Of a DNA stretch of 64,000 bases, positions 1 to 64,000 are shown one piece after another (position 1 is the first letter of the stretch; the number at the start of each line of letters is the position of its first letter). The DNA is from Natrarchaeobius oligotrophus (lineage in GTDB: Archaea > Halobacteriota > Halobacteria > Halobacteriales > Natrialbaceae), in NCBI RefSeq assembly GCF_003841465.1, contig NZ_REFZ01000004.1:1-64000 (forward strand), in the 5' to 3' direction. The position numbers were made by a program, and so were the translations under genes. The notes under the pieces were generated by a model that was not told the DNA's origin, made no database searches, and saw nothing but the letters and a program-made list of their open reading frames with translations.

Positions 1-80
1 CGTTCTCGCGGCTTCCCTTCGTTGATCTGCTCCTTGAGTTCGTAGAGTTCCTCAAGCGTGATATCGTCAAGCCGACCCAT
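1..80 (-). CDS. IS630-type transposase, N-terminal fragment (runs off window)
   Basis: Reading leftwards from the ATG at 78-80 gives 26 codons beginning MGRLDDITLEELYELKEQ. This is the usual opening of the helix-turn-helix N-terminal part of haloarchaeal IS630-type transposases. The rest lies outside the window, so neither the DDE domain nor an intact gene can be confirmed. The adjacent hepT-like gene is cut at its 5' end, which fits an insertion here. A stand-alone HTH protein is the alternative. Confidence 0.55.
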   Translation of the reverse strand, partial: MGRLDDITLEELYELKEQINEGKPRE

Positions 81-124
81 TATCAACTCTACCACACCTA
101 TCGGTAAATAATTTCCTTAATCAC
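1..124. mobile_element. Right end of an IS630-like insertion sequence (partial)
   Basis: The transposase start at 80 is followed by about 40 nt of AT-rich sequence, and then directly by the interior of a hepT-like reading frame at about 122. IS630 elements insert at TA, and a TA lies at 125-126, but the exact end cannot be fixed because the other terminus is outside the window. The boundary is inferred from where the hepT homology begins. Confidence 0.45.
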
Positions 125-415
125 TATGAAGCATCGATCGATATCGGCGAAGAACTCGTCAAACACGAGTGCGGGCATTCACCCGAGAGCAATCCGGAAG
201 CGATGCGGACGCTCGGTCAGGTCGGGATCCTGTCGGATTCCGTTTGCGAAGAGATGGTCCAGGCCACGCAGTTTCGAAACGTGCTGGCGCACACGTACGG
301 CAACATCATCGAACACGATATCGTGTACAACGCACTGCAGGACCTCGAGCGGTACCGATCGTTCGTTCTCGAAATTCGAGACTACCTCGAATCCGCCGGT
401 GCGCTCGACGGCTGA
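122..415 (+). pseudogene. hepT: HepT-like (DUF86) HEPN toxin, 5'-truncated
   Basis: From about 122 the frame reads HYEASIDIGEELVKHECG and continues to a stop at 413-415. It keeps the HEPN active-site motif RNVLAHTYG (Rx4-6H), which cuts RNA or accepts AMP in HepT-MntA toxin-antitoxin pairs. Roughly the first 30-40 residues are missing and the frame enters insertion-sequence DNA. The only internal ATG, at 203, would leave about 70 residues lacking half of the helical bundle. No MNT nucleotidyltransferase antitoxin follows; the next gene is serB. This is most likely a dead remnant. Whether the 70-residue C-terminal piece is made is unknown. Confidence 0.7.
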
Positions 416-545
416 ACGGGATCTACGCTGCGAAATTGATTTTCGGCGGTCCAGTCCATTCGGTTCGTGGTGTCGTCCCTCTGCCTCGAGTTTCCAGGAG
501 CCGAAACCAGAACTGGGTTATTCGGGGGGCGACAAACGGCGGGCG

Positions 546-1190
546 ATGACAGTCGTCGCTTTCGACTTCGACGGGACGCTATCGGACTCGGAGATGACCG
601 TGTTGCTCGGGAACCGCTGTGGGGTCGCCGAGGAGATGGCGGAGATCACGGAACGCGCGATGAACGACGAGATCGGCTACGCCGAGAGCCTTCGCGAGCG
701 CGCCGCGCTGCTCGAGGACCTCCCGCGGGCGGACGCGCGAGCGGCGTTCGAGGAGGTCGTTCTCCGACCGGGTGCGGCCGACCTGATCGAGACGCTGAAC
801 GACGCCGGCGTGACGACGGCCATCCTGACCGGCGGATTCGAACGCGGCGTCGCCGCGGCCCTCGAACGCGAGGACGTCTCCGTCGATCACGTCGTCGCGA
901 ACCGACTGCCGATGGAAAACGATCGGTTAACCGGTGCGGTGGAGGGGCCGCTCATCGAGGGGACCAAAGACGACGCGCTCGAAGACCTCGCGTCGGACGT
1001 CGGCGTCGCTCTCGAGGAAACCGTCGCCATCGGCGACGGTGCGAACGACCTCCCGATGCTCGAGGTAGCGGGACTCGCCGTCGGCTTCGAGCCGAAGCCG
1101 GCCGTCGAACCTCACTGCGACGTCGTCGTCACCACGATGGCCGAGGCACACGAGACGCTGGTCGACGAAGCGGTTCTCGAGTCGCGCTGA
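546..1190 (+). CDS. serB: Phosphoserine phosphatase (HAD family)
   Basis: The 214-residue protein dephosphorylates O-phosphoserine in the last step of serine synthesis. HAD motif I, FDFDGTLSD, lies at residues 5-13. Motif II is LTGGFERG in the middle, with a conserved Lys in the IEGTKDD segment, and motif III is AIGDGANDLPML near the C-terminus, which supplies the Mg-binding Asp. The ATG at 546 puts the motif I Asp within the first ten residues, as in the family. A longer frame upstream runs through the hepT remnant and is not coding. It stands alone, and other small HAD phosphatases are the only real alternative. Confidence 0.88.
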   Translation: MTVVAFDFDGTLSDSEMTVLLGNRCGVAEEMAEITERAMNDEIGYAESLRERAALLEDLPRADARAAFEEVVLRPGAADLIETLNDAGVTTAILTGGFERGVAAALEREDVSVDHVVANRLPMENDRLTGAVEGPLIEGTKDDALEDLASDVGVALEETVAIGDGANDLPMLEVAGLAVGFEPKPAVEPHCDVVVTTMAEAHETLVDEAVLESR

Positions 1191-1378
1191 GCGTTCGCGG
1201 CTGATCTCTTCGCGTTCTCGGGCCGAACGCATCCGGTCGTCTCGCGCGTATCGACGCCGCCACGGATCGGTCGGGTCGCAACCGACCCGCGGAGTTTCAG
1301 GACGCCGAGACCGTCCCGTGCAACGACCGATTTCCACACCGAACGAGTTATTTACTCGCCTTCGAGTAAGTTACCACG

Positions 1379-1759
1379 ATGATGTGGCAAGACCTCGTAT
1401 TCATGGTTGGCAGCGGCCTCTCGATCGTTTTTCTCGCGCCGACGCTACGCGATGCGACCGCGCGCGTTCCCCTGGGGACGAGTTTGCCGTCGATGGGGAT
1501 CGGATTCGTCTACGCCGGAACCTTCGCGACGCTCGGGATGACGTTCTCCGCCGCCGGTTCGCTCGCGGCCGGCGCGATGTGGTCGATGATCGCACTGCTT
1601 CGCTCGCCCGCCTCCCGTCGCTTCGTCGAGTCGACCGGGCTCGCGCTGTTCGCGAGCGACGTCCGGCGGTGGCTGGACCGACGTCGCTCGGATCGTCCGC
1701 TCCACGAGCAGTACGTTCGCCTCGAGGACGCACGCGGACGCCGCCTGAACGATCACTGA
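1379..1759 (+). CDS. Small membrane protein, function unknown
   Basis: The 126-residue protein has an N-terminal hydrophobic segment (about residues 5-22) and a second hydrophobic stretch (about 35-70) that is probably two helices. A basic, Arg-rich cytoplasmic tail follows. I recognise no family with a known role. The alternative ATG at 1382 is equally good. A TTATTTACT sequence about 30 nt upstream could be a TATA box. The last nine codons are duplicated 12 nt past the stop. Confidence 0.65.
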   Translation: MMWQDLVFMVGSGLSIVFLAPTLRDATARVPLGTSLPSMGIGFVYAGTFATLGMTFSAAGSLAAGAMWSMIALLRSPASRRFVESTGLALFASDVRRWLDRRRSDRPLHEQYVRLEDARGRRLNDH

Positions 1760-1796
1760 TCGCTCCGAACGCACACGGACGCCGCCTGACGATCAC
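1730..1796 (+). repeat. Direct duplication of the 3' end of the preceding gene
   Basis: The 27 nt at 1730-1756, the last codons of the 1379 gene, recur at 1771-1796 with one substitution and one deleted base. The shared core is CGGACGCCGCCTGA. The second copy lies outside the gene and has no start codon. Confidence 0.75.
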
Positions 1797-1939
1797 GGAC
1801 GCCGTCTTTTCGCTCGGTCACTCGTCGGGCCACCGTATCCGACCGGAAGGTGCAACCGCCGGACGGTCGCGGTCTCACCGGAGCCGACGGGCGATGGTCC
1901 CCACGACGTCCGGTGGCTCGCGTCGGTCGCCGGATTCCG

Positions 1940-3145
1940 TCACTCCGAAAACAGGCTCGTGTGGACGGGCGCGAACGACTCGGTTTCGACCGGCTCCTCG
2001 TCGGTGTCGGTGATCGATCGTCCGTCGAGTCCCGTCGCGAGCAGGTCGGACAGCGGCGGACCGACCTTCTCGGGTTCGACGAGGAATGCGTCGTGGCCGT
2101 GGTCGGATTCGACCACGTGGTGGGCGACGTCGACGCCGGCGTCCCGACACGCGTCCGCCAGCGCCTCCGACTGTTCGACGGTGAAGTGCCAGTCCCCGGT
2201 GAACGACAGCACGAGCAGTTCGCCCTCGAACGCCGCGAGCGCGTCCGCGTCGGACTCGTAGCCCGCCGAGAGGTCGAAGTCGTCCATCGCCCGGGTCATA
2301 TATAGGTAGCTGTTCGCGTCGAAACGGTCGGTGAACTTCTCCGCCTGGTAGTCCAGGTAGGATTCGACCTCGCGATACGGGAAGAAGGCGGCCGCCGGAT
2401 CCGGCGGCTCCTCGCGGACCGTCTCCCGGCCGGCCGACCGTCGGCCGAACTTGCGGGACATCGACGCCTTCGAGAGGTACATGATGTGGCCGATCTGGCG
2501 CGCTCGAGCCAGCCCGTCCTCGGGCTCGGGGCCGCCGTAGTAGTGGCCGCCGTTCCAGTTCGGATCGCTCGTGATCGCGCGCCTGGCGACGGTGTCGAGC
2601 GCGAGACACTGTGGATCGAGACGCGCCGCCGCGGCGACCGCGGCCGCGCGTTCGACGTCGTCCGGGTACCGGCGCAGCCAGTCGAGGACGTTCATGCCGC
2701 CGACGCTGCCGCCGACGACGGCGTGGAGCCTGCCAACGCCGAGCGCGTCGAGCAACTCCCGCTGTGCGCGCGTCCAGTCGCCGACCGTCACCGGCGGAAA
2801 GGCGGTCCCGTACGGCTCGCCGGTCTCCGGATCCGTGCTCGCGGGACCCGTCGTTCCGTAGCACGATCCGGGAACGTTGGCACAGACGACGTAGTACTCG
2901 GTCGTATCGATCGCCTTTCCCGGGCCGACGACGTCACCCCACCACGCGCGGGCCTGGCCCGCGGTCTCGCCGCCGGCGTCCGGTCGCCTGGCGACGTGGG
3001 CGCTCCCGGTCAGGGCGTGACAGATCAACACGGCGTTCGAGCCGTCGAACTCGCCGTACGTCTCGTAGGCCATCTCGAGCGATGGGATCGACTCCCCCGA
3101 GAGGAACTGGAACTCGCCGAGGTCGACGGCGTCTCTCGTCGTCAT
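1940..3145 (-). CDS. metX: Homoserine O-acetyltransferase
   Basis: The 401-residue alpha/beta-hydrolase enzyme makes O-acetyl-L-homoserine from homoserine and acetyl-CoA, feeding MetY. The [10 protein letters not shown] segment, the oxyanion region, the nucleophile elbow [12 protein letters not shown] and a C-terminal [10 protein letters not shown] segment carrying the catalytic His are all seen, as expected for MetX. The ATG at 3143-3145 overlaps the metY stop in ATGA, showing translational coupling. An upstream in-frame start would lie inside metY and is rejected. A family with the same fold uses succinyl-CoA; acetyl is the usual case in haloarchaea. Confidence 0.92.
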
Positions 3146-4488
3146 GGTCGGGTCGCACCCCCGGACGCCGCCCGCGTCGCGGTCTCGATCGCGCACTCGA
3201 GGTCGGCGAGGACGTCTTCGGGATCTTCGATACCGACCGACATCCTGACGAGGTCGGGCGTGACGCCGGCATCTTCCCGTTCGGCCGGCGAGAGCTGGCC
3301 ATGAGTCGTGCTCGCGGGGTGGATGACGAGCGTCTTCGCGTCGCCGATGTTCGCGAGAAACTGAGCGACCTCGACGCTCTCACAGAAGCGCTTTCCGCCC
3401 TCGTATCCGGTCTCGAGGCCGAACGCGATCATGCCGCCGTAGTCGTCGAGATAGCGCGACGCGTTGTCGTGGGTCGGATGGTCGGGGAGGCCGGGATAGG
3501 TGACCCAGGCGACGTCGTCGTGGTCCTCGAGAAAGTCCGCGACGATGGCGGCGTTCTCGCAGTGTTTTTCGACCCGGAGCGGGAGCGACTCGATACCCTG
3601 GAGGGTCTGCCAGGCGTCGAACGGCGACTGCTGGTTGCCGAGGCTGCGAAGCGAGCGAAATCGCGCCGCCTCGGCGAACGGCGCTTCGGGAAAGTCACGC
3701 GAGAAATCGACGTCGTGGTAGGCGTGGTTCTGGCCGGCGATCTCGTCGTAGCCGTGGTCGCCCCAGGGAAACGAGCCGCCGTCGACGAGGACGCCGCCGA
3801 CCGTCGTCCCGGAGCCGTGGAGCCACTTGGTCGTCGACTCCCAGACGACGTCCGCGCCGCACTCGAGGGGGCGACAGAGCGCGGGCGTCGCGAACGTGTT
3901 GTCGACGACCAGCGGCACGCCGTTGTCGTGGGCGATCGCCGCGATGCGTTCGAAATCCGGCGTGACGAGCGAAGGGTTGCCGACCGTCTCGACGTGGACG
4001 AACGCGGTGTCCTCGTCGATGGCCTCCTCGTAGGCCTCGTACTCGAGCGTGGAGACGAACCGTGCGTCGATGTTTCGTCGCGACGCCGTCTTGGAGAAGT
4101 AGGCCGTGGTCCCGCCGTAGGAATCGGTCGAGCAGACCACGTTGTCGCCCGCCTCGGCGAGAATCAGGACCGCGGAGTCGAGGGCGGCCATGCCGCTCGC
4201 CGTCGCGACCGCGCCCGCGCCGCTTTCGAGGTCGGCCAGCCGTTCCTCGAGCACCTCCACCGTCGGGTTGCTGATCCGCGAGTAGATGTGGCCGTCGTCC
4301 TCGAGCGCGTAGCGGGCGGCGGCGGTGTCGGCGTCGTCGAAGACGTAGGAGGTCGTCTGATAGATCGGCGGTGCCATCGCCCCGGTCCCCGGATCGGGGC
4401 GCTGTCCGGCGTGTACGCTTCGTGTCCCGAATCCACGCCCGGGACAGTCCGAACCGTCGTCGGACCCGTCGCTCGCGTCGTCGCTCAT
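3142..4488 (-). CDS. metY: O-acetylhomoserine sulfhydrylase (PLP-dependent)
   Basis: The 448-residue cytosolic enzyme of the Cys/Met metabolism PLP family makes homocysteine (or methionine) directly from O-acetylhomoserine and sulfide (or methanethiol). [11 protein letters not shown] and [10 protein letters not shown] mark the N-terminus. The cofactor Lys sits in [10 protein letters not shown], and the VVDNTFATP strand and [10 protein letters not shown] segment are typical of the sulfhydrylase branch. A cystathionine gamma-synthase role is less likely because metX follows directly with a 4-bp overlap. The ATG at 4488 removes nine unconvincing residues from the longest frame. Confidence 0.9.
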
Positions 4489-4492
4489 GTTT

Positions 4493-4504
4493 AGTATGCA
4501 TACT
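4493..4504. promoter_or_regulatory. Perfect 12-bp palindrome in front of metY (candidate operator)
   Basis: AGTATGCATACT at 4493-4504 is a perfect inverted repeat, 5-16 nt upstream of the metY ATG. An AT-rich CATATGTGT stretch at about 4512-4520 is at a TATA-box distance. In a leaderless transcript this puts the palindrome over or next to the transcription start, where a repressor would act. No regulator is identified. Confidence 0.4.
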
Positions 4505-4656
4505 CCTCTACACACATATGCGTCTCAGTAACGGCAAAAACCGCTGTCCGTGCTGACGTTTGACATTCCTGCATGGCTCTCGTGGGGCGTATCGATCCCT
4601 TAACCCGATATTTTAGCTATGCTGAACTTTAGTACCGACCGATTCGTACCGATCTG

Positions 4657-5961
4657 GTGATGCCCGATATGACCCTCCAACGCGTATCGAGCGACCGACG
4701 AACGAGACGGCTGTTACTCGGCTTACTCGTTCTGACGGTTGGAAGTGCCGTTCTCGCGGTCCCCGTCGCTGCCGACGACGTACAGGACGAATACGCCGAC
4801 AGACTGGAGTTCGTCGAGCTACCGTACGAGACTGAACCACCGGAAACGGCGGAAATGGACGTAAAAGACACCGGTAGAGAACCGTTCGAATTCGAAATCG
4901 AATCCAGCGGCGACCACTTCCACCTCGACGCCGAAATCGTGCCAGCCGAAGACGAAACGACGATCGAGCTGGACACGGCGAACGTCGGCGACGGCGATCC
5001 GAACGCGTACCTGTCCGCGACGGACGCAGAGGTCCGAAACGTCACGGTCCACGATCACGAAATCCCGGACGACGAACTCCCCGGGGGAGCCTACAGTATC
5101 CGAGTCACTAACGAGGAGTCGATAAACGCGGGGACGCTCGTCGTCGAGCCGATTGTGCGGTCTGATACGCCGTGGCGCATGAACCGGTCAGACATCGAGC
5201 GAAACGGCACGGTGATGGTGACCGGAACGACCGGAATCGAACCCGGAGAGACGATCACTGTCGAACTCGAGACGGAAAACGGCGACGACGCGTACCGTCT
5301 CACGAACGAGACGACTGTCGACGATAACGGGGAGTTCGACGCAGCGCTCGATCTGAGCGCCGCGCCGACTGACGCGCGGCTCACCGTGACGTTCGAACAC
5401 GACGACGTGGTGAGACAGTCCCATCCCCTCCGAGTCCACGAGGACCTGGCCGGCGAGAACCTCGAGTCCGAAAGTAACGGGATCGTTATCGTCACGGAAG
5501 GCGAGCAACTCGAACTGGAAGCGGCCCCCGACCGGCAGTTCACGGGAGAAGCCGAACTCGAGGAGGACGAGACGGTCGACGTCCGCGTTCGATCGACCGA
5601 GGGACAGTCGTTTCTCGCCACCGACGAAGCGGCGGTCGACGAGTACGGGACCTTCGACGTGAGCCTCGACCTCGAGGTCATCGAACCGGGGACGGAATTC
5701 GTCGTCGAGGCCGAAGCGAGCGACGATCCCAACGTCAACGCTACCGTTCCCGGCGTCGTCGTCGAGCCGACCGAAGCGACGGAGCACGCGACGAGCGATG
5801 GCGGAACCGAGACCGAACTGGACGACGGCGACCGGGAAGATGACGCGACGATCCCCGTCTCGTCCACCGCCAGGGGTATCGGAGCCCTCGCTGTCGGGAC
5901 CGTGGTGTCGATCGTCGGCATCGGGACGTTGCTCGGGTTCGGCAGATTGCGTTCCGCATGA
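4657..5961 (+). CDS. Secreted surface protein with Ig-like/BGTF-type domains
   Basis: The 434-residue protein has a signal peptide at about residues 17-40 (LLLGLLVLTVGSAVLAVPVAA) and a strongly acidic ectodomain. It ends in one membrane helix (about 405-425) followed by a short basic tail. Two similar beta-rich modules, each with V-TG-TG/E-GETITVELE-type strands and VD-(N/Y)GEFD/GTFDV turns, resemble the BGTF domain of haloarchaeal surface glycoproteins. The C-terminal anchor lacks a PGF motif. The first of several in-frame ATGs (4657, 4660, 4669) is used. It is probably a cell-envelope structural or protease-associated protein. Confidence 0.7.
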   Translation: MMPDMTLQRVSSDRRTRRLLLGLLVLTVGSAVLAVPVAADDVQDEYADRLEFVELPYETEPPETAEMDVKDTGREPFEFEIESSGDHFHLDAEIVPAEDETTIELDTANVGDGDPNAYLSATDAEVRNVTVHDHEIPDDELPGGAYSIRVTNEESINAGTLVVEPIVRSDTPWRMNRSDIERNGTVMVTGTTGIEPGETITVELETENGDDAYRLTNETTVDDNGEFDAALDLSAAPTDARLTVTFEHDDVVRQSHPLRVHEDLAGENLESESNGIVIVTEGEQLELEAAPDRQFTGEAELEEDETVDVRVRSTEGQSFLATDEAAVDEYGTFDVSLDLEVIEPGTEFVVEAEASDDPNVNATVPGVVVEPTEATEHATSDGGTETELDDGDREDDATIPVSSTARGIGALAVGTVVSIVGIGTLLGFGRLRSA

Positions 5962-6298
5962 ACTCGCCACCCGACGAATAGCGTAGCCAGTGAGAGTCGA
6001 TAGACGGCCGATCGCACGAGGTGACCGCGGTTCGGAGCGCACGCGGTTCGGAGCGAGCGAAGCGAGCGAGAACCGCGGACTGGCGAACGGGGAACGAAGT
6101 GACCCGTGAGCAGAGCAAAGCGAGCGAGAACCCCAGTCCGTGCGATCAGTGTGTACTTCGTTTGAGCAATCACTATATGATACTCGTCCTAGCCACTGCT
6201 CGACCTTCGGGAGATCAGAACGTTCATCGGTACCGTACCGGAATGCAGACGACGAACGCGACGGCGGATGCCGAATCCGCTGGCAGTTACTCGTATCG
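5962..6298. repeat. Intergenic region with two nested inverted repeats and GCGAGCGAAGCGAGCGAG-type sequence
   Basis: This 337-nt gap holds CCGCGGTTC (6025-6033) facing GAACCGCGG (6070-6078), and GGACTGG (6077-6083) facing CCAGTCC (6133-6139). The loops contain the simple GAGCGAGC/GAAGCGAGC motif that recurs at 32720-32800 and 40260-40320. The two hairpins abut, so only minor overlap at 6077-6078 prevents both forming. No gene is supported. The last 100 nt are AT-richer and probably hold the promoter of the protease gene. Confidence 0.55.
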
Positions 6299-7588
6299 AT
6301 GAAACACGGAAAATTCGCCGTCGTCCTGCTCGTCGTCGCCATCGTTGCGGCGACCGCTGCGGGACTCGGCTATCTCGCTGTGACGATAGACGCGACGACG
6401 GGCGACGAGAGCGTCGACGAGGCGATCGTGCCGGGCGACGAGACTGTCGAGCCGATCCACGACGCCGGTACGACCGGCGAGAACGTCTCCGTCGGGGTGA
6501 TCGACGTGACCGGGTTCGATCTCGAGCATCGAGCGCTCGAGGACCGGGTCGCCGGCGAGGCTTCGTTCGGCACCGACGCGGCCGCCGTCGATTCGGGCGA
6601 TCGTCACGGGACGTCGGCGGCCGTAACAGTCGCCGGAACCGCACCGGACGCGTCGCTGTACCTCGCCACGTTCGAGACGGCCGACGATTACGCAGCCGCC
6701 GTCGAGTGGTTGCTTGACGAGGACGTCGACGTGATCGTCGCGCCGGTGTCGGACGCCGGAACGCTCGGCGACGGAACCTCCTCGATTGCCGAGGCGACGA
6801 CCGAGGCGACCGAACGCGGTACTGTCGTTGTCGCGCCCGCGGGAAACCTCGGGGACGCTCACTGGCGCGGCGAGTACGATCCCGACGAGAACGGCGTTCA
6901 CATATTCGACGAGGGTCCCCTCAACGACGTGACGGGGCCGCCGGGCCAAGGCGAGTTCCACCTCGCGTGGAACGATCCGGACCGGGACTACCGGCTGGAA
7001 CTCCACCGCGTTCGGGACGACGGGACGACCGAGCTTGTCGCCCAGTCGCTTTCGCGGGAAAACGGGAACGTCTCGAGCGAACGGCTCACCGCGCGGCTCG
7101 CCGACGATCGGTACGCGCTCGTCGTCCGGGGTCCGGAACGCCGGACCGACACCCGGATTCGGGTGGCGTCGTCGACTCACTCGCTGTCGGCGGTGCGGGC
7201 GTCAGGGAGCGTCGTCGACCCCGCCGCAGCGCCCGGAACGATCTCCGTGGGATCGGTCGACGCAACCTCGGACGAGGTCGAACGGTACAGCTCTCGCGGA
7301 CCGACCGCAGACGGTCGACTCGGCGTTCACGTGGTCGCCCCGAGTACTCATTCCGTTCCCGGACACCCGCCGTTCGAAGGAACGTCGGCATCGGCGGCGT
7401 ACGTCGGCGGCGTCGCGGCGCTCGTCGTTGACGCCGATCCCGACCTCAAGCCAGACGAAGTTCGCTGGACCATCGCATCCACGGCCGACCCGGTCGACGG
7501 GGTCGACGCCGGAAGCGGCCACGGTGCAGTCGATCCCGTCGCTGCGGTTTCGGCTGCGTCCGCGGACGCCGAGGACGAGTCGACCTGA
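6299..7588 (+). CDS. Membrane-anchored subtilisin-like serine protease (S8)
   Basis: The 429-residue protein has an N-terminal membrane helix (about residues 7-30) and then a subtilase domain. The triad can be placed at Asp69 (VGVIDVTG), His103 (RHGTSAA) and Ser363 (GTSASAAY), with the oxyanion Asn183 in APAGNLGD. About 90 residues of beta-rich sequence are inserted between the Asn and Ser blocks. The helix has no obvious signal-peptidase site, so it is probably a membrane anchor with the protease outside the cell. The ATG at 6299 is chosen because residues before it in the open frame have no membrane or protease features. Confidence 0.82.
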   Translation: MKHGKFAVVLLVVAIVAATAAGLGYLAVTIDATTGDESVDEAIVPGDETVEPIHDAGTTGENVSVGVIDVTGFDLEHRALEDRVAGEASFGTDAAAVDSGDRHGTSAAVTVAGTAPDASLYLATFETADDYAAAVEWLLDEDVDVIVAPVSDAGTLGDGTSSIAEATTEATERGTVVVAPAGNLGDAHWRGEYDPDENGVHIFDEGPLNDVTGPPGQGEFHLAWNDPDRDYRLELHRVRDDGTTELVAQSLSRENGNVSSERLTARLADDRYALVVRGPERRTDTRIRVASSTHSLSAVRASGSVVDPAAAPGTISVGSVDATSDEVERYSSRGPTADGRLGVHVVAPSTHSVPGHPPFEGTSASAAYVGGVAALVVDADPDLKPDEVRWTIASTADPVDGVDAGSGHGAVDPVAAVSAASADAEDEST

Positions 7589-7681
7589 GCAAGCGCCTCG
7601 GGAATCTATCCCGTCCCGCCGCTCAAATAGTCGTTTAACGTATGGAAACCTATGTGATAGTCGAGGACCGAGCGAGGCGTA

Positions 7682-8296
7682 ATGTCGACGCTTACGGATC
7701 TGTTGCCGGCCGAACCGGCCTCGCCCGACGCGGAACTTCGCGTCGTCGACGTCGGGGACGAGGAAGCGGACGAACTCTTCGACGTGCTCTCGAGCGAGAC
7801 GCGCCGAAACGCGTATCGAAGCCTGTTCGACGAACCGGCGACGGTTTCGGAACTGGCCAACCGACTCGACACCTCGGTTCAGAACGTCTCCCACCACGTC
7901 TCGATGCTCGAGGATGCGACGCTCGTCGAACCCGTCGGACGGCGTTACTCGGAGAAGGGAAACGAGATGGTGGTCTACGGTCCCGCAAGCGATCCCCTCG
8001 TGTTCGTCGGTCGACCGGAAGCCCGACCCCGGCTCGAGCAGTCGCTCTCTGAACTGATCACCGGCATCGGGATCGTCGCCGCCGGTGCGTTGTTCGTCCA
8101 GTGGGGAGTCTACGAACTGTTCGCGACTGACGAGTCGGGAACGGGCGGCATCGATCCGGCCAGTTACGTGGCCGAAAGCGACGGAACCCAAGGCCTGCTC
8201 GTGTGGATCGTCTTCGAGGCCGGGGAACCGGGATTGGTCTTCTTTTTCGTCTGTTTGTTCGTCGCTGCAATCGCCTCGTTCGCACTCCGGCGGTGA
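7682..8296 (+). CDS. ArsR-type winged-helix regulator with two membrane helices
   Basis: The 204-residue protein has an N-terminal HTH, with DVLSSETRRNAYRSLFD and the recognition-helix region TSVQNVSHHVSMLEDA (residues about 30-85). Two C-terminal membrane helices follow (about 120-140 and 180-200). This soluble-HTH plus membrane layout is common in haloarchaea and suggests a membrane-tethered regulator sensing an envelope or extracellular signal. The protease directly upstream on the same strand is a possible partner or target, which is inference from position only. Confidence 0.75.
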   Translation: MSTLTDLLPAEPASPDAELRVVDVGDEEADELFDVLSSETRRNAYRSLFDEPATVSELANRLDTSVQNVSHHVSMLEDATLVEPVGRRYSEKGNEMVVYGPASDPLVFVGRPEARPRLEQSLSELITGIGIVAAGALFVQWGVYELFATDESGTGGIDPASYVAESDGTQGLLVWIVFEAGEPGLVFFFVCLFVAAIASFALRR

Positions 8297-8480
8297 TTCA
8301 CCCCCGATTCCGACTGCCTCTGGTATGGAGAATCGATCTGCCTACCGCGTGTGGATTGTCGCGCGGGGCGTACGCGTTCTCCCTGGGATGTTCCTGCGGG
8401 CTTTCACGCCGTACCGCTGTGACGCGTCTGATTCGATACGTTCCCGCTGAAGGTCTCGCGAGGCCGTCGCAGTTCGTGGT

Positions 8481-9137
8481 CTACTCGTGTCGGACTCCCT
8501 CGAGAAGCGTCCGAACCGACGACGCCTCGACGTCGACGCCGAGCAGTCGCGGATAGACCGCGACGCAGAGGACGAAGTCGTCACCGTGAGCGACGGGTTC
8601 GCTGACGTGCAGCGTGACGTCGAGGCGTCGTCCGGCCTCGACGAGTCGAGCCTGCGCGCGGTACCGGACCACCGTCGTCTCCGCGTCCAGCACCGTCGCC
8701 GTCTCCTCGTCGACGGCCCGTTCGATCTCGAGTCCGTCGTAGCGCTCCTGGATCAACGCGACGAGTTCGTCCGTCGAGTACTCCCCGACCGGGTTGTGCG
8801 TTCGGCCGAGAACGGACACCTGCGGCGTCGAGAGAACGATGAAGACGGCGGCCTGAAGCCGCGTCAGTCCGAGCCCCTCGAGCGAGATCGCTCGGTCGTA
8901 CTCGGCGTACCAGTTGATCACTTCGATCGTCCGCTCGAGGCCGAACAGCCCGACCGGATGGTCGACGATCAGTTCGTCGACGACGTGCTCGTCGTAGCCG
9001 ACCGCCGATCGAGCCTCCTCGGAGACCGTCGCCGGTGACGAAGAGAGCGTTCCGCGAAGCGGATCCGTACAGCCGGCGATCGCTGCCGTCCCCGCCACCA
9101 CACCCGTCGCGAGAACCGTTCGGCGCGTGACTGTCAT
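8481..9137 (-). CDS. Tat-exported lipoprotein, DUF6517-like
   Basis: The 218-residue protein starts TVTRRTVLATG and has the lipobox AAIAGC, a twin-arginine signal followed by a lipid-anchored Cys. The mature part contains FIVLSTPQVSVLGR and NPVGEYSTDELV, which I recognise from the haloarchaeal DUF6517 family. Its function is unknown. An earlier in-frame ATG at 9161 would add eight residues. It faces the MFS gene head to head with about 200 nt between starts. Lipoprotein location outside the membrane is well supported by the signal. Confidence 0.78.
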   Translation of the reverse strand: MTVTRRTVLATGVVAGTAAIAGCTDPLRGTLSSSPATVSEEARSAVGYDEHVVDELIVDHPVGLFGLERTIEVINWYAEYDRAISLEGLGLTRLQAAVFIVLSTPQVSVLGRTHNPVGEYSTDELVALIQERYDGLEIERAVDEETATVLDAETTVVRYRAQARLVEAGRRLDVTLHVSEPVAHGDDFVLCVAVYPRLLGVDVEASSVRTLLEGVRHE

Positions 9138-9339
9138 CGAACGAGACGCGTCGCCAGCCATCGAAAAGCCGTCGGTTTCGGCCGGCGGTGACGTGACCCG
9201 ACGGTCCCGTCCCCGCGATCGAAAACGCGAGACGAAGCCGATGAACGGGACGAGATCGACGGAACGAGACGGACGCACTCGCTCGCCCGGAAACCGGGAG
9301 CGTCGGCCGTCCGCTCGAGGGATCGAGACGGACGAGTTC

Positions 9340-10608
9340 ATGGGGTCGCAGTTCGTAGCCCGAGCCGTGGAAGCGAAATCGCGCGACGGAGAACGGCTCG
9401 TTCTCGCCGCGGTCGTCTTCGCGGTCATGTTCTCTCAGCTGCTGCTCTATCCGGGAATCGCGACCCTCGTCGATACGCTGGGTGCCGACGCCGCGCAATC
9501 TCCGTTCGCAGAGACCGCACTCGACGCGAGCATGTGGTTTCTGGTCGCTGAGTTCGCCGCCTACGTCGCCTTCGTCGGCGTCTGGGGCGTCCTGAGCGAC
9601 GTGACCGGCCGGCGAACGCCCTTTATCGTCGCGGGGGCGTTACTCGGCGCAGGCAGTTACCTGACGCTCGCGGTCGTTCCCGCCGTCGGTTCGATTCCGT
9701 TCGAAGGCGTGTTACTCGTCCGAGTCGTCCAGGGCGCGATGACGGTCGGGGCGTTCTCGCTGACGATCACCATGCTGATGGACCTGGGCGGCGGTCACGG
9801 CCGGAACATGGGCGCGGCCGGGATCGCGATCGGCCTCGGGGCCGCGCTCGGCGCACCGGTCGGCGGACAGCTGACCGAACTGCACCCGCTCACGCCGCTT
9901 TTCGTCGCGAGCGGCTTGCTCGTCTGCGTCGGCGCGCTCGTCACCCTGGTCGAGGATCGCGCTCCCGGACGCCGCCGAACCGCTCGAGCGCTCCTCGAGG
10001 GGGTCAGACGGCGGCCGGCGCTGTCGCTTCCCTACGCGTTCGGCTTCGTCGACCGGATGACCGCCGGCTTCTTCGCCCTCGTCGGCACCTTTTACTTCCA
10101 GGAGACGTTCGGAATCGGAGCCGGCGCGACGGGACTGTTGCTCGCGTGCTTTTTCGGCCCGTTCGCGCTCCTGCAGTATCCGATGGGAACGCTCTCGGAT
10201 CGCATCGGCCGAACCGCGCCGATCGTCGTCGGCTCGCTGTGTTACGGCCTCGGCATCCTCGCGGTCGCCGCCGCGCCCTCGGTGGCGACCGCGGCGGTCG
10301 CGATGGTCGTCATCGGCGTCCTCGGAGCGCTCGTCTCGCCGGCGACGATGGCGCTCGTGACCGACCTCGCGGCCGAGACCGAACGCGGCCTCGCGATGGC
10401 CGGTTTCAACCTCGCCGGCAGCCTGGGCTTTCTCGGCGGCTTCCTCCTCGGGGGCACCGTCGCCGCCCAGTTCAGCTACGACCTCGCGTTCCTCGTCGTT
10501 GGCGGCCTCGAGATCGCCATCGCCGTCGTCGCGGCGCCGATCTTCCTGCGGCTTTCGATCGCGACGGACGCGCTCGAGCCGAACGACGGCGAGACCCGTC
10601 AGCCGTGA
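9340..10608 (+). CDS. MFS transporter (drug/efflux type)
   Basis: The 422-residue protein has about twelve hydrophobic segments. The MFS signature between helices 2 and 3 reads GVLSDVTGRRTP, and its second-half counterpart after helix 8 is GTLSDRIGRTAP. The repeat of this motif in both halves supports a complete transporter. The substrate is unknown; the sequence looks like an exporter rather than a sugar importer. The ATG at 9340 sits about 20 residues before the first helix. An ATG at 9241 would add a charged extension of 33 residues and cannot be excluded. Confidence 0.82.
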   Translation: MGSQFVARAVEAKSRDGERLVLAAVVFAVMFSQLLLYPGIATLVDTLGADAAQSPFAETALDASMWFLVAEFAAYVAFVGVWGVLSDVTGRRTPFIVAGALLGAGSYLTLAVVPAVGSIPFEGVLLVRVVQGAMTVGAFSLTITMLMDLGGGHGRNMGAAGIAIGLGAALGAPVGGQLTELHPLTPLFVASGLLVCVGALVTLVEDRAPGRRRTARALLEGVRRRPALSLPYAFGFVDRMTAGFFALVGTFYFQETFGIGAGATGLLLACFFGPFALLQYPMGTLSDRIGRTAPIVVGSLCYGLGILAVAAAPSVATAAVAMVVIGVLGALVSPATMALVTDLAAETERGLAMAGFNLAGSLGFLGGFLLGGTVAAQFSYDLAFLVVGGLEIAIAVVAAPIFLRLSIATDALEPNDGETRQP

Positions 10609-10619
10609 TCGTCTCGAGT

Positions 10620-10740
10620 ATACGGATTGCTGTAACGATTTACCGGCGCAACCGCCGCACGGGTCGCGGTTGCGCCGGAAATGACTTACAGTAAACCGTA
10701 TGAGCCGACGACGGCGACCATCGCAGGAACGTGCCTGCCG
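10620..10740 (+). repeat. Intergenic hairpin repeat, copy A
   Basis: Arms at 10620-10655 and 10666-10701 are inverted copies, 36 nt each with 29 matches, around a 10-nt loop. The outermost blocks (ATACGG, CTGTAA) and innermost block (CCGGCGCAACCGC) are perfect. Similarity to copy B continues on the right to a GCAGGAAC block at 10723-10730. The same arm sequence recurs at 21045-21083, 43280-43331 and 48427-48508, so this is a dispersed family, not a gene-specific terminator. Confidence 0.75.
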
Positions 10741-10777
10741 AACGCGCATCCGTTCGACGCTCGTACGGGAACGAACC

Positions 10778-11431
10778 ATGGGGTACACCGAGGACGTCGT
10801 CAACGCCGTCCGCCGGAGTTTCCTTCCGCAGGTACACTACCTGCTCCAGGGCAGTTTCGACGGCTACGCGATCAGTCACACGACCGCCGAGGAGTACGCG
10901 CTGACCGCGTACTGCACCGAGGAGACGCTCGAGTCCATCCTCGAGGAACTCGGCTTCTCGCGCAACCCGATCGCCTCGCTCAAGGTTCGGATGGACGGCA
11001 ACACCTCCGAGGGATCGTGGGTGTGGCGGTCGTCACCGCTGGCCGACTACCAGCTCCACGTCGTCCTCCACGCACTCGAGGACGGCGAGGGCGTCGACGT
11101 CTACGCGCACTGGGAGTGTTCGTGGATCCGCCACCCCTACAAACACTACGTCGCGCGGGGCTACGACGCCGAAACGGGCGTCGAACTGGCTCGTCGCTGG
11201 CTCACCGGCTACGCGGGCGACGAACTCGAGGGAACCGGGGTCGAGTACGAGATCGACGACTCACTCTCGAGACGCGCGAGCGAGTACCTCTCGCTGTCGT
11301 ACTACCAGGTTGAAGAAGCGGTCGCGGCCGTGACGTCGCGTGTACCGTTCGTCGGCGGCGAGCAGTCACTCGAGATCGACCGCGACGGCGCGCGGGACGG
11401 CGTCTCGCCGCGGATCGCGGATCGTAACTGA
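10778..11431 (+). CDS. Conserved haloarchaeal protein, function unknown
   Basis: The 217-residue soluble protein starts MGYTEDVVNAVRRSFLP. It contains aromatic-rich strands (GSWVWRSSPLADYQLHVVLH, WECSWIRHPYKHY) in the middle and has no signal, membrane or metal motif I can name. The ATG at 10778 is preferred because the 26 upstream residues are Arg-rich and overlap the repeat. It has no operon partner. Confidence 0.7.
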   Translation: MGYTEDVVNAVRRSFLPQVHYLLQGSFDGYAISHTTAEEYALTAYCTEETLESILEELGFSRNPIASLKVRMDGNTSEGSWVWRSSPLADYQLHVVLHALEDGEGVDVYAHWECSWIRHPYKHYVARGYDAETGVELARRWLTGYAGDELEGTGVEYEIDDSLSRRASEYLSLSYYQVEEAVAAVTSRVPFVGGEQSLEIDRDGARDGVSPRIADRN

Positions 11432-11496
11432 GACGAGAGTCCGAGAGTCGAGTTGCGTTCTCGCGCCGTCGAACCGCGTGTGACCGTCGGGAACGA

Positions 11497-12282
11497 TTAT
11501 AGACCGGTTCGAATCCGTTCTTCGGCCGCCTCGAGCGCTCGTTCGCGATCGAACTCCTCGACGATCACCTCGAGTTCCGCCTCGCTGGCGTCCGCCAGAT
11601 TCCGTGCGTGTGCCGTCGTATTCGGCACCGCGCGGACGATGTTGTCGACGATCGGAACGTCGGCCACGCGCGGCGAGCGCGAGAGCGGGTTGAGGTCGAT
11701 CACGATTTCGGTCTTGCCCATCTCCTCTAGGGCTTCGGCGCGGTCGCCGTCCTCGAGCGGGACGAGCACGACGTCGGCGGCGTAGATGCCGTCTTCGTCC
11801 ACTTTCGCGCGCTGGTGATCCAGGTTCGGGATCCGCGCGTCGGCCTCGAGGCCCTTCACCTCGTCTGCACCGTGGCCCCGGAGGTGATCGGCGATGGCCT
11901 CGAGTCGCTCGGGCGTCCGGTTGAAGAGGTTGACCTCGAGGTCGGCGTCGACGACGTCGGCGAGTTCGACCATCTCGGCGGGGACCAGCGCCGCGACGTT
12001 TCCGTTGATCGAGAGCACCGGGTGGTCGGCGAGCAGCAGGTGTGCGGCCGCCGCCCGTTCCGCGGCGTCGGCGCTCGGAATCGTCTCCTCGCCGAGCAGA
12101 TAGTCGAAGGCGCTGCCACGACCCTCGGCGTGCATCCCCTGGAGGTGCGTGATCCCCTTCTCGACGCCCTTCTCGATCCGGTGGCGGGTGAGCAGATCCT
12201 GGTACCGGGGATGGTCCGCCGGAATCTCGTCTTCGTGCTCGACGTCCGCGGAGACCGTCTCGTAGTCGCTCATATCCGCCAC
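11497..12282 (-). CDS. 4-phosphopantoate--beta-alanine ligase (archaeal phosphopantothenate synthetase)
   Basis: The 261-residue enzyme joins 4-phosphopantoate to beta-alanine using ATP, the archaeal route to coenzyme A that replaces bacterial PanC/PanK. The opening HPRYQDLLTRHRIEKG, the HAEGRGSAFDYLLGEET motif, LSINGNVAALVPAEM and the C-terminal PLSRSPRVADVPIVDN are all typical of COG1701. Its partner pantoate kinase is not adjacent here. A second ATG nine bases in (12273) is possible. Confidence 0.9.
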   Translation of the reverse strand: MADMSDYETVSADVEHEDEIPADHPRYQDLLTRHRIEKGVEKGITHLQGMHAEGRGSAFDYLLGEETIPSADAAERAAAAHLLLADHPVLSINGNVAALVPAEMVELADVVDADLEVNLFNRTPERLEAIADHLRGHGADEVKGLEADARIPNLDHQRAKVDEDGIYAADVVLVPLEDGDRAEALEEMGKTEIVIDLNPLSRSPRVADVPIVDNIVRAVPNTTAHARNLADASEAELEVIVEEFDRERALEAAEERIRTGL

Positions 12283-12474
12283 CTCGAGACGGCCGGTCTA
12301 AAGCCGACCGATCTCGCCACTCGCACGGACGGCGACGAGCGTTCCGTTCGACCGTCCCGCGCGGCGTCAGTTCCACCCGTCTCGAGTCGCGTCTCGGCGG
12401 TCGCCTCGAACGGGTTCCCCGCGTCAAAACCAATCGTCCCTGACGCGCTGAAAAAGGTGCGGCCGACCGCCGCG

Positions 12475-15375
12475 TCAGTCGGTGAACGTGATCCAGCCGT
12501 CGGGGGCGTGGGCTTTCACGTCGTTCATCGCCTCGCGAGCGCCGGTTCGCGTCTCGTAGAGCCGGGTGCTCTCGGCCATCGTCGTCCCGTACTCGTCGAC
12601 CAGCTGCCACACCCAGCCGTCCTCGTCCTCGGCGGCGTGGAGCTCGAAGGAGACGCTGTCGATCTCGAGGATGCTCGCCGCCTCGATCAGCTCGCGGACG
12701 TCCTCGAGGGCCTCGCGCGCGGCCGCCGTCGAATCGTACGTCTCCGACCCCGTCGCGACCGCGCGACCGTCCTCGTCGATGAGCCGCCAGTGCCAGCGCT
12801 CGTCCTCGTCGACGACGAGTTCGAACGAGGCGACGTCGAAGTCGACCCTGCCGGCAAGCGGCGCGAGCTGTCGGACGGTTTCGACCGTAGACAGGAGCTC
12901 GTCTTTGTCGTACGCCGTGTCGACCGAGGCACCGATCACCGACCGCTCGCGGTCGACGAGGCTCCACGACCAGCCCGTTCCGTTCTCGAGGCGGACGACC
13001 GCGTCCTCGATGGTGAAAATCGGCGCGTCGGTCGCGTGCCCGGCCATCCCCTCGACGACCGATCGGACCTCGTCGCGCGTCGCGTACGAGACCGCCGAGT
13101 CGGCGATCGGCTCGCGGTCGCGATCGAGCAGCCGGAATCGCCAGTCGTCGGGTCCGTAGAGCTGGACGGTGACGTCACCGATCGTGTACTGCTGTCCGGA
13201 CGTCGCCGCCTCCCGGACGTCGTCGAGTCGCTCGACGAGGTCGTCGCGCGTCGGATGCTCTTCGCCGTCGACGGCGACCGTCTCGCCGTTCGGCAGGACG
13301 AATCGCCAGTGCCAGTCCTCTGCCGCGTAGGTCTGGAAGATCGCCTCGTTCATCGTCCGGACGTTCGACTCGAGGTGCTCGAGCAGGCGGTTCATCGCCG
13401 CCCGTGCAGCCTCGCGGGTCGGGTGGGTCGACGGATCCTCCGCGACCAGTTTGCCGCCCTCGTCGATGAGCCGCCAGCCCCACTCGTCGTCCTCGTTGAC
13501 GAACAGCTCGAAGGCGGCGGTTTCGATCTCGAGCAGTTCGGCGTCTGGGGCCTGTTCTTTCAGCGTCATCATCGCTTCTGCGGCCTCGCCCCGGGAGGTG
13601 TGTTCCTCGCCGCTGTCGGCGAGCACGTTGCCGTCCTCGTCGATGAGCCGCCAGCGCCACTCGCCGGAGTCGGCCTCGTACACCTGGAACGCGGCGTTTT
13701 CGAACTCGATGAGGTCCGCCTCGCTCGCCTGCTCGCGGACGCGTTCGATCGCCTCGGCGGCGGCGTCGGCGTCCGGGTGCGGCTCGTTGCTCGCGGCGAC
13801 GACGTCCCGGTCCTCGGTGACGAGTCGCCAGTTCCAGTCGGGGCCGGCCTCGGCCTCGTCGTCGACCACGACGCCGCCGTCGGCCGTCACCTCGGGATCG
13901 TCGACCGTCGCCGGCAGCTCGTCGGACTCGTCGTAGGTGAACTGCGCTCCGTCGTCGGCCGGATAGACCTCGTACTCGGCGTCGTCGATCTCGACGACGT
14001 CGGCCGTGCGGGCGTGCTCGGCGAACCGTTCGGCCTGACGTTCGGTCCGCCCGAACTCGTCGCTCTCGTCCGGGCTCCGGGCGACCACGCGTTCGGTCCC
14101 GTCGACGAGCCTGAACTGCCACCGATCGCCCACCTGGTAGAGTTCGTAGCCGGGTTCACCAGCGACGGTGATCGACGCCGACTCGAGTCCGGGGAGCAGC
14201 GCCTCGACGGCGGCCTCGGCGTCGCGGCGCGAGTCGAACTCGCCGTCGGCGGTCGCGACGACCTCGTCTTCGTCGTCGACGACGCGCCAGGTCCAGCCGC
14301 CGTCGCGCTCGTACAGTTCGACGCCGACGCGTTCGACGTCGAGTACGCGCGCCCGTTCGAATCGCTCCGCGAACTCCCTGGCAGCTTCCTCGGCTTGCTC
14401 CTGGGTTCTGTGTCCGTCGTCGCTCGAGGCGAGCGGCGTTCGATCGTCGTCGATGAGCTGCCAGTACCACTGGTCGCGCTCTTGCGTGTAGGTGAACGCC
14501 GCGCCGTCGATCTCGATGACGTCGGCGTCGGGCCCGCGGTCTTTCAGGAAGCTCACCGATCCCTCGGCGTCGTCGCGGTGGTCGAACTCCCGCGCGCAGG
14601 TGCCGACGACGCTGCCGTCGTCGCGCGCGAGCGTCCACTGCCAGGTGCCGTCCCGATCCTCGTAGAGCCGGAACGCCGAGGTCGTCAGCTCCATCAATCC
14701 GGCGGAGCTGATCTGGGATTTGACGCGTTCGATCCCCTCCGTCGCTTCGGGGCGGGTCACGGCGCTGTCGGTGGTTCCCGCGAGCGCCTCGAGGTGGAGG
14801 ACGTGCCACTTCCAGTCGCCGTCCTCGTCGCGGAAGACGGCGAACTGCGCGCCCTCGAGGGCGTCGCCGGTGAGGATCGGCGGGTCCTCGGTCTGTCCTT
14901 CCTCCTCGACGAACATCCCCCGCTGACCGGTAACGATCGGGACGAGCGCCGTCACGCCGCCGATGATTCCGATGCCCAACGAGTAGACCGCGATCACTTC
15001 GACGCTCCAGTCGGCGCCGTGACCGCGCCAGTCGTGGGGGTAGACGGCGGCGAAGAAGACGACGCCGGCGAGCGCGATGGCGAGCCCGACGACGCTCGCT
15101 TGAATCCCGCGTCTGCGGACTGGAAGCATCAGTACGAGGCCGAACAGGCACACCGACAGTCCCGCCGCGGCGGTCACGCCCGAGATCCGGATCAGGACGT
15201 ACGATCCGGTGTCGCCGGCGTATCCGACGACGAACGCGAACACGCCCGCGGCCGCGATGAGATACCCGAGGATGAACAGCCAGTAGCCGTAGACGTCTTT
15301 TTTCGAATCCGGTTCGCTGACGTAGTGTTCGTAGAGGCGAAACAGGTTCTGGTGTATTTTCAGTGGAGAGGTCAT
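12475..15375 (-). CDS. Giant membrane protein with 13 tandem DUF1508 (YegP-like) repeats
   Basis: The 966-residue protein has four membrane helices in residues about 28-165, then an acidic C-terminal region made entirely of about 13 repeats of 50-60 residues. Each has the form FxLYEDxDGxWxWRLIDEDGxVVAxSxExYxxRxxAxxAIxxVK, the YegP/DUF1508 fold. Clear copies include FQVYEADSGEWRWRLIDEDG and FELVVDEDERWHWRLIDEDG. The sixth copy is split by a poorly conserved acidic insert of about 35 residues. Single or double DUF1508 proteins are usual; 13 fused to a membrane anchor is not. The repeats probably face the cytoplasm or outside as a scaffold; the function is unknown. Confidence 0.85.
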   Translation of the reverse strand: MTSPLKIHQNLFRLYEHYVSEPDSKKDVYGYWLFILGYLIAAAGVFAFVVGYAGDTGSYVLIRISGVTAAAGLSVCLFGLVLMLPVRRRGIQASVVGLAIALAGVVFFAAVYPHDWRGHGADWSVEVIAVYSLGIGIIGGVTALVPIVTGQRGMFVEEEGQTEDPPILTGDALEGAQFAVFRDEDGDWKWHVLHLEALAGTTDSAVTRPEATEGIERVKSQISSAGLMELTTSAFRLYEDRDGTWQWTLARDDGSVVGTCAREFDHRDDAEGSVSFLKDRGPDADVIEIDGAAFTYTQERDQWYWQLIDDDRTPLASSDDGHRTQEQAEEAAREFAERFERARVLDVERVGVELYERDGGWTWRVVDDEDEVVATADGEFDSRRDAEAAVEALLPGLESASITVAGEPGYELYQVGDRWQFRLVDGTERVVARSPDESDEFGRTERQAERFAEHARTADVVEIDDAEYEVYPADDGAQFTYDESDELPATVDDPEVTADGGVVVDDEAEAGPDWNWRLVTEDRDVVAASNEPHPDADAAAEAIERVREQASEADLIEFENAAFQVYEADSGEWRWRLIDEDGNVLADSGEEHTSRGEAAEAMMTLKEQAPDAELLEIETAAFELFVNEDDEWGWRLIDEGGKLVAEDPSTHPTREAARAAMNRLLEHLESNVRTMNEAIFQTYAAEDWHWRFVLPNGETVAVDGEEHPTRDDLVERLDDVREAATSGQQYTIGDVTVQLYGPDDWRFRLLDRDREPIADSAVSYATRDEVRSVVEGMAGHATDAPIFTIEDAVVRLENGTGWSWSLVDRERSVIGASVDTAYDKDELLSTVETVRQLAPLAGRVDFDVASFELVVDEDERWHWRLIDEDGRAVATGSETYDSTAAAREALEDVRELIEAASILEIDSVSFELHAAEDEDGWVWQLVDEYGTTMAESTRLYETRTGAREAMNDVKAHAPDGWITFTD

Positions 15376-15390
15376 CCCAAACTCAATCGA

Positions 15391-15413
15391 TAACTAGAAC
15401 AATAGTTAATAAA
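15391..15413 (-). promoter_or_regulatory. Promoter of the DUF1508-repeat gene with an inverted repeat over the TATA box
   Basis: TAACTA (15391-15396) and TAGTTA (15403-15408) form a perfect inverted repeat with a 6-nt spacer. It overlaps an AT-rich TTATTAAC-type box about 28-38 nt before the start codon at 15375. The position suggests operator control of a leaderless transcript. No regulator is known. Confidence 0.4.
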
Positions 15414-15767
15414 GATGTCCGATCATCTTATTTGAATTGCATTTCAATGCGTCGTTCAAGCAGATACTGTAACCGACCGAACGCGTCCGAACCACCGTTT
15501 CGACTCGAGCGTTCGGCGGCACCCAGTTCGCGACGACGATCCGAGCGTTCGAGACAACTTGCCGGGTGTCGACTCGAGCCCGTGGCGACGGCTCGAAGGA
15601 ACGCGGGTTGATATACGAGGGCGCGACGAAACGCGGTATGATCGACGCGGCGGCGAGAACCGAAGACGAGCGAGCAGACGAGGTGGCCGAGAGAACGCAC
15701 GGAACGGCCGAGCGAACGCGCGGAATGGACAACGTTTATGCGCGGGCTACGCATGCACGAGCATAGA
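15414..15767. other. Divergent intergenic region, no gene seen
   Basis: This region separates the DUF1508-repeat gene from rpa. Open frames here are short, Arg-rich and without start signals or family features. The right end holds a TTTATG box at about 15735-15740, some 28 nt before the rpa ATG, consistent with a leaderless promoter. Confidence 0.5.
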
Positions 15768-17243
15768 ATGAGCGACATCGAGGGCGTCTACGAGGATCTC
15801 GAGGCCGACGTCTCGCTCGAGGAGTTTCGCGAGGCCGTCGAGGCGAAAGTAGAGCAGATGGGGGGTCTCGCGGACGAGGAGACGGCGGCGATGCTCGTCG
15901 CTCACGAGGTCGGCGAGAGCGAGGTCGGCGGCATCGCCGACATCGAACCCGGAATGGAGGAAGCGAAGTTCGTCGCCAAAGTGGTGAGCATCGGCGAGAT
16001 ACGGACGTTCGAGCGCGACGGCGAAGACGAGGACGGCCGCGTCGTCAACGTCGAAGTCGCGGACGAAACTGGCTCCGTCCGGGCGGCGTTCTGGGACGAC
16101 CACGCGGAAGCCGCCGTCGAGGAACTCGAGGAGGGACAGGTGCTGCGGGTCAAGGGCCGACCGAAGGAGGGCTTTTCGGGCGTCGAGGTCAGCGTCGACG
16201 ACGTCGAACCGGACGACGAGACCGAAATCGACGTACAGGTGACCGACACCCACACCGTCGAGAGCCTCTCGCTCGGGCTCTCGAACGTCAACCTCGCCGG
16301 CCTCGTGCTGGCGACGGATACGGTACGGACGTTCGAGCGAGACGACGGCTCCGAGGGAAAGGTGTCGAACCTCGTGCTGGGCGACTCGACGGGCCGCGTT
16401 CGCGTGACGCTGTGGGACGAGCGGGCCGAACTGGCCGAGGAGATCGAACCCGGCATCACGGTCGAGGTGATCGACGGCTACGTTCGAGAGCGCGACGGCG
16501 CTCTCGAACTCCACGTCGGCAACCGCGGCGCGATCGAGGAGGTCGACGACGACGTCGAGTACGTGCCCGAGAGTACCCCGATCGAGGACCTCGAGATCGG
16601 ACAGACGGTCGACCTCGCGGGCGTCGTCCGCTCGGCCGATCCGAAACGGACGTTCGATCGCGACGACGGCTCTGAGGGCCAGGTGCGAAACATCCGCGTC
16701 CAGGACGCGACCGGCGACATTCGCGTCGCGCTCTGGGGCGAGAAAGCCGACGTCGACGTCGGCCCGGGCGACGAGGTCGCTCTCGGCGACGTCGAGATCA
16801 AAGACGGGTGGCAGGACGACCTCGAGGCCTCCGCGGGCTGGCAGTCGACGGTCACGATCCTCGAGTCGGAGTCGGACGGAACCGACGGCGCGGACGGCGA
16901 CGCGCGCGACGAGAGCGCGGGACTGTCGGCTTTCGCCACCGAAGGGGGAGACGGTAACGGGAGCGACGACACCGGCGAGTCGACGGCGGACGTCAGCGGT
17001 GAGGCGGCTGGCGATGCCGGCTCGACGGAGGCGACGACGGACGCCGACTCGAGCGATCCCGCGGCCGGCGACGAGCTCGAGTTCACCGGCGTCGTCGTCC
17101 AGGCGGGCGACCCGGTCGTGCTCGACGACGGCGAGACGACGATGAGCGTCGAGACCGACGCGGACGTCGGCCTCGGCGAGGAGATCACGGTTCGCGGGAC
17201 CGTCCGCGACGGCGGTCGCCTCGACGCGAGCGACGTCTTCTGA
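15768..17243 (+). CDS. rpa2: Single-stranded DNA-binding protein, RPA (RPA2-like)
   Basis: The 491-residue protein binds ssDNA in replication and repair. Three clearly related OB-fold domains occupy about residues 65-150, 175-270 and 285-370. Each has an xxRTFxRDDGSEGxVxNLxxxDxTGxVRVxLWxExA core, followed by a low-complexity acidic Ser/Asp/Glu linker and a short C-terminal OB-like segment ending DASDVF. It lacks the zinc finger of the RPA1/RPA3 type, matching Haloferax Rpa2. The ATG at 15768 gives MSDIEGVYEDLEADVS. The histone gene follows after about 65 nt on the same strand. Confidence 0.9.
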   Translation: MSDIEGVYEDLEADVSLEEFREAVEAKVEQMGGLADEETAAMLVAHEVGESEVGGIADIEPGMEEAKFVAKVVSIGEIRTFERDGEDEDGRVVNVEVADETGSVRAAFWDDHAEAAVEELEEGQVLRVKGRPKEGFSGVEVSVDDVEPDDETEIDVQVTDTHTVESLSLGLSNVNLAGLVLATDTVRTFERDDGSEGKVSNLVLGDSTGRVRVTLWDERAELAEEIEPGITVEVIDGYVRERDGALELHVGNRGAIEEVDDDVEYVPESTPIEDLEIGQTVDLAGVVRSADPKRTFDRDDGSEGQVRNIRVQDATGDIRVALWGEKADVDVGPGDEVALGDVEIKDGWQDDLEASAGWQSTVTILESESDGTDGADGDARDESAGLSAFATEGGDGNGSDDTGESTADVSGEAAGDAGSTEATTDADSSDPAAGDELEFTGVVVQAGDPVVLDDGETTMSVETDADVGLGEEITVRGTVRDGGRLDASDVF

Positions 17244-17300
17244 GCGGGCGAGCAACCTCGTTGAACGCCTAGGAAAAGCGTTAAGGGAGTTAGCTTCGCC

Positions 17301-17310
17301 TATCATGATA
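17301..17310. promoter_or_regulatory. Palindrome touching the histone start codon
   Basis: TATCATGATA is a perfect 10-bp palindrome that ends in the first base of the histone ATG at 17310. It could be a translational or transcriptional control site, or chance. Nothing in the window identifies a binder. Confidence 0.25.
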
Positions 17311-17741
17311 TGAACGTCGAACTCCCGTTCGCCCCGGTGGATACGATTATCAGGCGGAACGCGGGCGATCTACGGGTGAGCGCCGACGCGTCGAAAGAAC
17401 TCGCAACGCGGATCCAGGAACACGGCAGCGAACTCGCGATCGACGCCGCCGAACGGGCCACGACGGACGGGCGAAAGACGTTGATGGCGACGGACTTCGA
17501 AGTCGAGACGGTGATCGACAAGGACGACCTCGAGTTGCCCGTCGCCCCCGTCGACCGGATCGCCAGACTGGAGATCGACGACAAGTATCGCGTCTCGATG
17601 GACGCGCGGATCGCGCTGGCGGACATCCTCGAGGATTACGCCGACAACGTCGCTCGAGCGGCGGCGACGCTCGCTCGCCACGCCGACCGACGAACGATCA
17701 CCGACGACGACATCGAGACGTACTTCTCGTTGTTCGAGTGA
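17310..17741 (+). CDS. hstA: Tandem (doublet) archaeal histone
   Basis: The 143-residue protein contains two fused histone folds, residues about 3-68 and 74-142. Each opens with LPFAPVDTIIRR or LPVAPVDRIARL and has the RVSADA/RVSMDA loop between helices 1 and 2. Haloarchaea encode such doublets that pair in cis like H3-H4. RPA lies upstream, and the deacetylase starts 1 nt after its stop, so they are almost certainly co-transcribed. The second fold keeps the Arg-Thr pair in DRRTITDDDIETY; the first has GRKTLMATDFEVE in that place. Confidence 0.93.
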   Translation: MNVELPFAPVDTIIRRNAGDLRVSADASKELATRIQEHGSELAIDAAERATTDGRKTLMATDFEVETVIDKDDLELPVAPVDRIARLEIDDKYRVSMDARIALADILEDYADNVARAAATLARHADRRTITDDDIETYFSLFE

Positions 17742-17742
17742 A

Positions 17743-18771
17743 ATGCAGTTCGGCTACAGCGAGGTCTGTCTCGCACACGATCCCGGTCCGCGTCACCCGG
17801 AGACGCCGGACCGGCTGCGAGCGATCCGGGAACGGTTGAAGCGCAAACACGGCGTCGAGTACGTCGACGCCGATCCCTGCGACGTCGAGCGGATCACGGC
17901 CGTACACGGTTCGGCGTACGTCGAATCGCTCGAGGAGTTCTGCGCCGACGGCGGCGGCAACTGGGATCCGGATACGACCGCGGTCGAAGAAACCTGGGAT
18001 GCGGTTCGCCACAGCGCGGGACTCGCCTGCTGGGCGGTCGAAGCGGCCCTCGAGGGAAACGACGGGAGAAAGACGCCGTTCTCGCTCGGGCGACCGCCGG
18101 GCCACCACGCCGTCGCCGACGACGCGATGGGCTTTTGTTTCGTGAACAACGCCGCCGTCGCCGCCCAGCACGCGCTCGACTCCGAGGCGTACGGCGTCGA
18201 TCGGGTGGCGATCGTCGACTGGGACGTCCACCACGGCAACGGGATTCAGGACATCTTCTACGACCGCGACGACGTCTTTTTCGCCTCGCTCCACGAGCAG
18301 GGGCTGTACCCCGGCACCGGCGCGGTCGACGAGACGGGAACCGGCGACGGCGAGGGGGCGACGATGAACGTCCCGATGCCCGCCGGGACGGACGACCTCG
18401 AGTACCTCGCCGCGGTCGAGGGGCCGATCGCGGCCGGAATCGAATCGTTCGATCCCGATCTGTTGCTCGTCAGCGCGGGGTTCGACGCACACCGACACGA
18501 TCCGATCTCCCGAATTCGCCTGTCCACGGAGGCGTACGCCCTGATGACCGACCGGCTGCGCGGACTGGCCGACGAGACGGACGCCGCACTGGCGTTCGTC
18601 CTCGAGGGCGGGTACGGACTGGACGTCCTCGCCGACAGCGTCGCGCTGGTCCACGAGACGTTCGACGGCCGCGAGCCGATCGAACCCGGCGGCGAACTCG
18701 CGGACCAGGCCGAGGAGGCACTCGAGGCCGTCCTCGACGCGCACGAACTGAATCTGAGCCTCGAGTTCTGA
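17743..18771 (+). CDS. Histone deacetylase family enzyme
   Basis: The 342-residue Zn-dependent deacetylase of the AcuC/class II HDAC fold removes acetyl groups from Lys in proteins (or from small acetyl-amines). Catalytic His-His are in RPPGHHAV. Zn ligands are in DWDVHHGNG and GFDAHRHDP, and the transition-state Tyr is in EGGYGLDV. The start lies 1 nt after the histone stop. That adjacency makes the histone or DNA-bound proteins plausible substrates, which is inference since haloarchaeal histones have short tails. Confidence 0.9.
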   Translation: MQFGYSEVCLAHDPGPRHPETPDRLRAIRERLKRKHGVEYVDADPCDVERITAVHGSAYVESLEEFCADGGGNWDPDTTAVEETWDAVRHSAGLACWAVEAALEGNDGRKTPFSLGRPPGHHAVADDAMGFCFVNNAAVAAQHALDSEAYGVDRVAIVDWDVHHGNGIQDIFYDRDDVFFASLHEQGLYPGTGAVDETGTGDGEGATMNVPMPAGTDDLEYLAAVEGPIAAGIESFDPDLLLVSAGFDAHRHDPISRIRLSTEAYALMTDRLRGLADETDAALAFVLEGGYGLDVLADSVALVHETFDGREPIEPGGELADQAEEALEAVLDAHELNLSLEF

Positions 18772-18784
18772 CCGCGATTTTATC

Positions 18785-20188
18785 TCAGGGAACCGGCTCG
18801 AAGTACGACCGAAGCTCGGAGCCGAACGCGGGGAGCAACGCGGTCACGTCGTCGTCGACGAGCACCTCGTACTCGTCTTCGAGCGCTGACTCGACGTGCG
18901 CGCCGAGTCCGACCTCCAGGAGCTGATCGCTCTCGAGGAACTCGCACGCGGTGGTGAACTCCCGATCGCGCTCCGCGACGTACCGATCCTCGACGACGAA
19001 GGGCCCGTAGACGTCGGGATCGTCGGCGTACCGACCGTAGAAGCCGCGGGCGTGGCCCTTGATGTGTACCGGCGGCCCCCGGTGGCGCTCGACCGCCGGC
19101 CGTTCGTCGACTGCGAGTTCGACGAGGATCGCCGACGTGTCGCTGGCGAGCGCCGTCGACCGCAGAACGTCGAATCCGCGCTCGTCCAGGCCCTGGCAGA
19201 TCCCCGCGAGCGACTTTCGCAACTGCGGATAGAGCTGATCTTCGACGAGAGCCGGCGTCTCGAACCGAACGGCGACGGGCGTCGTCCCGCGACGCTCGAG
19301 GTGGGACAGGAGTTCGGATTTCGAGAGCGGGTCGCGATCGTCGGGTTCGAAGTACTCGAGGGACGGTCGCTCGAGAAATTCGCGGGCGTAGTGTTGCAGG
19401 CGAGCGACGTTGTCGGCGGCACAGACCGCCGCGACGTTCCGTTCGGGGTCGGTCGGATCGATCACGACCAGCGGGTCGTCGAAGCTCGCTCGGCCGTGGT
19501 CCTCGGGATCGAGGACGATCTGGGGCCGCCAGTCGCGGACGGCCTCGAGCAGCGAGCGAAAGCCGCCGTACTCGCAGACGAGCAGTTCCGTGAGGTAGCC
19601 GCTGAATCCGCGGGTTCGGAGGTCGCTTCCGTAGACGCCGATCCCCTTCATGAACTGCTTCGTGACGCGGACGTCGGCCGCGAGATCGTCGTCGAGTCTC
19701 GCCTCGAGGTACTGCGCGTGAAACGGCGTCCGATCGACCGCAGAGCGGATCTCGGTCGCGGACTCGAGCCGAAAACACGGGACGACGTCGACGTCGAACC
19801 CGTCGACCGCCCCTTTGACGTAGGGGTGTTCGGCGTACTCCTCGTGGCCGCCGGGAAGCGTGGCGTGGCCGACCTCGAGACCGTACTCCTCGAGGGTCTC
19901 CCGGTCGAGTTCCGGCGGAAACCGGACGAAGACGTCGATGTCGCGGTCACCGCTGACCCAGGTTCCCCGGGCGCTCGAGCCGACCTGCAGCACGTCCGCG
20001 CCGTCACAGCGGTCGGTCGCGGCCGCCTCCGCGCGCTCGATGAGACGGTCGGCGACCGCTCGCAACCGAGCTCGCTCGTCCGGATCGGGATCGACGCGTT
20101 CGCGGACCGCGGCGACGACCGTCTCGAAGTCGCCCTTCGACGCGCCCGGCTCGTCGCGATCACCTCGGTCGGCGTTCTCTCCGCTCAT
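18785..20188 (-). CDS. cca: CCA-adding enzyme (archaeal class I tRNA nucleotidyltransferase)
   Basis: The 467-residue enzyme adds CCA to tRNA 3' ends. The nucleotidyltransferase signature is VGSSARGTWVSGDRDIDVFV, with the catalytic Asp pair in DIDVF and a third acidic residue in DVDVVPCF. The KQFMKGIGVYGSDLRTRGFSG helix and the C-terminal body domains follow the archaeal pattern and the usual length. It is divergent from tRNA-Asn, about 95 nt away. Confidence 0.93.
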   Translation of the reverse strand: MSGENADRGDRDEPGASKGDFETVVAAVRERVDPDPDERARLRAVADRLIERAEAAATDRCDGADVLQVGSSARGTWVSGDRDIDVFVRFPPELDRETLEEYGLEVGHATLPGGHEEYAEHPYVKGAVDGFDVDVVPCFRLESATEIRSAVDRTPFHAQYLEARLDDDLAADVRVTKQFMKGIGVYGSDLRTRGFSGYLTELLVCEYGGFRSLLEAVRDWRPQIVLDPEDHGRASFDDPLVVIDPTDPERNVAAVCAADNVARLQHYAREFLERPSLEYFEPDDRDPLSKSELLSHLERRGTTPVAVRFETPALVEDQLYPQLRKSLAGICQGLDERGFDVLRSTALASDTSAILVELAVDERPAVERHRGPPVHIKGHARGFYGRYADDPDVYGPFVVEDRYVAERDREFTTACEFLESDQLLEVGLGAHVESALEDEYEVLVDDDVTALLPAFGSELRSYFEPVP

Positions 20189-20283
20189 TGCTCGACCCTA
20201 CTCGAGCGGGACGTGAAAGCGTATCGAACCGCCGGAAGCCAAAACGAAAGCCCTATCAAATCAACCCGGCTATCATCGAACGA

Positions 20284-20356
20284 GCCGAAGTAGCTCAGAT
20301 GGTAGAGCACCTCGCTGTTAACGAGGTTGTCCCAGGTTCGAGTCCTGGCTTCGGCG
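20284..20356 (+). tRNA. tRNA-Asn (GUU)
   Basis: The cloverleaf is complete. Acceptor GCCGAAG (20284-20290) pairs with CTTCGGC (20349-20355), with discriminator G. The D arm starts at GCTC, the anticodon stem is CCTCG/CGAGG around the loop CTGTTAA with anticodon GTT at 20317-20319, and the T loop is TTCGAGT. CCA is not encoded and no intron is present. A short T-rich run follows. Confidence 0.97.
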
Positions 20357-20456
20357 TGTTTTTCGAGTCGCTACGTGCGGGAGCGATAGCTACGAGCAAA
20401 TCCTGCGAAAAAACGGCGACGCGGTCGTTCGCTCGAAATCGGCTCTCTCGAGTCCG

Positions 20457-20849
20457 CTAGGCGTCGTCTCGCAACGCCGTCAGCGCGCGGCGCTCCGCGT
20501 CGATCTCCCGCTGCGTTCTGACGCCCAGCCGGCGCAACACGGGGATCGGCGGACACCAGCCCTGCAGGGCGTGCTGAAGTAAGAACGCCGCGACGACGGC
20601 TGGAACCGCGAGCACACGTCGGTCGACCGTCGCGCCGGCCGCGAGCGAGAGCAGGATGAGCGAGGCGGCGTTCGCCTCGAGCGTCCGTTCGACGTCCCAC
20701 TCCTCGTCCAGTTCGGTGAGTCGGGCGTCGATCTCCTCGGGGTGTGCACCGTAGTACCGGAGGCGGTCGGCCGTCTCCCGTCGGATTCGTTCGTTTACCG
20801 GTTCGCTGGTGCTTTTCGGGACTCGTTCGGCCGTCGATGGAAGATCCAT
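20457..20849 (-). CDS. DUF2892-type membrane protein
   Basis: The 130-residue protein has a charged N-terminal half, then two hydrophobic helices (about residues 62-80 and 83-98) and the motif GWCPPIPVLRRLG. This matches the inner-membrane DUF2892 (YgaP C-terminal) module, usually linked to rhodanese or sulfur proteins. No rhodanese is adjacent. The ATG at 20849 is preferred over upstream starts within repeat DNA. Confidence 0.72.
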   Translation of the reverse strand: MDLPSTAERVPKSTSEPVNERIRRETADRLRYYGAHPEEIDARLTELDEEWDVERTLEANAASLILLSLAAGATVDRRVLAVPAVVAAFLLQHALQGWCPPIPVLRRLGVRTQREIDAERRALTALRDDA

Positions 20850-20984
20850 GGGTGGAAACGAGGGGGTCGTCGTCCGACGTTCGACCGAGGGACGGGCGAT
20901 CGAGTGATGATCGACGTCCGCTCGAGCGGTCGATTCGTTCCGTCGGTACGACCGTCTCTCGACGGTCGCGGGCATCAAGCTGGT

Positions 20985-21083
20985 GGGTGTTCCTGCAGGC
21001 CTCGTACCGATTGCCGTTCCGACGTCCGGTGGACCTGCGAACGGGCTGCGGTTGTATCGGTAAATCGGTACAACAGACCGTAT
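20985..21083 (-). repeat. Intergenic hairpin repeat, copy B
   Basis: Read on the minus strand from 21083, the sequence starts ATACGG, continues TGT-ACCGATTTACCG and then CAACCGC, closely matching the left arm of copy A. The opposite arm is degenerate. The downstream GCAGGAAC block (20989-20996) is also shared with A at a similar distance. The copy abuts the stop codon of the NikR-like gene, so it may lie in that mRNA's tail. Confidence 0.65.
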
Positions 21084-21562
21084 CACCCCCCGGTTGCATC
21101 GATCGTGTCCAGGGGAAACAGCGAGTAGTCGACGGTCTCGACGCCGTCGATGGATCGGAGCCGGCCGACGAACGCCGAGACGGTCTCGAGGTCTCCCTCG
21201 AGCACGAACAGATCGAGGCAGTACGCCGTTCGGTCCGTCGATCCGGGCTCCGCCGACCCGTCGGCGAGGGACCGGGAATCGCTTTCGCCCACGTGGCTGT
21301 GATCGTCGGTGGTGACGGCGTCCTCGAACTCGTGTCGTAACTCCGCAACGCGTCGTTCGATCGACTGCGTTCCGAACGCGTACCGAACCCACACGTAGCC
21401 GGCGAGCGGCCGTTCCTCGAGTCGTTCGTCGTCGAACTCCGAGAGGAGCGTCCGCGTGGCCTCACGGACGACGTCGCTTCGACCGCTGTAGTCGTGTTCG
21501 TCGGCGAGTGAGTCGATCCGCTCGATCAGGGTGGTGGGCATCGAGACGCTGACGACGGGCAT
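21083..21562 (-). CDS. NikR-like ribbon-helix-helix metal-responsive repressor
   Basis: The 159-residue protein has an N-terminal RHH DNA-binding domain (MPVVSVSMPTTLIERID) and a C-terminal ACT-like domain. The E. coli NikR nickel ligands His76, His87, His89 and Cys95 correspond to His77, His88, His90 and Cys115 here: the spacing of the three His is identical, but 19 extra residues separate the last His from the Cys. All four ligands are kept, so metal sensing is likely; the insertion may change which metal is used. It is divergent from two CobW GTPase genes 100 nt away, probably its regulon. Confidence 0.82.
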   Translation of the reverse strand: MPVVSVSMPTTLIERIDSLADEHDYSGRSDVVREATRTLLSEFDDERLEERPLAGYVWVRYAFGTQSIERRVAELRHEFEDAVTTDDHSHVGESDSRSLADGSAEPGSTDRTAYCLDLFVLEGDLETVSAFVGRLRSIDGVETVDYSLFPLDTIDATGG

Positions 21563-21583
21563 ATGTGAACGTACTCGTCGACG

Positions 21584-21642
21584 TTAATAGCAATTACTCT
21601 TCAATAACTGCGCCTGCAGAAGTAGCCAGATTTAATAATATA
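21584..21642. promoter_or_regulatory. Divergent promoter between NikR-like and CobW genes
   Basis: TTTAATAATATA at 21631-21642 is 22-33 nt before the CobW ATG (21664), and TTAATA at 21584-21589 is 22-27 nt before the NikR-like ATG (21562). Both are TATA-box distances for leaderless mRNAs. The imperfect repeat ATAC-AGAG-GTAT (21640-21651) lies just beyond the CobW-side box and is a possible operator half-site. Confidence 0.5.
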
Positions 21643-21663
21643 CAGAGGTATTGTGTTAACAGT

Positions 21664-22869
21664 ATGAGCAACGACCGCATTCCCGTCACCGTCCTGAGCG
21701 GAAGCCTCGGGGCGGGAAAGACGACCGTACTCAACCACGTTCTGACCGCCGACCACGGGCTCGAGGTCGCCGTCGTGGTCAACGACATGGGCGAAGTGAA
21801 CGTCGACGCCGAACACGTCGCCCAGCGATCCGACCTGGGCGGCGACGACGAAATTATCGAACTGTCGAACGGCTGTATCTGCTGTCGGCTGCGAGGGGAC
21901 ATGCTGGACGAGGTCGGTCGGCTGGCGGATCGCCGCGAGTTCGACTACCTGCTGGTCGAATCGTCGGGCATCTCCGAGCCGATTCCGGTCGCACAGACGT
22001 TCGCGATGGGCTTCGAGGACGCGTCGTTCGACCCGACCGACACCTACGCGCTCGATACGATGGTCACGGTCGTCAACGCCCACAGCTTCTTCGAGTCGTT
22101 CGACTCAGGCGCGGCGCTCGTCGAGGACGGACTCGAGGACGACGCCGGTCGCGTGCCCGAGGAGGTGTTGCTCGACCAGATCGAGTTCTGCGACGTCCTC
22201 GTGCTCAACAAGTGCGACCTCGTGCCCGATGACGCGCTTGAGGAGATCGAAGCCGTCCTCGAGACGCTCCAGCCGCGTGCGACGATCGTGCGCACGGAGT
22301 TCGGCGACGTCGACCCCGATCGGATTCTCGGCACGGGCGCGTTCGACTTCCAGGCGGCCCAGAACTCCGCGGGCTGGAAGCACGAACTCCAGCACGAACA
22401 CGCCCACGATCCGCGCGAGGAACACGGCGTCACCTCGTTCGTCTACCAGCGCGACCGACCGTTTCACCCGTATCGAATCGCGTCGTTACTCTCGGAGCTC
22501 CCCGACGAGATCGTGCGCGCCAAGGGCTTTTTTTGGAGCGCGGGTCGGGAGGACGTCGCGATGGGCATCGACAAAGCCGGCACCTCCGTTCGGGCCGGGC
22601 CGTCCGGCCAGTGGCTCGCGACGCTACCCGAGCGCGAGCGAAAGCGGTACTTTGCCGCACGGCCGGGGCTCGAAGACGACTGGGACGACGAGTGGGGCGA
22701 TCGGATGACCCGACTCGTCTTCATCGCCCGTCAGTTCGACGAGACCGAACTGATCGACCGCCTCGACGACTGCCTGCTCACCGACGCGGAGATGGGTGAA
22801 AACTGGGACGCCTACCCCGATCCCTTCGAACCGCAAGAGCGACGTGAACTCGCGCTCGCGAACGAGTAA
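21664..22869 (+). CDS. COG0523/CobW-type metallochaperone GTPase 1
   Basis: The 401-residue protein is a G3E-family GTPase. Walker A GSLGAGKT is at residues 13-20, the metal-binding CICC at 71-74, the Glu of VESSGISEP follows, and NKCD gives guanine specificity. The C-terminal CobW_C domain begins near RPFHPYRI. A modest His cluster (HELQHEHAHD) lies between the domains. Such proteins deliver Zn, Co or Ni to target enzymes. The NikR-like repressor next door and a second paralogue 3 nt downstream suggest a metal-controlled operon. The ATG at 21664 matches the TATA position. Confidence 0.88.
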   Translation: MSNDRIPVTVLSGSLGAGKTTVLNHVLTADHGLEVAVVVNDMGEVNVDAEHVAQRSDLGGDDEIIELSNGCICCRLRGDMLDEVGRLADRREFDYLLVESSGISEPIPVAQTFAMGFEDASFDPTDTYALDTMVTVVNAHSFFESFDSGAALVEDGLEDDAGRVPEEVLLDQIEFCDVLVLNKCDLVPDDALEEIEAVLETLQPRATIVRTEFGDVDPDRILGTGAFDFQAAQNSAGWKHELQHEHAHDPREEHGVTSFVYQRDRPFHPYRIASLLSELPDEIVRAKGFFWSAGREDVAMGIDKAGTSVRAGPSGQWLATLPERERKRYFAARPGLEDDWDDEWGDRMTRLVFIARQFDETELIDRLDDCLLTDAEMGENWDAYPDPFEPQERRELALANE

Positions 22870-22872
22870 CGA

Positions 22873-24279
22873 ATGGCGACTTCGGTAACGATCCTCTGTG
22901 GCGAACTCGGCGCTGGGAAGACGACGCTGCTCTCGGGGCTCCTCGAGTCGGCCGACCGCGACGTCGCGGTCGTCGTCAACGACGTCGGCGCGATCAACGT
23001 CGACGCCGACCTCGTCGAGGCGCGGACGCACCTCGAGACCGGCGACGAGGTCGTCGCCCTCGAGAACGGCTGCATCTGCTGTAGCCTCGGCGGCGAACTC
23101 TCGCGATCGGTCGTCCGCCTCGGGCGCGAGCGCGACTTCGACCACCTCGTGATCGAGGCCTCCGGCGTCGGCGAACCCGAGCCGATCGCCCGCCAGTTCG
23201 TCCGCGGCCCCGCCGCGGGCGCGTACGACCTCGAGGCCGTCGTCACGGTCGTCGACGCGCGCCGATTTCACGACCGGTTCGCCGACGTCGGTTCCGTCGG
23301 CGAGCCCCCCACGATCGAGGGCGCGGACGAGACCGGGACGCGCCCGCTCGCCGATCTCGTCCTGGCGCAGGTCGAGTTCTGCGACCTCCTGGTCGTCAAC
23401 AAGTGCGATCTCGTCGACGTCGACGAACGCGACCGCGTCGTCGCGCTGCTCGAGACGATTCAGCCGCGCGCCGAGATCGTGACGACCGAGTACGGCGCGC
23501 TCGAGTCCGACGACCTGCTCGGCACGCAGCGATTCGATCTCGAGGCCGCGACGGACGCCGCGGGCTGGAAGCGCGCGCTCGAGGACGAGGGCGGCACCGA
23601 CCGTGGTGACGACGGCCACGACGACCACGATCACGCGCACAGCCACGACGACCACGATCACGCGCACAGCCACGACGACCACGATCACGCGCACAGCCAC
23701 GACGACCACGATCACGCGCACAGCCACGACGACCACGATCACGCGCACAGCCACGACGACCACGATCGCGAGCACAACGACCACGGCCACGAGCACAGCC
23801 ACGATCACGCGCACCCACCCGAGCGGTACGGCATCACCGTCGACAGCTACTGCCGCCGCCGGCCGTTTCACCCCGGACGACTCGCCGCGCTTCTCGCCGA
23901 CCTTCCCCCGGAACTCGTGCGTTCGAAGGGGCTGTGCTGGATCGCCGGACGAGAGCGCCAGGCGATCACGATGAGTCACGCCGGAAGGGAAACGAGCCTC
24001 GAGGTGACCGGCCGATGGATCGCCAGCCTTCCCGAACAGCGACGCGAGCGCTACCGACGGGGACAGCCCGACCTCGAGTGGGACGAACAGTGGGGCGACC
24101 GCGAGAGTCGACTGGCGCTGATCGGCCGCGATCTCGACGTCGACGCGCTCGTCGACCGCCTCGACGACTGCCTGCTCACCGACGCGGAGATGGACGCCGA
24201 CTGGTCGACGTTCGAGAACGACGCGCCGACGGCGATGGGCGAATCGATCGTCATTTCCGACGAAGGCGGACCGAGCTAG
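22873..24279 (+). CDS. COG0523/CobW-type metallochaperone GTPase 2, with His-rich repeat
   Basis: This 468-residue paralogue of the preceding gene has Walker A GELGAGKT (10-17), CICC (67-70) and NKCD. Between GTPase and CobW_C domains it carries about 70 residues that are almost entirely His/Asp/Ala/Ser. These include five identical copies of HDDHDHAHS followed by a diverged sixth. The tract should bind many divalent metal ions, as in UreG/HypB His-tails, for storage or sensing. It starts 3 nt after the previous stop, hence the same transcript. Confidence 0.88.
   Translation: MATSVTILCGELGAGKTTLLSGLLESADRDVAVVVNDVGAINVDADLVEARTHLETGDEVVALENGCICCSLGGELSRSVVRLGRERDFDHLVIEASGVGEPEPIARQFVRGPAAGAYDLEAVVTVVDARRFHDRFADVGSVGEPPTIEGADETGTRPLADLVLAQVEFCDLLVVNKCDLVDVDERDRVVALLETIQPRAEIVTTEYGALESDDLLGTQRFDLEAATDAAGWKRALEDEGGTDRGDDGHDDHDHAHSHDDHDHAHSHDDHDHAHSHDDHDHAHSHDDHDHAHSHDDHDREHNDHGHEHSHDHAHPPERYGITVDSYCRRRPFHPGRLAALLADLPPELVRSKGLCWIAGRERQAITMSHAGRETSLEVTGRWIASLPEQRRERYRRGQPDLEWDEQWGDRESRLALIGRDLDVDALVDRLDDCLLTDAEMDADWSTFENDAPTAMGESIVISDEGGPS
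23617..23751 (+). repeat. 27-bp perfect tandem repeat x5 (coding minisatellite)
   Basis: Five identical 27-nt units, each encoding HDDHDHAHS, lie head to tail; a partial sixth diverges after 15 nt. Exact identity at the DNA level, synonymous sites included, indicates recent slippage or unequal exchange, so copy number probably varies between strains. Confidence 0.92.
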
Positions 24280-24357
24280 CTCGAGCGGGAACGGCTCACG
24301 ATTCGCGACGCTCGCCGGATCGCCCTGGAGCGGACCGGCACACTGTGGTCCTGGCCG

Positions 24358-25845
24358 TCACTGCGACTCGGGGTCCGGATACGCCCGTCGCCAGAGCCCG
24401 TGCAGGACGGGCGCGGCGAACGGGAGCCCGAAGAAAACGTACGGCACCGCGGCCAGCAGCGGCCACGGACCGACCGCGAACGCGACGGCGACGACGACCA
24501 CGCCGACGACGGGGACGATCGCGAGCGCAGCGATCCGTCGATCCATCGGTTTCAGCTCGAGCTCTGCCGTTCGCACCGGCAGGTCCAGCGCCTCGACGAA
24601 CGCGTCGGCGTCCCCGACGGGACCGAGCGCTCGCGTCGACTCGTCGTCGCCCCACCCCGTCCGCGCCTCGAGCGTTCGCGCGTCGAACACCCGGTCAGGG
24701 AACCGATCGAAGACGAGGGTGACGTCGCGGATCTCGTGGAGCGGGACGATCCACTGGATTTCGTCGACCCAGGCATCGTACGCGACGAGGCGGTCGCCGT
24801 ACCGGCGGTACTCGAGCGGGGCGTACTCGAGGACGTGTTCGGCCACCTTGATCGCCAGAAACGTCGCGAGTACCGCGAACGCGAGGAGGGCGCTCCCGAC
24901 CAGCAGTGCGACCGCGAACCACCCGCCGTCGCCGTTTCCGCCGAGAACGGCGAGGATGACGACCCACGCGAGGAGCACGATGCCCACGTAAAACGGAGCC
25001 GGTTTCACCAGCGTGTGCAGGACGCCGGTGAGAACCACCGTCCGCGTGTGCGTCGGGACTCGGGCGTCCGGTTCCGAGCTCGGATCGAAGTCGTCGTCCG
25101 GCGGCCGCGGCGGATCGGAACGCTCGTCCGCACCCTCCGGTCCGGCGAGCCATCCGGTGAGTCGCCCGCCATCGCCCCGGGTCGCGCGAAACGCCGACCA
25201 GTCGACGAGCAGTTTGACGGCGACGAACGCGGCGAGGACGACCGCCCCGCTCGTCTCCGCGACGACGAGCAAGACGAAAATCAGGAAAAACGCCTGCCGC
25301 GCCGGGGCCTCGACGACCGCGTACGGCGAGGTCGTCTCGTAGCGCCCGCTCCGAAGGTAGTCGCGCCAGGTCTCTACACCCTGACCCGCGATCAACGCAG
25401 CGACGCCGAGCCAGACTTCCGGCCGCGCGAGCGCCTCGTGAACGGCGACCTGCGCCAGGGCGGCCACGACGAAGAGCGTCGTCCACACGCTCGCGAAGAG
25501 TACCGCGCCGACGAACGGCAGGTTTCGCGGGTAGACCGGCGGGAGCCACGACACCAGTTCGACGCTCCCGCGTTTTCGCGCGAGGTCGGTGTTTCCGACG
25601 GCGAGCACGCTCGAGTCACCCCCGTCATCTTCCAGATCCTCGACCCGCGGCGGTCGGCCCGCGAACGGCGTCTTCGCCGCGGCGAGCGGGAAGGCGAGCA
25701 GCACCTCGAGCGCGTAGATCGCGACCAGCGTCGTCGGCTCCCAGCCGTACGCGAGTACGCCGACGAGCGGCACCAGATTGGCGAGGAGGATCGGCGCGAA
25801 CGCCGCGGTCGACGGCGCTCGAGCACGAGCACGTGACGGGGACAT
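24358..25845 (-). CDS. Multi-pass membrane protein, DUF6498-like, with PH-like tail
   Basis: The 495-residue protein has about ten hydrophobic segments. The N-terminal portion (LVPLVGVLAYGWEPTTLVAIYALEVLLAF) and a conserved W-D-(Y/F) segment resemble DUF6498 membrane proteins. The last third contains a soluble beta-rich segment (DEIQWIVPLHEIRDVTLVFDRFPDRVF) like a bacterial PH domain, then two more helices. The ATG at 25845 trims a 23-residue unlikely extension. Function unknown. Confidence 0.72.
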   Translation of the reverse strand: MSPSRARARAPSTAAFAPILLANLVPLVGVLAYGWEPTTLVAIYALEVLLAFPLAAAKTPFAGRPPRVEDLEDDGGDSSVLAVGNTDLARKRGSVELVSWLPPVYPRNLPFVGAVLFASVWTTLFVVAALAQVAVHEALARPEVWLGVAALIAGQGVETWRDYLRSGRYETTSPYAVVEAPARQAFFLIFVLLVVAETSGAVVLAAFVAVKLLVDWSAFRATRGDGGRLTGWLAGPEGADERSDPPRPPDDDFDPSSEPDARVPTHTRTVVLTGVLHTLVKPAPFYVGIVLLAWVVILAVLGGNGDGGWFAVALLVGSALLAFAVLATFLAIKVAEHVLEYAPLEYRRYGDRLVAYDAWVDEIQWIVPLHEIRDVTLVFDRFPDRVFDARTLEARTGWGDDESTRALGPVGDADAFVEALDLPVRTAELELKPMDRRIAALAIVPVVGVVVVAVAFAVGPWPLLAAVPYVFFGLPFAAPVLHGLWRRAYPDPESQ

Positions 25846-25949
25846 CGTCGTCGACACCACTGGAATCGGACACGATAAGGGTACTGAACGATGGCCGTCC
25901 CGAAGCTGTCCCACACTATCTTATCACACTCGAGCCCACACGTGATCAC

Positions 25950-26537
25950 ATGGCAACCGATCGAGACGAGCGACGCGGCACCGACCACCACGGCCACGAC
26001 ATCATCGACCCGCTCTACGTCGGGATCGTGACGGTCTCGAGCTCGCGCGCGGACGAGACGGATCCAGACGATCCCGGCGGCGACACGATCCAGGAGTGCT
26101 TCGAGGACGAGGGCCACGAGGTTCGCGAGCGGCTACTGGTTCGGGACGACTACTCGTCGATTCGCACGGCGGTGCGGGGGCTCGTCGCGCGTCGCGATAT
26201 CGACGTCGTCGTCACGACCGGCGGGACGGGCGTCACGGCCGACGACGTCTCCCCCGACGCGACGTCGTCGCTGTTCGAGCGCGACCTGCCGGGTTTCGGC
26301 GAACGCTTTCGCGCGCTCTCGTGGGAGGAGATCGGCACGCGGGCGATCGCCTCGCGTGCGACCGCCGGCATCGCCGTCGACACGCCGGTGTTTTGCATCC
26401 CGGGCAGTACGGGCGCGTGTCAGACCGCCTGCGAACAGCTGATCGTCCCCGAAGCGCCACACCTCGCGGGGCTGGCGACGCGCCACCGCGCCGGCGCGAC
26501 GAACCAGTCGCTGTCGGCCTACGGCGACGAGGAGTGA
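25950..26537 (+). CDS. moaB: Molybdenum cofactor biosynthesis protein MoaB/MogA type
   Basis: The 195-residue protein adenylylates molybdopterin before metal insertion (MogA/MoaB family). The molybdopterin-binding motif VVTTGGTGVTADDVSPDAT is present, followed by GFGERFRALSWEEIG and the C-terminal FCIPGSTGACQTAC. The ATG at 25950 leaves a short His-rich leader (TDHHGHD) before the first strand. It stands alone between unrelated genes. Confidence 0.9.
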   Translation: MATDRDERRGTDHHGHDIIDPLYVGIVTVSSSRADETDPDDPGGDTIQECFEDEGHEVRERLLVRDDYSSIRTAVRGLVARRDIDVVVTTGGTGVTADDVSPDATSSLFERDLPGFGERFRALSWEEIGTRAIASRATAGIAVDTPVFCIPGSTGACQTACEQLIVPEAPHLAGLATRHRAGATNQSLSAYGDEE

Positions 26538-26650
26538 GCGGACGGACGAAACCGGACGAACCGACCAACGGGCGCGAGAAGTGAGCGGACGGACGCAGAC
26601 GAGGCGGCGAGAACGATACGTCTGAGTGCCTGCGGTTCCAATCCCGACCG

Positions 26651-27271
26651 ATGCCCGACTGCGACTACTGCGACGCGTCGTTCACCGACGAGGGGGCGTA
26701 CCTGGATCACCTGGCGAGCGAGCACGCCGACGATCTCGGACGGATCGACCGCCGCCGCGTCGAACAGCGAGGGTCGCTCGAGAGCGACGGCGGTGGTAGT
26801 CCGATCGTCCTGTACGGGCTCGCGCTCTCGTTCGGGCTGATCGTGATCGGCGCGGTCGGCTACGTCGTGGTCGCCGGACTCGGAGACGAGGGGTACGTCC
26901 ACGAACACGGCCAGCTCACCGTCGAAGTCGACGGCGAGGTGATCGACTTCGAACAGCCCCAGTACTACCAGGAGGAGCTGGGCGGGACGTTCCACTTCCA
27001 CCCCGGTGACGGGAACACCTGGCACATGCACCCCGACCGCGTCGACCTCGAGTCGGCGATGGCCGACGTCGAGATGCCGATAACGGAGTCGTCGATCACC
27101 ATCCACGGCGAGACCTTCGACGACGACGATCCGGAAACGGCGGTCGAGATCACGATCAACGGCGCCGAGGCCGACCTCGGCGACGAACTTCACGACGGCG
27201 ATCACGTTCGCGTAACGGTCGAAACCGAAGGCGGCGACGGCTTACCGGAGGCCGCGTCGGGCGGCGACTGA
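26651..27271 (+). CDS. Membrane protein with C2H2 zinc finger and His-rich external domain
   Basis: The 206-residue protein has three parts. A C2H2-like finger (CDYCDASFTDEGAYLDHLASEH, residues 4-25 region) is followed by one membrane helix (about 52-76). The C-terminal domain has HEHGQLTVEVDG, FHFHPGDGNTWHMHP and paired VDGEVIDF/TINGAEADL strands. That last domain resembles the HVHADF...HLHDGNGNVIHVH family in membrane thiol proteins, so metal binding outside the cell is plausible. How a cytoplasmic zinc finger and an external metal domain cooperate is unknown. Confidence 0.7.
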   Translation: MPDCDYCDASFTDEGAYLDHLASEHADDLGRIDRRRVEQRGSLESDGGGSPIVLYGLALSFGLIVIGAVGYVVVAGLGDEGYVHEHGQLTVEVDGEVIDFEQPQYYQEELGGTFHFHPGDGNTWHMHPDRVDLESAMADVEMPITESSITIHGETFDDDDPETAVEITINGAEADLGDELHDGDHVRVTVETEGGDGLPEAASGGD

Positions 27272-27289
27272 CCGCGACCGTTCGCGGTC
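27270..27289 (+). terminator. Stem-loop at the end of the zinc-finger membrane gene
   Basis: GACCGCGA (27270-27277) and TCGCGGTC (27282-27289) form a perfect 8-bp stem with a 4-nt loop directly at the stop codon. No T-run follows at once, so it may stabilise the mRNA end rather than terminate alone. Confidence 0.4.
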
Positions 27290-27389
27290 GTCCGCCGGTT
27301 CACTTTCGCTCCGGTGGCGGCAGTTTAAATAGTGGTGGGAGCGAACGGACGTATGCCTCCCAGTGAAACGAAAGCGGAGGCGTGAGACA

Positions 27390-28319
27390 ATGAGCGACGT
27401 ACCACAGCACGCAGCGGACATACACGAGCAGTTTTCGGATCACATCGACGTCGCGGTCGAAGACGTCGAAGAGCGCCTGACCACACTCGTCGACGAGTAC
27501 AAGGTACCCATGGACGAGGCGCGCCGGAGCGTCACCAATCACTACCTCGACGAGGCGGGTCTCGAGCGCGAGGACATCTCGAGCGGCGGCAGCGAGGCCG
27601 TCAACGTCGAGGACGTCGACGAACCCGAACAGTGGATCGACCTCACGGCGAAGGTCATCGAACTCTGGGACCCGCGAAGCGACGCCGTCGCCCAGGTCGG
27701 CCTGCTGGGCGATCCGACGGGAACGATCAAGTTCACGAAGTGGGCGAAATCCGACCTGCCCGCGCTCGAGGAAGGCGGCGTCTACGACCTCCGGAACGTG
27801 GTCACCGACGAGTACCAGGGTCGGTACTCGGTCAAACTGAACAGCACCACGGTCATCGAGGAACTCGACGAGGAGATCGAGGTCGGCGACGACACGAGCG
27901 AGATCGAGGGCGCGCTCGTCGACATGCAAAGCGGCAGCGGACTCATCAAGCGCTGTCCGAAAGAGGACTGCACCCGCGTCCTCCAGAACGGCCGGTGTTC
28001 CGAACACGGCGAGGTCGAGGGAGAGTTCGACCTCCGGATCAAAGCGGTCGTCGACGACGGCATCGACGCCCACGAGGTCATCTTCGATAAGGAGGCCACC
28101 GAGGATCTCACGGGCCTCTCGCTCGAGGAGGCCAAAGATATGGCCATGGACGCGCTCGACACCACCGTCGTGGCCGACGAGATCGCCGACGACGTCGTTG
28201 GCACCTACTACCGCATCGAGGGACCGACGTTCGGCCGGTACGTGCTGGCCGACGACGTCGAGGAACTGGACGGGCCGGCCGATGCCGAAGCCCTGCTGAT
28301 CAAAGCGAGGTCGATGTGA
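27390..28319 (+). CDS. rpa3: Zinc-finger RPA single-stranded DNA-binding protein (RPA3-like)
   Basis: The 309-residue protein has an N-terminal helical region and an OB fold (residues about 80-165, WIDLTAKVIELWDPRS...GTIKFTKWAKSD). Next comes a zinc finger CPKEDC...RCSEHG (about 190-207) within a second OB-like domain. Length and the zinc finger match Haloferax Rpa3 rather than the longer Rpa1. The downstream RPA-associated gene starts 1 nt after its stop, the conserved rpa3-rpap3 pair. It works in replication and DNA-damage tolerance. Confidence 0.9.
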   Translation: MSDVPQHAADIHEQFSDHIDVAVEDVEERLTTLVDEYKVPMDEARRSVTNHYLDEAGLEREDISSGGSEAVNVEDVDEPEQWIDLTAKVIELWDPRSDAVAQVGLLGDPTGTIKFTKWAKSDLPALEEGGVYDLRNVVTDEYQGRYSVKLNSTTVIEELDEEIEVGDDTSEIEGALVDMQSGSGLIKRCPKEDCTRVLQNGRCSEHGEVEGEFDLRIKAVVDDGIDAHEVIFDKEATEDLTGLSLEEAKDMAMDALDTTVVADEIADDVVGTYYRIEGPTFGRYVLADDVEELDGPADAEALLIKARSM

Positions 28320-28320
28320 T

Positions 28321-28956
28321 ATGAGTCAGGCCGAACTCACGCGCGAAGTCGCTCGCCGCGTCTTCGCCTCCGAATTCAACGATTCGACGTACGCGTTCAA
28401 AGAGAGCGACGACGAACGCGCACCGAACTACGCGCTCCTTCCGACCGGCGACCGCGCCAATCGCGTCTTCGTCGTCGGCACCCTCACGGAAACCGAGGAC
28501 GTCGGCGAAGACAGCGAGTACTGGCGCGGACGCGTCGTCGACCCGACGGGGACGTTCTTCGTCTACGCGGGCCAGTACCAGCCCGAAGCCGCCTCGGTTC
28601 TACGGGACACCGAGCCGCCGGCGTACGTCGCGGTCGTCGGGAAACCCCGGACCTACGAGACCGACGACGGCACCGTCAACGTCTCGCTTCGACCCGAGTC
28701 CATCTCGGTCGTCGACGCGGCCACCCGCGACCGCTGGGTCGTCGAAACCGCCGAACGAACCGTAGAGCGCATCGAGGCGTTCGAGGAGTGGGAGGCCGAA
28801 CAGGAGGCTCCCGAAAGCGGTTCGACCGCCCCGACGAACGAGTACGCCCAGATGGCCCGCGAGCGATACGACTCGCCGGTCGTCAACTACCGCAACGACG
28901 TCATCGCCGCACTCGAGGGACTCGAGGAAGCCGAGGACGCACAGGCGACGCCGTAA
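28321..28956 (+). CDS. rpap3: RPA-associated protein (RPAP3, COG3390)
   Basis: The 211-residue partner of the preceding RPA opens with TREVARRVFASEFN and carries one OB fold (about residues 45-140, VFVVGTLTETEDV...WRGRVVDPTGTFFVYAGQYQP). A helical tail ends it. In Haloferax the Rpa3-Rpap3 pair forms a complex, and its genes are always adjacent. A T6 run at 28994-28999 about 35 nt past the stop may mark transcription end. Confidence 0.9.
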   Translation: MSQAELTREVARRVFASEFNDSTYAFKESDDERAPNYALLPTGDRANRVFVVGTLTETEDVGEDSEYWRGRVVDPTGTFFVYAGQYQPEAASVLRDTEPPAYVAVVGKPRTYETDDGTVNVSLRPESISVVDAATRDRWVVETAERTVERIEAFEEWEAEQEAPESGSTAPTNEYAQMARERYDSPVVNYRNDVIAALEGLEEAEDAQATP

Positions 28957-29106
28957 GTCGCGACCACCCTGTCGACACACCACACGCGCTGACTTTTTTG
29001 ACGGCTGCTCGCCGCCGAGCCGACGCTTCGTCGGAACGTGGCGATCGCTCGACGCACGGAGACTGCCGGCACAGTCGGTAGGTGCCTCGATGCCGACGTC
29101 TCGAGC

Positions 29107-29604
29107 GTGACCGAAACTGCCGACGACTCCGAAACCGACGCGACCAGCGGAACCGACGACGACCGCCCCCACCTCGTCGGCACCAACCACGTCGCGCTCG
29201 AGGTCGGTGACGTCGACGCGGCACTCGAGTTCTACGGATCGCTGTTCGCGTTCGACCTGCGCGGCCGTTCCGAGACGAAGGCGTTCGTCGACATGGGCGA
29301 CCAGTTCGTCGCGCTCGCCGAGACCGACGGGGCCGGCGAGACGGTCGACGACGCACGCCACGTCGGCCTCGTCGTCGACGACGCGAGCGTCGCCGAGGAC
29401 CGTCTCGAGACTGTGGACGTCGATCGACTCGACGTGCCGGGCCTCGAGTTTCGCGATCCGTGGGGGAACCGAATCCAGCTCGTCGAGTACCGCGAGATCC
29501 AGTTCACCAAAGCCGACCACGTGCGCTCGGGGATGGGACTCGACCTCGAGAAGTCCGAGGTGGCGCTGGACGAACTCGCGGAGAAGGGACTGGCACCGGA
29601 GTGA
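29107..29604 (+). CDS. Glyoxalase/VOC superfamily protein
   Basis: The 165-residue protein contains one VOC module (VGTNHVALEVGDVDAALEFYGSLFAF through DPWGNRIQLVEY) plus a C-terminal helix that matches haloarchaeal lone VOC proteins. No enzyme partner is seen. The GTG at 29107 is chosen as the nearest start to the domain. A GTG at 29038 adds 23 residues of low quality, so the start is uncertain. Confidence 0.72.
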   Translation: MTETADDSETDATSGTDDDRPHLVGTNHVALEVGDVDAALEFYGSLFAFDLRGRSETKAFVDMGDQFVALAETDGAGETVDDARHVGLVVDDASVAEDRLETVDVDRLDVPGLEFRDPWGNRIQLVEYREIQFTKADHVRSGMGLDLEKSEVALDELAEKGLAPE

Positions 29605-29641
29605 CCGATCGGACGTCCAGATCGTCGAACAGCGACACGAA

Positions 29642-30310
29642 TTACGCCGACAACGCGCGATCGATCATCGCACCGATCGCCGCGAACTCGTCGTCGGTCA
29701 CCTCGTGGCCGACGTCGGGGAAGATCCGTTCGTCGACGTCCGCGTTCGCTCGGTCGAACGCCCGGGCGGTCTCGGCGACGCGCTCGGGATCGATCCGCCG
29801 GTCGTCCGCGCCGCAGCCGATCACCGCGGGCGTGCGCTCGAGGTCGCCGTCGATCGATCGATCGTCCTCGTCGGCTCCTGGAAGGTGACCCGAGAGCAGG
29901 AAGACGCCGCCGTATCGCCGCGGCGTTCGGCGGACGAACTCGGCGACGACGCAGGCTCCCTGGGAGAAGCCGCCGAGCAGGGTTCGCTCCGGCGGAACGT
30001 CGACCGCGCGTGCGGCCTCGAGCGCCGCGGCGACGCAGCCGACGCTCGAGGAGAGCCAGGGCTCGTTCTCCGCTCGCGGCGCGGTCGGCGGCCGACGGAA
30101 CCAGGCGTTTCGCGTCGCCTGCGGGGCCAGGACGGCGACGCCGTGGCGGTAGACCGGCTCGAACAGGTTGATCACCCCCTGTGCCGTCGCACCGCGGCCG
30201 TGACAGAGGACGACGGCGACGTCGGCGGCTCGAGCCGGCGCACCGGCGGTGAGCAACGGCTGGTCGGCGTGCGGACCCGAAACCGAGGTCGGTCGGCGGG
30301 GAGGGGTCAC
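29642..30310 (-). CDS. Phospholipase/carboxylesterase (MhqD/YodD-like alpha/beta hydrolase)
   Basis: The 222-residue cytosolic hydrolase has LCHGRGATAQGV near the N-terminus, nucleophile elbow LLGGFSQGAC, catalytic Asp in CGADDRRI and His in FPDVGHEV. It begins 4 bp inside the end of the ring-cleaving dioxygenase gene. In Bacillus the same pair (MhqO dioxygenase with MhqD hydrolase) removes quinones and methylhydroquinone. A role here in cleaving ring-opened quinone products is inferred from the pairing. Confidence 0.8.
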   Translation of the reverse strand: MTPPRRPTSVSGPHADQPLLTAGAPARAADVAVVLCHGRGATAQGVINLFEPVYRHGVAVLAPQATRNAWFRRPPTAPRAENEPWLSSSVGCVAAALEAARAVDVPPERTLLGGFSQGACVVAEFVRRTPRRYGGVFLLSGHLPGADEDDRSIDGDLERTPAVIGCGADDRRIDPERVAETARAFDRANADVDERIFPDVGHEVTDDEFAAIGAMIDRALSA

Positions 30311-31428
30311 GGCTCGTCAGCGTGGTCCACCGGAGCGCCGGTCGCGTCGGCTGGCACCGAAAGCGTCGGCAGCTGGCTCTCGATCAGCGCGCGGTCGCGT
30401 TCGAACCGGTCGGGAAGGTACAGTTTGCTGGTGGTCGGGCGGGAATCCGAACGCGCGTCGTCTCCGAGCTCGTCGGTTCCGCGAACGGTCGCGACGACGT
30501 CGTTCGCCTCGGTCGCGAGTTCGAACAGGATTCCGCCCGGCTCTCTGACGTACAGCGAGTGAAAGAAGTGGCGGTCCTTCACGCGGGAGACGTCGTAGCC
30601 GCGGTCGTCGAAGAGATCGCGCCACTCGGCGAGCGCTTCCTCCTCGGGGACGCGAACAGCGACGTGGTGGATTGTTCCCGGCCCCTCGCGACCGAACGAC
30701 GCGTCACGATCGAGGACGTCGACGACCGCGCCGATCGATCCCGACGCGCGGTAGCGGACGCGTCCCTCCCGTTCGGCCTCGTAGGAGAAGCCGAGCGTCT
30801 CGAACGTTCCCGCCGTCGCGTACGGGTTGACCGAGAGCACGGAAACGCCGTGTAGGCCGCGAATCGCCGCGTCGTCGGGGACGGGTCCGTCCAGCGCAGC
30901 GAGGCGACCGGGTCCGTCGCTCGAGTCCGCCGCTTCGGGTTCGTCGGCGCTGTTCGCCGTCGCGGGGGAGGTGGCCGACGCGTTCGATCTCGACGATTCG
31001 GACGGGTCGATCCCCGTCGAGGATTCGAGCGACGTCGCGACGAGTTCGAGCCGACTGCCGGCGGGATCGGTGAACCGAAGTGCGCGCTCGTCGAACCGCT
31101 CGAGAGGACCCTCGACGTCGACGCCGCGGGCCGCGAGTCGGTCGCGCCAGTACTCGAGGACGCCGCTCGGAACGGCGAACGAAACCGATTCTGGCTGCGG
31201 TGGCCCGACTCGACCGGGATCGGCGTGCGGATCGGGAAAGACGGTGAACACCGTCCCCGGCGCTCCCGTCGCGTCGCCGAAGTAGAGGTGGTGCTGAAGG
31301 AGGTCCTCGAAGTTTACGGTCCGAGCGACCAGCCGGAGGCCCAGCGTGCCGACGTAGAAGTCGACGGCTTCCTGGGCGTCGCCGACGATCCCCGTGACGT
31401 GGTGAAACCCCGGCGTGTCGGTGAGCAT
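30307..31428 (-). CDS. Ring-cleaving dioxygenase, VOC superfamily (MhqO-like)
   Basis: The 373-residue protein has two VOC modules: residues 5-135 (FHHVTGIVGDAQEAVDFYVGTLGLRLV) and about 190-320 (IRGLHGVSVLSVNPYATAGTFETLGF). The metal ligands His (GFHHVTG), His (TIHHVAVRV) and Glu (GGILFELAT) fit the Fe/Mn extradiol type. An acidic linker of about 45 low-complexity residues separates the modules. It overlaps the esterase gene by 4 bp, forming an operon for quinone detoxification. The exact substrate is unknown. Confidence 0.83.
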   Translation of the reverse strand: MLTDTPGFHHVTGIVGDAQEAVDFYVGTLGLRLVARTVNFEDLLQHHLYFGDATGAPGTVFTVFPDPHADPGRVGPPQPESVSFAVPSGVLEYWRDRLAARGVDVEGPLERFDERALRFTDPAGSRLELVATSLESSTGIDPSESSRSNASATSPATANSADEPEAADSSDGPGRLAALDGPVPDDAAIRGLHGVSVLSVNPYATAGTFETLGFSYEAEREGRVRYRASGSIGAVVDVLDRDASFGREGPGTIHHVAVRVPEEEALAEWRDLFDDRGYDVSRVKDRHFFHSLYVREPGGILFELATEANDVVATVRGTDELGDDARSDSRPTTSKLYLPDRFERDRALIESQLPTLSVPADATGAPVDHADEP

Positions 31429-31555
31429 CGACGAGGGATTCGGCCTCGAGCGAGATAGGTTGCGGGGTCAGTCCCGTCGGACGGACGGACGGTCATCGGA
31501 CGAAACCGGTCGTCTGACGAACTGTTAAGTGGAACGAACGGTTACTGGGGGACGA

Positions 31556-31963
31556 ATGGGCAACAAGAACAAGACGATCTCGTTTCGGGTGAACGAGGAC
31601 GCGTTCGCGGCGCTCCAGGACATCGCCGAGGAGCGCGACATCTCGCTGTCGGCGGTGTTTCGCGACTACGTCGACCAGCTCGTCGAACACGACGGTCAGG
31701 TCAGCGTGGTGCCCGACGCCGAACTCGAGGCGACGGCGACCGGCGAGGGGAACGAACTCGCGTTCCCGCCGACCGTGCAGGTGCCAAAGAGCTTCATCCG
31801 CGAACACGAGCGCCTGGAACTCGAGGCCGACCACCTCCGGGAGCAACTCGACGAGTACAAGGCCTACGTGAACGACCTCCAGGACCGACTCGAGGACGAG
31901 GAAAACGAGGTCCTCCTGCTCGACGACCTGGACGGCGAGGACGAGTCCTACCAGCTCCGGTAG
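31556..31963 (+). CDS. Ribbon-helix-helix (CopG-type) protein with coiled-coil tail
   Basis: The 135-residue protein begins KNKTISFRVNEDAFAALQDIAEERDISLSAVFRDYV, an RHH DNA-binding domain. A predicted coiled coil (about residues 75-120) and a very acidic tail follow. It could be a DNA-binding regulator or an antitoxin without a toxin nearby. It is divergent from the quinone operon and might regulate it, by position only. Confidence 0.72.
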   Translation: MGNKNKTISFRVNEDAFAALQDIAEERDISLSAVFRDYVDQLVEHDGQVSVVPDAELEATATGEGNELAFPPTVQVPKSFIREHERLELEADHLREQLDEYKAYVNDLQDRLEDEENEVLLLDDLDGEDESYQLR

Positions 31964-32014
31964 GCGATCCCGAGCGCCGTCGAGAGGTGGGATACAGCGG
32001 GGCCGTTTCGTCGA

Positions 32015-32470
32015 CTACTTCGCGAGATTCCGTTTCTCGCGTCGGATCTCGTCGGCCTTCTCGCCAGCGCCGTCGACGCGGGCGAGTCCCTCGGCCGCCT
32101 CGAGCGTCCGAACGCCGTCGTCCAGAAACGAGAGGACGTCGCCGGCATAGGCGTAGACCATGTAGTCGTCGGACATCACGTCCACGATCGCGTCCGGTCC
32201 GAGTCCCTGAGCGCGAAGCTCGAGTAAGTACCGCATGAACTTGCGCTCCGGACAGCCACAGTAGGGATTGTCGTCACAGCCGCAATCGAGGAAGTCGCTC
32301 GCGAAGTCGAGGACGCGCTCGCGGGTCGCGTCGTCGAGTTTCTCGAGACCCTCGCCCTGAAAGAGGATATCCAGCGTCGCCCCCTTGAACGCCCCCTTCG
32401 GGATGTTCGTCTCGAGCTGGGAGCTGAGCTGTCGGTGATTTTTGACGTAGATCTTGTCGGTGATGGCCAC
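32015..32470 (-). CDS. DUF5814 protein
   Basis: The 151-residue protein contains a Cys cluster DCGCDDNPYCGCPERKF that may bind Zn or another metal, flanked by helices (KNHRQLSSQLETNIPKGAF, RKFMRYLLELRAQGL). I recognise this as the DUF5814 family, also found as the C-terminal part of archaeal superfamily 2 helicases. Nucleic-acid binding is plausible but not shown. Confidence 0.7.
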   Translation of the reverse strand: MAITDKIYVKNHRQLSSQLETNIPKGAFKGATLDILFQGEGLEKLDDATRERVLDFASDFLDCGCDDNPYCGCPERKFMRYLLELRAQGLGPDAIVDVMSDDYMVYAYAGDVLSFLDDGVRTLEAAEGLARVDGAGEKADEIRREKRNLAK

Positions 32471-32633
32471 GCGTTGACCGGCGGTACGGCGTCCCGACCG
32501 AAAAGCGTCCCGGTCGCGTTCCGACGGCGACGGCCGTGAACGCCGCCGAAACCGAGGGAGGGCGTCTCACACCGTTCGTGCTCGAGTCGTAACGTATTTC
32601 AGGTCGACCGCTCGTATCTCAACCTGTAGGCGT

Positions 32634-32706
32634 GTCCGGGTTGGGGTAGTGGTTATCCTTCAGCCTTGTGGAGGCTGAGACGCGGGTTCGATTCTCGCAC
32701 CCGGAC
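32634..32706 (+). tRNA. tRNA-His (GUG), with encoded G-1
   Basis: Acceptor TCCGGGT (32635-32641) pairs with ACCCGGA (32699-32705). The discriminator is C (32706) and faces an encoded G at -1 (32634), the His identity element. The anticodon stem CAGCC/GGCTG holds loop TTGTGGA with anticodon GTG at 32668-32670. A T5 run follows at 32707-32711. The 3' half is duplicated downstream. Confidence 0.95.
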
Positions 32707-32843
32707 TTTTTCGCGACGAACGAAGTGAGGAGCGGAAAAGCCGGAAGGCGAGAATCGAAGTCTGAGAGAGGCAGCCCGCGAACGGAGTGAGCCGGAACCT
32801 CTCTCTTCGGTTCGATTCTCGCACCCGGACGTTTTCGCGACGA
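32685..32843 (+). repeat. Direct repeat of the tRNA-His 3' end (att-like)
   Basis: The 35 nt at 32685-32719 (T arm, acceptor strand, and 13 nt beyond) recur at 32809-32843 with one mismatch. The 89 nt between them are GCGAACGAAGTGAGC-type low-complexity sequence. Integrative elements that use tRNA 3' ends leave exactly this structure. Here only a 124-nt spacing remains, so either an element was lost or it is a local duplication. Confidence 0.75.
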
Positions 32844-33191
32844 CCATCGAAAGGAGCACAACAGCCGGAAGGGGGCTACTGCGTCACAGGCCGTGATGAA
32901 TCGAGTCCGGTGTGACGAATTTCAGATGGTTGGGGAACTCGAGAGGCCGTCCTTTAAGTGCTTCTCGTCCTAAGATCATGCTATAGCAGGGAGTCGTTCT
33001 CCGAAATACCTCGCTCGGTAGTTCCATCTGGCGTCGTTTCGACGGGCGGTATGTTCTTCGAGTGGATTCCGTGCTCGTCCATTGCTTCGATTTTCGAAGT
33101 ATTGGACGAAACGCCTGCAGACGTCGCTATGATCGAAATTAGCTCGAGGAACGGTCACGGATCGAGCGATCCGTCCGCCGAGTCGTCGCGC
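32844..33191. other. Intergenic region, no convincing gene
   Basis: This stretch of about 350 nt has lower GC than its surroundings and only short frames without family features. The longest frames here are Arg-rich antisense shadows of the AI-2E gene running in from the right. Because it lies next to the tRNA duplication it may be residue from an integrated element. Confidence 0.4.
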
Positions 33192-34460
33192 TCACTCGCG
33201 TTTCGACGTCGAGCCGCCGTCGGCGAGCGGATCGTCGTCCGCGGGCGGCCGAGTACGGTCGCTCGTCGGCGACCGCTCCGTCCCGTCCGGCGACTGCTCG
33301 CCGGGCGGGTGCTGCTCGAGTCCGCTCCCGGCGGAGTGGGCGACCGCGTTCGTCGTCAGCCGTTCGGCCCCCTCGGAGGCGGAGTAGTCGCGAGCGCCGG
33401 CGTCGGCGCCGAGGAGGCGCGGAAGCGCGGTGTCGGCGAACGTCAGCCCGAGGACGAGGATGATCGGGGCGAGAAAGAGCCCGTAGAAGCCGAAGACGAT
33501 CGGACCGAAGATGTACGCGAGCATCAACAGGCCGACGTGGGTCCGCTTGCCGCTCAGGTACGGCCGGAGCACGAGGTCGGGAATCGTATCGACGACGACG
33601 ATGGCCAGAACGAGAAAGCCGACGAGGTAGACCAGCGCCGAGTACTGGCCCTCGAGGACGAGCGGCAGGGACGCGGCGGCGACGAGCGGAACGTAGACGA
33701 TCTTCATGCCGACGACCGGAATCAGGCTCGCGACGCCGGTGAGCGCGCCGGCCAGGGCCGGATACGGCACCTCGACGGCCGACGGCACCGCCGCGTTGTA
33801 CCCCATGAACGTGATGATCGCGATCAGGGAGATGAGGATCACGTTCAGCAGGTTGCCGAACAGAACCGCCTCGAGTTCTTCGTCCGCGGCCTCGAGGTAC
33901 TCGCGGACGATGGCGTCGTCGTCGAACCGAAGCAGCCACTCGTGGACCGTCGAGCCGTCGATCAGGAGGTAGTACGTCACGACGACGACGATCAGCGCGT
34001 TCAGCAGAAAACTCGAGACGAGGCCGGTCAGGACGTCCGCGTTGGCGAGCGCGAAGTCGAGGAAGGGATCGAACGTGCCGGCCTGGTAGGCACCCGCGAG
34101 CCCCTGGATGGTCAGTTCGGGCGGATTCTCGAGGGTCTCGACCCAGCCGACGTCCTCGGGGAGCATCTCGGCGACGGGATACTCGGCGACGAAGTTTCGC
34201 ACCTCGACGACGAGCAGCGCGACCGTGTAGCTGGCGAGGGCGAGAAACGGAACCACGAGAAACGAGATGACGAGCATGGCCCGCACCGTGGCAGGGAGGC
34301 GAAGTCGCTCGAGCGACTTGTAGAATCGTCGCGTCGAGTAGTAGAGGAAAACGGCGACGGTGAGCGCCGCGATAAATCGGTAGGCCACGTAGGCGGTGAC
34401 GACGGCGACCGCGACGCCGAACAGCGCGACCATCGTCCGTTTCTCGTCCATATCTGTCAA
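33192..34460 (-). CDS. AI-2E family membrane permease
   Basis: The 422-residue protein has about eight membrane helices, two at the N-terminus and six in the second half. The family pattern between the last helices, DLVLRPYLSGKRTHVGLLML and FGFYGLFLAPIIL, is present. A long external or cytoplasmic loop follows helix 3. The last 75 residues are disordered and rich in Ser/Asp/Pro. Family members move diverse substrates (Na/H, autoinducer-2), so the substrate is unknown. Confidence 0.83.
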   Translation of the reverse strand: MTDMDEKRTMVALFGVAVAVVTAYVAYRFIAALTVAVFLYYSTRRFYKSLERLRLPATVRAMLVISFLVVPFLALASYTVALLVVEVRNFVAEYPVAEMLPEDVGWVETLENPPELTIQGLAGAYQAGTFDPFLDFALANADVLTGLVSSFLLNALIVVVVTYYLLIDGSTVHEWLLRFDDDAIVREYLEAADEELEAVLFGNLLNVILISLIAIITFMGYNAAVPSAVEVPYPALAGALTGVASLIPVVGMKIVYVPLVAAASLPLVLEGQYSALVYLVGFLVLAIVVVDTIPDLVLRPYLSGKRTHVGLLMLAYIFGPIVFGFYGLFLAPIILVLGLTFADTALPRLLGADAGARDYSASEGAERLTTNAVAHSAGSGLEQHPPGEQSPDGTERSPTSDRTRPPADDDPLADGGSTSKRE

Positions 34461-34570
34461 TCGAGTATCTCGAGGACGAGCAGATAAATCGACCGATCGC
34501 TCGCGACCGTCGAACCCGCCCGTCCGTAGCCCGCAGATGCTTTAGGTCGGCCGCGACCGTACGTTCCCGT

Positions 34571-35713
34571 ATGGTCACCACACTTTCCGCCGATCGGCTC
34601 GCACAACTGCAGGACGAGGGCGCCGAGTTCGCGCTCGTCGACACGCGCCCCGAAGAGAGCTTCGAGGCCTGGCACGTCGCCGGGGCGATTCACTTCCCGT
34701 TCGGTCCCGAGGAGGAGCTGGACGGCCGCCTCGAGGAGTTTCGAGACGCCGTCGACGGCGCCGACCGCGTGATCACGATCTGTGCGAAGGGGCTGTCGTC
34801 GGGCACCCTCGCGACGCAACTCGAGTCGGCGACCGACGAGTTCGAAGTCGAAACCGTCGACAGCGGGATGAAAGGCTGGAGCGGCGTCTACGACCGCGTC
34901 GAGATCGACGTCGGCGACGACGCGACGATCCTCCAGATCCAGCGCCGCGCGAAGGGATGTCTGGGCTACGTCGTCGGCTGTGCGGTGACCGGCGAGGCTG
35001 TCGTCGTCGATCCGACCGCCGACGTCGACGAGTTCGAGGTTGCGGCGGCCGAGGCCGACCTCTCGATCGTCGGGGTGATCGACACGCACGTCCACGCAGA
35101 CCACGTCTCGGGCGGTCGCGACCTCGCCTCGAGCCTCGATGTTCCGTACTACCTCGGCGCTCGCGCGGACGACCGCGACGTCGAGTACGAGTACACGCCG
35201 CTCGAGCGAAACGACGTGCTGGACGTCGGCCAGCGGGAACTCAAGGCGGTCTACGCGCCAGGTCACACGAGCGAGATGATCAACGTCCTCGTCGACGACC
35301 GCGCGCTGTTGACCGCCGACACGCTGCACGTCGACTCGACCGGGCGGACGGAGCTCGAGTTCGGTCAGGACGACGGGGAACGGGGCGCGCGGCTGCTCTA
35401 CGAGACGCTTCACCGGACCCTCCTCGCGGAGCCCGAGGGGATCGTCGTGCTCCCGGGCCACGTCACCGTCACCGCGGACGGCGAGTTCGCCCACGGCGCA
35501 CCCGGCGAGGCGATCGCGACGACGATCGGCGAGGCGCGAACCGGGATCGACCTCCTCGACCTCGACGAGGAGGCGTTCGTCGATCGAATGGCCGACGCCG
35601 GCGAGAAACCCGCGAACTACGAGGAGATCATCGACCGCAACCGCGGCGCGCTCGAGCTATCCCCCGAGGATCGCGTCGAACTCGAGCTGGGTCCGAACAA
35701 CTGCTCGGCCTGA
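34571..35713 (+). CDS. Rhodanese-metallo-beta-lactamase fusion (persulfide dioxygenase-like)
   Basis: The 380-residue protein has an N-terminal rhodanese domain (residues 1-115) with active-site Cys in ICAKGLSSG. A C-terminal MBL domain (about 120-330) follows with THVHADH, the APGHTS His and the LLTADTLH Asp. Glutathione-persulfide dioxygenases combine these folds but with MBL first; here the order is reversed. Sulfur transfer coupled to persulfide oxidation is the best guess; haloarchaea use gamma-glutamylcysteine rather than glutathione. Confidence 0.83.
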   Translation: MVTTLSADRLAQLQDEGAEFALVDTRPEESFEAWHVAGAIHFPFGPEEELDGRLEEFRDAVDGADRVITICAKGLSSGTLATQLESATDEFEVETVDSGMKGWSGVYDRVEIDVGDDATILQIQRRAKGCLGYVVGCAVTGEAVVVDPTADVDEFEVAAAEADLSIVGVIDTHVHADHVSGGRDLASSLDVPYYLGARADDRDVEYEYTPLERNDVLDVGQRELKAVYAPGHTSEMINVLVDDRALLTADTLHVDSTGRTELEFGQDDGERGARLLYETLHRTLLAEPEGIVVLPGHVTVTADGEFAHGAPGEAIATTIGEARTGIDLLDLDEEAFVDRMADAGEKPANYEEIIDRNRGALELSPEDRVELELGPNNCSA

Positions 35714-35731
35714 GGGCGAACGCCTCGCGGT

Positions 35732-36052
35732 TCACCGCGAGTACGTCTCGAGTTCGGTGATGCGCCCGGTCTCGAGTTCGAAGAAGTCGGCGAACTCGAA
35801 TAGCTCCCGTCCGGAGTCGAGGAGGCGGCCGCGGGCGGCCACGGTGTCCCCGCCGTCGACGACCGCCACCAGCTCGTGGGTCGTCTCCGGGTTCGGCCGC
35901 TCGTCGCGCATGAACCGGACGAACGACTCGCGGCTCTCGAACGTTCGATCCGGCCGGCGCTGGACGAACCCGGGCGCGAGGATTTCCTCGAGCACGTCGT
36001 AGTCGTGGTCGTCGAGCGCGTCGTAGTATCGTCGGACGGAATCCCGGCTCAT
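35732..36052 (-). CDS. SnoaL-like/NTF2-fold protein
   Basis: The 106-residue protein contains VRRYYDALDDHDYDVLEEILAPGFVQRRP, VARGRLLDSG and a C-terminal ELETGRITELETYSR strand, the NTF2-like cone fold. Such proteins range from small-molecule isomerases to binding domains; no catalytic pair can be assigned. The ATG at 36052 discards an unlikely 28-residue extension. Confidence 0.75.
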   Translation of the reverse strand: MSRDSVRRYYDALDDHDYDVLEEILAPGFVQRRPDRTFESRESFVRFMRDERPNPETTHELVAVVDGGDTVAARGRLLDSGRELFEFADFFELETGRITELETYSR

Positions 36053-36221
36053 GCCGGTACGTTTCGTCCCGATCGACAAAAGGGTGGACGCCCGAATCCG
36101 TCGGTCACACCCCCCGAAGCGTCTCACGTTCCGCACAGGAACTCCCGTCCCAGCGTCTCACGGACCGTACAAAAATAGCCTTCAGGGAACGCTTACACCC
36201 GTGCACGTCCAACGGTACCGC

Positions 36222-38060
36222 ATGGCAACGTCGGACGACTTTCACGCCGCCGTCTCGATCGCGGAACTCGAGAACGAAGGGCGAAAGCTGGTGACCGTTG
36301 ACGGAACGCCGATCGCCGTCTTCGCCCACGAAGGCGACGTTCGCGCCGTGAACAACCGGTGTCCGCACATGGGCTTTCCGCTCGTCGAGGGGACCGTCGA
36401 CGACGGCATCCTGACCTGTCACTGGCACCACGCGCGGTTCGAACTCTCCTGTGGCGATACGTTCGATCCGTGGGCCGACGACGTCGCGACGTACCCCGTC
36501 GAGGTTCGTGACGGGACGGTCTACGTCGACCCGAACCCGCCCCGCGAAGCCTCGCCCGAGGAGTACTGGGCCGACCGCCTGGAGACGGGACTCGAGGAGA
36601 ACCTGCGGCTCGTGATCGCCAAGTCGACCATCGGACTACTCGACGCCGGCGTCGACTACCGCGAGCCGGTGGCGACGACGCTCGCGTTCGGAACCCGGTA
36701 CCGGGAGTCGGGGTGGGGCTCCGGGCTGACGATCCTCGGCTGTCTGGCGAACGTCTTCGACTCGCTCGAGTCCGAGGACCGAAAGCGAGCGCTCTACACC
36801 GGCGTCCGTCACGTCGCCGCCGACGTCGCGGGCGAGCCGCCGAACTTCGACCAGCAGTCGTTCTCGACCGACGAGGTCGCGTTCGACCGCCTGAAGACGT
36901 GGTTTCGCGACTGCGTCGAGGTGCGGGACGCCGACGGCGCGCAGCGGTGTCTCCGGACCGCGGTCGCCACCGGGCGCTCGAGGAGCGAACTCGCCGAACT
37001 GGTGTTCGCCGCCGCCACCGACCACCCCTACCTGTCGACCGGACACGTGCTGGATTTCGCCAACAAGGCGTTCGAAACGCTCGAGCACGCGAAGAGCGAG
37101 TCGGAAACTCGGGCGCACACTGGAACCGCGCTCGCGAGCCTGATCGAGCCGCTCGTGACCGCCGATCGCAGCGACGAGCGCTCGTCGTGGCGACAGCCGG
37201 TCGACCTCGTCGCGCTGCTCGAGGACGCCTACGGCGGCGACGTCACCGAGACGAGCGGGCTCGAGGCGCTCGCGGCGGGCGGGACGGACGAACTGTGGAC
37301 GCCGCCCGCGGGCCTCCAGGAGACGCTCCTCGGGGACGACCCCGAGGAACTCGTCGACGCGCTCGCGGAGGCAGTCGACGCCGGGGCACCGACCGGGGCG
37401 CTGGCCGACGAGGTCGTCCACGCGGCGGCGACGCGCGTCGCCCAGTTCGGCACCGCCAACGAGTTCGGCGACTGGAACACCGTCCACCACACGTTCACCT
37501 ACGCCAACGCGGTCCGTGAGGCGACCCGCCGCACGGACGCGGTCGAACTCTACCGCGGCGTCTTCGACGCCGCCCTCAACGTCTACCTCGATCGATTCCT
37601 CAACACGCCGCCCGCGCCGATTCCCGAACCCGGCGAGCACGACGGCGGCGATACCGAGGCGATTCTCGCGGACTTGCTCGAGACGTTCGACGTCAAGGGA
37701 GCGGTGAACGAAGCCGGCCGGCTCGTCTCCGCGTACTTCGACGGCGGCGGCGACCCCGCCGCGCTGAAGCGGACGCTCGGCCGCGGTCTCCTCCGCGAGG
37801 ACGCCGGCTTTCACACCGTCCAGAACCTCGAGGCGGCGTTCCGCCAGTTCGACCGGCTCGAGGAACGTCGGCGCGCCCTCGAAGAACGCGCGAACGAAAG
37901 CGCCGTGGAGGACGAACTGGACCTCGAGCGACGACGTCGCGTGCCGCTGATCGCGACGGCACGGTACATGGCCGCTCACTTTCCGACGCGACGCGAGGCC
38001 GACCAGACGTTCACCATCGCCGCACGGCTCAATCGCGGCGAGGCGATTCACGAGGAGTGA
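36222..38060 (+). CDS. Rieske [2Fe-2S] protein fused to a large helical domain
   Basis: The 612-residue protein carries a Rieske domain at residues 1-105 with Cys47-Pro-His49 and Cys66-x-x-His69 ([13 protein letters not shown]), the standard cluster ligands. The remaining 500 residues are helical and soluble, with repeated His-centred motifs [20 protein letters not shown] and [18 protein letters not shown]. These weakly recall questin-oxidase-like proteins. No signal peptide or membrane helix is present, so this is not a bc1/b6f Rieske. A cytosolic oxygenase or oxidase with its own electron-transfer domain is possible. Start ATG chosen at [10 protein letters not shown]. Confidence 0.78.
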
Positions 38061-38099
38061 CGCCGGCGGCTCGAGAACGTACAACGCGGGGCGGTCCGC

Positions 38100-38170
38100 T
38101 CCGCGTTTCTCCCGGCCACGCCTGCGACGCGTTTCTCCCGGTCTCGTCCGCGACGCTTTTCTCCCGACCG
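38100..38170 (+). repeat. Imperfect tandem repeat upstream of tsr3
   Basis: The phrase GCGTTTCTCCCGG recurs at about 33-nt spacing three times (near 38102, 38128 and 38153), with short variable segments between. This lies within the tsr3 leader and could affect its expression or simply be slippage DNA. Confidence 0.5.
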
Positions 38171-38185
38171 CGCGTACCGCAGGAC

Positions 38186-38689
38186 GTGGAGTGTCACGTC
38201 TACTACGAGGGCGACGACGACCCCGACAAGTGCACCGCGCGTCGCCTCGAGAAGTTCGACGAGGCGATCCTCTACCGGTCGATGGACCAGGTTCCGTACG
38301 GGATCGTGCTGAACCCTCACGCCGAGCGCGCGCTCTCGCCGGCCGACCGCGAGGACGGACTCGGCACGGTCGTCGCGCTCGATTGCTCCTGGGAGTCCGC
38401 CGAGGCCGCGTCGTTTCGGATGAACGGCGTCCACCGCGCGCTCCCCTTTCTCGTCGCCGCGAACCCGGTCAACTTCGGCCGGCCGTTCCGGCTGACCACC
38501 GCCGAAGCGCTCGCCGGCGCACTCTCCATCCTCGGCGAACCCGATCGCGCCGCCGAACTCCTCGAGCCGTTTCGCTGGGGCGAGACGTTCCTCGAACTCA
38601 ACGCGGAGCCGCTGCGGCGGTACGGCGAGTGCGCCGACTCGAGCGAGGTCGTCGCCGTCCAGGACGACTACCTGGCCGACGAGGAGTGA
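38186..38689 (+). CDS. tsr3: 16S rRNA aminocarboxypropyltransferase Tsr3
   Basis: The 167-residue protein of the DUF367 family adds the aminocarboxypropyl group from SAM to a modified U in the 16S rRNA decoding loop. Seen are [35 protein letters not shown] and [27 protein letters not shown], all characteristic. The GTG start at 38186 begins [16 protein letters not shown], as in archaeal members; no in-frame ATG fits. Confidence 0.9.
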
Positions 38690-38883
38690 AGGCGATCATC
38701 CGGCTGCGGAAACGGCGAGCCGACTCCCCTGTCGCAGAGATGGCGAGATAGTGCCGGCCACAGGAACCGCGAGACGGTATCGGCTGCAGAGATGCGGGTA
38801 GTAACCGGTCGGACGGACAGGCGACGCTCGAGACGTGGCTCGCGGATCACAGCGGTTAAATGCGCGTCCGCCCAACGGCCGAC

Positions 38884-39033
38884 ATGGCAAGTTTCGACGC
38901 CGCGGAAAAACGGACGCTCGAGAAGATGATCTGCATGCGCTGTAACGCTCGTAATCCCAAGCGCGCCGACACCTGCCGCAAGTGCGGCTACGGCAACCTC
39001 CGCCCGAAGGCGAAGGAAGCCCGCGCGGCCTGA
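38884..39033 (+). CDS. rpl40e: Ribosomal protein L40e (eL40)
   Basis: The 49-residue protein begins [19 protein letters not shown] and has a zinc ribbon [19 protein letters not shown], then a basic tail ending KEARAA. Length and Cys spacing match archaeal L40e exactly. A TTAAATG box lies about 26 nt upstream, supporting a leaderless start. Confidence 0.95.
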
Positions 39034-39215
39034 TCGGGCCGACGACCGGCTCGAGTCCTCGACCGTTTACGAGCGTCGTTTTCTCGATTCAGAACCGTTT
39101 TAGCGTCGCTTTCACCCCTTTCTCTCGACTCGCCTCGATGTGCTGGTCGACGTGACCGTCCGCTTGCGTGGACGATCCAGTTAATTTATCTGTGATTCGG
39201 GACGCGATATCGAAT

Positions 39216-40148
39216 ATGTCGGAACAGACGACAGCACGACGTATCGAGTTCGTGAACGAACTGGCGGGTGCGCCGGCGCGCTCGGGAGAGCTGGCCGACG
39301 CGACGAGCCGACCGCTTGTCGTCGACGCCATCCGGAGCGACGTCGAAGCGGGCCTCGTCGAGGCGGTGACGTTTCTGCCGCCGCTGCTCGTGGCGGCGTT
39401 CGTCGTCGTCGTCGCGTTCGTTCTCGGGGACAGGCTCGAGCCGATCGTCCGCCGCGGCGGCCGGCGAATCGACCTGGACGAGACGGTTCGGGAGACGCCG
39501 TTCGGCGCGGTGCTCTCGGAGGACTCCGAGGTCGTCTCCCGGGGCGTCGGCCTGTTCGCGAAGTACTATCTCGTGGCCATCGCGATCTTCGGCGTCGCGC
39601 AGTGGCTCGGCCTCGAGTTCGTCTCCGGACTGCTCGAGAGCGCCCTCGCGTACGTCCCGCCGCTGGTCGGCGGCCTGCTGATCCTCGGCGTCGGCTTCGT
39701 CGTCGCCGACTACGTCGCCGACGCGGTGGAGCGATCGGACGCAGCTCGGAACACCGGTTTCGCGGCGACCGTCGCCGCCGGCACGAAGGCGGTCCTCTAC
39801 TTCGTCGTCGTCGTCGTCGGCCTCGAGACGATGGGCGTCAACGTCGCGATCCTCTACACGTTCGCCCAGGCGTTCGCGTTCGCCGCCGGTCTCGCGGCCG
39901 CACTGGCGGTCGGCATCGCGTTCGGACTCGGCGGCAAAGATCACGTCGCCGAGCGCCTCGAGGAGTGGCTCGAGTCGACGCCGGACGACGACCCCGACCG
40001 AGCTGTGGCAGACGCCGACGACTCCGATCCGGACGCGGGCGGAGACGCGGATACCGGCGGAGACGCGGACGTCGCCGACGAGACGGACGGCGACCGCGAC
40101 GAACCAGCCGTCGTCGGCGCGGGCGCGGACGCCGGCACCGAGGACTGA
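39216..40148 (+). CDS. MscS-like/CmpX-type membrane protein
   Basis: The 310-residue protein has four or five membrane helices (about residues 55-75, 105-130, 140-165, 185-210 and 215-235) and the Gly-rich FAAGLAAALAVGIAFGLGGKDHVAERL end that resembles mechanosensitive-channel TM3. It lacks the large MscS beta-domain and instead ends in an acidic Asp/Gly/Ala-repeat tail. It may gate ions or solutes in osmotic response; not proven. Confidence 0.72.
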   Translation: MSEQTTARRIEFVNELAGAPARSGELADATSRPLVVDAIRSDVEAGLVEAVTFLPPLLVAAFVVVVAFVLGDRLEPIVRRGGRRIDLDETVRETPFGAVLSEDSEVVSRGVGLFAKYYLVAIAIFGVAQWLGLEFVSGLLESALAYVPPLVGGLLILGVGFVVADYVADAVERSDAARNTGFAATVAAGTKAVLYFVVVVVGLETMGVNVAILYTFAQAFAFAAGLAAALAVGIAFGLGGKDHVAERLEEWLESTPDDDPDRAVADADDSDPDAGGDADTGGDADVADETDGDRDEPAVVGAGADAGTED

Positions 40149-40170
40149 ACGACCCACCGTTTCTCGCTCG

Positions 40171-40690
40171 AGCGCCGTCTCGGACCCACCGTTTTCCCGC
40201 TCGGGTCGACTTCGTCGACCACTCGCGGCAACAATCCGTCCGGCGAGAGCTCCGCTCTCGCTGACCGTGCTTCGCTTCGCTCAGCACGAGACCAAAAAAG
40301 CCGCTCGCTCGCGTTACTCGCTCGCGGGACTACTCGTCGGGATACTTCGGTTCGCGCTTTTCCGCCCGCTCGAGCGCCGTCTCGGACCCACCTTTTTCCC
40401 GCTCGGGCCGACTTCGTCGACCACTCGCGGCAAAAATCTGGACCAAAAAAGCCGCTCGCTCGCATCACTCGCTCGCGGGACTACTCGTCGGGATACTTCG
40501 GTTCGCGCTTTTCCGCCCGCTCGAGCGCCGTCTCGGACCCACCTTTTTCCCGCTCGGGCCGACTTCGTCGACCACTCGCGGCAAAAATCTGGACCAAAAA
40601 AGCCGCTCGCTCGCATCACTCGCTCGCGGGACTACTCGTCGGGATACTTCGGTTCGCGCTTTTCCGCCCGCTCGAGCGCCGTCTCGACCA
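40171..40690 (-). repeat. 151-bp tandem repeat built from the 3' end of the MBL hydrolase gene
   Basis: Copies at 40291-40441 and 40442-40592 differ in only three bases (GCGTTAC vs GCATCAC). A third copy starts at 40593 and merges at about 40690 into the authentic end of the MBL gene. A partial, diverged copy sits at 40171-40232. Each full unit holds the last 22 or so codons of the gene (ending KREPKYPDE-stop) plus about 80 nt of downstream sequence. The near identity indicates recent duplication. Confidence 0.92.
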
Positions 40691-41243
40691 CGTCTCGGAC
40701 GTCGCCCTGGAACGTGTCGCCGTGGCCCGCGTACATGTGCTCGATGCCGTCGGGCATGCGTTCGAGCAGCTCCTCGATGCTCTCGATGAGCTGTTCGCGG
40801 GACTGGCCGGGGAAGTCGGTGCGTCCGAAGCTGCCGTAGTCGAACGCGCCGTCGTCGTGGACGACGACGTCCCCCGAAAACAGCGTCCGGTCGGAGACGA
40901 ACGAGACGTGGTCGTCGGCGTGGCCGGGCGTGTACACCACGTCGAACTCCTCGTCGCCGATGGTCACCGTCTCCCCGTCGTCGATCGCGTGGGTGCGCGC
41001 CGGGTGGTGCTCGTAGGCGTAGACCTCCGGATCGAACGCCTCGACGACGGCCTCGAGCTGGTCGACGTGATCGCCGTGCTGGTGAGTCATCACGACGGCG
41101 TCGACGTCGGCGGCGTGCTCGCGTATCTCGTCGACGACGCCCTCCCACGAGCCCGCGTCGACGAGCGTCGTCTCCGCGCCAATTGCCAGAAACGCGTTAC
41201 AGGTGAACGTGTCCGCACTCTCGGTGACGTGGTGGACGTCCAT
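40632..41243 (-). CDS. Metallo-beta-lactamase fold hydrolase (glyoxalase II-like)
   Basis: The 203-residue protein has THQHGDHVD, the PGHADDHVSF His, FSGDVVVHDD and the AGHGDTF His, the complete dinuclear metal set. It is a small thioester or phosphodiester hydrolase of unknown substrate. The ATG at 41243 is near the first strand. Its coding end is the seed of the 151-bp tandem repeat downstream. Confidence 0.85.
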   Translation of the reverse strand: MDVHHVTESADTFTCNAFLAIGAETTLVDAGSWEGVVDEIREHAADVDAVVMTHQHGDHVDQLEAVVEAFDPEVYAYEHHPARTHAIDDGETVTIGDEEFDVVYTPGHADDHVSFVSDRTLFSGDVVVHDDGAFDYGSFGRTDFPGQSREQLIESIEELLERMPDGIEHMYAGHGDTFQGDVRDVVETALERAEKREPKYPDE

Positions 41244-41326
41244 GGTGGTACGCTCACGGGCCGCCCTCAAAACGGTGACGTCCGGACCACGGAATTTTTG
41301 AACCGCTGTCCCGTAGGGACTACCGT

Positions 41327-41500
41327 ATGGGATTCGGGAGCTACGACGAATCCGAGCAACAGGAAGTAGACGCCGATTTTGACGACGACGACGCCGTTCA
41401 GTCGGACCAGAACAGCCACGACGGAACGATCGAGTTCGAAAACGGCGCTTCGAGCGACGAACTTCTCGACCGGTTGAAAGAGATCAAAGACGACGACTGA
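41327..41500 (+). CDS. Small DUF5786 protein
   Basis: The 57-residue acidic protein MGFGSYDESEQQEVDADF... ends SSDELLDRLKEIKDDD, which I recognise as the haloarchaeal DUF5786 family. The stop overlaps the next ATG in TGATG, so the two genes are translationally coupled. Function unknown. Confidence 0.8.
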   Translation: MGFGSYDESEQQEVDADFDDDDAVQSDQNSHDGTIEFENGASSDELLDRLKEIKDDD

Positions 41501-42063
41501 TGAAGCCCGGGGTCCGGGCGCTGGGTATCGCGGAATCGTACAGCGGCGAGCGAGAACGGAGCACGCTCGCTGGAGCCGTCGTCCGCGCCGACGGCGTCGT
41601 CGACGGGTTCGCCTACGAGTCGTGTGTCGTCGGCGGCACGGACGCGACCGACGCCGTCGCCTCGCTCGTCGACGCGCTGGGTCGACCGGACGTTCGATTC
41701 GTCCTGCTCGGCGCGATCGCCCCGGCGTGGTACAACGTTCTCGATCTTTCGGCCGTCCACGACCGAGCGGAGCGGCCGGTGATCGCCGTCACGTTCGAGG
41801 AGAGCAACGGCCTCGAGGACGGACTCCGGGACGCCTTCTCGGGCGACGACCTCGAGCGTCGGCTCGAGACGTACCGCGCGCTGCCCGACCGGCGGCCGAC
41901 GTCCGTCGACGGCGAGACGGTCTACGTCAGGCAGGTCGGCTGCGATCCCGAGCGCGCGGAGGCGGTCGTCGGGGCGTTCACCCTCGCGGGCGGTCGACCG
42001 GAGCCGATCCGGGTGGCGCGGCTGGCCGCTCGAGCCGGCGATCGCTACCTCGAGTCGGGGTGA
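41500..42063 (+). CDS. DUF99 protein (endonuclease dU family)
   Basis: The 187-residue protein contains GVRALGIAESYSG, LLGAIAPAWYNVLDLSAVH, PVIAVTFEESNGLEDGL and the C-terminal PEPIRVARLAARAGDRY, all typical of DUF99/UPF0215. The endonuclease dU of this family cuts DNA at deoxyuridine. A uracil-DNA glycosylase follows 50 nt later on the same strand, strengthening a repair role for deaminated bases. Confidence 0.88.
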   Translation: MKPGVRALGIAESYSGERERSTLAGAVVRADGVVDGFAYESCVVGGTDATDAVASLVDALGRPDVRFVLLGAIAPAWYNVLDLSAVHDRAERPVIAVTFEESNGLEDGLRDAFSGDDLERRLETYRALPDRRPTSVDGETVYVRQVGCDPERAEAVVGAFTLAGGRPEPIRVARLAARAGDRYLESG

Positions 42064-42113
42064 CGGCAACTGCGACCCGAAAGACGTAGTAGCCGCCCGC
42101 CTGACCTGTCGCC

Positions 42114-42710
42114 ATGGAATCGATGGACGACCTCCGCGTCACCGAGTGCACGCGCTGTCCCGCGCTGGTCGACTCCCGGAGCCGGATCGTCAACGGAACC
42201 GGACCTGAGGACGCCGACGTCCTGTTCGTCGGCGAGGGACCGGGTGCGAACGAAGACGAGCAGGGCGAGCCGTTCGTCGGTCGCAGCGGCTCGGTGCTCG
42301 ACGACCAGCTTCGGATCGTCGGCCTCGAGCGCGCGAACGTTCGGATCACGAACTGCGTGCGCTGTCGGCCGCCGGAGAATCGCGACCCGACGACCGACGA
42401 ACTCGAGAACTGCCGCGGCTACCTCGAGTGCGAGATCGACCGCCTCGATCCGGACGTGATCGTCACGCTCGGGAAGGTGCCCAGCGAGCACCTGCTGGGG
42501 CGATCGGTGGCGGTGACGAAGGAAGCGGGGACGCTCGAGGACGTCCGCATCGAGGGAACGCCGCGGCGAGTGTTGATCTGCGTCCACCCCGCAGCGACGC
42601 TGTACGACCGGAGTCAGGAGGAGACGTTCGCGGCCGCGATCGAACGGGCGGCCGAACTGGCCGACGTCGACGGAAGCGAGAGCGGACAGTCCAGACTCGA
42701 CGGCTTTTGA
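42114..42710 (+). CDS. Uracil-DNA glycosylase type IV (Fe-S)
   Basis: The 198-residue enzyme removes uracil from DNA. The N-terminal Cys12 and Cys15 and later Cys84 (or 81) and Cys100 hold the 4Fe-4S cluster. The uracil pocket motif GEGPGANEDEQGEPFVGRSG and the C-terminal CVHPAATLYDR (motif HPA/S) are present. Following a DUF99 gene it forms part of a base-deamination repair group. Confidence 0.92.
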   Translation: MESMDDLRVTECTRCPALVDSRSRIVNGTGPEDADVLFVGEGPGANEDEQGEPFVGRSGSVLDDQLRIVGLERANVRITNCVRCRPPENRDPTTDELENCRGYLECEIDRLDPDVIVTLGKVPSEHLLGRSVAVTKEAGTLEDVRIEGTPRRVLICVHPAATLYDRSQEETFAAAIERAAELADVDGSESGQSRLDGF

Positions 42711-42783
42711 CCGTCGCAATCGCACCCACACCCGCGGTCGAGAGACCGTGACCTTATCCTGTCGGCGTTCGAATGCGGGGACG

Positions 42784-43152
42784 ATGGACGGCGAAATCTC
42801 ACCCGACGAGGTCAAGGATCTCCTCGAGACGGACGCGGACGTTCGCATCGTCGACATTCGAGACGAGCGAAGCTTCGAGCGCAGCCACATCCCCGACAGC
42901 GAGAACGTCCCCTTCCACGAACTCACAGCCCGGATCGACGAGTTCGAGGACGCAGAGCGCATCGTAACCGTCTGTCCGCACGGGAAAGCGAGCGTCCAGG
43001 CCGCAAAGCTCATCAGCACCTACGAGGGGAGCGCCGACGCGACCGTCGAGAGCATGGCGGGCGGCCTCGAGGAGTACGGCATGCGCTACGGACTCGTCCG
43101 CGAGGACGGAGCCGACGAGGGCTCGACCGCCGAGACCGAGTCACCGTTTTGA
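42784..43152 (+). CDS. Rhodanese-domain sulfurtransferase
   Basis: The 122-residue single rhodanese domain opens GEISPDEVKDLL and has VDIRDERSFERSHIPDSENVP and the active-site loop TVCPHGKASVQAA with the catalytic Cys. The acidic tail (DGADEGSTAETESP) is typical halophile. It probably moves sulfane sulfur; partner unknown. Confidence 0.88.
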   Translation: MDGEISPDEVKDLLETDADVRIVDIRDERSFERSHIPDSENVPFHELTARIDEFEDAERIVTVCPHGKASVQAAKLISTYEGSADATVESMAGGLEEYGMRYGLVREDGADEGSTAETESPF

Positions 43153-43279
43153 GCGTCGGCGTCTGATCGTTTCGGCCGACGACCGCCCAGCTTCGCTTTT
43201 CGGTGGCCGTCCCGCTCGGTTACGTCGGATACCGTGCGACGGGATACCGGTCGCTTTCGGGGACGTGACACGCTCGAGA

Positions 43280-43331
43280 ACGGGGATTGCTGAAGCGGTT
43301 CGTGCGGTCGGGATCGGAAGTCGTTTCAGAT
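43280..43331. repeat. Intergenic hairpin repeat, copy D (degenerate)
   Basis: The left arm ACGGGGATTGCTGAAGCGGTT resembles the left arm of copy A (ACGGATTGCTGTAACGATT). The right arm read in reverse gives CTGAAACGACTTCCG, matching the CTGTAA...TTTCCG right arm of A. Stem pairing is about 11 bp with 3 mismatches. This looks like a decayed member of the family. Confidence 0.5.
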
Positions 43332-43341
43332 CATCGCGGGC

Positions 43342-43635
43342 TCATGCGACGTTGAAGCCGCGGTCCCGAAGGAAATCCTCGACGCGGCCGCGGTGATTGC
43401 CCTGGAGTTCGATGTGACTGTCCTCGACGGTGCCGCCACAGGCGAACTTGGACTTGAGATCCGACGAGAGACTGTCGAGATCAACGTCCTTCGGATCGAA
43501 TCCTTCGATGATCGTTACCTCCTTTCCGTATCTGCGCTCGTCAATGCGGATGGTGAGCTGCTGTTGACCCTTGGCCACGTCTTCGCAGACGCAGAGTTCC
43601 TCGGGCAGCCCGCACGTCGAGCAGACTTCCGACAT
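43342..43635 (-). CDS. Translation initiation factor aIF1 (SUI1)
   Basis: The 97-residue factor helps select the start codon. The zinc-type N-terminus [15 protein letters not shown] is followed by the SUI1 core ([18 protein letters not shown]...[30 protein letters not shown]). A TATTAAA box, read on the minus strand as TTTAATA at 43661-43667, is about 26-32 nt before the ATG. Confidence 0.95.
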
Positions 43636-43660
43636 TACGTTCGACCGTACGAAATGGGCA

Positions 43661-43667
43661 TATTAAA
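43661..43667 (-). promoter_or_regulatory. TATA box of aIF1
   Basis: TTTAATA on the minus strand, 26-32 nt upstream of the aIF1 ATG, is a clear leaderless-type promoter. An inverted repeat GTAACCG/CGGTTAC at 43708-43723 lies further upstream and overlaps the stop codon of the next gene. Confidence 0.5.
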
Positions 43668-43719
43668 CACTATCGGGACCTACACGCCCTCGTGTGGTTC
43701 TTTTTGTGTAACCGAACGG

Positions 43720-45993
43720 TTACTCCGCCCCCTCCGACCGCCGTCGACCGACCAGCGGCACGCGTTCGCGTGACAGGTCGTCGACGGCCGCGATCGACTC
43801 GTCAGCCGTCTCACGGTCGACGCCGCCGCCGTAGACGGCGCGTTCGTACCGCTCGAGCACGGCGGCCGTTCGCGGATCGTGGGCGAGTCCGTCGTCCGTC
43901 TCGGCTGCGAGCGCTCGCAGGTACTCCCTGGCCGACTCGCCGCGGCGACGCGGCCGGTGTTCGCGAGCGAGCAGCCACTCGAGACGGCGGAAGGCGCGTT
44001 CGGCGTCGCGGTCGGGGTCGCTTCGGCGTCCGTGTCGGTAGACGCCGAGCGTCCGACGGGCGCGCGCGACCGCGCCGGTTCGGTGAACGCCGGCGACGAG
44101 TCCGATCAGGACGACGGCGATCATCGCGGCCGTCTCCCGCGTGACGCTGACGAGCGCGAGGATGTCGCGAACGTCGATCCCGTCGTCGGCGGGCTCGCCA
44201 CCGGCGAGGGCGTCGTTTCTCTCGATCAGGTCGTCCGCAGGGTCGTCGACCGACGGTTCGTCGTCGGCATCGTCGACGCCCGACCGATCGTCCTCGTCGC
44301 TGGCCTCGTCGTCGGCTCCGTCGTCAGCGTCGTCGCCGTCCGACTGGTCGTCCTCGTCGCCGGCCTCGTCGTCGAGTTCCTCCTCGAGCGCCTCGTCGTG
44401 GACCTCGTCGCGCTCGTCGCCGGGCGTCGGCTCGAACGCGACCCACCCCTTCTCCGGGAAGTACACCTCGACCCAGGCGTGAGCGTCCAGACCGCGGACG
44501 ACGTACTCGCCGTCGTCGGTCGGCTCGCCGGCCGTGTACCCCGTCACGTATCGCGTCGGAACGTCCTCCGCGCGCAGCATCTGCGTCATCGCGGTCGCGA
44601 AGTAGACGCAGTAGCCCTCGTCCATCTCGAGCAGGAACTGCTCGGCAGCGTCCTCTTCGGGCGGTTCGACGTCGAGCGAGTACTCCTTGGACGATCGGAG
44701 GTAGCGTTCGATCGCCACCGCATTCTCGTACGGCGTCTCGGCGTCCGCCGTGATCTCGGCGGTTCGCGCTTCGAACTCGCTCGAGGTGCCCTCGGGCGTC
44801 TGCAGGTAGTACTCCGTAACCTCCTCCGGATAATCGGTTCCGGCGTTTCGAAGCTCTTCGGGGCTGGGGTCGACGATCGCGCTTTCGACGACGTAGCTGT
44901 CTCCCTCGGCGAGCGGGGTCGCGGGCCGGATCTGGCCGTGCATCGAAACTTCGGTGTAGTCGACGACGTCGCCCTCGACGGACAGCGGTTGGGCTGCGGC
45001 GGGCATGACACCGAGTTCGGTCTCTGCGGTGACCGTCTGCCGGAGCCGTTCCTCGCTTCCCGGCGGCGGCGGTACGTCGTCCTCGAACGGCCGATCCTGG
45101 CCGGTTCGAACCCACGCGTCGCCGGTGTACCGATCGTAGATTCCCGTCCGCCAGTACGACGGCCGGTCGGCCTCGACGGTAAACCGAACCTCGGGCGAGA
45201 GATCGACCGTCCCGGCGATTCCGGACTGCTCGGACGCCGAGTCGATCGTCCCCTCGAGCGTTCCGTCGTCGCCGCCGCCGGCCGTCACCGGCGCGGCGGG
45301 GCCGCTCGGAACGATCGTCACCGACAGCGACAGCACGATGACGATCGCGAAGAGAACGGCCAGCACGTCGGCCTGGGCGATCGAACCGCCGCGTCGCTCG
45401 AGTTCGCCGAACCCGACCGCGCCGAGCGCGCCGAGCGCGCCGATCAGGGTGGCGGTGGTGCCGGCGTCGCCGGTCAACACCAGAAAGAGCAGCGCCGCAC
45501 CGGCCGGCACGACGCTGGCCGCGTACCGTCCCCGGAGCGCGAGGTACCACGAGAGAAACGCCGGCGCGGGTGCGAACACGATCGTCCAGGTGCCCGCCTC
45601 GATCATTCGAAGGAGGTTGAGTCCGGTCGCGAGCCTGACGGTGTCGGCGACGATCTCTTCGAGCCCCGCGAGGGCACCGCCGATACCGACGCCGCTGACC
45701 TCGAAGTAGTAGGCGAAGCCGACCGCTCCCGCCGCGAACGCGGCGGCCGTCGCGGTTCGCGGACGGACCAGCCGGGCGAAAACGGTCGCGACGACGAGCG
45801 CGACTCCGACGACGAGAAACAGCGATTGCGTACCGCCGACGATTCGAGTTACTTCGCGGAGGACGGTCACGTACGACGCCGTCGCGATCAGCACGCACCC
45901 CAGCGCGAGTACCCGGAACAGTTCGGAACCGACGGTCGCGTCGGCGTCGACGCTCACCGATCGAGTACCGTCCGATCCCGATTCCGTGCTCAT
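43720..45993 (-). CDS. TgpA-type membrane transglutaminase
   Basis: The 757-residue protein has about seven N-terminal membrane helices (residues 25-240) and an external region with the transglutaminase core. The triad Cys is in GYCVYFATAMTQML, His in LDAHAWVEVYFP and Asp in FEPTPGD. An acidic linker of over 80 residues, a last helix and a cytoplasmic DUF4129-like tail (RRLEWLLAREHRP...YERAVYG) follow. It overlaps the DUF58 gene by 4 bp in a MoxR-DUF58-TgpA operon, which in bacteria and archaea works on envelope assembly. Confidence 0.9.
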   Translation of the reverse strand: MSTESGSDGTRSVSVDADATVGSELFRVLALGCVLIATASYVTVLREVTRIVGGTQSLFLVVGVALVVATVFARLVRPRTATAAAFAAGAVGFAYYFEVSGVGIGGALAGLEEIVADTVRLATGLNLLRMIEAGTWTIVFAPAPAFLSWYLALRGRYAASVVPAGAALLFLVLTGDAGTTATLIGALGALGAVGFGELERRGGSIAQADVLAVLFAIVIVLSLSVTIVPSGPAAPVTAGGGDDGTLEGTIDSASEQSGIAGTVDLSPEVRFTVEADRPSYWRTGIYDRYTGDAWVRTGQDRPFEDDVPPPPGSEERLRQTVTAETELGVMPAAAQPLSVEGDVVDYTEVSMHGQIRPATPLAEGDSYVVESAIVDPSPEELRNAGTDYPEEVTEYYLQTPEGTSSEFEARTAEITADAETPYENAVAIERYLRSSKEYSLDVEPPEEDAAEQFLLEMDEGYCVYFATAMTQMLRAEDVPTRYVTGYTAGEPTDDGEYVVRGLDAHAWVEVYFPEKGWVAFEPTPGDERDEVHDEALEEELDDEAGDEDDQSDGDDADDGADDEASDEDDRSGVDDADDEPSVDDPADDLIERNDALAGGEPADDGIDVRDILALVSVTRETAAMIAVVLIGLVAGVHRTGAVARARRTLGVYRHGRRSDPDRDAERAFRRLEWLLAREHRPRRRGESAREYLRALAAETDDGLAHDPRTAAVLERYERAVYGGGVDRETADESIAAVDDLSRERVPLVGRRRSEGAE

Positions 45994-47120
45994 ATCGTCA
46001 CCCCCGACGAGGGATCCGCTCCCCGTCCCGTCGGGCCGTCTCGAAGCCTGTCGAACGGCAGTTCCTCCGAGCCGACGGCGACGGTCGTTTCGTCTCGCTC
46101 GCTCCTGACGACGACGTCCGCCCGCCGACGCACGTCGTCCTCGAGTTCGCCGGCGTCAGCGACCGCGAGGGCTCGCAACAGCGCGCGTCGGTGGTCGGGA
46201 CCGCCGTCCGGTGCCAGCTGGTCGCCGGGAAGCACGAGCCCGACGTTCACGCCCGCCTCGAGGAGAAAGTTCGCGACGCTCGCGACGGCCGTCGTCAGTT
46301 CGTCTTCTCGACCCGGCCGACACTCGGCGGCGATCGTCGCGGAGCCGACGTCGTCGTCGGCGACGTACTCCGTGACGAACAGCCCGTCGTCGGCTCGTTT
46401 CGCCGTCGACTTCCAGTGGACGTCCCGAAGGGAGTCGCCGCGTCGATACTCCCGGAGGTGATCGAACTCCCGCCGTTGTTCGCGCTCGCGATCGACGGCG
46501 GCCGCGAGCAGGCGTTCCGTGCCCACGCCGCACAACTCGCGGACGCGCGGATAGACCAGCACGGTCGTGGTCGCGTCGTCCTCGAATCGTCGCTCGACGA
46601 GCCCGAAGACGTCCGTCACGACGATCGAGAGCGGACCGACCGTCCGCTCGCCGCGCTCCTCGAGTGCGAGTTCGTACTCGAAGCGGTGGTCGACCCCGGC
46701 CTCGAGCGTCGCGTCGACGGTGGGCGTCCCGGCGCCGGTCGATGGACCGGAGTCGCGAACGCGGGTGATGCGGTCGGCGTCGTCCGGACGCGTGGTTCGA
46801 ACGCTGGCCTCGCCCGGCGTGAGCCCCTCGCCGACGGGGTCGCTGAGGGTCGCGGCGACGGTCGAGTCGCTCTCGATTTCGTGTGCGACCGTCGCTCGAT
46901 CGTCGACGAAACCGTCCACGGTATCGCGTCGCCTGACGGACGGCCGACCGACCCGCACGATCGCGACGATCGCGGCGATCACGACGATCACGAGAGGAAC
47001 GACGACGGCGTTCAGCGAGCGGGGACCGTAGCTCGCGCTCGCCCACAGCGAGAACGCGACGACGGCGAGTGCGATCCAGCCGCGAAGCGTGAGTCTCACG
47101 TGTCTCCTCCGTCGCGTCAC
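45990..47120 (-). CDS. DUF58 protein (first MoxR system)
   Basis: The 376-residue protein has one or two N-terminal helices (RGWIALAVVAFSLWASASYG and VVPLVIVVIAAIVAIV), a beta-rich external domain and the DUF58 signature LREYRRGDSLRDVHWKSTAKRADDGLFVTEY at about residues 225-255. It is translationally coupled on both sides by 4-bp overlaps (to MoxR upstream and TgpA downstream). DUF58 proteins carry a vWA-like module and act with MoxR ATPases. Confidence 0.92.
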   Translation of the reverse strand: MTRRRRHVRLTLRGWIALAVVAFSLWASASYGPRSLNAVVVPLVIVVIAAIVAIVRVGRPSVRRRDTVDGFVDDRATVAHEIESDSTVAATLSDPVGEGLTPGEASVRTTRPDDADRITRVRDSGPSTGAGTPTVDATLEAGVDHRFEYELALEERGERTVGPLSIVVTDVFGLVERRFEDDATTTVLVYPRVRELCGVGTERLLAAAVDREREQRREFDHLREYRRGDSLRDVHWKSTAKRADDGLFVTEYVADDDVGSATIAAECRPGREDELTTAVASVANFLLEAGVNVGLVLPGDQLAPDGGPDHRRALLRALAVADAGELEDDVRRRADVVVRSERDETTVAVGSEELPFDRLRDGPTGRGADPSSGVTI

Positions 47121-48106
47121 CCGCGCGTCCGGTCGACCGAAACGCGCTCGAGGGCGTCCTCGACCACGTCGGTGCCGTCTTGGGCGTCGGCGTGTGTTCG
47201 AATCCGGTGGCTCAACACGACCGGGGCCTCCGCTTTCACGTCGTCGGGCACGACGTAGCCGCGGCCGTCGATGACGGCGCGAGCCTGGGCCGCTCGCAGG
47301 AGGGCGATCGTGCCGCGGGGGCTGACGCCGACCTGGGCGTTGTCTCGTGTGTAGCCGACCAGGCGGGTCGCGTACGCCCGAACCGGCTCCTCGACGCGGA
47401 CCTCGGCGACCGTCTCGCGGGCGCGAACGAGCGTCTCGCGGTCGGTCACCGGATCGAGCGACTCGATCGGGTGGTGGCCGACGGTCCGCTCGAGCAGTTT
47501 GGCCTCCTCGTTGGGCGCGGGATAGCCGAGACGGAGCTTCTTCATGAACCGGTCGAGCTCCGCGAACGGGAGGTCGTACGTCCGGTTCGGCTCGACGGCG
47601 TTCTGGGTCGCGATCACGGTGAACGGCGCCGGAAGCTCGCGCGTTTCGCCGTCGACGGTAACCTGGCCCTCCTCCATGGCCTCGAGCAGCGCCGACTGCG
47701 TCTTCGGCGGCGCGCGGTTGATCTCGTCGCCGAGGACGATGTTGCCGAACACCGGTCCCGGCTGAAACTCGAACTCGCGCGTCTTCTGATTGAAGACGTT
47801 GACGCCGGTGACGTCCGAGGGGAGCAGGTCGGGCGTGAACTGGACGCGCCGGAACGTACAGTCGACGGACGTCGCGATCGAGCGCGCGAGCATCGTCTTG
47901 CCGACGCCGGGGACGTCCTCGAGCAGGACGTGACCCCGCCCGAGAATCGCGGTCACGACGTGCTCGATTGCCTCGTCGTGGCCGACGATCACCCGCGAGA
48001 CGTTCGCCGCGAGATCGTCACAGAGATCCGCGACGCGGTCGACGGACAGCGGCTCGTCGGCGGCCGATTCAGCGTCGGGTTCGTGGGTCTGTTTGGCGTC
48101 ACTCAT
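47117..48106 (-). CDS. MoxR-family AAA+ ATPase (first system)
   Basis: The 329-residue ATPase has Walker A DVPGVGKT, Walker B with GDEINRAPPKTQSALLEAMEEGQV, sensor 1 VIATQN and the C-terminal lid with GVSPRGTIALLRAAQARA. It is a chaperone for maturing membrane or envelope complexes together with DUF58 proteins. It is first in the operon, with 500 nt of upstream region and presumed promoter. Confidence 0.93.
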   Translation of the reverse strand: MSDAKQTHEPDAESAADEPLSVDRVADLCDDLAANVSRVIVGHDEAIEHVVTAILGRGHVLLEDVPGVGKTMLARSIATSVDCTFRRVQFTPDLLPSDVTGVNVFNQKTREFEFQPGPVFGNIVLGDEINRAPPKTQSALLEAMEEGQVTVDGETRELPAPFTVIATQNAVEPNRTYDLPFAELDRFMKKLRLGYPAPNEEAKLLERTVGHHPIESLDPVTDRETLVRARETVAEVRVEEPVRAYATRLVGYTRDNAQVGVSPRGTIALLRAAQARAVIDGRGYVVPDDVKAEAPVVLSHRIRTHADAQDGTDVVEDALERVSVDRTRG

Positions 48107-48606
48107 CGGCCTGGAGGGACTCGTGTTCGGGGAGCTGCAGTCTCATGTGTGAGCAAATCCGCGATTTCGTCGGTAGGCCGTTCTCGGAGTCTTCGAAACA
48201 AATGCTTTGTGTCATCGATGCTGAAACTCGGTCCGGTCTCTACGTCGGTCCGGCGGTCGCGTTCCGTCGATCGAAACGGTGGCGAGGATCGGCCCCGGGA
48301 TAGGCCGGATCGGTCGACGACCGACGGCTCGAGTAATCGCGACCGGTCGATTCGGTTGCCGGAACCGTCGATCTCGTCGTCGAGAATACACTCCCTCCGG
48401 TAAAAAGGGTTCGTCAAGGAAAACTGATACGGACCGCTGTACTCCGGTTATCGGCGGTGCCACGGCGGCACGCGATTGCACCGGAACTGACGGGCGGCGG
48501 TCCGTACGAAACGACGGTCGCGCGTCGCGATCGAACGCTCACGTTTCGTGCGAGCGCCGCCGCTAGGAGGATCGACGTTCGGAAAACGATACGCCTTGCT
48601 GGAAGC
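48107..48606. other. 500-nt intergenic region upstream of the MoxR operon
   Basis: The region holds the MoxR promoter side (left), a TACTCC/GGTAAAAAGG AT-rich stretch near 48385-48420, and hairpin repeat copy C (48427-48508). No convincing gene was found; open frames are Arg-rich antisense shadows. Confidence 0.45.
48427..48508. repeat. Intergenic hairpin repeat, copy C
   Basis: The left arm is TACGGACCGCTGTA. The right arm, read on the minus strand, is TACGGACCGCCGCCCGTC and then AGTTCCGGTGCAATCGC, matching the family consensus TACGG...CTGTAA...TTCCGGYGCAACCGC. Outer arms are perfect for 10 bp (TACGGACCGC). Confidence 0.65.
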
Positions 48607-48801
48607 CTAGAGTCGTTCGACGTTCGTCGCGCGCGGGCCTTTATCGGCCTGCTCGATGTCGAATTCGACCTCCTGACCCTCCTCCAGATCGGGACCGCCG
48701 ACGTCTTCCATGTGGAAGAATACGTCCTCGTCCGAATCCTCGGTTTCGATGAACCCGTAGCCGCCAGTGTCGTTGAAGAACGCGACCGTACCTTTCGCCA
48801 T
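48607..48801 (-). CDS. cspA: Cold-shock domain protein
   Basis: The 64-residue single-stranded nucleic-acid-binding protein has RNP1-like GYGFIETED and RNP2-like VFFHM motifs and [20 protein letters not shown] at the end. Length and motifs match CspA exactly. The minus-strand TATA box ATTTATA at 48829-48835 is 28-34 nt before the ATG, so it is leaderless. Confidence 0.94.
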
Positions 48802-48828
48802 TGCAGGCTTACAAAGCCACGACTGAGA

Positions 48829-48835
48829 TATAAAT
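48829..48835 (-). promoter_or_regulatory. TATA box of cspA
   Basis: ATTTATA on the minus strand, 28-34 nt upstream of the cspA start codon. The nearly absent leader agrees with haloarchaeal promoter spacing. Confidence 0.6.
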
Positions 48836-48899
48836 GTTCGGGGGGTCAGCCGCCGCTAGCGCTCGCTCGATCCGCGATCGAACTCGCTCGACCGCGTTA

Positions 48900-48911
48900 C
48901 GCTTGCAAGCG
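48900..48911. promoter_or_regulatory. 12-bp perfect palindrome CGCTTGCAAGCG
   Basis: This palindrome is 43 nt upstream of the micro-protein gene and about 100 nt from the cspA start, so it could serve either gene. Perfect symmetry over 12 bp suggests a regulator site, but GC-rich halophile DNA contains many short palindromes. Confidence 0.3.
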
Positions 48912-48953
48912 TCTGCCCGACGAGTATTCGGATGAAACACGTATCGACGGTCG

Positions 48954-49064
48954 ATGACCACCGACGCGAACTCCGCATCCGACGCCGTGAGCTGTCGAGC
49001 CTGCGGCACCACGAACGACCGGTTCTACACCTACTGTCGCCACTGTCTCCGGACCCTCCCGTGA
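48954..49064 (+). CDS. 36-residue zinc-ribbon micro-protein
   Basis: The frame MTTDANSASDAVSCRACG... has two CxxC pairs, CRAC and CRHC, separated by nine residues. This matches the haloarchaeal zinc-finger micro-proteins (one-domain Zn proteins under 60 residues). It has a clear ATG and stop and no overlap with another gene. Function unknown; members of this group have regulatory roles in Haloferax. Confidence 0.7.
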   Translation: MTTDANSASDAVSCRACGTTNDRFYTYCRHCLRTLP

Positions 49065-49076
49065 GGGGATTGCGAG

Positions 49077-49418
49077 CTACCAGGCCTTGCAGTCGGCACA
49101 GACGTACGCGCCGTCGTCCCGCCAGACGCGCTCGCAGGCGTCGCCGCAGCGACCGCAGGTGTACTCCCCCCAGGCGTACGTCGTTCGCGGTGCCTCGAGT
49201 TCGTCGTCGGGGGTACTGTCCGTCCGCGACTCGTCGTCCGTCGCGTCACCGGCGACTTCCGAGTCGCCGGAGTACGGTGTTCCATCGGCGGCTTCCCGCA
49301 TCCCGGAGTTCGCGGATTCGCCGTCGCTCGAGGGATCGTCGTCCTCGACGTCGGCTCCCTCTCTCCCGCCGTTGCCCGTCCCCTCGAGGAAATCGGAGAG
49401 CGTCGCGTCGTCGGTCAC
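49077..49418 (-). CDS. Zinc-ribbon protein, DUF7573-like
   Basis: The 113-residue protein begins (GTG) VTDDATLSDFLEGTGNGG, then a low-complexity acidic stretch. The C-terminal zinc ribbon is TYAWGEYTCGRCGDACERVWRDDGAYVCADCKAW. The short N-terminal DATLSDFL motif plus C-terminal ribbon is the pattern of the haloarchaeal DUF7573 family. The longest frame starts far upstream in unrelated sequence; the GTG at 49418 fits the family better. Confidence 0.68.
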   Translation of the reverse strand: MTDDATLSDFLEGTGNGGREGADVEDDDPSSDGESANSGMREAADGTPYSGDSEVAGDATDDESRTDSTPDDELEAPRTTYAWGEYTCGRCGDACERVWRDDGAYVCADCKAW

Positions 49419-49578
49419 GACGGACCGTACGAACGGGACCGGGTTATACTGTTCGACGAGGACGTCGGTGCCACGACGTCGTCTTCGCGTCGTCCCCTCG
49501 GGACCGTCGTTGTCGGCGCAGCGGTTGCGACGACGGTGGATCGGCACGGCCAAGTACCCCCGATGACAACCTCCGAGT

Positions 49579-49773
49579 ATGCAATCCGCTGCAGTGTTGA
49601 ACGTCGTCGTCGACAACATCGTCGAGATGAACGCACGCTTCACCGACGTCGCGATGGGCGACGGGCTCGCCCCGTTGCTCGTCCTGTTCGGCACGCTCCT
49701 CATCATCTTCTCGGTCGGCGTCTTCGGCGCGCTGACCCTCGGTGCGGTCGGGAACCTGTTTACTTCGAACTGA
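49579..49773 (+). CDS. Small single-helix membrane protein
   Basis: The 64-residue protein has a polar N-terminal third (MQSAAVLNVVVDNIVEMNARFTD with mild amphipathicity) and a membrane segment about residues 30-58 (LAPLLVLFGTLLIIFSVGVFG). I know of similar short haloarchaeal proteins without function. The ATG is only weakly placed relative to a promoter, but the frame is well conserved in composition. Confidence 0.55.
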   Translation: MQSAAVLNVVVDNIVEMNARFTDVAMGDGLAPLLVLFGTLLIIFSVGVFGALTLGAVGNLFTSN

Positions 49774-49788
49774 TCGGCGCACCGCCGA

Positions 49789-50859
49789 TCATCGGTCGGT
49801 GGCACGTTCGAGCGCCTCGCTCGCTCGCGAAACGGCGTCCTCGAGGTCCGGACCGAGCGGCGAGCCGACCACGATCCCGTCGACGTGCTCGAGCGCCGAC
49901 TCGAAACGATCCGCGACCGTGTCGGTCGTCCCCGCGATGCAGAAGGCGTCGATCATCGCCGGCGTGACGAGATCGAACGCCTCGCCGAGTTCGCCGCGCT
50001 CTAAGGCATCGCTCACTTCGCCCGCCGCCTCGCGGTCGATGCCGTGACGCTCGAGCACCGGCTCGGCAGCGCTGGCGGCGATGAACGCCACGGGCGGCCG
50101 CGCGGCCTCCCGTGCGGCGTCTTCCTCCCCGGCGACGCTTACGCTCGCGAACGCGAGCGCCTCGAAGGCGCTCTCTCGCGGAACGCCGTTCTGCTCGCCC
50201 GTTCGATCCGCAGAGCGCTGGTCGTCGCGTTCGTCCGGTCGCTCCTCGAGTCCCTCCGCGATCCGGTCGGCGGCCCACTCGAGGTCGCGGGGATGAGACG
50301 CGTTGATCAGCGTGCCGTCCGCGTGTTTCGCGCTCATGCGGAGCATGTGCGGTCCCTGTGCGCCGACGTAGACCGGCACGTCGGCGGGCTCGAGGTTGAG
50401 CGAGGCGTCCCGCGCCGTGAACGTCCCCTCGTGGGTGACGGTCTCGCCGGCCCACAGGTCGCGGGCGACGTCGAACGTCTCGAGGACGCGACGCAGCGGT
50501 CGATCCCGGTCGACACCGAGGTTCGAGAGCGCGGACCGGTCGCCGGCACCGACGCCGAAGACCGCTCGGCCTCCGCTTACCTCGTCGATCGTCGCCGTCT
50601 GGGCGGCGAGTTTGACGGGATGAGTCTCGTAGGGGTTGACGACGCCCGGTCCGAGGCGGATCTCCGACGTTGCGTCGGCCATCGCCGCGAGGGTTACGAA
50701 CGGATCGCGGTTGAAGTAGTGGCTGCTCGCGAACGCGACGTCGAACCCGTCGTCCTCCGCGAGCGCCGCCAGCTCGGCGATGCGCTCCGGCGGGTGCTCG
50801 GGCGTCAGCTCGATCCCCCACGTCGCGTCCGCCGCTCGCGAGTTACTCCCGTCGCTCAT
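49789..50859 (-). CDS. F420-dependent LLM-class oxidoreductase (Mer-like)
   Basis: The 356-residue TIM-barrel protein contains WGIELTPEHPPERI, FASSHYFNRDP, RLGPGVVNPYETHPVKLA and VYVGAQGPHMLRMS, all matching methylene-tetrahydromethanopterin reductase-like F420 enzymes. Haloarchaea lack methanogenesis, so it probably acts on a folate or other C1 carrier, or another F420-dependent reduction. It is coupled to cofE by a 4-bp overlap, linking it to F420. An acidic insert (ERPDERDDQRSADRTGEQNG) lies in the middle. Confidence 0.86.
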   Translation of the reverse strand: MSDGSNSRAADATWGIELTPEHPPERIAELAALAEDDGFDVAFASSHYFNRDPFVTLAAMADATSEIRLGPGVVNPYETHPVKLAAQTATIDEVSGGRAVFGVGAGDRSALSNLGVDRDRPLRRVLETFDVARDLWAGETVTHEGTFTARDASLNLEPADVPVYVGAQGPHMLRMSAKHADGTLINASHPRDLEWAADRIAEGLEERPDERDDQRSADRTGEQNGVPRESAFEALAFASVSVAGEEDAAREAARPPVAFIAASAAEPVLERHGIDREAAGEVSDALERGELGEAFDLVTPAMIDAFCIAGTTDTVADRFESALEHVDGIVVGSPLGPDLEDAVSRASEALERATDR

Positions 50860-51638
50860 TCGTCGGCCCTCCACTCCCACTCGCGAAGCGCCTGGCGGAC
50901 CAGGTCGTCTTCGACCGAACGGAAGAGTTCGTCGCTCCCCTCGAGGTCGCCGAACGTCCAGTCGCGGACGACGACGGCGGGGGTTCCGCCCGCACCCTCG
51001 CCGGCGACCAGGTTCGCCGCGGCGGCGAGTTCGTCGACGACCGACTGGACGGTGACGCCGAGTTTGCGGCCGTCGCGGTCGAGTTCGCCCCGCCAGTCGC
51101 GGCTCGCGGGCGTGCCGGCCCAGCCGAGCGCGACGCCGCGCTGGCCGTGGCGGAACGGCCGTCCGCAGGTGTCCGTGACGATCACCGCGACGTCGTCGAT
51201 CCCCCGTTCCGCGAGCCCGTTTCGGATCCGTTCGGCGCTCTCGGTCGGCCGTTTCGGGAGCAAGAGTAGATCGTGGTCCGGCACGTTCGATCGATCGATG
51301 CCGGCGTTGACGCAGATGTGTCCGAAACGGGTCTCGGTGAGCAAGAACGGACACTCGATCAGCACCTCCGTGCTCTCTTCGAGGACGGCCTGTGCGAACC
51401 GCGGATCTTTCTCCTCGTTGGTAACCGCCCCGATCCGATCCGCGATCTCGCGCGCGCGTCCGCTGACGGGGTACTCCTCGAGGTCCGCCGTCCGTCCCTC
51501 CGCCTTCGAGACGATCGTGCTCGCGACGGTGAGGACGTCGCCGGCCGCGAGGGCGTCCCCGGCCCGCTCGGCGACGAGGGCGGCGACGTCGTCGCCGGGT
51601 CGGACCTCGGGCAGGTCCCTGACTGGCTCGAGTTCCAT
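50856..51638 (-). CDS. cofE: Coenzyme F420-0:L-glutamate ligase
   Basis: The 260-residue enzyme adds the glutamate tail to F420-0 using GTP. It shows TIVSKAEGR near the N-terminus, FGHICVNAGIDRSNV, VIVTDTCGRPFRHGQRGVALGWAG and GGTPAVVVRDW. It starts the two-gene operon with the Mer-like reductase that uses the same cofactor. The ATG at 51638 gives MELEPVRDLPEVRPGDD, the usual start. Confidence 0.93.
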   Translation of the reverse strand: MELEPVRDLPEVRPGDDVAALVAERAGDALAAGDVLTVASTIVSKAEGRTADLEEYPVSGRAREIADRIGAVTNEEKDPRFAQAVLEESTEVLIECPFLLTETRFGHICVNAGIDRSNVPDHDLLLLPKRPTESAERIRNGLAERGIDDVAVIVTDTCGRPFRHGQRGVALGWAGTPASRDWRGELDRDGRKLGVTVQSVVDELAAAANLVAGEGAGGTPAVVVRDWTFGDLEGSDELFRSVEDDLVRQALREWEWRADE

Positions 51639-51774
51639 ACCGGTGAGTTGGCGAGCGACGTGAAAAGGCCACCGTCACCGGACAATGGCGTCGGAGGGTC
51701 GACTCGAATCGGTCGCGAATCGCAGTTTTATCTCGAAACGTGAACGGGGAAATGAATCTATATACGTTCGGTCG

Positions 51775-53121
51775 ATGAAGAGCCGGCGTATGTTCGGTAC
51801 AAGCGGTATTCGCGGTGCGGTCGGCGAGGAGGTGACGGCCGAGCTCGCGGTGGCCGTCGGACGCGCGGTTGCCTCCGACGGATACGAGCGCGTGGTCGTC
51901 GGTCGCGACGTCCGAGAGAGCGGCCGGTTCCTGGTGGACGCGCTTTCGGCGGGGATCAGGGAGTGTGGCGGCGACGTGATCGACGTCGGCGTCGCCTCGA
52001 CGCCCACCGTCGCGCGAAGCGTCGCCCCCCTCGAGGCCGACGCGGGCGTCGTGATCACGGCCTCACACAACCCGCCGTCGGACAACGGCATCAAGCTCTG
52101 GCAGCCGTCGGGTCAGGCGTTCGACGAGGAGCGCCGAACCGCGATCAGCGAACGCGTTCGCGAGGAGTCGTACGCGCTCGTTTCGTGGAACGAGGTGGGG
52201 ACGCGAATCCGCCGACGAGACGGCGAGGTCCGCGATCGCCACGTCGGATCGATCCGGGACCGAATCCGCGCTGACGGCGACGATCTCGAGGGGCTATCGG
52301 TCGTCGTCGACGTCGGAAACGGGACCGGCGGCGTCACCGCCGACGTGCTGTACGAACTGGGCTGTTCGGTTCGCACGCTGAACGGCCAGCCCGACGGACG
52401 ATTTCCGGCTCGGCCGAGCGAGCCCAACGCGGAGACCCTCGAGACGCTCCAGCGCGTCGTCGGTTCGACCGACGCGGCGCTGGGGGTCGCCCACGACGGC
52501 GACGCCGACCGGATGGTGGCGGTCGACGAACGCGGCGAGTTCGTCCCGAAGGACCTCCTGCTCGCGCTGTTGGCCCGCGAGGCGGCGGGAGAGGGCGACC
52601 GCGTCGCCGCCCCGCTGAACACGAGCCTCGCGGTCGACGACGCGCTCGCGGACGTCGGCGCGTCGGTGACGCGCACGCCAGTGGGCGACGTCTACGTTGC
52701 CGAACGCGCCACCGAATCCGACGTCGTCTTCGGCGGCGAACCGAGTGGCGCCTGGATCTGGCCCGACGAGACCCTCTGTCCCGACGGTCCGCTCGCCGCC
52801 TGCACGCTCGCCGCGCTGGTCGTCCGCCGCGGCCCGCTCGGAGAACTGGTGGGGGCGCTCGAGACCTACCCGATCAGGCGCGATGCGATCCGCGTCGACG
52901 ACAAGGACGCCGTGATGGCCGCCGTCGAGGCGACGGTACGCGACCGCGGTGAGGCGTTCGACGCGATGGACGGCGTTCGCATAGAGCGCGACGACGGCTG
53001 GATGCTCGTCCGACCGAGCGGCACCGAACCCGTCGTCAGGGTGACGGCCGAGGCGCGCGAGAAATCCCAGGCTGACGCGCTCTTCGAAGACGCCAGGAAC
53101 GTCGTCCTGGAGTCCACGTAG
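51775..53121 (+). CDS. glmM: Phosphoglucosamine mutase
   Basis: The 448-residue enzyme interconverts glucosamine-6-phosphate and glucosamine-1-phosphate. RRMFGTSGIRGAVGEEV starts the protein, the phosphoserine loop is VITASHNPPSDNGIKLW, the metal loop is HDGDADRM, and sugar and phosphate motifs are GGEPSGAWI and RPSGTEPVVRV. Its place before glmU and glmS supports GlmM over a phosphomannomutase. A TATATACG box lies about 17-25 nt before the ATG; a start at the second Met (51790) would move it to 32-40 nt, so the start is open. Confidence 0.9.
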   Translation: MKSRRMFGTSGIRGAVGEEVTAELAVAVGRAVASDGYERVVVGRDVRESGRFLVDALSAGIRECGGDVIDVGVASTPTVARSVAPLEADAGVVITASHNPPSDNGIKLWQPSGQAFDEERRTAISERVREESYALVSWNEVGTRIRRRDGEVRDRHVGSIRDRIRADGDDLEGLSVVVDVGNGTGGVTADVLYELGCSVRTLNGQPDGRFPARPSEPNAETLETLQRVVGSTDAALGVAHDGDADRMVAVDERGEFVPKDLLLALLAREAAGEGDRVAAPLNTSLAVDDALADVGASVTRTPVGDVYVAERATESDVVFGGEPSGAWIWPDETLCPDGPLAACTLAALVVRRGPLGELVGALETYPIRRDAIRVDDKDAVMAAVEATVRDRGEAFDAMDGVRIERDDGWMLVRPSGTEPVVRVTAEAREKSQADALFEDARNVVLEST

Positions 53122-53224
53122 CCGGATACCTCGTTTTGCGTCGGCAACTTCTTGCTATCCGCAATTCACGACCATTCATTTTACCAGTCGAGAATCTAAT
53201 ACCACTTCTGGAAAATGATTATGT

Positions 53225-53240
53225 ATAGATTTAAGTCCCG
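53225..53240 (+). promoter_or_regulatory. Promoter of the glmU-glmS unit
   Basis: The 140 nt between glmM and glmU is the most AT-rich stretch of the window and contains TATAGATTTAAG and GATAAAAAC at about 25-38 nt before the ATG. This suggests that glmU-glmS can be transcribed separately from glmM. Confidence 0.5.
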
Positions 53241-53262
53241 ATAAAAACTCCTGGCTAGCAAC

Positions 53263-54495
53263 ATGGAAGCGCTCTCTGCAGTCGTACTCGCCGCCGGTGA
53301 AGGGTGCCGGCTTCGTCCGCTGACGCGAAGCCGTCCGAAGCCGATGCTCCCCGCCGCGACGACCCCCATTCTCGAGTGCGTCCTGGACGAACTCGTCGAG
53401 GCCGGAATCACCGACATCACGGTCGTGGTCGGCTACCAGCGCGAACGCGTTCAGTCCCACTTCGGACCGACCTACCGCAACGTCCCGCTTTCGTACGTCC
53501 GCCAGCGGACGCGGCTGGGGACGGGCCACGCGTTGCGCACGGTCCGTGAGGCCGTCGACGGCTCGCTGCTCGTCGTCAACGGCGACCAGATCGTCGACCG
53601 GCGGATCGTCGGCGACGTCGCGTCGGCCCACCGACGCACCGAATCGATCGCGACGCTCGGTCTCCTGCATCGTCGCGACGTCAGCGACTACGGTGGCATC
53701 CTCGTCGACGAAACCGAACTCGACGACGCGGGCACGGTTCCGGTCGTCGAACTCGTCGAACGACCGCGAGACGACCGGGAGTACCGACTGAACGCGGGCG
53801 TGTACGCCCTCGAGCCCGAGATATTCGACGCGATCGCCGAATCGGAACCGCGAACCGGCGAGCACTCGTTGGTCGACGCCATCTCGTATCTCGTCGCCGA
53901 AAGCGAGGAGTCGCTGCCGCTGGTTCGCGGCGTCGAATCCGACGGCCTGTGGGTCGACGCGACCTACCCCTGGGACTTGCTCGAGGTCGCGACGGAACTG
54001 ATCGATAGCGGCCGTATCGGAGACGCCGACACGCCGGGAACGCGGGCGATCAGTCCGTCGGCGTCGATCCACGGGAGCGCGGTCGTTCGGGAACCCGTCG
54101 TCGTCGACGACAACTGCGAGATCGGGCCGGGTGCGGTGGTCGGACCCTACGCCTGCCTCGGAGAGAACGTCACCGTCGAATCCGGCACCGTCGTCGAACG
54201 GAGCGTCCTCGACACCGACACGCGGGTCCGATCGAACGCCACGGTCCTCGAGTGCGTCGCCGGACAGGGCGTCGAGATCGGGGCCGGCTCGACGATTCCC
54301 GGCGGTCCCGGCGACGTCCGCGTCGGCGACCGCGTCTTCGAGGACGAAAATCTGGGTGCGTTACTCGCGGATCGGGCCCGCGACGACGGCGACGTGACGT
54401 ACGCTCCGGGATCGGTCGTCGGACCGAACGCGACCGTCTGTGCCGGTGCGACCGTTCGCGGAACCGTCGCCGAAGCGACGGAGGTGCGTTCCTGA
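53263..54495 (+). CDS. glmU: Bifunctional GlmU-type nucleotidyltransferase/acetyltransferase
   Basis: The 410-residue protein has an N-terminal nucleotidyltransferase (AVVLAAGEGCRLRPLTRSRPKPMLPA, residues 7-32) and a C-terminal left-handed beta helix of hexapeptide repeats (about 265-405, ISPSASIHGSAVVREP through VCAGATVRGTVAEA). Together these would acetylate GlcN-1-P and join it to UTP, making UDP-GlcNAc. Its stop overlaps the glmS start by 1 nt. Upstream, AT-rich DNA with TAGATTTAAG about 26-35 nt before the ATG is a strong promoter candidate. Confidence 0.88.
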   Translation: MEALSAVVLAAGEGCRLRPLTRSRPKPMLPAATTPILECVLDELVEAGITDITVVVGYQRERVQSHFGPTYRNVPLSYVRQRTRLGTGHALRTVREAVDGSLLVVNGDQIVDRRIVGDVASAHRRTESIATLGLLHRRDVSDYGGILVDETELDDAGTVPVVELVERPRDDREYRLNAGVYALEPEIFDAIAESEPRTGEHSLVDAISYLVAESEESLPLVRGVESDGLWVDATYPWDLLEVATELIDSGRIGDADTPGTRAISPSASIHGSAVVREPVVVDDNCEIGPGAVVGPYACLGENVTVESGTVVERSVLDTDTRVRSNATVLECVAGQGVEIGAGSTIPGGPGDVRVGDRVFEDENLGALLADRARDDGDVTYAPGSVVGPNATVCAGATVRGTVAEATEVRS

Positions 54496-56291
54496 TGTGT
54501 GGCATCATCGGCTACGTCGGTGACCGCGGCGACACCGAGGTGCTCGAGGTCCTCATGGACGGCCTCTCCGGACTCGAGTACCGTGGCTACGACTCCGCGG
54601 GCGTCGCGGTCGCCAACTCCTCGATCGCGGTTCGCAAGCGAGAGGGCGACATCTCGGCGCTCGAGTCGGCGCTGGACGGCGACGACGTCGACGGAACCGC
54701 GGGAATCGGTCACACCCGCTGGAGCACGCACGGGCCGCCCTCGGACGTCAACGCTCACCCCCACACGGACGACGACGATCGGGTCGCCGTCGTCCACAAC
54801 GGCATCATCGAGAACTACCAGCCGCTGCGAGACGACCTCGAGAGTCGGGGATACGAGTTCGAAAGCGAGACCGACACGGAGGTCGTACCTCACCTGATCG
54901 CCGACGCGCTCGCCGACGGCTGCGATCGGGAACGGGCGTTCCGTCGGGCGATCGATCGCCTCGAAGGAAGTTACGCGATCGCCGCGGTGTTCTCCGGCTG
55001 CGAGACGGTGTACGCGGCGCGCGACTCGTCGCCGCTCGTGCTCGGCATCGGCGACGACGGCCACTACCTCGCGAGCGACGTCCCCGCGTTCATCGAGTAC
55101 ACCGACCGGGTGATCTACCTCGACGACGGCGAGTTCGCGACGATCGAGCCCGATTCGGTCGTCGTCACCGACGCCGACGGTACCGTCGTCGACACCTCGA
55201 TCGAGACCATCGAGTGGGATCCCGAAGACGCCGGCAAAAGCGGCTACGACCACTACATGCTCAAGGAGATCCACGAACAGCCGACGGCGATCCGTCAGTG
55301 TCTCCACGAGCGCGTCGTCGAACTCGAACGCGAGATCGCCGTCGACTCCGTCGCGTCGCTTTCGGTTCCCGACCGCGTCCAGCTCGTTGCCTGTGGCACG
55401 TCCTACCACGCGGCCCTGTACGGGACGCGACTCCTCCGCGAACGCGGCGTTCCGGCGACCGCGTTCCTCGCGAGTGAGTACGACGTCGACGCGGTTCCCG
55501 TCGATCGGGAGACGCTCGTTATCGGCGTCACCCAGAGCGGCGAGACCGCCGACACGATGACCGCCCTCCGGGAGGCAAACAGCGTCGGCGCGACGACGCT
55601 TGCGGTCACGAACGTCGTCGGTAGCTCCGCCGCCCGCGAGTGCGATCGCGCCATGTACGTCCGCGCCGGCCCGGAGATCGGCGTCGCGGCTACCAAGACG
55701 TTCGTCTCCCAGCAGATCGCGCTCGTGGTGCTCGCGAGCGAACTCACCGGCGAGTACGACGTCGATCTGGTCGGAGCGCTTCGAGATCTGCCGGGGCAGC
55801 TCCAGTCGGTGCTCGACGACTCGCGAGCGCGGACGGTCGCCGAGGAGTACCTCGATGCCGACGCGTACTTCTTCATCGGACGGTCGTACAACGCGCCGGT
55901 CGCCCTCGAGGGTGCGCTGAAGATGAAAGAGATCACGTACAAACACGCCGAGGGATTTGCGGCCGGCGAGTTGAAACACGGTCCGCTCGCGCTCGTCACG
56001 GATCGCACGCCGGTGTTCGCGCTCGTCACCGAGGGGGCGAATCCGACGAAGACGATCGGCAATGTGAAAGAAGTCGAAACCCGCGGCGCGCCCGTCGTCG
56101 CCGTTACGGACGGCTGTTCGGACGTCGAACGGTACGCGGATTTCGTCCTCGAGGTGCCCGAGACGCATCCCGCGCTCGCGCCGGTGCTCGCCAACGTTCA
56201 GTTGCAGCTCGTCTCGTACTGGGTGGCAAACGACCTCGGCCGATCGATCGACAAGCCGCGGAATCTCGCAAAGAGCGTGACGGTCGAGTGA
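54495..56291 (+). CDS. glmS: Glucosamine-fructose-6-phosphate aminotransferase
   Basis: The 598-residue enzyme makes glucosamine-6-phosphate from fructose-6-phosphate and glutamine. Nucleophile Cys2 is in MCGIIGYVG. The glutaminase domain includes GIGHTRWSTHG and HNGIIENY. Two SIS domains follow (about residues 285-420 with ACGTSYHAALYG, and 455-590 with FIGRSYNAPVALEGALKMKEITY). The C-terminus KPRNLAKSVTVE is canonical. It completes the three-gene UDP-GlcNAc route with glmM and glmU, feeding protein glycosylation and surface polymers. Confidence 0.95.
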   Translation: MCGIIGYVGDRGDTEVLEVLMDGLSGLEYRGYDSAGVAVANSSIAVRKREGDISALESALDGDDVDGTAGIGHTRWSTHGPPSDVNAHPHTDDDDRVAVVHNGIIENYQPLRDDLESRGYEFESETDTEVVPHLIADALADGCDRERAFRRAIDRLEGSYAIAAVFSGCETVYAARDSSPLVLGIGDDGHYLASDVPAFIEYTDRVIYLDDGEFATIEPDSVVVTDADGTVVDTSIETIEWDPEDAGKSGYDHYMLKEIHEQPTAIRQCLHERVVELEREIAVDSVASLSVPDRVQLVACGTSYHAALYGTRLLRERGVPATAFLASEYDVDAVPVDRETLVIGVTQSGETADTMTALREANSVGATTLAVTNVVGSSAARECDRAMYVRAGPEIGVAATKTFVSQQIALVVLASELTGEYDVDLVGALRDLPGQLQSVLDDSRARTVAEEYLDADAYFFIGRSYNAPVALEGALKMKEITYKHAEGFAAGELKHGPLALVTDRTPVFALVTEGANPTKTIGNVKEVETRGAPVVAVTDGCSDVERYADFVLEVPETHPALAPVLANVQLQLVSYWVANDLGRSIDKPRNLAKSVTVE

Positions 56292-56328
56292 GCATGACGG
56301 CGAGCGTACAATCTCGGGGGCTGTGCTG

Positions 56329-56607
56329 ATGACGGCGCGACGAGACCGGTTCGTCCACTGGCAACTGGGCTGGATGCTCGCGACGGTACTCGTGCTCGTC
56401 GTACTCGATGCACTCTCGCTCGAGCTATTTTTTCTCTGCTCGTTGATCGGCCTGTTGGTCGTCACCGAGTTGACGACGCCGGTCAACGTCGCACCGGCCT
56501 GGCGAGCGCGGCTTCCGTGGCTAATCGCGATCGGTCTGATCGCGTTCGCCGTCCTCGTCGTCAGACGGGTGTTGCACATCGTGCCGTCGGAGGTGATGCC
56601 GGTGTGA
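56329..56607 (+). CDS. Small membrane protein of the second MoxR system
   Basis: The 92-residue protein has three hydrophobic helices (about residues 12-30, 33-50 and 62-82) and no conserved residue I recognise. Its TGA overlaps the GTG start of the DUF4350 gene, so the pair is translationally coupled. Likely a membrane subunit of the following complex; function unknown. Confidence 0.7.
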   Translation: MTARRDRFVHWQLGWMLATVLVLVVLDALSLELFFLCSLIGLLVVTELTTPVNVAPAWRARLPWLIAIGLIAFAVLVVRRVLHIVPSEVMPV

Positions 56608-57725
56608 CCGGGGACGTCCTCGACCGCGTCGCCGATCTCGAGATCGCCTGGTCTCGCGTCCTCCTGTACGGTCTGGCCGTCGCCGTCGTCGGGACGATCG
56701 TCGTGGGTGGCGTCACCTCGACTGCGGCGTTCGCCCCGTTTAACTTTTCGTGGGACGGAACGAGCGACTTTCGAGAGCAGATCGAGGACGAACCGAGCGT
56801 CGAGCGCGGTCTCGTCCAGCAGAGCCACGAGTACGACGGACTATCGGCCAACGAGACGGTCGCGATCGTCGTGGCACCGAAGGCGTCCGACATCGAGACC
56901 GACGGCGATCACGTCCGTCGTTTCGTCGAAAACGGCGGAACGCTCGTCGTCTTCGATGCGGACGGCGCTGGCGGAAACGTCCTGCTCGAGGAGGTCGGTG
57001 CCGAATCGCGCTTCGACGGCCATCAATTGCGCGACGATCACCGGTATGACGGGGGGCCGATGATGCCGGTCGCGACCCCCGCCGGTGACCACTCGTTGAC
57101 CGACGGCGTCGAGCAGGTGGTGCTCAACCGCCCGACCGCCATCGATTCCGGCGGCGGGGATGGCGTCGGGACGACGGAACAAACCGGCAACGCGACGATC
57201 CTGGTCGAGACCAGCGAGTTCGCTCGGTTCGAAGCACCGTCGGACGAAGCCGGATCCGGCCAGGGGACGGCGCTGCGAGCGGATCGCTTCGGTCCACACC
57301 CGATAGCGACTATCGAGGCCGTCGACGACGGTCACGTCGTTGCCGTCGGGGATCCGACCCTCACGACCAACGCGATGGGCGACCGCGCGGACAACCGGGT
57401 GTTCCGCTCGAACCTCTACGACGACGACGTGACGACGGTTGTCTTCGACGTCTCCCACGGTACCGATCTCCCCCCGATCGTGAGCGGATCCCTCGCCGTT
57501 CGAGAATCGCCACCGCTACAGGCCCTGATCGGCGTTCTCGCGGTCGCGGTGATCGGCATCGTGTCGAACCGCCGTCGCCGGTCGACGCGACGCTGGAGCG
57601 TCGATCGCTGGAGCGCTCACGAGCCGGTGACCGACGAGCGTATCGAGAGTGCCTCGTCCAAATCGAGGCGACGAAAGCAGGAGACGAACGCGAAGCGAAA
57701 CGAACGCAGTGAGACTATCGAATGA
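56604..57725 (+). CDS. DUF4350 membrane protein
   Basis: The 373-residue protein has an N-terminal helix (about 17-42). Its external alpha/beta domain contains VAIVVAPKASDIETDGDHVRRFVENGGTLVVFDADG and VVAVGDPTLTTNAMGDRADNRVF, the DUF4350 pattern related to GATase-like domains. A C-terminal helix (about 315-332) and a basic tail follow. The GTG start is coupled to the gene before and the end overlaps MoxR by 4 bp. DUF4350 with MoxR and DUF58 also occurs in mycobacteria. Confidence 0.85.
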   Translation: MTGDVLDRVADLEIAWSRVLLYGLAVAVVGTIVVGGVTSTAAFAPFNFSWDGTSDFREQIEDEPSVERGLVQQSHEYDGLSANETVAIVVAPKASDIETDGDHVRRFVENGGTLVVFDADGAGGNVLLEEVGAESRFDGHQLRDDHRYDGGPMMPVATPAGDHSLTDGVEQVVLNRPTAIDSGGGDGVGTTEQTGNATILVETSEFARFEAPSDEAGSGQGTALRADRFGPHPIATIEAVDDGHVVAVGDPTLTTNAMGDRADNRVFRSNLYDDDVTTVVFDVSHGTDLPPIVSGSLAVRESPPLQALIGVLAVAVIGIVSNRRRRSTRRWSVDRWSAHEPVTDERIESASSKSRRRKQETNAKRNERSETIE

Positions 57726-58786
57726 ACGAGACGAACCCACCGAACGACGACCGACTCCGACCGACGCACGAAACGACCCCGAAGGCCGTGTTCGAGACGC
57801 TTTCCGACGAGATCAAACGCGTTCTCGTCGGAAACGACGAGGTCATCGAACAGCTGACGGTGTCGCTGTTAACCCGCGGACACGTCCTGCTGGAAGGCGT
57901 CCCGGGTATCGCAAAGACGACGATCGCGAACCTCTTCGCGAGGGCGACCGGGCTCAACTACAGCCGGATACAGATGACGCCGGACGTCCTTCCCGCGGAC
58001 GTCACCGGGACGACCGTCTACCGGGAAAACCGCGGGGAGTTCGAGCTCCAGCGGGGACCGATCTTCGCGAACGTCGTCGTCGCCGACGAGATCAACCGAA
58101 CGACCCCGAAGACGCAATCGGCGTTGCTCGAGGCGATGGCCGAACGCCAGGTGACGATCGAAAACGAGACCCATTCGCTACCGACGCCGTTTCTTCTCGT
58201 TGCGACGCAAAATCCGATCGAGATGGAAGGCGTCTTCGCGCTACCCGAGGCACAGCGCGATCGGTTCCAGTTCAAACTTCGGATGGATCTTCCCGATCGG
58301 TCGGTCGAACGAACGATGTTGGACCGGTTCGACTCGATGGTAACGCTCGGACCGGATGCCATCGAACCGGTGGTCTCGACGAGCGAAATTCTGGTGGCGC
58401 GAAAGCACGTCCGCGACGTACACGTCGCACCGGAAGTCAAAGAGTACGTGCTCGACCTCGTTAGAGGAACGCGTGCGCATCCGACCGTCGAACACGGTGC
58501 CTCTCCCCGGGCAACGCTCGCATTCGTCGACGCCGCACGAGCGTGGGCGGCTATCGAGGGTCGAAAGTACGCGATTCCCGACGACGTAAAACGGTTCGCA
58601 GAGTCGATTCTCGGTCATCGACTCGTATTGGGTCCCGACGCCGATCTCGGCGGCGTCAGATCGGTCGACGTCGTCGCCGACGTCGTTGCCGACATCGAAC
58701 CGCCGGGAATCGATGCGATCGAGTACGATGCCGAGGCCGCACACTTCGAGTCTGACGGTGGTCGTCAGCCGCGAGATCGGCGGTAG
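57722..58786 (+). CDS. MoxR-family AAA+ ATPase (second system)
   Basis: The 354-residue ATPase has Walker A EGVPGIAKTT, Walker B VVADEINRTTPKTQSALLEAMAERQV, sensor 1 LVATQNPIEMEGVFALPEAQRDRF and the lid motif GASPRATLAFVDAARAWAAIEGR. It is distinct from the MoxR at 47117 (for example GVPGIAKT rather than DVPGVGKT), so this is a second paralogue serving the DUF58 gene at 60279. Confidence 0.92.
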   Translation: MNETNPPNDDRLRPTHETTPKAVFETLSDEIKRVLVGNDEVIEQLTVSLLTRGHVLLEGVPGIAKTTIANLFARATGLNYSRIQMTPDVLPADVTGTTVYRENRGEFELQRGPIFANVVVADEINRTTPKTQSALLEAMAERQVTIENETHSLPTPFLLVATQNPIEMEGVFALPEAQRDRFQFKLRMDLPDRSVERTMLDRFDSMVTLGPDAIEPVVSTSEILVARKHVRDVHVAPEVKEYVLDLVRGTRAHPTVEHGASPRATLAFVDAARAWAAIEGRKYAIPDDVKRFAESILGHRLVLGPDADLGGVRSVDVVADVVADIEPPGIDAIEYDAEAAHFESDGGRQPRDRR

Positions 58787-58796
58787 CGATCCGGAC

Positions 58797-59738
58797 TCAC
58801 TGTTCGTCGCCGGCGGTTTCTCGCTGGCGGCGTTCCTCCCATCTGCACGTCACGAGCCAGTCCGCCCGATCGTCGCCGTCGGTGACCTCGACCGCGACCG
58901 GTTGGGCCGTGGCCATCGCGAGACCGACCGCAAAAAACGAGGGAATCGGGTGATCGAATCGGTCGACGTCTCCGAAAGCGCTGTCGGAAACTGCGAACGT
59001 AGCGCGGTTGCCGACCACGTCGACTTCGGCACTGCTGGCAAGCTCGAGGACTTCGACGAGGGCGTCGACGAGCTGGACGGCAAACAGCGAGGGATCGCTC
59101 GCGAGATCGGACGTCAGCGTGCGTTCGAACTCGTGAAACAGACGCATTCCGGTCGGTTCGAGAGCGAGTCCACGAGCGTTCTCGTCGGTGACGATCGGCC
59201 CATCGTCGGCGTCGGGAAGGTCGTACTCCCTGTACCGTGGAACGAACAGGCGACAGGTCGCAAGCGTCCGTTCCGACGCCGGTATGGGGACGTAACGGAC
59301 ATCGTCCTCGAGACCGAGTGCGCCGGCGATGGCGCGCTGATTGGTCGCAAGCGCGGCGTAAATTCGTTCGCCAACACCGGCGGTGACGACGGTTCCCGGC
59401 GAGAGGAAGTAGATCAGGACCGCGCCGAACAAGCCGGTCGCACCGAGTGCAAAGAGGACGTTTCGTACGTCGTGGAGAACGAATCCGCCGCCGATCGCGA
59501 CGAGACCGACGGCGACCAGCCCCGTCGCTCTCGCTCGATTTCGAGTCCCTCTGAGACGGGCGTACTCGCGTCTGAGTCGCTCGTTTTCCGCCTCGAGGCG
59601 ATCGATGCGTTCGGTGAGCGAGTCCCTCTCGGACGGACCGTAACGGTCGTCTCGATCCGAACCTGCCTCCGAGACGGTCGTCTCCGCGCGTTCGTTCGTC
59701 GGTTCGTCCGCGGCGCTGTCGAGATCAGTCGTGGTCAT
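58797..59738 (-). CDS. Membrane protein with coiled coil and sensor-like C-terminal domain
   Basis: The 313-residue protein has an acidic N-terminus, a coiled coil (about residues 38-62, SLTERIDRLEAENERLRREYARL), two membrane helices (about 72-115) and a 190-residue soluble domain (DDVRYVPIPASERTL...WLVTCRW) of unknown family. It overlaps the next minus-strand gene by 14 bp. The N-terminus is cytoplasmic if the two helices form a hairpin. Conserved partner of MoxR-DUF58 by position only. Confidence 0.7.
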   Translation of the reverse strand: MTTTDLDSAADEPTNERAETTVSEAGSDRDDRYGPSERDSLTERIDRLEAENERLRREYARLRGTRNRARATGLVAVGLVAIGGGFVLHDVRNVLFALGATGLFGAVLIYFLSPGTVVTAGVGERIYAALATNQRAIAGALGLEDDVRYVPIPASERTLATCRLFVPRYREYDLPDADDGPIVTDENARGLALEPTGMRLFHEFERTLTSDLASDPSLFAVQLVDALVEVLELASSAEVDVVGNRATFAVSDSAFGDVDRFDHPIPSFFAVGLAMATAQPVAVEVTDGDDRADWLVTCRWEERRQRETAGDEQ

Positions 59739-60282
59739 AATCGGATCCTCCTCGTGGCGTCGAATCGCCCGCGGTGTCGCGGGCCGGCGTTGCTGCAGTC
59801 TTTCGTTTCACTTCGCGACGTCCGTACCGACGGATAGCTGCGACGACGACGGCGCTCCAGGCGAGAATCGAAACACCGACGGCCCACAAGGCGTCAGTGA
59901 TCGCCGTCGCGACGACCCATCCGACGAGAGCCAGCACCGGAACGGTCACGGACGCAGCGACCGCAAACCGTCGCGGCGTTGCGGTCCGATACCCCGCCGT
60001 GAGCAACAACAGTCCGTATCCGCCGAGTGGAATCCACGCCAGTTCCGGTTCGGACGCGGATAGGGGTGCGATGGTCGAGAGCCCGACGAAGCCGGCTGCG
60101 AGAGCGTACGGCGTCCCGAACGCGTACCAGAGGCCAGCAGTTACGAGGGCGACGACGCCACCGATCGGTCCGGCGACGATCCACAACCCGGCGCCGACGA
60201 CGATCAGCGCGCCGACGTCCAGAACCGATCGATCCGGGATGGCAGACTCGTCGCGTTCGCCTCCGTCGAACTCCGTGCTCAC
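59725..60282 (-). CDS. Five-helix membrane protein of the MoxR-DUF58 cluster
   Basis: The 185-residue protein has about five hydrophobic segments between residues 20 and 150 (for example GALIVVGAGLWIVAGPIGGV and AVGVSILAWSAVVVAAI), then a basic tail. It is coupled by 4 bp to DUF58 and by 14 bp to the coiled-coil gene. No named domain recognised. Confidence 0.7.
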   Translation of the reverse strand: MSTEFDGGERDESAIPDRSVLDVGALIVVGAGLWIVAGPIGGVVALVTAGLWYAFGTPYALAAGFVGLSTIAPLSASEPELAWIPLGGYGLLLLTAGYRTATPRRFAVAASVTVPVLALVGWVVATAITDALWAVGVSILAWSAVVVAAIRRYGRREVKRKTAATPARDTAGDSTPRGGSDYDHD

Positions 60283-61715
60283 GTCCGACCACCCTCGACA
60301 GGAGGACGACGTCGTCTCGAGAACTGATTCGGGGGCTCCGCGTACAGGACAGAGACGCGGTCCAGTCGTGTGAGATCGCGACGAAGGGTCGAGTCATCGC
60401 CCGGTGGCAAAAATACCACCACCTCGTTGCCGCGGGTGCGTGCGAGCGAAACCGCCTCGCGGAGTTCGCCAGAGCGGGACCCATCCGTGAAAATCGTAAC
60501 TCGCCGTGGCCGTCGCGATCCGACGATCACGGTAACCGCATCGACGAGCGAACCCGCCGGAATCCGATCGGTGCCCCGCGCTCGTTCCTCGTAGATCGGA
60601 ACGAGCGTCGCTGTAAACGGGTCGTCGGTCGTGCTCGAAGACGCGTCGGTCAGCTCCGCAAGTCGCCGTCTCGCTTCGTCGCCGGTGAGACTCCGTCCGG
60701 TACCGGTTACGACGTCGTGATCGCTATCCACGTCGAATCGGTTTGTCGCCCCCGATCGATCACCGACGGTCGGCTCGAGATCCAGTAGCCGTCGTCGAAC
60801 CGTCCGGTAGCCGGAACCGCTGGTCGTTCGCTCGAGATGCGTGCTGATGCCGTCGTCGTCGACGCAGACCAGCCCGACGGAATCGCCGCGTCGGAACGCG
60901 CGCTCGGCTATCGAGAGTGCGAGTTCGCGGAACACGTCGAACGTCGTCACGTCGGACGATCCGCGTACAACGCTCTCTCGGTGATCGACGACCAGAGTGG
61001 TCTGTCGATCGGTCCCCGTTTCGTACTCCCGCACGAACGTGGTTCCGAGGCGAGCGGTCGCTTTCCAGTCGATCTTGTCGGCCGTCTCTCCCGGGATATA
61101 CTCGCGGGGCTCGCTCGGCAGCTCGTCCGACCCGAGACGGCCGTGCTCGTGGTCTCCGTACACGGTTCCGTATCGCGCCCCGACGTACTCCGCGTCGATC
61201 AGATCCGCATCTGGCGGAGTGACGGTGATCGTCGACGAGTCGTCGATCCGCAACGTTTCCCTGAGAAAGCCGTCCGTCGCCGTCATCGTTACCGCATCGA
61301 ACCGGTGATCGCCCGACACCGGCCACGTGAGCGGCCGAGAGATCGTCGCCCTTCTCGTACCGGGTTCGAGCGAAAGCGAAAGCGACGCGGTGGACGCTTC
61401 TCCGCTGGCGACGGCCGCAGTCGGAACGCCGCCATCGAACGACAGCCGAAGCGGTGAGGGCCCCTCGAGGGTCGCAGCCAGCGTGACCGTCACGGAATCA
61501 CCTGACCGGACTTGCCGGCGTTCCAGTTTCCGGTCGATCGAAAGCGAATCGATCGTTCGACCGAGCGCGCTCGTGAACGCGAACTGCCGCGCGACGATCC
61601 ACGCGCAAACGGCGGTCGAACCCGCAAGTAGCAGTGGGTCGTCGAAGACGACCGCGAGGACGACGAGTACGGCGGCGACCATCCAGCTCGCCACGAAATT
61701 GGTTCGCGGATACAT
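60279..61715 (-). CDS. DUF58 protein (second MoxR system)
   Basis: The 478-residue protein has one or two membrane helices at the N-terminus (ASWMVAAVLVVLAVVFDDPLLLAG), a beta-rich external domain, and the DUF58 signature EPREYIPGETADKIDWKATARLGTTFVREYETGTDRQTTL at about residues 205-245, then a vWA-type region. It is about 100 residues longer than the DUF58 at 45990. It is first in a three-gene minus-strand operon facing the MoxR-DUF4350 operon tail to tail. Confidence 0.9.
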   Translation of the reverse strand: MYPRTNFVASWMVAAVLVVLAVVFDDPLLLAGSTAVCAWIVARQFAFTSALGRTIDSLSIDRKLERRQVRSGDSVTVTLAATLEGPSPLRLSFDGGVPTAAVASGEASTASLSLSLEPGTRRATISRPLTWPVSGDHRFDAVTMTATDGFLRETLRIDDSSTITVTPPDADLIDAEYVGARYGTVYGDHEHGRLGSDELPSEPREYIPGETADKIDWKATARLGTTFVREYETGTDRQTTLVVDHRESVVRGSSDVTTFDVFRELALSIAERAFRRGDSVGLVCVDDDGISTHLERTTSGSGYRTVRRRLLDLEPTVGDRSGATNRFDVDSDHDVVTGTGRSLTGDEARRRLAELTDASSSTTDDPFTATLVPIYEERARGTDRIPAGSLVDAVTVIVGSRRPRRVTIFTDGSRSGELREAVSLARTRGNEVVVFLPPGDDSTLRRDLTRLDRVSVLYAEPPNQFSRRRRPPVEGGRT

Positions 61716-61823
61716 CGGGTTATTTCACACCCGTCTCCGGCGACCGATCGGCGAAACTCATACGCCACTGAACGGCTGGTTCAATTGAATAGTTTTTTGA
61801 TTTTAGCGGAGTATGTCCGGATG
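61716..61823. promoter_or_regulatory. Divergent promoter region with palindrome TTCAATTGAA
   Basis: The 108-nt gap between the DUF58 gene and the DUF4129 gene holds the perfect 10-bp palindrome TTCAATTGAA (61780-61789) and a T6 tract (61793-61798) within an AT-rich core. TATA-like sequence GTTTTTTGATTTTAG lies about 17-32 nt before the GTG of the right gene. A shared control site for both directions is plausible. Confidence 0.4.
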
Positions 61824-64000
61824 TGAACTCGGTCACTAATCGGAAACTCGTGCTCCTCGCTCTCTCGCTCTGTCTCCTGACGGCGGCCGCCATCTGTCTC
61901 GGACCGGTCGCCGCCGGGAGCGGGGAGGACGTGCGAACCAACGGCGAGCGTACGAACGAAACGGGTTCATACGTCGATCCCGACGAGTACTCCGAGTCGG
62001 GAGACAGGAACGCCCTCCGAGCGGCGCTTTCGGACGTGCTCGCACTGCGTCTCGAAACGGCGGTCGACGAACTCGAGCGAGGGGAGTACGAGGCGGCCGA
62101 GGCGGTCGTCGACGACGTCTACCGGGTCCGAGTCGAGCAGTATCGGACGATCGTCGATGCGACGGGCGGGTACGATTCCGAAGACCGTCCCGTAGACGAA
62201 CCGACGCCAACGGAAGCGTTCGATCGGGCCGGAATCGATCTACGTACCCTTATCACCGCGCTCGAAGCGTACGACGAAACTCAGCGCGAGTACGAACGGG
62301 CGATCGAGCGCGGCGACGAAGAGACGGGACTCGACCGCGCACGCGAACTCGACGTGCTGGCGGCCGACGTCGCCGCGGCGAACGAGAGCGTTCAGAAACA
62401 GGTCGCCGCGGCCGATCCCGTGACCGACGTCGATCTCGACGCCTCCTCCGATCGCCTCGAAACGGTCGATCGTCGCATCCAGCGGGAGCTGGCTGACGTT
62501 CGATCGAGTCAGTTCGAGACGACCACGATGACTGCCGATGCCGACGCCGACGCGGTTTCGGTGACGGATTCGATCACGGTGTCCGGAACGGTTCGCGTCG
62601 AAAACGAGAGTCGGTCGGACGACGAAACCGACCGATGGCCGGCAGACGATCCACTCGTCGTCGAAATCAACGGGAACGGACACGAACTCGACGATCACGA
62701 CGACGGACGGTTTAGCGTCGAGTATCGGCCACGTCCGCTCGCACCCGCGGTCGACGAATTGCGCGTCCGGTACCGTCCGTCTCCCGGCGTCGACAACGTC
62801 GGAAGCGAAGCGACCGTCCCCGTCTCGATCGAACCGATCGAACCGTCGCTCGAACTCGAGAGCACCGACGAGGTCGCGTACGGAGAGACGGCGTCGTACG
62901 CGGTCCACCTCACGGCGGGCGACGACGCCGTCGACGGCGCGCCGATTACGGTGTCACTCGGCGACACCGAACTCGAGACGGTAACCACAGTCGACGGCAC
63001 GGCGACCGGTGAGGTGACGGTTCCCGCGTCAGTTCCCGCGGGTGAACGAGAACTTTCCGCGCGGGTCGCGGTCGACGAGCGAGCGATCGAACCGGCGGTG
63101 GTTCGAAACCAGGTGACCGTCCGCGAGCGTGAGACTCGACTCGGAATCGGCTCGGCGCGACTCGACGACGGAATCCGGGTCGGAGGGGTACTGACGACCG
63201 CCGACGGGACCCCCGTTCGCGACCAGCCGGTGGTGCTGTCGGTCGACGAAACCTCCGTCGTCGTCACGACGGGCGAAGACGGCCGCTTCGACGAGACCGT
63301 TTCGACGTCGACGTCGGACGAGGAACTGACGGTGAACGCGACGTACGACGGTGCCCATACCAACCTGGCGTCGACGAGCGCCGAGACGAGCGTCGGCGGT
63401 CAGCGATGGGGGACGCTCTCGTTCCTTCCCGCCGGACCGGTGATCGCACTCGTGGTTTGTCTCGTCGTCGGAGGCGTCCTCGTCGGTGTGTGGGCACTCG
63501 GAAGATTCACCCGCGGTCCCGACCCGCTCGCGCGCTTCGTTCGCTCGAGGATCGGCCCCGTCTCTCAGCAGCGACGGTCGATCGACGAGCGAGCGGTTCT
63601 GGTCGAGGAATCCGACGAACCGAACCCGGTGGACGACCGGGAACCGACCGACGCCGGCGATTCGAGTAGCGGCGACGGACGCGTTGACGATACCTCGAGG
63701 CGCGTAGACGAACTGCTCGATCGAGCGTCCGATCACGTCTCGCGGGGGCGGCCAAACGAGGGCGTCCGGTTGGCGTATACGGCGGTTCGGCTGGCGCTTC
63801 GATCGACGATCGACGACGACAGGACGAACACCCACTGGGAGTTTCGACGGCGGTACTCGGGCCCGCACGAGGACGAACTCGCGCACATTACCGAACAGTA
63901 CGAACGCGCGGCGTTCGGACGCGAAACGGTGACGGAGGAGGTTGCCTCGGACGTCCTTCTGGACGCCTACGCGCTCGTCAAACTCGTCGACGCTGACGCC
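61824..64000 (+). CDS. Secreted/membrane DUF4129 protein with Ig-like domains (runs off window)
   Basis: A GTG start gives MNSVTNRKLVLLALSLCLL, a signal peptide ending near GPVAAGSG, then at least 725 codons with no stop. The N-terminal 200 residues are helical (IERGDEETGLDRARELDVLAADVAA). Next come two or three Ig-like modules (VTDSITVSGTVRVEN, YAVHLTAGDDAVDGAPITVSLG, GGVLTTADGTPVRDQPVVLSV) and one membrane helix (about residue 540). The cytoplasmic DUF4129 region near the end reads ELLDRASDHV...YERAAFGRETVTEEV. It completes the second MoxR-DUF58 set, but no transglutaminase core is visible. No longest-frame entry exists because the stop is outside the window. Confidence 0.82.

Follow-up and report, generated by a model that had tools for sequence, protein, structure and literature searches.

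The window we analysed, a 64,000-nucleotide stretch of Natrarchaeobius oligotrophus DNA, contains a minus-strand open reading frame which runs from an ATG start at 15375 to 12475 and encodes a 966-residue protein, as the first-pass annotation had stated. The protein begins with a membrane domain of the Pfam family DUF7139 and continues with 13 DUF1508/YegP units, one of which is interrupted by an acidic insert, and the next gene downstream encodes a phosphopantothenate synthetase (PPS). A chance open reading frame is excluded by the conservation of the gene over its full length in about 90 of 125 Natrialbaceae genomes, where the orthologues share 50–82% identity, and further orthologues are found in several other families at 36–47% identity. 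The nearest named relative, Natrarchaeobius chitinivorans, appears to be of the same genus, judging by the orthologue L050/L011. The features of the locus are listed below; units were delimited by their W-x-(W/F) cores, a hidden Markov model (HMM) and the structural model unless other evidence is given in brackets.

15406-15413 (-), TATA box TTTATTAA, conserved in Natrialbaceae orthologues
15391-15408 (no strand), palindrome TAACTA-N6-TAGTTA, TAACTAGAACAATAGTTA, exact in three Natrarchaeobius genomes only
12475-15375 (-), DUF7139-(DUF1508)13 gene, 966 aa (profile matches, conservation and model)
14917-15348 (-), DUF7139 membrane domain, residues 10-153 (Pfam PF23600, E 4.9e-42)
14860-14931 (-), disordered linker from the membrane domain to unit 1, residues 149-172 (pLDDT <50 at 148-172)
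14698-14868 (-), unit 1, residues 170-226
14524-14697 (-), unit 2, residues 227-284
14350-14523 (-), unit 3, residues 285-342
14176-14349 (-), unit 4, residues 343-400
13972-14175 (-), unit 5, about residues 401-468
13714-13971 (-), unit 6, about residues 469-554, with the acidic insert in its first hairpin loop (HMM and model)
13849-13950 (-), acidic disordered insert in unit 6, residues 476-509 (model and orthologue alignment)
13537-13713 (-), unit 7, residues 555-613, the central unit (conservation and unit matching)
13369-13536 (-), unit 8, residues 614-669 (cores, HMM, conservation and model)
13198-13368 (-), unit 9, residues 670-726
13027-13197 (-), unit 10, residues 727-783, with the fewest conserved columns (HMM, conservation and model)
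12850-13026 (-), unit 11, residues 784-842
12670-12849 (-), unit 12, residues 843-902
12478-12669 (-), unit 13, residues 903-966
11497-12282 (-), 4-phosphopantoate--beta-alanine ligase (PPS), the next gene downstream (PF02006, E 8.7e-75; NF041123)

The DUF7139 match covers residues 10–153 with 143.5 bits (the curated cut-off is 30), and both hydropathy and an AlphaFold model place four transmembrane helices at residues 25–53, 59–83, 88–111 and 124–148, which agrees with the four-helix membrane domain predicted earlier. Matches to FtsQ, SPOR and further weak Pfam families were under cut-off and were rejected. The protein as a whole is strongly acidic (210 D/E versus 100 K/R/H), and the mean K/R count reaches 2.73 in the helix 2–3 loop, with 1.95 for the N-terminal stretch and 1.46 for the residues following helix 4, compared with 0.02 and 0.83 in the helix 1–2 and 3–4 loops, both of which are acidic. 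From this charge distribution and the positive-inside rule we infer that the N and C ends, and hence all 13 YegP units, lie in the cytoplasm. Long multi-domain arms with membrane anchors are common on cell surfaces, and on such general grounds the protein could be taken for a surface fibre or adhesin outside the cell. This is very improbable, as no signal peptide is evident by inspection, the charges place the arm inside, and HVO_2922 and other YegP relatives are small proteins that stand alone.

The first-pass annotation had counted about 13 YegP units, and there are indeed 13 W-x-(W/F) cores (at residues 188, 245, 303, 361, 419, 514, 573, 632, 688, 745, 802, 861 and 921) with a core-to-core spacing of 55–60 residues that is wider at unit 6 only; an HMM trained on the units themselves also counts 13. 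Pfam DUF1508 (PF07411) matches ten separate stretches of the protein (E 9.7e-68, 224 bits with a cut-off of 22) and NCBIfam HVO_2922 (NF041908) eleven (E 3.2e-76, 251 bits with a cut-off of 90), and the public label of the protein's relatives is 'DUF1508 domain-containing protein'. Structure prediction had been named beforehand as the test that could refute the YegP assignment, and in the AlphaFold model, which was built on an alignment of 41 orthologues and has a mean pLDDT of 83.5, each of the 13 units takes the YegP fold (beta-beta-beta-alpha-beta), in which three strands are followed by a helix and then by a short strand, with a Foldseek probability of 1.00 to the YegP-type structures 6q2z, 2k49 and 2k8e. 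The pTM of 0.57 resolves the units but not the path of the chain, so that from the 'membrane-tethered rod' described earlier we retain the tether and not the rod. Foldseek provided no credible structural relative of the whole chain in the PDB or among viral proteins, and injection-system and sialidase structures were rejected as such with TM-scores near 0.05.

The insert that was said to split one unit was also found, as about 40 disordered residues inside unit 6 (residues 476–509 in the model). Most Natrialbaceae, and a few others, have an insert of 22–50 residues, but about 15 of the 41 orthologues in the alignment, several Natrialbaceae branches among them, have a normal three-residue turn instead. 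The insert is a dispensable and lineage-specific addition.

The DUF1508/YegP family spans E. coli to archaea and several structures have been solved, but we know of no function for it. The closest solved structure to the array is HVO_2922 from Haloferax volcanii (PDB 6q2z; DUF1508/UPF0339, NF041908), of which 57 residues align to unit 7 with an E of 1e-9 and which has a Foldseek probability of 1.00 to the array's YegP unit, but this is a 60-residue protein with a single unit and is not membrane-bound. The E. coli protein YegP (2k8e) and the UPF0339 protein SO3888 (2k49) share the unit fold, and NMB1088 (3bid; also UPF0339) is a weak sequence match, but all three have about 120 residues at most and are without a membrane domain. 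With 966 residues, 13 units and four helices, the protein studied here is not a small, stand-alone, soluble protein of one to three units, and it belongs to the DUF1508/HVO_2922 family by domain and not by architecture. The first-pass annotation knew of no described role for such an architecture and we found none in the searchable literature; while DUF7139 and DUF1508 are already named public families, we did not find the architecture, the fixed unit number, the genomic site or the kinship with a volactin neighbour (see below) described.

A survey of repeat number across haloarchaea had been proposed earlier, and using the own-unit HMM we found exactly 13 units in 67 of 68 intact orthologous loci, in which some species are counted twice, from several families and down to about 36% identity, with the remaining locus scoring 12. 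The order of the units is also largely retained, as every unit best matches the unit at the same position in L101 (13/13, 51% identity by tblastn) and in the paralogue L113 (13/13, 53%), as do 7–12 of the 13 at 40–45% identity; near 36% identity only 4–5 of the 13 do so and the sequence signal is lost. The core aromatic positions are nearly invariant among the orthologues, and units 7 and 8 are conserved above the remaining units. Unit 7, which is exactly central, is the most conserved, with 33 columns at 90% or above versus 4 to 19 in the other units (the four are those of unit 10). It is also the most canonical unit, and the one that most units of the five-unit relatives described below, as well as many units of the 966-aa protein itself, resemble best.

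The count of 13 and, largely, the order have been kept since early haloarchaea, which speaks for an ordered docking scaffold and not for a loose repeat. A number this constant sets the array apart from neutral tandem arrays and is consistent with position-specific roles, and the combination of a fixed number, unequal conservation and a central canonical unit argues for position-specific contacts; retention of the number and largely the order across haloarchaeal families indicates that each position matters. The departures from 13 units look like decay: in G052 (L188, G052:C1:1380539-1381801) an in-frame deletion has removed units 3–11, leaving units 1, 2, 12 and 13 of an otherwise well-kept orthologue in a 465-codon frame between the genes for pantoate kinase (PoK) and PPS, in G075 (L058) the gene is broken by a frameshift, and in G223 a remnant of about 130 residues with an internal stop lies between PoK and PPS.

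A passive structural spacer, in which length and not surface is selected (for example, to set a fixed distance between membrane and nucleoid), would account for the constant unit number and length and for the weak conservation of most unit surfaces, core aromatics aside. We nevertheless regard this as doubtful because of the very uneven conservation, with units 7 and 8 standing above the rest, and because one genome (G052) keeps a four-unit frame. It is similarly unlikely that the tethered units protect against osmotic or oxidative stress by binding nucleic acid or unfolded protein, although the single-unit HVO_2922 is induced by perchlorate and listed among repair and recombination genes (PMC12175516) and a DUF1508-like segment occurs within an NCBI tryptophan--tRNA ligase model. 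The HVO_2922 data concern the expression of a different, 60-residue protein, strong acidity, though usual in halophiles, is not a property that favours binding to nucleic acid, and a fixed order with one dominant central unit is ill-suited to a simple sponge.

Two other groups of proteins carry arrays of this kind. Proteins with DUF7139 and five DUF1508 units (L117-L128 and L130; 460–594 aa) share both families in the same order and have exactly five units in 13/13 loci from several haloarchaeal families, but their units are all canonical (N-G-N/Q ... G-E-G-Y is kept) and they are found at other loci. The 13-unit paralogues of Natrialbaceae (L113-L116 and L131-L136) have 12–13 units in matching order but have lost DUF7139 or carry in its place one or two other hydrophobic helices; one of these is on the Natrialba magadii plasmid NC_013924 (166677-169286). 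We rejected a plasmid origin, as this paralogue and small or weak matches were all that was found on plasmids, and a viral origin, as a pattern scan of viral contigs gave no relative. We also note an Amphi-Trp domain fused to a single DUF1508 unit on contig C12 of the same genome (L096:4363-4965, plus strand).

The position of the gene amongst those for CoA synthesis is also conserved, with PoK upstream on the same strand in 33 of 40 loci of the 13-unit gene and PPS downstream in 32 of 40, and this order spans the Natrialbaceae to families in which the protein is about 36% identical (it should be noted that the upstream kinase best matches NCBI pantoate kinase models though under their cut-offs). 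Most carriers are therefore collinear with both genes, and the window's genome with PPS alone, which is still downstream whilst PoK is on contig C3 and an RPA-like gene lies upstream. A link to this RPA-like gene (at 15738) was rejected as a local accident, since it is beside the 13-unit gene in 0/24 named-genome loci. PoK and PPS directly adjoin in 12 of 15 non-carrier genomes, which together with the G223 remnant is consistent with an old gene that occupies a fixed site and has repeatedly been lost.

The one-strand PoK–gene–PPS order and the pantoate kinase matches of the upstream gene could indicate that the 13-unit protein regulates or organises CoA biosynthesis by holding or controlling PoK and PPS at the membrane. 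We give this little credence, as the non-carriers with adjoining PoK and PPS argue that the pathway works without the gene and that it is dispensable there, PoK is on another contig in the window's genome, and the five-unit relatives and 13-unit paralogues sit elsewhere; a guest gene may also reside in a housekeeping operon without any functional tie.

DUF7139 is present in 377 of the 392 Halobacteria genomes we sampled, and a tree of 97 DUF7139 domains, in which the deep branching is only moderately supported, contains four groups: the proteins with 13 units, those with five, those that end in DUF7140, and the short ones encoded next to volactin. The DUF7140-bearing clade has support of 100/100 and the volactin-adjacent clade 99/92, and the five-unit and 13-unit groups lie together with 94/76, the sole row labelled as five-unit within the 13-unit group (L129) being a broken 13-unit gene. 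The 13-unit DUF7139 is not sister to the volactin-adjacent clade alone. The DUF7139–DUF7140 proteins (L093:6044-7048 in the same genome), which are widespread in haloarchaea, have the membrane domain in common with the 13-unit protein but continue with a low-complexity linker and a cysteine-rich DUF7140 end. CdpA (HVO_0739), a division protein, may belong to the DUF7139–DUF7140 type. HVO_0739 has been described as a CdrS-dependent membrane protein with an mRNA of about 1,052 nt (PMC8406309).

In 24 of 26 genomes the short DUF7139 gene is directly upstream of volactin and shares its strand. In Haloferax volcanii the actin homologue volactin is important for disk shape (PMC10869688). We found no mention of this gene adjacency in two papers on volactin and salactin; the latter actin is reported to have poor synteny. 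In the genome studied here, contig C18 carries the DUF7139 gene (L094:5852-6751, plus strand) followed by volactin (6852-7877, plus strand). The encoded protein shares the membrane domain with the 13-unit protein (E 8.5e-50) but differs in having a short, partly helical and largely disordered tail without YegP units; a model of it made without an alignment had a mean pLDDT of 61.8 and no significant fold match. Given its position, the short DUF7139 protein is a candidate membrane partner of volactin. Through this association of DUF7139 with volactin, an unknown family would become connected with the shape of archaeal cells in a testable way. The 13-unit gene itself is away from volactin, by PPS on contig C4, and as many volactin-bearing haloarchaea do not have it, it is not core to the volactin system. 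A second volactin-like domain was seen in far longer frames, at G000:C7:78622-79569 and in similar open reading frames of 735–1310 aa in other Natrialbaceae.

Our tentative explanation, which we consider possible though short of probable, is that the 13-unit protein serves in the haloarchaeal cytoplasm as a membrane-anchored scaffold for ordered docking, whose partners are most likely to be found in the envelope–cytoskeleton system. DUF7139 would anchor it in the cytoplasmic membrane, with both of its ends facing inwards, and the 13 YegP units would form one long cytosolic arm in which divergence has made 13 distinct positions, each presumably with a surface of its own and with unit 7 perhaps retaining the ancestral YegP surface. 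Through such an arm several partners could be brought to the membrane, or one polymer at several of its points. The scaffolding, the partners and the cytoskeletal link are the parts of this mechanism that we infer, and partners acting in cell shape or division seem most likely because the DUF7139 relatives include the volactin-adjacent protein. The conserved central unit 7 offers a direct route to finding out what a YegP unit binds. It is also conceivable, but in our judgement improbable, that DUF7139 is a membrane module dedicated to the haloarchaeal cytoskeleton and that the 13-unit protein acts as a molecular ruler or multi-site tether which attaches actin-like or other filaments to the membrane at 13 distinct positions; this would make it an archaeal counterpart of the large membrane–cytoskeleton linkers, made of a domain to which no such role has yet been ascribed.

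Upstream of the gene, the palindrome reported earlier is present and overlaps the TATA box, but the 'tight control' that it was thought to hint at did not hold up. In the other Natrialbaceae orthologues only the TATA element (TTTATTA) and AGTTATC, the right half, are preserved and the left half is absent. Near matches to the palindrome in the genome are no commoner than near matches to the pattern read backwards, which served as a control. We therefore rejected an operator reading, since the palindrome is not kept outside of the genus and its near matches occur at the control frequency. The short distance between the TATA box and the ATG suggests that the transcript may be leaderless or nearly so, and leaderless transcripts are common in haloarchaea.

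Elsewhere in the window there are two adjacent genes assigned by eye to CobW/COG0523-like GTPases (21565-22869 and 22873-24279, both on the plus strand), and in the second of these near-perfect 27-bp repeats encode a His/Asp-rich loop (HDDHDHAHS) that is likely to be metal-binding. A 151-bp tandem repeat of 2.6 copies with 99% matches is located at 40290-40686, where it adjoins the 3' end of a metallo-beta-lactamase-like gene, also assigned by eye (40632-41270, minus strand).
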